DNA of 22,524 bases. It comes from a virus. How positions within the stretch are numbered: position 1 is the first letter of the stretch; each line of letters opens with the position of its first letter. This document shows, piece by piece, positions 1 through 22,524 of this stretch. The DNA lies in the IMG/VR virus record IMGVR_UViG_3300045978_000063, positions 1-22,524 of that record; one strand, given 5' to 3'. Below the pieces are notes generated by a model. The model searched no databases, was not told where the DNA came from, and saw nothing but the letters and a program-made list of their open reading frames with translations. Made by a program: the position numbers and the translations under genes.

Positions 1-2
1 AG

Positions 3-32
3 TTGACTCACAGAATCACACGATGGTAATTT
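3..32 (+). promoter_or_regulatory. Sigma70-like promoter at left edge of window
   Basis: A TTGACT box at 3-8 is followed after 18 bp by TAATTT at 27-32, which fits a housekeeping sigma-factor promoter (-35 TTGACA, -10 TATAAT) with a slightly long spacer. Transcription would start near 39 and run toward the terminase gene, giving a leader of about 600 nt. The assignment is from sequence match only. The same AGTTGACTC string occurs again at 403-411, but no matching -10 box follows it there. Confidence 0.45.
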
Positions 33-642
33 CAGGACCGTAACCTCGACCCGACCTATCGGCCGAGGGACACCAACCCGGCCGGCCGACCGCCCCCGGA
101 AACTCCCACTAAGGCCAGGATTCAAGACCTGGGCGCCCCCTGAACAACCGGCCGAAGACCATCGGCAACGCCGGCCAGGACCCGACACCGGGAGAGGGCG
201 CCGGACTAGTGCTCGGAGCCACGGGACCAGTACGCCCACCCGGACCAGAATGCGTGACGAAAAGCCCCCGCCGGGGAGGGTAAAGCCTTGCTCCGAGAGA
301 CCCCAGAATTGGTCCGTGACGCTCCCCACCCGACTCCCCCACCCCTTGCTCCCCCGATGGCCCGACTTCCCCGTCTTACCCTGGGCCAGTAGGCGCCGGC
401 CTAGTTGACTCCAAACCGGGACCATTCCCCTCGAAACACTCCGAGACCCCACCCGGACCCTCCGAGACCATGCCGACACCGAGCGTTTCCCCTGGTCACG
501 GTACATATTCCCAGTGTTTCCCATGCGCCCATAACGGTTGTTATGTAAAGCTAGAAGCTAACCGGGGACCTCAATCCGGCGGGTGGGTTATGGGGGATGT
601 GAGGCCCGAAGGTTGTTTTTGCATTGCGGATTGGGGGTTTTT
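33..642. other. Long leader region without a convincing gene
   Basis: About 600 bp with no reading frame that has both a good ribosome site and coding-like composition. The + strand is strongly C-rich from about 60 to 520 and turns abruptly G-rich near 580. It contains a CCAGG/CCTGG inverted repeat (115-133), a direct repeat CTCCGAGACC at 439-448 and 460-469, and a possible extended -10 box (TGTTATGTA) near 539-547 without a clear -35. It probably serves as a 5' leader or control region for the terminase operon, but its function is not shown by the sequence. Confidence 0.5.
439..469. repeat. Pair of 10-bp direct repeats, 21 bp apart
   Basis: CTCCGAGACC occurs at 439-448 and again at 460-469, an offset of exactly 21 bp or about two helical turns. 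A third, interrupted copy (CTCCGAGAGACC) lies at 291-302. Spacing by whole helical turns is typical of repeats bound by one protein on one DNA face, so an operator or a packaging recognition site is possible. The region is C-rich, so chance similarity cannot be excluded. Confidence 0.35.
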
Positions 643-2715
643 GTGCCGTCTAAGACTCCGAGGATGGGTGATTTGGAGAGGTTTCGTGTGGCGGGGTTTG
701 AGGGGGCGAAGGTGTCGATGTCGCCGGGGGCGATTGCTTGTTTGAACTGTGGGCATCGGCTCTCGGGCCAGCAGAGGCATTGGTGTTCGGCGTCGTGTAG
801 GGCTCGGGGGAAGAGGCGGCGGCGAGCTGGTGAGGATCTTGGGGATGGGATGGTTGTGAATGAGGCTCAGCCGGTGGGGAGCCACCTGGGACCGGGGTAT
901 GACGTGGCTCAGATTGTGCGGATGCATGATGAGGGCCATTTGACGTTCGCTCAGATCGGGGCGGCGATTGGGGTGGCCGGCTCGACGGCTTCCCGGGCGT
1001 ATCAGGGGCATCAGGATTCCTTGAAGGTGGCGGCGAAACGGGCGGTGTGGTCTGCTCCGGTGCGGCCGTTCCCGGCCGACCATTGGGATTTGACTGAGGG
1101 TGACATTGAGGCGCTGGTCACCGATTTTGTGGGGTTCAGGGGCGAGTTTTTCCTGACCCCTCGAGGGGTCGCCTACATGACCCCGGAGTTTCAGTCCGCT
1201 TGGGTGGCGGCGGTATTACGGACGCTGGTGGTGGGAGGCCGGCAGGTGATTCTCTCTCCGCCCAGGCATGGGAAGACCGAACTGTTGATCCATGTGGCGA
1301 CGTGGCTGATCTGTCGGTTCCCGAACATTCGGATCCTGTGGGTTGGTGGGAACGAGCGGATCGCCCAACGCAGCGTGAGGGCGGTGGGGCGGACCCTGGT
1401 CAACAACGAGAAGCTGGTCAAAACGTTCGCCGGCCCGGGAGGGTCTTTCAAACCGGGAGTGAAAGCGGGAGCGTCATGGTCCGCTAGTGAGTTCACCGTC
1501 GCCACCAGGACGTTGAGCGACATCAAGGGCTCGACGATGACCGCCCTGGGCCGGGGCGGGACTTTGCTCTCGCTGGATGCGGACATCATCGTCGCCGACG
1601 ACATCGAAGACCACTCATCGACCTCACAACCGGGAGCGAGGGAGTCGACTCGGGACTGGTGGACCTCGGACCTCGAGAGTCGCAAGGAAGAGCACACCGG
1701 GCTCTTCGTCATCGGCTCGCGCCAGCATGTCGACGATCTGGTCGGCCATCTGATCGACAACGATGAGTACGAGGCGATCACCGAGACCGCCCACGACCCC
1801 AACTGCGAACTGGACCCCCTCGACGTCAACATCCACGTCGAATGCATGTTGTTCCCCGAACTGCGGTCCTACGGCTATCTGATGAAACAGAAGGCGGCGT
1901 CGGCGGCGGCCGGCGGAGTCGCCAGGTTCAGCATGGTCTATTTGGGCATCGTCTCGGGGAAGGGTTTGACGGTGTTCACCGCGGCGGAAGTCGCCGGGTG
2001 CCGATCGAAGGACTATGTGCTCAAAAAGGTCCCGTCACCGCATATTCCCCACGGCGCTGACCTGGCGACCGTCGGCGGAGTCAACCTGGTCGCCGGCCTC
2101 GACCCGTCCGGGTCGGGGTATCAGGCGTCGTTCCTGTGGGCCTATCAGACCCGTCCGGCGTTGCGGATGTGGATGATGATGACCGAAAACCAGGAGGGCG
2201 GGGGGATCGCCCAAGCCCGACGGACGATCGCGGACTGGCATGAGGCTTACCGGGTGCGGCATTGGGTGGTCGAAGAGAACCTGTACCACGGAGGGATTTT
2301 GGCCGACGAGGGGATCATGGCCCTCCGCGAGCAGCATTCGATCGTCATTGAGCCGCACCACACCGGCATCAACAAGTGGGACCCCGATCTGGGAGTGTCC
2401 ACCCTCCAGCCGCTCTTCGAGGACCAGACCATCATCCTGCCCTACGGCAATTTGGAGTCCCAGGCGGCGAGCGACGAGTATCAACGCCAGCTCGTCCACT
2501 TCTCCAACGCTCCCAGGAACCGGAACCGGACCGCCGGCTACAAGAGCGACCTGGTAATGGCGTCATGGTTCCCGATGGTCGTCATCAGACGGGCGATGAC
2601 CGAGTTCATCGCCGAAATGGGCGTCGACTACGAACCCGAATTCGCCTCCATGAGCGGATCGGATTGGAACGAGGTCCCCTGGGACGGCGGAGCCGACTGG
2701 CTCAAAACCGGATGA
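643..2715 (+). CDS. terL: Terminase large subunit with N-terminal zinc ribbon and HTH
   Basis: Packaging motor ATPase and nuclease that translocates phage DNA into the prohead through the portal and cuts it. Numbered from the GTG at 643, the 690-aa product has a Walker A motif PPRHGKTE (Lys about 211), a Walker B-like block DIIVADDIED (about 314-323), and C-terminal RNase H-like nuclease acids in GLDPSGSG (Asp about 487) and KSDLVMASW (Asp about 636). Before the ATPase are a four-cysteine zinc-ribbon candidate (C33, C36, C48, C52, followed by an Arg/Lys run) and a helix-turn-helix-like segment at about 86-120. The start is uncertain: GTG 643 has GGGGG 5 nt upstream, a type of site used elsewhere here; GTG 583, ATG 664 and ATG 718 are alternatives. 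The N-terminal part uses G/T-rich codons unlike the C-ending codons of later genes. The identity as TerL is firm; the role of the extension is inferred. Confidence 0.93.
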   Translation: MPSKTPRMGDLERFRVAGFEGAKVSMSPGAIACLNCGHRLSGQQRHWCSASCRARGKRRRRAGEDLGDGMVVNEAQPVGSHLGPGYDVAQIVRMHDEGHLTFAQIGAAIGVAGSTASRAYQGHQDSLKVAAKRAVWSAPVRPFPADHWDLTEGDIEALVTDFVGFRGEFFLTPRGVAYMTPEFQSAWVAAVLRTLVVGGRQVILSPPRHGKTELLIHVATWLICRFPNIRILWVGGNERIAQRSVRAVGRTLVNNEKLVKTFAGPGGSFKPGVKAGASWSASEFTVATRTLSDIKGSTMTALGRGGTLLSLDADIIVADDIEDHSSTSQPGARESTRDWWTSDLESRKEEHTGLFVIGSRQHVDDLVGHLIDNDEYEAITETAHDPNCELDPLDVNIHVECMLFPELRSYGYLMKQKAASAAAGGVARFSMVYLGIVSGKGLTVFTAAEVAGCRSKDYVLKKVPSPHIPHGADLATVGGVNLVAGLDPSGSGYQASFLWAYQTRPALRMWMMMTENQEGGGIAQARRTIADWHEAYRVRHWVVEENLYHGGILADEGIMALREQHSIVIEPHHTGINKWDPDLGVSTLQPLFEDQTIILPYGNLESQAASDEYQRQLVHFSNAPRNRNRTAGYKSDLVMASWFPMVVIRRAMTEFIAEMGVDYEPEFASMSGSDWNEVPWDGGADWLKTG

Positions 2716-3062
2716 CCGGGGTCATCATCCAACACCGCACCGTCCGCAGTTCGGCGCTGATCCTCGTCCCCGTCCTCTCCATCCCAATACCGAACGCGAG
2801 GCCCTGTCGGGTCTGTCAGATCCCCCACCTGGTCAAAACCGTCCACCTGAGCCTGAGCCCCACCGGCTCCGCGATCGTCTCGGTCGGTGTATTGGACCTG
2901 TTGAAAAAGGCGGGGATGGTCGGCACCACGTTCGACGTGACTGGCTCCACCGATACGCCGCCGCCGATCATCGTCGGCGACCCCAAAAAACCCCGCCAAG
3001 TCCAAGACCACAAAACCTACTCCCAACAGATTTGGAGGCCCCATGAGCGACTTGCAGGCTGA
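2712..3062 (+). CDS. Small CxxC phage protein following terminase
   Basis: A 116-aa product whose ATG overlaps the terminase stop (ATGA at 2712-2715), indicating translational coupling. It contains a CRVCQIPH motif at about residues 32-39 followed by a segment predicted as beta-alpha, VKTVHLSLSPTGSAIVS then GVLDLLKKAGM. The CxxC plus His could bind zinc with another ligand, but only two cysteines are present in the protein. The tail is polar and proline-rich. It overlaps the next gene by 20 bp. I do not recognise a named family. Position between the terminase and structural genes suggests a small virion or packaging accessory protein, which is inference. Confidence 0.7.
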   Translation: MTGVIIQHRTVRSSALILVPVLSIPIPNARPCRVCQIPHLVKTVHLSLSPTGSAIVSVGVLDLLKKAGMVGTTFDVTGSTDTPPPIIVGDPKKPRQVQDHKTYSQQIWRPHERLAG

Positions 3063-3306
3063 ACTGGTGATTGCCGAAGCGGAACTGGCGAAGGCGGAAG
3101 CCGCCTACGCGCCCGCCCAGAAAGCACTCGAGAAAGCCCAAGCACGCAAGGAGGCCAACGCACAGAAGGACCGGGCGGCGGTATTGGCCGCCATCGAAGT
3201 GCGGGACCCGGCCCGGATCGCGGTGATGAACGCCCAAGACCGGGTCGCCGACCTCCGCGCCGGTCTCGGCCTCCAACCTTCGACCATCGGAAAGGCGGTC
3301 CGCTGA
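3043..3306 (+). CDS. Small coiled-coil protein
   Basis: An 87-aa product with a strong GGAGG ribosome site 4 nt before ATG 3043, inside the 3' end of the preceding gene. Residues 1-75 are rich in Ala, Glu, Lys and Gln and read as one long heptad-rich helix, with stretches such as AELVIAEAELAKAEAAY. No catalytic motif is visible. It ends in TGATG, shared with the next start at 3306. Short helical proteins of this kind are common among phage structural genes as chaperones or oligomerising subunits. That role is a guess from composition and position only. Confidence 0.75.
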   Translation: MSDLQAELVIAEAELAKAEAAYAPAQKALEKAQARKEANAQKDRAAVLAAIEVRDPARIAVMNAQDRVADLRAGLGLQPSTIGKAVR

Positions 3307-3734
3307 TGGCGTCCTCGTTCTACAACGATTTCATCCCCTCCGAATTCGGAGCCCCCATCCACTCCGTCATCGACTTGAACACCGATGACATACGAGAAAT
3401 CCTCCGCGACGAGGGGGCGGACGCGTTGAACCTGGCCGACCAGGACCTTGCGGACATCACCGCCGGCGCCCGAATTTCCACTTCCGCCAACCTCACATCC
3501 AAAACGGTTGACGTGGCGGGGGACGGCGCCTTCGACCACGCCGACGAAACCCACACCGCGGTTTCGGGGGCCACCGTCGAATCCATCGACTACTACAAGC
3601 ACACCGGCACCGAATCGACGTCGCCCCTCATCTGCAATCTGGACACTTGGACCGGCCTCCCATTGACCCCGAACGGTGGGAACGTCATCGTCGCGCCCGC
3701 CGTGGGAGGCGTATTCGCAGTACCCGTCGCCTGA
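3306..3734 (+). CDS. Hypothetical structural protein
   Basis: A 142-aa product whose ATG overlaps the previous stop (TGATG). A GGAAAGGCGG stretch upstream can serve as the ribosome site. The sequence has a polar N-terminus, an acidic helix-like part at about residues 22-52, and a Thr/Ser/Gly-rich C-terminal half typical of beta-structured virion proteins. There is no signal peptide or transmembrane segment. The stop is directly followed by the next ATG (TGAATG). It is part of a run of genes between terminase and portal that look like fibre, baseplate or head-surface components. No family was recognised. Confidence 0.75.
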   Translation: MASSFYNDFIPSEFGAPIHSVIDLNTDDIREILRDEGADALNLADQDLADITAGARISTSANLTSKTVDVAGDGAFDHADETHTAVSGATVESIDYYKHTGTESTSPLICNLDTWTGLPLTPNGGNVIVAPAVGGVFAVPVA

Positions 3735-4973
3735 ATGCCTGAGGTCATCCACGCTCAGGCGTCGATCAACTCCGCCGACGTCACCAACAATGCGGCGTTC
3801 ACAACCCGACTAACCCTCTCCGCAGCATCTTTAGCGGCGGCGGGGTTCGGCAACGGCGATGAGGTCATCGTCATCTATTGGGGGTGTTACAACCAGTCGA
3901 ACGTCGCCACATCCCAGTCGTGGCGGGCTCAATACAACGGGGCGACCATCGGCCCGACCGTCGCCCCCGTCCTATTCTCCGCGAACTTCGCTGACAATGG
4001 GCGGACGTCGGCGTGGATGACTCGGATGAACCTGGCGACTCTCGCCGATTTCACCCTCCAAACCCTCCGCGCCGGCACTTCGGCGAATACCACCATCGAG
4101 AAGGCGCGGATCATCGTCCTCAAAGCGGCTGATCTGGGTGTCGAGAACGTCGACTGGTTCTGGAACAAGTCAACGACCAACGTGGCCCACACCACCACCT
4201 ACTCGGGAACGTCGAGAGCGTCGATCACTTGGACCCCCTCGGTGGCTACTGAGGATTGGCTGGTCCTTTTCTCAGACAACATCAACATCGACTCGACCAC
4301 AGTTAGGACCGAAGGCCGGGTCCTGTTGGACGGGGCCACGTTGGTCGCCGGCGACTACGCAGAGGAAGGCGAGGACCTGTCCGAAGTGTGGGCGCATTTC
4401 GGGGCGGGGATCATGGAAAACCTGTCGGTCGCGTCACACACCATCGCCTACCAGTCCCGAGACGATGTGGCGACCGCCGCCAACGACCATTTGGAGTCGT
4501 CGCTACTGCTGATCCGAGCCGGGAAGTTCCCTGATCTGAAATGGGACACCCCCGCCGACAACGCCACCGTTATCACCACTCCTGAAATCGTGGCCAACGT
4601 GACCGCTTCACTGTCCGAAGCGCAGGACGCCCTGATTATCGCTTCGATGCGGATCGACATTGGCACCGCCGACAGTTCAAACCACATGTGGTGCGAGGAC
4701 AACGGCACCCCGATCGAACCGAACCTCGACCCTGGAGCCGGTCCCGACTTCTCAGTAGCGAACACCACTTCGTTCGACGCGGTCGACGAACCTCAAAACA
4801 CCTGGCTTGGGATCTCCGCCCGGTCGTCAGGTGCACAGGATTTGGAAATGTGGGTCCAGTCCGGCGCGTCGGCCAACGCTGAGGAGATCACCCTGGTCCT
4901 CTGGGGGCTCGAACGCGGGCCGGTCGCCCAGAAAGTTCCGTACCGCCGTCAACTGACCACTGTGAGGATGTGA
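3735..4973 (+). CDS. Beta-rich structural protein, possible fibre or appendage
   Basis: A 412-aa product starting at the ATG next to the previous TGA, with no good ribosome site, so it is probably translated by coupling. The sequence alternates short hydrophobic strands with Thr, Ser, Asn and Gly-rich turns throughout, for example DEVIVIYWGCYNQ near residue 42 and DAALIIASMRIDI-like strands in the last third. This pattern suggests a jelly-roll or other beta-sandwich fold, as in phage fibres, head fibres and tail appendages. No enzymatic motif is visible. The function is inferred from composition and location. A following GAGG site serves the next gene. Confidence 0.75.
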   Translation: MPEVIHAQASINSADVTNNAAFTTRLTLSAASLAAAGFGNGDEVIVIYWGCYNQSNVATSQSWRAQYNGATIGPTVAPVLFSANFADNGRTSAWMTRMNLATLADFTLQTLRAGTSANTTIEKARIIVLKAADLGVENVDWFWNKSTTNVAHTTTYSGTSRASITWTPSVATEDWLVLFSDNINIDSTTVRTEGRVLLDGATLVAGDYAEEGEDLSEVWAHFGAGIMENLSVASHTIAYQSRDDVATAANDHLESSLLLIRAGKFPDLKWDTPADNATVITTPEIVANVTASLSEAQDALIIASMRIDIGTADSSNHMWCEDNGTPIEPNLDPGAGPDFSVANTTSFDAVDEPQNTWLGISARSSGAQDLEMWVQSGASANAEEITLVLWGLERGPVAQKVPYRRQLTTVRM

Positions 4974-4974
4974 A

Positions 4975-5445
4975 ATGCGATACAACGCCGTCTACTCGGC
5001 AACATCTGACAGCGACGCCTTCACCGCGGCAGGCTCCCTGATCGAACTTCAAGTCCCCGCAGCGACGATTCTTGAACTGATCCGAGCCTGGGTGGGTGCC
5101 GCCGAAGGGGCCGACCCCGTCGCCGAAGTCCAAGAAATCTCCATATATGTGAACGACGGTGTCGCCACCGCGGGGACCGCCCTCACCGAACAGGAACTGC
5201 AAGGCTCCGTCGACGCCGCCTCCGCGGTGGTCGCTCTCGCCGCCCCGACTATCGCCGCCACCCCCGTCGACCTCTACTTCGACGCCTTCCACGTCCAAAA
5301 CGGATGGTTGTACCTTCCCGTCCCCGAGGAGCGGATCGTGATTGTGGGGGGGACAACCAACGACAACATCGGCCTTCGGTTCCCGGTCGCACCCGACGCT
5401 TCGACCACGTTCAGCTATGGGATGATCTGGGGCGAAATAGGCTGA
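4975..5445 (+). CDS. Small beta-rich structural protein
   Basis: A 156-aa product, ATG one base after the previous stop, with GAGG about 8 nt upstream. The sequence starts with RYNAVYSATSDSDAF, has a valine and alanine-rich middle, and ends with strands such as EERIVIVGG and FSYGMIWGEIG. A single compact beta domain is likely. Its composition resembles that of small head-decoration or baseplate proteins, but no family is recognised. It is encoded between two structural gene candidates with no spacing, so it is probably a virion component made from the same transcript. Confidence 0.75.
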   Translation: MRYNAVYSATSDSDAFTAAGSLIELQVPAATILELIRAWVGAAEGADPVAEVQEISIYVNDGVATAGTALTEQELQGSVDAASAVVALAAPTIAATPVDLYFDAFHVQNGWLYLPVPEERIVIVGGTTNDNIGLRFPVAPDASTTFSYGMIWGEIG

Positions 5446-5446
5446 T

Positions 5447-6181
5447 ATGCCGGTCTACCGGCATTGGCAGTATCCGACCCAACGGAAACGGTGGCGGCCC
5501 TCCGTTTTCGTCGCCGGCGGCGACCAGACCCTCACCGGCGTCCTCTACTCGAGGGCTCCCACTTTCCCCGCCGGGAACCTCGCCAACACCCAACCCCTCA
5601 GCGGTGTTCTGTTCACCCGGGCCCCGACGTTTCCCACCGGCCGGATCGACCTGGTCGTCGTTGGCGTCCTGTTCACTGTCACTCCCATCTTCCCGGCGGG
5701 GACGCTCACCCCGGTCAACACTCTCACCGGGGTTCTCTTCTCCCGTCCTCCAACTTTCCCGGTTGGGGCGTTACTCCAAGACCAGACCCTCACCGGGGTT
5801 CTCTTCTCCCGAGCGCCGACGTTCCCGGTTGGGGCGGTCGTCCAAGCTCAAGCCCTCGACGGAGTCCTATTCAGTCGGCCGCCCGTCTTCCCCGCCGGGA
5901 CGGTCACCCCCGGCGCGGTCACCGTCTCGGGGGTCCTGTTCACGGTCCACCCGGTCTTCGATGCGGGGTTCGTCGGAGAAGAGACCGTCCACCTTTACCC
6001 GACGGGGATCCTCGTCGCGGCTTCAGCTTCCCGGGCGGTCCTCATCGGATTGGGCCACAGTCGAGTCCTCATCGCCGAATCCGACTCGTTCCTGATCGTC
6101 ACCACCTCCGAATCCGACGCGGTCCTGGTCGACCGGGGCATGTCCGCGGTCGAAGTCGAACCGTCAATGGCTTCCGTGTAA
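5447..6181 (+). CDS. Phage protein with seven ~22-residue GVLF repeats
   Basis: A 244-aa product. Residues 29-174 consist of seven copies of a unit with consensus L-x-GVLF-[ST]-R-x-P-x-FP-x-G followed by a variable 5-7 residue link. The repeat glycines lie at 31, 53, 73, 95, 117, 139 and 162, so the period is 20-23 residues. The last copy is degenerate (HPVFDAG). The C-terminal 60 residues are non-repeated and rich in Val, Ser and Asp. A regular unit of this size with conserved hydrophobics suggests a beta-solenoid or fibrous shaft, as in phage fibres. The ribosome site before ATG 5447 is weak. Function is not known; a virion surface or fibre role is inferred. Confidence 0.8.
   Translation: MPVYRHWQYPTQRKRWRPSVFVAGGDQTLTGVLYSRAPTFPAGNLANTQPLSGVLFTRAPTFPTGRIDLVVVGVLFTVTPIFPAGTLTPVNTLTGVLFSRPPTFPVGALLQDQTLTGVLFSRAPTFPVGAVVQAQALDGVLFSRPPVFPAGTVTPGAVTVSGVLFTVHPVFDAGFVGEETVHLYPTGILVAASASRAVLIGLGHSRVLIAESDSFLIVTTSESDAVLVDRGMSAVEVEPSMASV
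5531..5968 (+). repeat. Seven tandem ~66-bp coding repeats
   Basis: The repeats encode the GVLF units of the surrounding gene. Copies 4 and 5 are the closest, with a 23-nt stretch beginning at 5723 that recurs exactly at 5789, an offset of 66 bp or 22 codons. Other copies have drifted at third positions while keeping the protein motif, so the amino-acid pattern is under selection. The close match of copies 4 and 5 suggests recent duplication or gene conversion. Copy number could change by slippage or recombination. Confidence 0.85.
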
Positions 6182-6186
6182 GGAGG
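6181..6186 (+). promoter_or_regulatory. Ribosome binding site deciding a TTG start
   Basis: AGGAGG begins in the last base of the preceding TAA stop and lies 5 nt before TTG 6192. It is a full anti-Shine-Dalgarno match and supports the rare TTG start, since the next in-frame ATG would remove the conserved IRQGDT part of the protein. Confidence 0.7.
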
Positions 6187-6191
6187 AGTGT

Positions 6192-6518
6192 TTGGCTTCA
6201 TTCCATATCCGTCAAGGTGACACCGCCCCCCCCATTGAGGCGACGTGCATGGCCGGCGACCCTCTCGCCGTCGTCGACGTCACCGCCTGCACAGTCGTCT
6301 TCCACATGACCGACAAGGCGGGCCGGGTGGTCGTCAACGCGGCGGGAGCGGTCATATCCGGGCCGGCGGGAACCGTCCGTTACGTCTGGCTCCCAGCCGA
6401 CACTCTCGTTGCTGGAGAGTTCAGAGGGGAATTCCAGTTGACGTTCCCCGACACGAAAATCCGCACCTTCCCCAACCCCGGAGTCATCTCCATCACCATT
6501 TCAGGGCAGTTGGCGTGA
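6192..6518 (+). CDS. BppU-like N-terminal domain protein
   Basis: A 108-aa product from a TTG start. It has the signature order of the BppU N-terminal/phage baseplate upper-protein fold: FHIRQGDTAPPIEAT at the start, a strand with VVFHMTDKAGRVV in the middle, GTVRYVWLPADT near residue 62, then a GEFRGEFQLTFPD segment and a TFPNPGVISITI ending. In known phages this immunoglobulin-like domain links receptor-binding or fibre proteins to the baseplate or appears as a stand-alone small virion protein. Here it is stand-alone. Its stop overlaps the portal start (GTGA at 6515-6518). The family assignment is by motif resemblance and not by search. Confidence 0.7.
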   Translation: MASFHIRQGDTAPPIEATCMAGDPLAVVDVTACTVVFHMTDKAGRVVVNAAGAVISGPAGTVRYVWLPADTLVAGEFRGEFQLTFPDTKIRTFPNPGVISITISGQLA

Positions 6519-8296
6519 GAGACGCCGACACCATCCTCGAACGCGCCAGCGAACTGCGCAACAACGCCTCGTCGATGGCTGCGAACCGTTACCGGGTGAA
6601 AGCGTTGATGAATGGTGGGACCGCCGCCATCCAAGCCCTGCTCGGACCTCATGTGAAAGAACAGGACCTGCCCTGGCCGAACATCATGTATTCGGCGCTG
6701 ACAAGGCTCGCTCAGAAGATCGGCTACTACCCCGACGTCCGGGTCGACGCCCCCCTCAAAGGTGGGGACCCCGCCGCGAAACGGGCCGAACGCAAGGAGC
6801 GGGTCGTCGCTTCCTACGACAGCGAGGACCGGATGCCGATGCAGCTCTACCAGGTGGGCCGCTGGCTTCCCGGCTACGGGTTCGCCGCCTGGATCATCGA
6901 AACCCGCCTCTCCGCTGATGGGGTCCCCTACCCGCACGCCGCGTTGCGGGACCCCTACGACTGTTACCCCTCAGCGTGGGGGGTGGAACAGAAACCCGAC
7001 GAGCTGGCCGTGTGGCGGCGCATCACCGCCAAACAAGCCAAGACCCTCTTCCCCAAATATGCGTCGGTGGTGGAGTCGTGGTCGCAGGGTCACGCCCGGG
7101 GATGGTCCGGCGGGTTCGTCCTCGGCGAAGGGCAATGGTCCAGCCCGCAGGGTCAGGGGATGTCCGTCGTCGAATTCTACGATTCGGACGGCACCCACAC
7201 CCTGTTGCCCGACATTGGGAAGCGGGTCGACTACACCCCCAACCCTCTCGAGTCGGGACCGGCGTTCGTCATTCCCAAACGGTTCTCCTTCGACCAGTTG
7301 TTAGGCCAGTACGACCACACGTTCGGGCTGATGGCTGCAATGGCGAAAATCAACGTCCTCTCCATCATCGCCATGCAAGACGCGGTCATGTCCCCTACCG
7401 ATATTGTCGGGGATAAGCCGTTGGGCGGCCAGTACCGGAGGGGCCGCAACGCGGTCAACGTGTTCCCCCCCGGCACCACCGTCAACCGGCCCGTAGCGAA
7501 TTTGCCCTACCAGCTTTTCGAGCAGATCAACCGGATAGAAAGACATTTCAGGGTCGTCGCCGGCTACCCGATCCAGGACGACGCCCAGAGTCCTACTAGT
7601 TGGGCGACCGGTGCGGGTATTGAGGAGCTGCAAACGTCGGTGAACAACGAGGTCGGCGAATACCACGTCGTCCTCGAAGCCGCCCTACAGGATTTGGATG
7701 CGAAGCGGCTGGAATGGGATGAGAAGGTTTCCGGTGATAGGAGCAAACCGCTTGTCGGCACCCGTAAGGGGATCGCCTACGCCGAGGAATACAAGCCCAA
7801 CACTCATATCAAAGGCGATTACCGGACACGGCGGCATTACGGGGTGATGGCCGGGTTCGACGAATCCTCCAAGATCGTCGCCGGCCTCCAACTCAAATCG
7901 GCGAAGATCATTTCCCGTCGGGGGATGCAAGAGGAAATCCACGGCCTCGAGAACCTGACCGAAATCAACGAGCAGATCGACTCCGACGACGCCCGCGAAG
8001 CGTTGATGCAAGGACTGATGGCGAGGACTCAGAGCCCGGATCCGGCGCAGGCGGACCGGGCGGTCATGGCCCTCATCGAATTCTTGCCCAAAGGCGAATT
8101 CAAGACGGCGATGCAGAAGTTCTACACCCCCGCCGAACCCCAAACCTCCCCCGAAGAGGAAGCCATGCTGACCGCCGACCCGCTTGCCGGCCTGTCCGGC
8201 CCGGGTGGGGGACCTCCCGACATCACCACCGTCCTCTCCCGACTCCCGTCGAGGGGCCGGACCGAAGGTGGCGTGCAGACCGTGGCGCAGGTATGA
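6515..8296 (+). CDS. Portal protein
   Basis: A 593-aa product starting at GTG 6515, which overlaps the preceding stop by 4 nt. The portal forms a ring at one head vertex, docks the terminase during packaging and later holds the tail. Length and layout fit: an N-terminal helical part (ERASELRNNASSMAANRYRVKALMNGG), a mixed alpha-beta body with a conserved-looking RDPYDCYPSAWG strand-turn, a FGLMAAMAKINVLSIIAMQDAV helix that fits the stem or channel region, and a long helical C-terminal part from about residue 370 with IPQ-like turns and acidic residues. The C-terminus is Pro/Gly-rich. Position downstream of terminase and upstream of capsid genes supports it. The name is by recognition of the overall pattern; no motif is unique to portals. 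Confidence 0.82.
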   Translation: MRDADTILERASELRNNASSMAANRYRVKALMNGGTAAIQALLGPHVKEQDLPWPNIMYSALTRLAQKIGYYPDVRVDAPLKGGDPAAKRAERKERVVASYDSEDRMPMQLYQVGRWLPGYGFAAWIIETRLSADGVPYPHAALRDPYDCYPSAWGVEQKPDELAVWRRITAKQAKTLFPKYASVVESWSQGHARGWSGGFVLGEGQWSSPQGQGMSVVEFYDSDGTHTLLPDIGKRVDYTPNPLESGPAFVIPKRFSFDQLLGQYDHTFGLMAAMAKINVLSIIAMQDAVMSPTDIVGDKPLGGQYRRGRNAVNVFPPGTTVNRPVANLPYQLFEQINRIERHFRVVAGYPIQDDAQSPTSWATGAGIEELQTSVNNEVGEYHVVLEAALQDLDAKRLEWDEKVSGDRSKPLVGTRKGIAYAEEYKPNTHIKGDYRTRRHYGVMAGFDESSKIVAGLQLKSAKIISRRGMQEEIHGLENLTEINEQIDSDDAREALMQGLMARTQSPDPAQADRAVMALIEFLPKGEFKTAMQKFYTPAEPQTSPEEEAMLTADPLAGLSGPGGGPPDITTVLSRLPSRGRTEGGVQTVAQV

Positions 8297-8502
8297 GCCT
8301 CGCCCGCTACACCGGATACCGGGTGTCACATCGGGGCCTGGGCCTTAGCCGCGGCGCCCGCCCCCGGGCTCGCATCGAAGAGGACCGGTTCTGTGAGTGT
8401 GGGGAGAAACTGTCGGTCTACAACCAGGGGACCACCTGTTACCGCCACCAGAAGTCGGTGCGACGCAAGGAGAACATCAGGGTTCAGCGGAGAGGCCGCT
8501 GA
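8293..8502 (+). CDS. Small zinc-ribbon-like protein
   Basis: A 69-aa basic product whose ATG overlaps the portal stop (ATGA). It carries CECGEKLSVYNQGTTCYRHQ at about residues 34-53. This resembles the actinobacterial and phage short zinc-binding motif CxxCGxxLSxYNxxxxCxxC, with the first pair as CxC and His replacing the last Cys. The flanks are Arg-rich. A nucleic-acid-binding or small structural zinc protein is possible. Such motifs are usually seen in regulatory proteins; here it lies inside the virion operon. The role is unknown. Confidence 0.7.
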   Translation: MSLARYTGYRVSHRGLGLSRGARPRARIEEDRFCECGEKLSVYNQGTTCYRHQKSVRRKENIRVQRRGR

Positions 8503-8524
8503 ATGCTCCTGAGAGCGAGGATTC

Positions 8525-8878
8525 ATGGGACGTAACCGTCCAGGCACCCAACCGATACTTTTGCCGACTGGCGGCCCCCAGGGGCAGCGTCAGGCGTTGC
8601 AGGCCGCACAGCAGGCGGTCCCCCTCCCCGCCGGCCCGGTCGGGATGGCTGGAGGCGCGCAGGCTCCCCCACCGCCGGACATGCCGAGACCCGACATTTT
8701 CGGTCCCACCGCACGTCCCGACGAACCTTTGACCGCGGGCGCCGCGCTCGGGGCGGGACCTCCGAACCCGGGGATGCTTCCCGAAGACCCCGCCGAACTG
8801 CTCCGTCTGCTCAACACTCTCTACCCGTCGCCCGGTACTAAGAGGATGATGGAAAGGTTCAACAATGCCAGTGCGTAA
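8525..8878 (+). CDS. Proline-rich disordered phage protein
   Basis: A 117-aa product with GAGG 4 nt before ATG 8525. Residues 1-85 are rich in Pro, Gly, Ala and Gln and look disordered. A short helix at the C-terminus (DPAELLRLLNTLYPSPGTKR, then MMERFNNASA) is the only ordered-looking part. It overlaps the next small gene by 14 bp. Linkers with a single terminal helix occur among portal-proximal or scaffold-related proteins, but nothing here fixes a function. Confidence 0.65.
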   Translation: MGRNRPGTQPILLPTGGPQGQRQALQAAQQAVPLPAGPVGMAGGAQAPPPPDMPRPDIFGPTARPDEPLTAGAALGAGPPNPGMLPEDPAELLRLLNTLYPSPGTKRMMERFNNASA

Positions 8879-8987
8879 AGTGGGGCGGTCCTACCGGATC
8901 GGGTCGGGGAAAGCCCGCTACAAATCCCGGAAGTCGGCGGCCCGGGCCTATAAGGGGTATAGGGCGCGGAAGCGGCGACGTGGCTGA
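8865..8987 (+). CDS. 40-residue highly basic phage peptide
   Basis: A 40-aa gene with ATG 8865 and TGA 8985-8987, starting inside the previous gene and overlapping the next by 8 nt. GGAAAGG 5-10 nt upstream gives a good ribosome site. The product starts MPVRKVGRSYRIGSGKARYK and continues with Ser, Ala, Tyr and many Arg/Lys, about 40 percent basic. I recall a very short type of phage protein beginning MPxRKVxGxYRxGxxGKxYKS encoded near portal or capsid genes, and this one matches that pattern. A DNA-binding or capsid-packed role would fit its charge. It is unlikely to be a chance frame, since its start, site and spacing all agree. Confidence 0.7.
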   Translation: MPVRKVGRSYRIGSGKARYKSRKSAARAYKGYRARKRRRG

Positions 8988-9240
8988 CGAGGCCACACGT
9001 CTCGAATTCGCTGAGAAGATCCGCGCTCTCTATCTCGAACATTTCGGCGGCGACGCCTTCCAGGGGACCGACAACGACGAACCGGCCGCGCTCGGTGCTG
9101 TCCTTCTACTGATGGAGGGCGAACATTTGGACGGGAGGACCAGCCTCCACACCTTCCACGCCAGCTCCTACACCACTTGTAAGGGGATGGCTTGGCGGTT
9201 CCTCAACGACGACTTCCGCGTCGAGGACGCCGATGACTAG
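8980..9240 (+). CDS. Small acidic hypothetical protein
   Basis: An 86-aa product from GTG 8980, which lies 8 nt inside the end of the basic 40-aa gene. GGAAG upstream can act as ribosome site. Residues 3-20 form an amphipathic helix; the middle has DNDEPAALGAVLLLMEGEHLDG and the end is acidic (NDDFRVEDADD). There is a single Cys and no known motif. Its stop overlaps the giant gene (ATG 9233). It may be a partner or chaperone of a neighbouring virion protein, which is inference from coupling only. Confidence 0.65.
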   Translation: MADEATRLEFAEKIRALYLEHFGGDAFQGTDNDEPAALGAVLLLMEGEHLDGRTSLHTFHASSYTTCKGMAWRFLNDDFRVEDADD

Positions 9241-12200
9241 ACCGTTCATGGCGGTGAGCGAAGAGTCGTTGCTGCTCGACGAGGTCGCCCAACGCCGCAC
9301 CCGCATCCTCGGCAGGGCCGCCACGTTGACCCCCCAAATGGGCCAGTTGGCCGCCTCCTACGCCGACGCCTACCCCTCAATGGATCCGACCCTCATCCAA
9401 TCCTTCGTCCAAGCCGGACTCCCCGCCGACCTCCCCCAAGTCCAATCCATCGCCGATCAGGCGGCACGTCAGGCGGCAGAAGACGGAGATTTCACCAACC
9501 CCGCCGAGGAAGTCCCCGACGCCTGGTATGAGACCCTGTGGAACACCGCAACCTCCTGGGCCAAACCCGTCGTCCGCACCGGGTTCACCATCCTGTCTCT
9601 CCCCTTTGAGGAGATCCAAGCCCTCCTCTCGAGCGCAGGACAAGCATTGTTCGACGAGTCGGAACCCTCCAAAGCTGAACTCCCGTTCGCCGGAGCGGGG
9701 AATATCCTCCAGTTGGCGAACCCGGGAACCTACGCCGCCTACGCCGGCGACATCGCCGAAGAACTCGCCGACCCCGTCAAACTCATATCCGATTTCTGGA
9801 CGAACTTCACTGAGAAGGCGGCCCGCTCCGGCGGGTCCATCGCCATATCCAATCTTCTAGAGGGGAAACCGGCCGGTCTCGGCGAAGGGTTCCTACCCGG
9901 CGGGGAGGTTTACGCCGAACGGGAAGCCGCCAAATACCGGTTGCAGCTCGACGGCCAGTTCGTCACCCCGGGCCGGATCATGGCCCGGATGGTGACCGAA
10001 CCCGGCTCCTTCGCCTACCAGACCGTCTCGGGCCTCGCCGACTTCGAGCAGAACATCGTCTTAGACCCTGCCGCCGCCGCTCTGATGGGGGTGGGGAAGT
10101 CGAACAAGGCGGCCCAATCCTTCCAAGCGATCGGCGCCATCCCTGGGGTCCGTAAGACGGTGTCGGTGGAGCAGGGTGTCAACCATTTCCTGACCTCCCC
10201 CGCCGGCCAACGCACCGTCCGAGCGTTGACGGAGAATCGGGACGTGTACCGGGCGTGGAAGGCGATCGGCCAACCCGGACAAGGCGGCCTCAACCTGGCG
10301 AGACGGTTGGCGGCGACCACCGACGACACCGAAACCTTCGACATCCTCGCCGACACTCTCGGCCTGGTGGTCAGGGAGCGGCCGTCCGCCCGGTTCGTCA
10401 CCAAGACGATCGCCGGACCCAAAAACCATTTCGGCACGCTGATGGGCTCGGATGCGAAAACCCAGTTGGCCGACAACACCCGACTGGACTTCCTGGGGCG
10501 GATCGGCCGGTTGGGTGAGGACATGCCGGCCAACAAGATCAGCATTCACGACCCCGACGGCGCCGCCCGCGAACTCGACTTGTGGATGGTCAACGCCCAA
10601 ATCCCCGAAGCGACTCGGGCCTCCTACATCGAACAACTCTCACGGGTCGAAGCGGGCGACCAAGTCGGCATGTACAACGCGGTGCTCGGACCCCACGGGG
10701 TCCTCTCCGGTGCGGAAGGCGCGTTGGTGAAAGAGTGGGGGGTCTCCCCCGCCCGAGCCCGGAAACTGACCGCCTCCCACCAGCGGCTCTCCGACGACCT
10801 GACCGCCTACGACTTCGACGATATGGGCCGCAACGTCGACACCCTCGCCCCTCTACGGATCGACGTGGAGGGGACCATGATCGACGTCCGCCCCACCCCC
10901 GGCCTGATTTCCGAACTCATCGACGACGTGATTCATTTGCCCGACGCCCGGGACATCCGCCGGGTGACACCGATCGTGAAACAACTCCAGGGGGTCTACG
11001 ACTCAGGGTTGTGGAAGGGGAGCGTGGACTTCGCAGACGCGGTGATGACCCAGATTTGGAAGCCCCTCCAACTCCTAAGAGGCGCCTACACGGTCCGTGT
11101 GGTCGGTGAAGAGCAGGTCCGGGTCGCCGCCTCCGGCTACGACTCGTTGTTCAACCATCCCGCCTCGGCGATCGCATGGCAGCTCTCCGTCGACCCCCAA
11201 TCCCGCCTCGGCAAACGAGTCGCCGAAGGCGCCAAGAAGCTCATAGATCCGAAAGGCACCCAGACCATGCTCGGCGAAGCGTGGGATGACGTGGTCGAAC
11301 ACCAGTCCGCCCTCTCCCGCGGTTCGGCAGGCCACCGGGGGTTGCCTGGGGAGATCCTGACCGGACGGTATGTGAAGGCCCGTCACGGCGACGAGGGGTT
11401 CTACCCGGGGTGGGTGGCTGAACTCTCCCATGAGGCGAACGACCCGGTCATGCGACGGGTCGCCGGAGGTCTCTCCGAAGGGGATTTGCGGTCGATCGGT
11501 CGGTCCGGCGGCAAATCCGCAGCCGGAACCCGGACGGTCACCATCAACGGGAAGGCCACATCGGTCGAGTGGACTACTCCCGGAGGGCGCCAGTTCAACG
11601 CCGCCGACGTCGATCAGGTCGGTCTCGACGCCGCCGGCAATCGAAAGGTGCTACTGGCCGACGGGACAGTCCTCGGACCCGACGAAATTGACAGTCCCAT
11701 GTTCAAAGAAATCATGAGGGCTCAGGACGAGTATCTACGTCGAGCACAGGCGGCCGGCAAGTCTCCCAATCCCAAGTTCTACACCCTTGACGACGCCTTC
11801 GACGAACTCGCCGATGTTGCGGATGAGGCTCCCTTGTCCACCTTCGATGATGTGTCCGAATGGTTCTGGTCGGGAACCGGCCAGAAATGGCGGAAACAAC
11901 TCGGCAAGATGGAAGGCCGCGAGGCGTTGCTCACCGACCGTCGGGCCGCGGACGGCTATCTGAAACAGAACATGTTTGACCGGCTGGAGCGGATGACCGG
12001 CGGGGACCCCGACCTCGTCGAACTCGTCGCCAAAGGCCGACTCGGAGAAGTGAATCTGCGCGGTGACCGGGGCGGATCCAAACTCGCCGGCATCCTCGAA
12101 TCCGAATACGACCATGCCGCCCCCAACTTTGTGAAAGCCCCCGAATCGGTCCGCCGCCTGGGTGCGACCAAGAGGACCGGGGACAGATTGGACGCCTTCG

Positions 12201-14029
12201 TGGAACACCTATTCGGCGCTCTGATGTCCCGGCCCACCAACTACCTCTCCCGGTCTCCGACATTCCGCCAGAAGTATTGGCAGCGAGGCTCAGAACTCAT
12301 CAGCTCCGCGGATCGGGCCACCCAAGAGGCGATCATCCGGGCTGCTCGAGAGGCCAACGTCGGCGACAAGATCCTCACCGACATGGCCTCCCAAATGCTC
12401 AAAGGTGAAGGCACCCGATTGCACTCCCTCGACGACGTCGACGCCCTCGCCAAATCCTTCGCCCTCTCCGAAACGAAAACCCTGCTCTACGACCTCCAGA
12501 AGCGGTCCCAGTTTTTCGACATGATGCGTCTGGTCTTCCCGTTCGGTGAGGCGTGGAAGGAGATTGTCACCGCCTGGACCCGCATCCTCCGTCAGAACCC
12601 TTCGACCATCCGCAGGTTCCAACAGGCCCTCGAAGGGGCTCGAGGTCCGTCAGTCTTGGGGAAGCCGGAAACGTCTCAGGGGACGGGGGAAGGGTTTTTC
12701 CACGTCGACCCTCAGACCGGCCAGGAAGTGTTCACCTATCCGGGCGGGTCACTCGCCTCGAAAATGCTCGGGTTGGGTGAGGGTGGTGCCGGCGTCAACT
12801 TCGTGGGGAACGTGTCGGGGTTGAACATTGTGGCGGCGACCGCCATCCCCGGGTTCGGTCCCGCCGTCCAAATCCCCGCCTCCCACCTGATTCCCAACAC
12901 TCCCAAATGGGATGATCTGAGAAATGTCATCCTCCCGTTTGGAGATTCCGAAAGCCCGATCGCAGCGGTGCTCCCGTCGTGGGCCGAAAAACTGCGGGAA
13001 GTGTTCTCCCAACCTGACAAGAACCACCGTCAGTTCGCCAACACCGTCACCGACGTCATGCGCGCCCTCGCCGCCACCGGCAAATACTCGTTGACCACCG
13101 CGGAGGGCCAACAGAAGCTCTTGGACGCGGCGACGTCGAAGGCGAAAATCCTTTACTTCATCCGGGGTATCGCCCAATCAACCGTCCCCACCGGCCCCTC
13201 CCTCCAGTGGAACACAAAGGACGTCCAGGGCAACATCATCCCCGTCAAAGTGCTCTCCGACGATCTGCGCCGGCTCACCGAGGAGTATGGGGGGGACAGG
13301 ACCGCCGCCTTCAACGAGTGGGTCACCCGCTACGGTGTCGACAACGTCCTCGCGGTCATCGGCAAATCCGAATCCGTCCTCGAACGACCGGTCACCGAGC
13401 AGGGCGACTCTTGGTTGCGAGCCCATGCCGAAGCCGAACGCGACTTCCCGTTGAGTATCGGCTACTTCGCCCCTGAACCCGCCGCCGGAGCGTTCGACTA
13501 CACCGCCTATCTCCGGGCATTCGAGACCGGCGCACGCGAGGCGACGACCCCTGCCGAACAGCTCGCCCTTGCCAACGACTTTCTGGGTCGGGTCCAGTGG
13601 GAGCAGGCGAAGAAGATCGCCGCCGGCCGGCCGGGTCCGGTCACCGGAATCTGGTTGGCGCAGGTCCGCACTCAGATCGCCGCCGAATACCCCGGGTTCG
13701 ACGGGTGGGTTTCACAGCGGATCGCCGAACAGCATCCGACCGCCGAGCAGACCATCACCGAACTCCGCGACGCCGTCAACAACCCTGAACTGGCTCAGAC
13801 GGATGCGGGGCGGGGGATCATCAAATACCTGTCCGCTATCACCGTCGCCGAACAGTTGGTCACCCAACTGCCGGGGAATGTCCGCCGCTACCAGCAGGCG
13901 AAATCCGCCGCACCGATCCGAGCGTTGTTGAGGTCGGCGGCCCGGGAAATCATCGCCCAACACCCTGACTTTGCGCGGGTGTGGACCGGAGTTTTTGAAC
14001 GTGAACTGGCTGAGGATGAGGGGGTCTGA
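9233..14029 (+). CDS. Giant internal virion / DNA-ejection protein candidate
   Basis: A 1598-aa product with GAGG 6 nt before ATG 9233; an in-frame ATG at 9248 lacks a site. The sequence is mostly helical and polar. An N-terminal part (about 1-290) has amphipathic helices such as ILSLPFEEIQALLSS and EELADPVKLISDFW. A beta-rich insert lies at about 755-810 (TINGKATSVEW, then KVLLADGTVLGPDEID). A hydrophobic/aromatic helix with SQFFDMMRLVFPFGEAWKE at about 1090-1110 is of the kind seen in large environmental-phage internal proteins. No lysozyme, protease or polymerase motif is visible. Size, mostly helical make-up, absence of tape-measure repeats and position with three other large overlapping genes suggest proteins packed in the head or tail that are injected with DNA, as T7 gp14-16 or P22 gp16 are. 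The function is inferred. Confidence 0.72.
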   Translation: MTRPFMAVSEESLLLDEVAQRRTRILGRAATLTPQMGQLAASYADAYPSMDPTLIQSFVQAGLPADLPQVQSIADQAARQAAEDGDFTNPAEEVPDAWYETLWNTATSWAKPVVRTGFTILSLPFEEIQALLSSAGQALFDESEPSKAELPFAGAGNILQLANPGTYAAYAGDIAEELADPVKLISDFWTNFTEKAARSGGSIAISNLLEGKPAGLGEGFLPGGEVYAEREAAKYRLQLDGQFVTPGRIMARMVTEPGSFAYQTVSGLADFEQNIVLDPAAAALMGVGKSNKAAQSFQAIGAIPGVRKTVSVEQGVNHFLTSPAGQRTVRALTENRDVYRAWKAIGQPGQGGLNLARRLAATTDDTETFDILADTLGLVVRERPSARFVTKTIAGPKNHFGTLMGSDAKTQLADNTRLDFLGRIGRLGEDMPANKISIHDPDGAARELDLWMVNAQIPEATRASYIEQLSRVEAGDQVGMYNAVLGPHGVLSGAEGALVKEWGVSPARARKLTASHQRLSDDLTAYDFDDMGRNVDTLAPLRIDVEGTMIDVRPTPGLISELIDDVIHLPDARDIRRVTPIVKQLQGVYDSGLWKGSVDFADAVMTQIWKPLQLLRGAYTVRVVGEEQVRVAASGYDSLFNHPASAIAWQLSVDPQSRLGKRVAEGAKKLIDPKGTQTMLGEAWDDVVEHQSALSRGSAGHRGLPGEILTGRYVKARHGDEGFYPGWVAELSHEANDPVMRRVAGGLSEGDLRSIGRSGGKSAAGTRTVTINGKATSVEWTTPGGRQFNAADVDQVGLDAAGNRKVLLADGTVLGPDEIDSPMFKEIMRAQDEYLRRAQAAGKSPNPKFYTLDDAFDELADVADEAPLSTFDDVSEWFWSGTGQKWRKQLGKMEGREALLTDRRAADGYLKQNMFDRLERMTGGDPDLVELVAKGRLGEVNLRGDRGGSKLAGILESEYDHAAPNFVKAPESVRRLGATKRTGDRLDAFVEHLFGALMSRPTNYLSRSPTFRQKYWQRGSELISSADRATQEAIIRAAREANVGDKILTDMASQMLKGEGTRLHSLDDVDALAKSFALSETKTLLYDLQKRSQFFDMMRLVFPFGEAWKEIVTAWTRILRQNPSTIRRFQQALEGARGPSVLGKPETSQGTGEGFFHVDPQTGQEVFTYPGGSLASKMLGLGEGGAGVNFVGNVSGLNIVAATAIPGFGPAVQIPASHLIPNTPKWDDLRNVILPFGDSESPIAAVLPSWAEKLREVFSQPDKNHRQFANTVTDVMRALAATGKYSLTTAEGQQKLLDAATSKAKILYFIRGIAQSTVPTGPSLQWNTKDVQGNIIPVKVLSDDLRRLTEEYGGDRTAAFNEWVTRYGVDNVLAVIGKSESVLERPVTEQGDSWLRAHAEAERDFPLSIGYFAPEPAAGAFDYTAYLRAFETGAREATTPAEQLALANDFLGRVQWEQAKKIAAGRPGPVTGIWLAQVRTQIAAEYPGFDGWVSQRIAEQHPTAEQTITELRDAVNNPELAQTDAGRGIIKYLSAITVAEQLVTQLPGNVRRYQQAKSAAPIRALLRSAAREIIAQHPDFARVWTGVFERELAEDEGV

Positions 14030-15516
14030 TGGCTAAGAAGATGACTCTCGAACAAGCCAAAGCCTATATCGACGAGGCTTTGGGCCTACCAATCGAACAG
14101 GTCGACCCCGAGAAGCTGGCTGAGGCGATCGACGTCCTCGACCGTGAAGAGAAATCTCTGGTAAGTGGTGTGGTTTCAGGGGCGGCGGGGTCGGTCACAC
14201 CTGAGGCACGCCGCCTCCAAGCCGTCCTTGCCGACGCCGGAGACATTCTGGATCGGCTGACGACGGGGATCGCTCAGGCGGGGACCGACTGGTCGAAGAT
14301 TTGGACCGCCACCACCGACGCAATATCGGGTGCGGTATCAACAGCGTCGAAGAAGATCGACGCCTTCTACGACCGGGTCCAACCCGGCGGCGAAACCTAT
14401 CTGAGTCGGGCGCAAGAACTCCAACAGCGGGTCACCGGAACCGAAACCCCGCCGGAGGGCGCCCCCCTCACCGGCCGCGGGCAGGTGTTGGCTGCGGATA
14501 GGGCTAGGCGAACCCGCCCCCCCGCAGCCGGTTCCACTATCAGCCCGTCGCTGCGCCGGAGGGCAGAATCCGCCGCAGCCGCCGCCGGGTTGGACCCGGG
14601 GATCGTCGACCAGATCGTCGCCCAGGCCGCCACCCAGATCAAAGCGAACCAGACCCTCGAAAGTCAGGGGGTTCCTCTCGAACCGGGAACCCCGCTCACC
14701 GTCGAAGACTTCCTACAAGACCAGATTGTTGCCTGGGAGACCGCCGCCGGACCGATCGGCGTCCCCGCCGGCTACACCGTCACCCGAGCCGAACGCCGAC
14801 CCGATTCGATGTTCGGAGAGGCGGACCCTCGAGCATGGGTCGACCAGGAGCGGGGACCCCGATACTTCGAGGGCGACCAGTTCAACTTCTCAGGACTTTC
14901 CCCCGAAGACACCGAGAAACTGCAAAAGAGACTTGTTGACGCGGGGCTGATGGAACCGGGCGAGTATTGGCCGGGGATCCTCACCGACGTCGAATACCAG
15001 GCGATCCTGTCGACGATGGGGATGGCGAACAACTCGGGGAAGACCATCGACGAGGTCCTATTCAACATGGCCGCCAACCTCCCCGAATCCATCAAAGAGG
15101 CCCGCAGGTTGAGGGATGCGGCCAAAGTGTTCCAGGCGGACCCGTTCATCAAACCCGACCCGGCCGCCCTCAACCAGTCCGTCAAAAACGGGTTCCGCAA
15201 CGAACTCGGCCGTGACCCGACCCGCTCCGAATTGGCGGAGTGGGCGGGACGGTTGGGTGCGGACGCCGAAGCCCAATATCGCCAGGAGGTCCGCGCCGCG
15301 GAAGCGAAATTCAATACTGCGGTCGCCATCGAAGAGACCGGGGTTGCACCGTCTCCAGGCACGTTCACCGAGGTCGACCCCGTCGCCCGCTTCCAAGAGG
15401 AATTCGACAAGCGGTACGGCCCTGAAATCGCCTTCCGGGAGTCACAACCGCTGGTGGCTGAGAACCAGGCCAACGTTTTCCAATCTCTCGCGACGATGGG
15501 ACACCTGATCGGATGA
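14029..15516 (+). CDS. Internal virion protein candidate with GRDPT motif
   Basis: A 495-aa product; ATG 14029 shares a base with the previous TGA, and GAGGGGG lies 4 nt upstream. N-terminal 150 residues are helical with a Gly/Ser break and then an Ala-rich linker. Residues about 285-348 form a helical LQ-x2-L-VDAGLMEPGEY-type unit (FNFSGLSPEDTEKLQKRL through VLFNMAANL) resembling peptidoglycan-binding-like helical repeats found in phage virion proteins. An NELGRDPTRSELAEW unit near residue 390 is another common element of such proteins. It belongs to the same overlapping gene cassette and probably enters the virion with the giant protein. I recognise the modules but not a named family. Confidence 0.7.
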   Translation: MAKKMTLEQAKAYIDEALGLPIEQVDPEKLAEAIDVLDREEKSLVSGVVSGAAGSVTPEARRLQAVLADAGDILDRLTTGIAQAGTDWSKIWTATTDAISGAVSTASKKIDAFYDRVQPGGETYLSRAQELQQRVTGTETPPEGAPLTGRGQVLAADRARRTRPPAAGSTISPSLRRRAESAAAAAGLDPGIVDQIVAQAATQIKANQTLESQGVPLEPGTPLTVEDFLQDQIVAWETAAGPIGVPAGYTVTRAERRPDSMFGEADPRAWVDQERGPRYFEGDQFNFSGLSPEDTEKLQKRLVDAGLMEPGEYWPGILTDVEYQAILSTMGMANNSGKTIDEVLFNMAANLPESIKEARRLRDAAKVFQADPFIKPDPAALNQSVKNGFRNELGRDPTRSELAEWAGRLGADAEAQYRQEVRAAEAKFNTAVAIEETGVAPSPGTFTEVDPVARFQEEFDKRYGPEIAFRESQPLVAENQANVFQSLATMGHLIG

Positions 15517-16301
15517 GACCCTTTGAACAACAGACTCAAGAGCCGACCCCTCTCCGGTCTTTGCTGACCGCGGTTCTGGAGAGGAAGGCGAACCGGGACG
15601 CCGGCGGGCAGCGGGTCAACGTCAACGATCTGCTCCCCGGCGCCGACGACCCCTTCGAGGGTTCGGTTGACCCTGATTTCATGCCGGAGGGGAACTACGA
15701 CTGGTTCGACCCGACCGTCAACCCCGACGACCCGACCACCGACTTTTCAGGGATGAGCGCAGCGTCGGGACCTGGGAAACCGGGGAAGGGGATGGACTGG
15801 TTTCGGGGTGGGGAAGCCCCCAACAACTACCAGAACCGCAACAACCCGCTCTACCAAGCGAGACGGGACTTCTCAGTGGCGATCGCTCCCCAACTCGAGG
15901 ACCAGTTCGGAGTGTCCGCCCACGGCTCCGCCGGCCACTTGCGCGCCCCCCAGAAAGGCGACGCCGCGCCCGGAGGAAGATCAGCGAATTCGGACCATTA
16001 TTCGGGTGGGGCCACCGACTTTTTCGGGACCGTCGAAGAACTCGACGCCCTCCACGACTTCCTCATCACACAGCCCTACGTCTCGTTCATCCGGTGGCGC
16101 AGCGAATCTCATGGCGGACCGGAAGGCACCGACCCGTCCGCCCACCTTCACGTCTCCTACGACCTGGGGTGGATCGCCCAGAACTACTACAAGGGCAAAA
16201 CGATTCCACCACCAGCTCCCACAGTGAGTGGAGCGCCCCCAGAATCGTCTGAGCGTCCCGAAACGACCGAACCGCTACGTCCGGCGATAGGGGTGTCCTG
16301 A
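15513..16301 (+). CDS. M15-type peptidase, virion-associated lysin
   Basis: A 262-aa product; ATGA overlap at 15513-15516. Residues 1-105 are Pro/Asp/Gly-rich and disordered. Residues about 112-222 match a zinc peptidase of the M15 (LAS) group: SDHYSGGATDFF gives His162 and Asp169, and SAHLHVSYD gives His211/His213, the usual H-x6-D plus final His arrangement. Acidic catalytic residue at the EXXH place is not evident, since Ala210 is there; Glu198 or Glu204 could serve. The family cleaves D-Ala-D-Ala or L-Ala-D-Glu bonds in peptidoglycan. Residues 230-262 are a Pro-rich tail. Placed among ejection-protein candidates and without signal peptide or membrane segment, it is more likely a virion enzyme that opens the wall at infection than a free endolysin. 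Confidence 0.8.
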   Translation: MRPFEQQTQEPTPLRSLLTAVLERKANRDAGGQRVNVNDLLPGADDPFEGSVDPDFMPEGNYDWFDPTVNPDDPTTDFSGMSAASGPGKPGKGMDWFRGGEAPNNYQNRNNPLYQARRDFSVAIAPQLEDQFGVSAHGSAGHLRAPQKGDAAPGGRSANSDHYSGGATDFFGTVEELDALHDFLITQPYVSFIRWRSESHGGPEGTDPSAHLHVSYDLGWIAQNYYKGKTIPPPAPTVSGAPPESSERPETTEPLRPAIGVS

Positions 16302-17446
16302 TGACCCAAAATCTGAATCAGGTGCCACCCAATTTGGAGGTCTGGAAGGTGGGCGGCTCCTACCTCCTAGTAAGGGCCATCCCCAACACCAACCCTCCCG
16401 TCTATCTGTTCTGGACGGTCGGGTCCGCAGACGATGTCACCGCCCTGGGAATCAAGAAACCGGACCGGACCCTGACCTGGGCTCAGGTGGCGCAGACGGG
16501 TGCTCAGAACATGGGCAACTCGAGGGAACTCCTGAACACGACTGAGGATCCCGTCGACCAGGTCATGTCGAACTATGAGACCGAGGTCAAGGTGAAACCG
16601 TGGCTCGCCGACCCCGAAGTCCTCGCCATCTGGGTTGGAGCCGCCGAAGAAGGCCGCGGCATCAGCGAGGCGGAATTGCAGGGGACGGAATGGTGGCGGA
16701 CCCACACCGAAGGCGAACGCCAATGGCTCTCACTCAACGCCTCCGACCCCGCCACCGCGAACGCTCTGATCGCCGACAACCGGATTCAGGTGGCGGACCT
16801 ATTCGCCCAAGCCGGCATCAACAACGCCTCAGCACAGTTGGTCGGACTGGTGGCCGACCGCTTGACGACCGGAGTGTGGACCAACACCTACGCCACCAAC
16901 CAGATACGGATGCTCGCCGACCCCAACCTGACCGGCGCCCTCGACCCCGCGTTGAGGGCGATGAGGACCGGGTTGGACACCACCCGAGCCCGAGAGGACG
17001 ACGTCAAAGCGAAGGTGGCCGAATGGTTAGGCCCGGGCCTCGCCAACACCTATTCGGCGGACTTCTACACGCAATGGGCTTCGCGTCTGCGTGAGGATCC
17101 CGACGCTGAACAGGCTTTGGACGATATGCTGCGTAGACAGTTCCAGACCCATATCAACATCCAACGTGGCACGTCGAGGATTTATGGGGATGACGCCAAC
17201 CTGACCTATGAGGATGTTGCGGCGCCGTGGCGGGGAGTGTTCCAACAGCAATGGGGTCAAACCCCCGACGAAACCTCCGACCTGTTCATGCGGATCCTCA
17301 GAACCAACGATCTAGCCACCGCCGAACATCTGCTCCGGGATGAGGGGGTGAAACAGGGGAACGCCACCGTGGTCGGCCGTCTCCTGTCCGATGTGGGTTC
17401 GGCGTTCGGTGAGGGGGTCCGCCGGTCGGACCCGGCTATCCGATGA
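16301..17446 (+). CDS. Internal virion protein candidate
   Basis: A 381-aa product; ATG shares a base with the previous TGA, with AGGGGTG upstream. An N-terminal beta part of about 45 residues (NLEVWKVGGSYLLVRAI, then VYLFWTVGS) is followed by a long helical body. The end has DVAAPWRGVFQQQWGQTPDETSDLF and LLRDEGVKQGNATVVGRLLSD, a W-containing unit I associate with large phage internal proteins. There is no catalytic motif. The stop at 17444-17446 lies 1 nt from the 3' end of a tRNA on the other strand, so the two transcripts converge. It is likely a further member of the ejection cassette. Confidence 0.7.
   Translation: MTQNLNQVPPNLEVWKVGGSYLLVRAIPNTNPPVYLFWTVGSADDVTALGIKKPDRTLTWAQVAQTGAQNMGNSRELLNTTEDPVDQVMSNYETEVKVKPWLADPEVLAIWVGAAEEGRGISEAELQGTEWWRTHTEGERQWLSLNASDPATANALIADNRIQVADLFAQAGINNASAQLVGLVADRLTTGVWTNTYATNQIRMLADPNLTGALDPALRAMRTGLDTTRAREDDVKAKVAEWLGPGLANTYSADFYTQWASRLREDPDAEQALDDMLRRQFQTHINIQRGTSRIYGDDANLTYEDVAAPWRGVFQQQWGQTPDETSDLFMRILRTNDLATAEHLLRDEGVKQGNATVVGRLLSDVGSAFGEGVRRSDPAIR
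17415..17433. terminator. 7-bp hairpin at convergent ends of gene and tRNA cluster
   Basis: GGGTCCG (17415-17421) and CGGACCC (17427-17433) form a perfect 7-bp stem with loop CCGGT. It lies in the last codons of the + strand gene and 15 nt beyond the 3' end of the - strand tRNA cluster, so it could end or stabilise either transcript. No T-run follows on either strand, so it is not a classic intrinsic terminator. Confidence 0.35.
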
Positions 17447-17447
17447 G

Positions 17448-17530
17448 CGGAGGGGCCAGGAATCGAACCTGGGAAGCTGTCGCCTGCCGCCGGTTAGCAA
17501 CCGGGCACCTTGCCACTCGGTCAACCCTCC
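17448..17530 (-). tRNA. tRNA-Ser(GCT)
   Basis: On the - strand it folds as a class II tRNA of 83 nt. The acceptor is GGAGGGT with CCCCTCC, mismatched at the seventh pair (T:C). The D arm ACC/GGT has a loop with GG. The anticodon arm has loop TTGCTAA (anticodon GCT, U33 present) with a C:C mismatch at the first pair. The variable arm AGGC/GCTT is long as expected for serine. The T arm CCAGG-TTCGATT-CCTGG is normal. The discriminator is G, as in bacterial serine tRNAs, and CCA is not encoded. It would read AGC and AGU codons. Confidence 0.85.
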
Positions 17531-17534
17531 AGAA

Positions 17535-17650
17535 TGGCGGGGGGAAGGATTTGAGCCTCCGAGCAGGACCGAGGGATAGACCGAACCTCATTGGTCCCGC
17601 TGGCATCGGCCGCGCCGCCGGTTTGGCCGCTTCCGGCAAACGCCCCGCCA
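17535..17650 (-). ncRNA. 116-nt tRNA-like RNA with giant variable arm
   Basis: Placed with 4-nt gaps between two tRNAs. By hand it folds in tRNA order on the - strand. A perfect 8-bp end helix is TGGCGGGG (17650-17643) with CCCCGCCA (17542-17535). A D-like arm GCCGG/CCGGC (17637-17617) has the loop AAGCGGCCAAA. A possible anticodon arm is CGCGG-CCGATGC-CAGCG (17614-17598) with one G:A mismatch. A long variable arm (17597-17566) pairs GGACC with GGTCC and GAGG with CCTC. The T-like arm GGAGG-CTCAAAT-CCTTC (17560-17544) keeps the T55, C56, A58 pattern. Normal tRNAs are 73-95 nt, so this is oversized. If it is a tRNA the loop gives anticodon GAT, but position 33 would be C. It may be an unusual tRNA, a degenerate one or another structured RNA. 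Confidence 0.5.
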
Positions 17651-17654
17651 TGCG

Positions 17655-17737
17655 AGGAAGGTGGAGGAGTCGAACCCCTGGCTGTCACGCCACCCTGGTT
17701 TTCAGGACCAGTTGCCCACCGCTGAGCAGCACCTTCC
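17655..17737 (-). tRNA. Probable tRNA-Ser(TGA), atypical
   Basis: It folds as an 83-nt class II tRNA on the - strand. The acceptor GGAAGGT/ACCTTCC is perfect. The D arm TGC/GCA has a GG-containing loop. The anticodon arm CTGGT-CCTGAAA-ACCAG gives anticodon TGA, which reads UCA. The variable arm GGC/GCC is long. The T arm loop is TTCGACT. Odd points: position 33 is C where U is nearly universal, the T stem has an A:C mismatch at its base, and the discriminator base is T, unlike the G of serine tRNAs. CCA is not encoded. It is a tRNA gene by structure; its charging identity is less sure. Confidence 0.72.
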
Positions 17738-17754
17738 AAGAATCAATTGGAAGG
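17732..17754. repeat. 8-bp inverted repeat overlapping tRNA 5' end
   Basis: CCTTCCAA (17732-17739) and TTGGAAGG (17747-17754) are perfect inverted copies around GAATCAA. The left copy overlaps the 5' acceptor strand of the tRNA-Ser(TGA) on the - strand, so in the precursor the leader could pair with the acceptor sequence. The TTGGAAGG string recurs at the scaffold promoter (19214-19221). Confidence 0.5.
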
Positions 17755-17825
17755 GCTACTCGATCGGTGGTCGCATCCAGTGGTCACTTGCTCATCATCG
17801 TAAAGCCTGAAAGGGGGAGTCGTCA
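17738..17825. promoter_or_regulatory. Spacer upstream of tRNA cluster and of 427-aa gene
   Basis: This 88-bp spacer must hold any dedicated promoter for the - strand tRNA genes and the ribosome site of the + strand gene that follows. The ribosome site AAAGGGGGAG lies 6 nt before ATG 17826. On the - strand a weak TTTACG box (about 17800) is the best -35 candidate, with no convincing -10, so no promoter is asserted. Confidence 0.3.
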
Positions 17826-19109
17826 ATGGCCGCTCCGGTGACCACCACGTCGGTCGCCAACGTCTACCGCCTGCTCGGGTTGAAAGTGCCGTCCGAGGCG
17901 ACCCTGACCCGGATCGCCGGGGAAATAACCGCCGGCCGCACCTGGACCGACCTCCGCGACGACCTGATCGCATACCAGGCGAATGCGGCGGGTCAAACCC
18001 CTGAACAGTGGCTCCAGAACGTCATCAGAGGCTATTTCACGGCGCGGGGAGCGACGATAGCCACCCAGTACCCGCCCGAAACCGAACAGCAACGCCTCGC
18101 CCGGATCACCCAAGAAGTCCTCTCCGGCCAGCGCACCCTTTCGGAAGTAAGGGCGACGATCAACACCTTCGCGGTCCAACCTGGCGGCACCACCGGCACT
18201 CCCCCGCTCCCCCCCGTGGTCCCACCGACCCAACCACCGCCTCCGCCTCCCCCACCGAACACTCCTCCCCCGCCACCTCCGCCGGTCGACACCATCGACT
18301 ATGCGGCGCGGGTCGCTGCGTTGTATCCGTGGCTGCCGGGGCCGCTCGCCTCCAAATTCGCCTCCCTCTGGGCGTCGTCGGGGGACGCAAACCTTGCGTT
18401 GGCCGAGCTGCGTCAGGACGACCTCTACGAGACGTACTACCCGGGGATCCGCCGGCCGGACGGCACCCTCCGCATGAGCGAAGCCGAATACGCCTCCAGC
18501 AAAGAGGCTTACAGCAACCTTCTCGCCGGCTACGGGCTCAACCCGTCCCAGTTCTCGTCGTGGTACACCCGTTGGATCGAAGGGGAGAAATCCCCCCAGG
18601 AGGTCGCCGCCGAACTGGGCGCCACCTATGAGGGACTGGTGGCGAACATCCCCGAGGTCCGCCAGTATTACGCCGAGCGTTGGGGCATCGACATGAGCGA
18701 CCAGGCGATCTTCGCCTCGATCCTCGACTCCGACGTCGCCGCCGGCATCCTCTCACGTCGGATTGCGGTAGCGCAGATCGGCGGGGAGGGACTAGCGCGA
18801 GGTTTCGACGTGGCCGACCCGTTCGCCGAGAGGTTGGCCGCCGCCGGTATCGACCAGGGCGCCGCCCGCGGGTTCTTCTCAGAAGCCGAAGGCCGCCTCC
18901 CGTCCCTCGACGAAATGGCCCGACGGTTCCGGGACCCCGACTCCACCTTCGACCTCGAGGAATTCGCCGACGCCGCCGTATTCGGAGGGGCCGCCCAAAC
19001 CTCCCGTATTCGCAGGTTGCTCGCATCGGAACAGTCACTCTTCACTGACCAGACCGGCGGGCTCGCCATGAACAACGAACTGGGCGTGACCGGACTCCGC
19101 GCGATCTGA
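17826..19109 (+). CDS. Internal or tail-associated protein with polyproline linker
   Basis: A 427-aa product with the strong site AAAGGGGGAG before ATG 17826. Residues 1-120 are helical (for example TLTRIAGEITAGRTWTDLRD). Residues about 124-154 are almost pure Pro with Thr and Val, a rigid linker. Residues 155-427 are a second helical domain. Within it ETYYPGIRRPDGTLRMSEAE with a following YxLLAGYGL unit resembles an element found in very large phage tail or internal proteins, usually combined with a W-[IV]-x-G repeat as in SWYTRWIEGEKSPQEV. No enzyme motif is visible. It is separated from the ejection cassette by the tRNAs but resembles it in composition. It is followed by the regulatory region for the capsid genes. 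Its role is inferred. Confidence 0.75.
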   Translation: MAAPVTTTSVANVYRLLGLKVPSEATLTRIAGEITAGRTWTDLRDDLIAYQANAAGQTPEQWLQNVIRGYFTARGATIATQYPPETEQQRLARITQEVLSGQRTLSEVRATINTFAVQPGGTTGTPPLPPVVPPTQPPPPPPPPNTPPPPPPPVDTIDYAARVAALYPWLPGPLASKFASLWASSGDANLALAELRQDDLYETYYPGIRRPDGTLRMSEAEYASSKEAYSNLLAGYGLNPSQFSSWYTRWIEGEKSPQEVAAELGATYEGLVANIPEVRQYYAERWGIDMSDQAIFASILDSDVAAGILSRRIAVAQIGGEGLARGFDVADPFAERLAAAGIDQGAARGFFSEAEGRLPSLDEMARRFRDPDSTFDLEEFADAAVFGGAAQTSRIRRLLASEQSLFTDQTGGLAMNNELGVTGLRAI

Positions 19110-19124
19110 AAGGGGGTGGTCACC

Positions 19125-19175
19125 ATGCAAACTCCCCCGGAGTACATGCAACCAACACCCTTCCGAGGTACTTGA
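19125..19175 (+). CDS. Possible 16-codon minicistron before capsid promoter
   Basis: ATG 19125 to TGA 19173-19175 encodes MQTPPEYMQPTPFRGT. It has a ribosome site AGGGGGTGG 4-5 nt upstream, almost the same as that of the preceding 427-aa gene. The reading frame ends inside the -35 box of the next promoter. It may be a real small peptide gene, a leader peptide, or a chance frame from the duplicated site. No independent evidence separates these. Confidence 0.25.
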   Translation: MQTPPEYMQPTPFRGT

Positions 19176-19224
19176 CATAACGCGCGGCTTTCGCGTAGGT
19201 TCGAGGCTACGTCTTGGAAGGGTG
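19156..19224. repeat. 9-bp inverted repeat flanking the scaffold promoter
   Basis: CACCCTTCC (19156-19164) and GGAAGGGTG (19216-19224) are perfect inverted copies whose centre (19190) falls in the spacer between the -35 and -10 boxes. A second inverted repeat, ACGCG (19180-19184) with CGCGT (19192-19196), lies in the spacer with centre 19188. The nested symmetry around one promoter is typical of operators, though a transcript starting near 19208 would include only the right arm of the outer repeat. Confidence 0.55.
19172..19201 (+). promoter_or_regulatory. Strong sigma70-like promoter for capsid genes
   Basis: A perfect -35 TTGACA (19172-19177) is followed after 18 bp by TAGGTT (19196-19201), a -10 box with the key first two and last bases. 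Transcription would start near 19207-19208, about 220 nt before the scaffold gene. It stands in the only large gap before the capsid module, which needs high expression. Confidence 0.65.
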
Positions 19225-19427
19225 CGCGTTAGACCCTCCATATAGGCCGTCGGTTCGTAGCCGACACAACCGGGCCTCGTAATCGGTCCCCCTGGTGTTT
19301 GCCGTGTCATTGGACACCTGACGGCAGCACTCATCCACCCACCGTGGACTTTCTACTCAGAACGTGTCCCTCGTCTGGCGCGCCCGACCAGACGTAACGC
19401 ATGAGGGCGTGAGCAGGAGGAAATGAC
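19208..19427 (+). ncRNA. Hairpin-rich leader upstream of scaffold gene
   Basis: The 220-nt stretch between the promoter and the scaffold gene holds three clear hairpins. The first is GTCGG-TTCGTAG-CCGAC (19249-19265). The second is a compound stem at 19295-19330 with TGCCGTGTC opposite GACA and CGGCA around an ATTG loop and a CCTGA bulge. The third is a 7-bp stem CGTCTGG (19372-19378) with CCAGACG (19388-19394). The ribosome site AGGAGG (19415-19420) follows. No long open frame covers the stretch. It may be a structured 5' leader, an attenuator or a separate small RNA. None of the hairpins has a T-run, so simple termination is unlikely. Confidence 0.45.
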
Positions 19428-19886
19428 GTGTCGGAGACCACTGAATTGAACGAGACCGAAACCGAGACCAAGTCCGATAAGGAACTCAACTTCGAGAAGC
19501 TGCGCGCTCAGAACGAGGCGCAGGAACAGGAACTGGCCGAACTGCGGCCGCTCCGCATCGACAAGAGCATCCGAGACGCCGGGTTCGACCCGACGACTGA
19601 CAAGGGCAAGGCGCTCAGTATCGCTCTCAAAGCTGGTGAGGTTGAGACGGACCCGGGGAGAATCCTCGAGTACGCGGAAGCCGAGTTTGGTTGGAAACCG
19701 GAGAAGCCGTTGTCTTCGACGGAAGCCGCCACGGTCACGGCGGCCGCCCAGTCTCACCAGATTCAGACCCAGTCGTCTTCCGACGAGCCGGAGGATGTTG
19801 ACGGGCAGATCGTTCAAGCCGAGAACGACGGTGATTGGAACCGGGCGGTCGGTTTGAAACTCGGGAAGCTCTACAACACCGGCTGA
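19428..19886 (+). CDS. Capsid scaffolding protein
   Basis: A 152-aa acidic product immediately before the major capsid gene. AGGAGG (19415-19420) lies 7 nt before GTG 19428, which decides this start; an ATG at 19423 is in another frame and stops soon. Residues 1-45 are Glu/Thr/Lys-rich and read as a coiled coil (ELNFEKLRAQNEAQEQELAE). The middle has DPTTDKGKALSIALKAGEVE. The C-terminal part is Ser/Gln/Asp-rich then a short helix (DWNRAVGLKLGKLYNTG) that may contact the shell. These are the usual features of tailed-phage scaffolds, which guide prohead assembly and then leave. The assignment rests on composition and position. Confidence 0.75.
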   Translation: MSETTELNETETETKSDKELNFEKLRAQNEAQEQELAELRPLRIDKSIRDAGFDPTTDKGKALSIALKAGEVETDPGRILEYAEAEFGWKPEKPLSSTEAATVTAAAQSHQIQTQSSSDEPEDVDGQIVQAENDGDWNRAVGLKLGKLYNTG

Positions 19887-19906
19887 CCAACTGAGGTAGG
19901 AAACCA

Positions 19907-20836
19907 ATGGCAGCAGTATCGGGTCTAGGTCACTCCCACAACCTGCCCAACTTCGTAGGTGAGTTGTTCCGGCTGGTCCCACAGGACACGCCGTTCAAGA
20001 ACCTCGCCGCGGCGAACGGGGTCAGGCTTGTGGATTCCAGGAACTTCACCTGGCAGACCACAGACAATGCGGCAGCCGCCCAACCGGACATTCTGGAGGG
20101 GGCCGACCCCGTCTACGAGGAGCGCGACCGCGCCGAAGTGATGAACACCGTCCAAATCTTCCAGTACGGCGTGAAAATCGCCTACTCGAAGCTGGCCGGT
20201 ATCGGTCAACTCGGAGCGACCGCAACCCCGGTCCTGGGCGACCAGCCGGTCGACAACGAAATCGAACTCCAACAGTCGTTGAAGTTGGACCGTTGCGCGG
20301 AGGACATGGAACTCAGTTTCTTGTCCGGCACCTTCCAGAACCCCACCGACAACGCCACGTCCCGCCGGACCCGCGGTATCCAAACCGCGGTGACGACCAA
20401 CGTGGTCCCCGCCGGTACGACGGACATGTCCAAAGACCATTTGGACGCCCTGTTGAGGCTGATGCACTCCAACCGAGCCCGGTTCATCCGGCCGGTGCTC
20501 ATGGGTGGAGCACTTCAAATCCAGCGGGTCAACGACGCCTACGGGTTCCAGCCGGAATCCCGCAGCGTCGGCGGTGTCAACATCCGCACGATCGTCACTC
20601 CGTTCGGCGAACTGGGAGTGGTCATCAACCGGCACATGGTGGCGAGCACAGTCGGAATCTTCGACTTCGCCTTCATCAAGCCGGTATGTATGCCCATCCC
20701 CGGGAAGGGTGAACTGTTCCTGGAGCCTCTTGCCAAGACGGGAGCCGCGGAGAACAGCCAGCTCTACGGCGAATGGGGACTCCAGTACGGGCCTCAGACG
20801 ATGCATGGGGAAATCACCGGACTCACCACATCCTGA
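19907..20836 (+). CDS. Major capsid protein
   Basis: A 309-aa product with AGGTAGGA about 6 nt before ATG 19907. The main structural subunit of the head, expected to take the HK97 fold. It has the layout of the DUF5309-type capsid proteins of podoviruses and relatives: an N-terminal arm with VPQDTPFKNLAA, a FTWQTTDN segment, an early helical stretch with YEERDRAEVMNTVQIFQYGVK-type residues, a middle with CAEDMELSFLSGTF and TSRRTRGIQTAV, then a DALLRLMHSNRAR helix, and a C-terminal part with strands IRTIVTPFGELGVVINRHM and FLEPLAKTGAAENSQLYGEWG. Length and place after a scaffold fit. The family link is by resemblance, not search. Confidence 0.87.
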   Translation: MAAVSGLGHSHNLPNFVGELFRLVPQDTPFKNLAAANGVRLVDSRNFTWQTTDNAAAAQPDILEGADPVYEERDRAEVMNTVQIFQYGVKIAYSKLAGIGQLGATATPVLGDQPVDNEIELQQSLKLDRCAEDMELSFLSGTFQNPTDNATSRRTRGIQTAVTTNVVPAGTTDMSKDHLDALLRLMHSNRARFIRPVLMGGALQIQRVNDAYGFQPESRSVGGVNIRTIVTPFGELGVVINRHMVASTVGIFDFAFIKPVCMPIPGKGELFLEPLAKTGAAENSQLYGEWGLQYGPQTMHGEITGLTTS

Positions 20837-20850
20837 TAGGAGGTTGACAC

Positions 20851-21222
20851 ATGGCAGGTTTCAACTTCCGAAACATGATCGGGGTCAAACCCGAAATCAG
20901 GCGCAGGTTCCCCGGTGGGATCGAATCTCCGATCATCGCGACGGGGGTGCTGACGATCACGGGCAACTCGGCCGTGGTAAATCCGCTCCCCGAGTCCTCG
21001 ACGGCGGACCAACTCGACTCGATCGTGTGCAAGACACCGGCGCGGCCAGGGGATTTGCTTCTCCTGCATGTGCCGGCGACGAACACGATCACCGTCGACG
21101 ACGCCAACATCAACCTGGCGGCGGCCACCCGGGCGATCGCGCCTGGAGGTTCGCTGCTCCTGGTGTTCGCCGGGACCGAATGGTCCGAGGTCGCGTTCAC
21201 CGCGGCGACGGACAACGTCTGA
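20851..21222 (+). CDS. Small beta-rich protein after MCP, possible decoration protein
   Basis: A 123-aa product with AGGAGG 7 nt before ATG 20851. After a basic N-terminal helix-like part (NMIGVKPEIRRRFPGG) it is a sequence of strands with Val, Ile and Leu alternating with Thr, Asn and Asp, for example VLTITGNSAVVN and LLLLHVPATNTITVDD, ending SLLLVFAGTEWSEVAF. That fits a compact beta-barrel. A gene directly after the major capsid gene is often a head decoration or stabilising protein. The following hairpin may separate its expression from the next gene. No family is recognised. Confidence 0.75.
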   Translation: MAGFNFRNMIGVKPEIRRRFPGGIESPIIATGVLTITGNSAVVNPLPESSTADQLDSIVCKTPARPGDLLLLHVPATNTITVDDANINLAAATRAIAPGGSLLLVFAGTEWSEVAFTAATDNV

Positions 21223-21230
21223 GCAACGAG

Positions 21231-21274
21231 GACCATGAAGGGAGGGGGGGCCGACACTCCCCCTCCCAATGGTC
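21231..21274 (+). promoter_or_regulatory. Very stable hairpin between capsid-module genes
   Basis: GGGAGGGGG (21240-21248) pairs perfectly with CCCCCTCCC (21259-21267), and GACCAT (21231-21236) pairs with ATGGTC (21269-21274) outside a small internal loop. The 15-pair structure sits between the two small genes and ends just before the next AGGAGG. There is no T-run after it, so it is more likely an mRNA-processing or stability element, or a partial terminator, than a classic intrinsic terminator. Confidence 0.5.
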
Positions 21275-21286
21275 TAAAGGAGGACA

Positions 21287-21658
21287 ATGAGTCTTAGACA
21301 TGGTCTGGTCCGGTCGACCAGGTTGGCGTCCATCGCCGACGAGGGAAACCTGTCCGCGGCCGTCCAATTAGAAGGCTTGTCGCCGGTCGCGTTCGTGATC
21401 GGGACGGGATGGGTCGCCGCCGACCTCACCTTCCAAGCGTCCTACGACGGCGGAGCCAACTTCTTCAACGTCCACGAATCCGGCACCGACACCGAACTGA
21501 CCGTCCAAGCCGGAGCATCCCGGTACATCGGCCTGCTCGACGCGCAACGCCAACCGCTCCAGGGTGTCACCCAGATCAAGGTGCGGTCCGGCACGTCAGG
21601 GGCGCCGGTCACGCAGACCGCAGGCCCACAGGTCATAGCGATCATCTGCACCGACTAG
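21287..21658 (+). CDS. Small beta-rich protein of capsid module
   Basis: A 123-aa product with AAAGGAGG 3 nt before ATG 21287. The sequence has an N-terminal basic stretch (MSLRHGLVRSTRL), then beta-strand pattern with LTFQASYDGGANFFNVHESG, a YIGLLDAQRQPLQGVTQIKV segment, and ending VIAIICTD. It has the look of a small immunoglobulin-like or decoration domain, similar in size to the protein before the hairpin, though the two sequences are not clearly alike. Function inferred from place in the head-gene set. Confidence 0.72.
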   Translation: MSLRHGLVRSTRLASIADEGNLSAAVQLEGLSPVAFVIGTGWVAADLTFQASYDGGANFFNVHESGTDTELTVQAGASRYIGLLDAQRQPLQGVTQIKVRSGTSGAPVTQTAGPQVIAIICTD

Positions 21659-21667
21659 GAGGAAACT

Positions 21668-21895
21668 ATGGCAGCAAAGAAAAAGCCGGAAGGCGAAAGC
21701 TACGGCCCCTACGAGAAGTACGCCGAAGTCGAAACGTCGAGGGGCGTGTACGGGATTCAAGCCGGCGAGGTTCTGGCTATCACCGCGGACGGGGTGGAAC
21801 GGTCCGGGGAAGCCTCCTTTGAGAAGGAGCCCGACGGCTACGTTCCGACCGCCGACGCCAGCCCGACGGCCGAACCCGACGTCGTCCTGAGTTGA
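21668..21895 (+). CDS. Short acidic protein of capsid module
   Basis: A 75-aa product with TAGGAGGAAAC before ATG 21668, the site beginning at the end of the previous gene. It opens with a Lys cluster (MAAKKKPEGE) and has strands like RGVYGIQAGEVLAITADG, then an acidic disordered tail with repeated Ala/Asp/Pro (TADASPTAEPDVV). It resembles small spacer or head-associated proteins in these gene clusters. No motif was recognised. Confidence 0.7.
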   Translation: MAAKKKPEGESYGPYEKYAEVETSRGVYGIQAGEVLAITADGVERSGEASFEKEPDGYVPTADASPTAEPDVVLS

Positions 21896-21898
21896 TCT

Positions 21899-22524
21899 GT
21901 GACCACCATCGCCGGGGTCATCGAACGGTGCTACCGAGACTTTCTTCTACCTCCTGACGAGCAGCCCACCAGGTTCAAAGTTGATACGGGGGGTATCAAC
22001 ACCGTCTCGACGACTCTCCCCGTTTCGGCGACCCTCCTGTCTCCTGAGGAGCAGGATGCGATCGCGGTGGGGAACCTGATCGAAGTCGTCTCTGCCACCA
22101 CCGGCGGGGAGCTGATGCTGATTGAGGCGGTCACCGGATCCCCACCCACGTCGTTGACGGTAAGACGGAACATGTACGACTCGGGTGCGGTCGCCCATAT
22201 TGCGACTGACCTGATCTACCTGGCCCCTGATTTCCCCCGTAAGACAGTGTTCGAGGCGATAGCGGACAATATCGAAGCTCTCTGGCCCCAACTGTGGACG
22301 GCGCGGACTGAGGAAACGTACACGTCGCCCGGTCCGGTCGAACTCCCCGAATCCTGCGAGGAAATCTTGGAAGTGAGGGTCTTCGACGGGAACCGGTGGG
22401 CGTTGACCGGCGGGTGGGAACTGCTCACCGACTACCCGCTGTTCACGTCGGGGAAGGCGATCCAGTGGCTCGCCGCCGGGTCGGGTGAACCTCTCCACGT
22501 CAAATACCGGGCGTCCACCATCCG
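21899..22524 (+). CDS. Head-tail adaptor candidate, cut by window end
   Basis: An open frame from GTG 21899 runs to the end of the window without a stop, giving 208 codons so far. GAG is the only, weak, ribosome site, so the start is tentative. The product begins with a helix (TTIAGVIERCYRDFLLPP), then a strand-rich part with NLIEVVSATTGGELMLIEAV and a TVRRNMYDSGAVAH loop, then a helical part with DFPRKTVFEAIADNIEALW, a W-rich ELPESCEEILEVRVF stretch and AIQWLAAGSGE. Size, alpha/beta pattern and place after capsid and decoration genes fit a head-tail connector or adaptor. No more than a family-type guess. Confidence 0.7.
   Translation, partial: MTTIAGVIERCYRDFLLPPDEQPTRFKVDTGGINTVSTTLPVSATLLSPEEQDAIAVGNLIEVVSATTGGELMLIEAVTGSPPTSLTVRRNMYDSGAVAHIATDLIYLAPDFPRKTVFEAIADNIEALWPQLWTARTEETYTSPGPVELPESCEEILEVRVFDGNRWALTGGWELLTDYPLFTSGKAIQWLAAGSGEPLHVKYRASTI

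Follow-up and report, generated by a model that had tools for sequence, protein, structure and literature searches.

A rearranged tRNA-Tyr-like element, probably a degenerating tRNA, in the tRNA cassette of an actinophage-type virus

Background

Class II tRNA-Tyr(GUA) of bacteria and phages is characterised by the acceptor stem GGCGGGG/CCCCGCC, the discriminator base A73, the D-loop AAGCGGCCAAA and the T-arm GGAGGCTCAAATCCTTC, together with a variable arm of about 13 nt. The retron-Eco7 and Septu systems cut tRNA-Tyr in the variable loop and phages respond with their own tRNA-Tyr; the tRNA-Tyr of phage T5 is resistant because of its distinctive variable loop (PMC13096335, PMC11555353).

Several RNAs that depart from the standard tRNA form have been described. 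RNA1, RNA2 and RNA3 of phage T5 are annotated as stable transcripts and lie within a tRNA cluster. RNA1, 144 nt long and annotated near tRNA-Ser(UGA), scores 16 bits on tRNA models and RNA2 13.2 bits. The irregular tRNA polycistrons from soil (Mukai et al. 2017) are reviewed in PMC7609411 as class II tRNA-like, with an extra acceptor/D-stem segment and an extra -1 pair. Allo-tRNAs possess an 8/4 or 9/3 arrangement of acceptor and T-stem, giving a 12-bp branch.

Here we analysed a 116-nt tRNA-Tyr-like element on the minus strand of a virus record, at positions 17535-17650 of its 22,524 bases (from here: the window). In 16 of the 18 reading frames chosen throughout the window, the stop codon is TGA. 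The element has the acceptor, A73, D-loop and T-arm in common with tRNA-Tyr(GUA) and differs from it by a giant arm of 32 nt, four extra nucleotides before the D-arm, one after the T-stem, C54 and the lack of GUA. Like the T5 RNAs, it is located within a phage tRNA cluster, is of similar size and obtains weak tRNA-model scores; in contrast to these annotated transcripts it is a predicted gene. The extra segment before the D-stem and the extra -1 pair are shared with the soil polycistrons. Compared to allo-tRNAs, the branch is 7/5 with an additional unpaired C (8/5 if the outer T-A pair is counted), and the element resembles tRNA-Tyr rather than tRNA-Ser, whereas an 8/4 branch occurs in the neighbouring tRNA-Ser(UGA). 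We propose that the element descends from tRNA-Tyr by rearrangement, no longer decodes and lies within a transcribed cassette, and that it is probably a degenerating tRNA.

Methods

The element was compared with reference tRNA genes (121, then 173) drawn from phages and the genomes of actinobacteria and covering 20 isotypes. Those for tRNA-Tyr had been fetched with a typed consensus sharing the GGCGGGG acceptor; therefore, the similarity test was rerun without the acceptor to remove this bias. A tRNA-Tyr covariance model was built from 19 tRNA-Tyr. Further searches used ARAGORN and the Rfam models RF00005 (gathering threshold 29 bits) and RF01852 (tRNA-Sec, gathering threshold 47 bits). A score of >47 bits, a UCA anticodon and a 13-bp branch were taken as the marks of tRNA-Sec. 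Descriptor scans for oversized genes in other phages searched for a Tyr-type D-loop, then a T-loop at an unusual distance.

Results

Three genes on the minus strand make up a cassette, in the order tRNA-Ser(UGA), the tRNA-Tyr-like element and tRNA-Ser(GCU). A sequence-only reading had noted that the element fills the space between the tRNAs, and the fit is near-exact, the spacers being 4 and 5 nt long. The only tRNA called by ARAGORN in the window at default settings is tRNA-Ser(GCU) at 17447-17530 (RF00005, 41.9 bits). The tRNA-Ser(UGA) at 17656-17737 was not called at default settings; it appeared at the 95% threshold with the anticodon tga, and RF01852 gave 41.1 bits, below its gathering threshold. 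This gene is similar to the T5-type phage tRNA-Ser(UGA). Its sequence indicates an 8/4 acceptor/T branch, a 6-bp D-stem with a 4-nt loop and C33, which would make its architecture allo-tRNA-like. Upstream of all three genes, a promoter-like site TTGACG-18-TACGAT is located at 17797-17826 on the same strand (9/12 match; the expectation from shuffles is 0.0, sd 0.2).

The cassette (17447-17825) is inserted between two structural-region genes and is antisense to both. It is absent in the nearest relatives, L007 and L008 (~70% capsid identity), where the same two structural genes lack it. Sequences related to the capsid protein come from Mycobacterium and Propionibacterium phages and from genomes of actinobacteria, as well as from other sources; hence, an actinobacterial host is likely for this actinophage-type virus.

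In the comparison with tRNA genes of 20 isotypes, tRNA-Tyr ranked first with a best score of 54.8, whereas 1,190 windows elsewhere in this phage reached at most 35.7 and 1,000 shuffles at most 39.0. The mean score for Tyr was 41.9, followed by Ser with 26.0. When the acceptor was removed, the score was 47.1, with no more than 33.0 in any of 1,520 windows, and Tyr was again the best isotype; in this acceptor-free comparison the D-segment was nearest to Tyr and the T-segment about equally near to Tyr and Pro. The acceptor, the D-arm with its Tyr-type D-loop, the T-arm and A73 are the tRNA-Tyr-like parts of the element. A tRNA origin is strongly supported by these comparisons, which point to a class II tRNA-Tyr of the actinobacterial or phage type as the source.

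Other identities were rejected. The Ser scores are well below those for Tyr. The tRNA-Sec model gave the best Rfam score for the element, but this amounted to only 18.9 bits against the cut-off of 47, with the anticodon part unaligned. Chance folding of a G+C-rich spacer could be invoked since the whole-sequence fold has a z of only -2.15. Yet the Tyr similarity exceeds every control window and every shuffle, with the acceptor included or left out, and the element fits almost exactly between two tRNA genes, which makes an accident of composition barely credible.

Read on the minus strand, the element is T-GGCGGGG-CGTT-T-GCCGG-AAGCGGCCAAA-CCGGC-GG-CGCGG-CCGATGC-CAGCG-GGACC-AAT-GAGG-TTCGGTCTATC-CCTC-GGTCC-TGCTC-GGAGG-CTCAAAT-CCTTC-C-CCCCGCC-A. 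Drawn as a tRNA, the 5′ strand of the acceptor, GGCGGGG (17643-17649), forms seven of seven pairs with CCCCGCC (17536-17542) and matches actinobacterial tRNA-Tyr acceptors. T 17650 can pair with A 17535, so that the 8-bp acceptor of the sequence-only reading is obtained when this outer pair is counted. The 3′ part (17535-17543) consists of an unpaired C at 17543, the acceptor 3′ strand and the discriminator A at 17535 (A73); CCA is not encoded at the 3′ end. The T-arm GGAGG-CTCAAAT-CCTTC (17544-17560) has 5 bp and a tRNA-type loop in which C54 replaces T, according to the Tyr comparison and the fold. Acceptor and T-stem pair fully, with one G-U, and are separated by the extra unpaired C.

The same two sources of evidence define the D-arm (17617-17637), with the 5-bp stem GCCGG/CCGGC and an 11-nt loop that is Tyr-like (GAGCGGCCAAA). 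The stem bases differ from the CCC/GGG of Tyr yet remain paired; such pair-preserving changes are no more than suggestive of selection on structure. At the junction of acceptor and D-arm, an extra CGTT (17639-17642), absent from tRNA-Tyr, can pair with GGCG (17613-17616) in a constrained fold, lengthening the D-arm. The giant arm GGACC-AAT-GAGG...CCTC-GGTCC comprises 32 nt (17566-17597) with pair probabilities of 0.94-1.00, and the predicted fold extends it to 17562-17601 as a 13-bp arm.

The D-like, T-like and giant arms of the earlier description thus stand, as does the acceptor, but the complete fold in tRNA order does not: the full drawn cloverleaf has -41.2 kcal/mol versus an MFE of -58.9 kcal/mol. 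The anticodon-like arm CGCGG-CCGATGC-CAGCG (17598-17614), in which GAT at 17605-17607 had been read as the anticodon, has a G.A mismatch, C33 and a predicted pair probability of 0.00 and is not supported as a formed arm. Forcing the acceptor, D and T arms gives a best fold of -54.0 kcal/mol that contains the 13-bp arm; relative to it, the anticodon arm costs about 12 kcal/mol. A GUA anticodon is absent, and the predicted fold has no 7-nt anticodon loop on a 5-bp stem. Both the D-arm (probability 0.03) and the standard register of the T-arm (about 0.2) are minor when the ensemble is left unconstrained; it is therefore homology, and not folding energy, that supports the tRNA shape.

The element was not called by ARAGORN until the threshold was lowered to 70%, at which 171 genes were reported in the window and nothing credible at the position of the element. 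No match of RF00005 to the element was listed up to E 10. The tRNA-Tyr covariance model yielded 19.0 bits; its best match outside the three genes was 12.3 bits. This match lies in a different register of 85 nt (17535-17619), which would exclude the upstream 31 nt. An 85-nt tRNA-like gene is favoured by this model; however, its acceptor is mismatched, neither the Tyr-type D-loop nor the perfect acceptor of 7 bp is retained in it, the score comes mainly from the T-arm and 3′ end shared by both registers, and the longer register is penalised for its insertions. We regard the shorter gene as very improbable.

At least 12 further phage contigs carry oversized class II tRNA or tRNA-like genes of 98-117 nt, which default ARAGORN overlooks. 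These genes score 34-64 bits on the tRNA-Tyr model compared to 19 for the element of the window, which is the poorest tRNA of the oversized set. Those in L259, L263, L264, L239 and L250 share with it a class II body, Tyr/Ser-type features and an expanded variable arm; unlike that of the element, their anticodon arm is normal, and they reach 43-64 bits. The gene in L259 (13515-13621, minus strand) is a tRNA-Tyr(GUA) of 107 nt with a giant variable arm. L263 (3989-4097, minus strand) and L264 (3005-3107, minus strand) carry CUA (amber) anticodons and are candidate recoding suppressor tRNAs, and the oversized tRNA of L239 has a GUC anticodon. Three genes, those of L259, L264 and L239, pass the Rfam tRNA cut-off. 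Odd anticodon arms occur in L220, L214/L221, L222/L243, L251, L260 and L267; in L251 (4329-4434, plus strand), L260 (9045-9156, plus strand) and L267 (4603-4719, minus strand) the tRNA-like gene has an insertion in the anticodon arm or loop.

The gene of L250 (7932-8029, plus strand; 98 nt, 43.1 bits), situated inside a large phage tRNA array, has the loop CUGAUAA and hence GAU. Together with the position of GAT in the element, and with the mismatch between anticodon and amino acid in allo-tRNAs (PMC7609411), it lends some substance to a functional tRNA of oversized form, with a Tyr/Ser-like body and a GAU anticodon (mis-sense or allo-tRNA type). We find this improbable for the element of the window, given the unformed, mismatched arm with C33, its energetic cost and the tRNA-Tyr model score of only 19 bits.

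The sole other copy of the element was found in a 35-kb contig that is identical (100%) over 12,618 nt. Searches of IMG/VR with exact T-arm and D-arm patterns returned this contig plus unrelated DNA and no diverged relative. Phage and plasmid collections and five whole genomes, searched with blastn, gave nothing beyond short G+C-rich matches, and among 50 records related by capsid protein the identical contig alone passes the tRNA cut-off. A pattern for oversized Tyr-like tRNAs matched seven times in 296 actinobacterial genomes, by eye chance matches or normal tRNAs.

Discussion

The ancestor would have been a class II tRNA-Tyr of the actinobacterial or phage type, of which acceptor, D-arm, T-arm and A73 survive. 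Its anticodon and variable region has been replaced or expanded by ~25 nt to give a single long hairpin, and small insertions have been added elsewhere. The element would therefore be unable to decode as tRNA-Tyr. It would be co-transcribed with its neighbours and cut out with them, and we infer a degenerating tRNA without a role in translation rather than a maintained tRNA-like RNA.

Decay is consistent with the missing GUA, the unformed anticodon arm, the weak scores of finders and models and the extra C between T-stem and acceptor. The absence of the cassette from L007 and L008, the promoter-like site and the lack of a diverged IMG/VR relative by exact patterns were counted on the same side. 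On the other side, the elbow retains most of its conserved bases, with position 54 as the clear exception, acceptor and T-stem are fully paired, and the D-stem departs from tRNA-Tyr by changes that preserve its pairs. Simple decay predicts damage throughout, so the intact half suggests that acceptor and elbow are under constraint or that a single rearrangement took place recently. The weak scores also have their equal in the stable tRNA-like RNAs of T5.

Such constraint would be expected of a maintained tRNA-like RNA in which the Tyr-type acceptor and elbow engage tRNA-binding proteins while the altered domain avoids the ribosome, acting as a decoy or as a nuclease-resistant mimic. The CCA-adding enzyme, TyrRS or a defence nuclease that cleaves tRNA-Tyr would be its conceivable targets. 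The acceptor, D and T parts are retained as modules, the other phage contigs repeatedly show oversized class II tRNAs whose variable arms have been remodelled, and T5 encodes its stable RNAs beside tRNA-Ser genes. Nevertheless, a changed anticodon in the phage tRNA-Tyr abolished rescue from retron-Eco7 (PMC11555353); a non-decoding version would not help there, and therefore the element would need a different action. No such defence is known for the host. Precedents for a mimic or decoy exist. Overall, we consider a maintained RNA possible but unlikely, and more doubtful still is the proposal, one part of a joint reading, that the element is an extreme, non-decoding decoy member.

Among the origins offered by the sequence-only reading, a new tRNA class, a mimic or a decaying gene, the first is not borne out: the searches gave no diverged homologue, an anticodon arm is not expected to form from the predictions, and the score of 19 bits contrasts with 34-64 bits in the oversized cousins. 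On present evidence the element is a variant of a known tRNA type, and decay fits best.

Conclusions

If decay is all that is involved, the element would be a small curiosity of phage tRNA cassettes. A standard tRNA finder misses oversized class II phage tRNAs, including tRNA-Tyr and amber-suppressor types.
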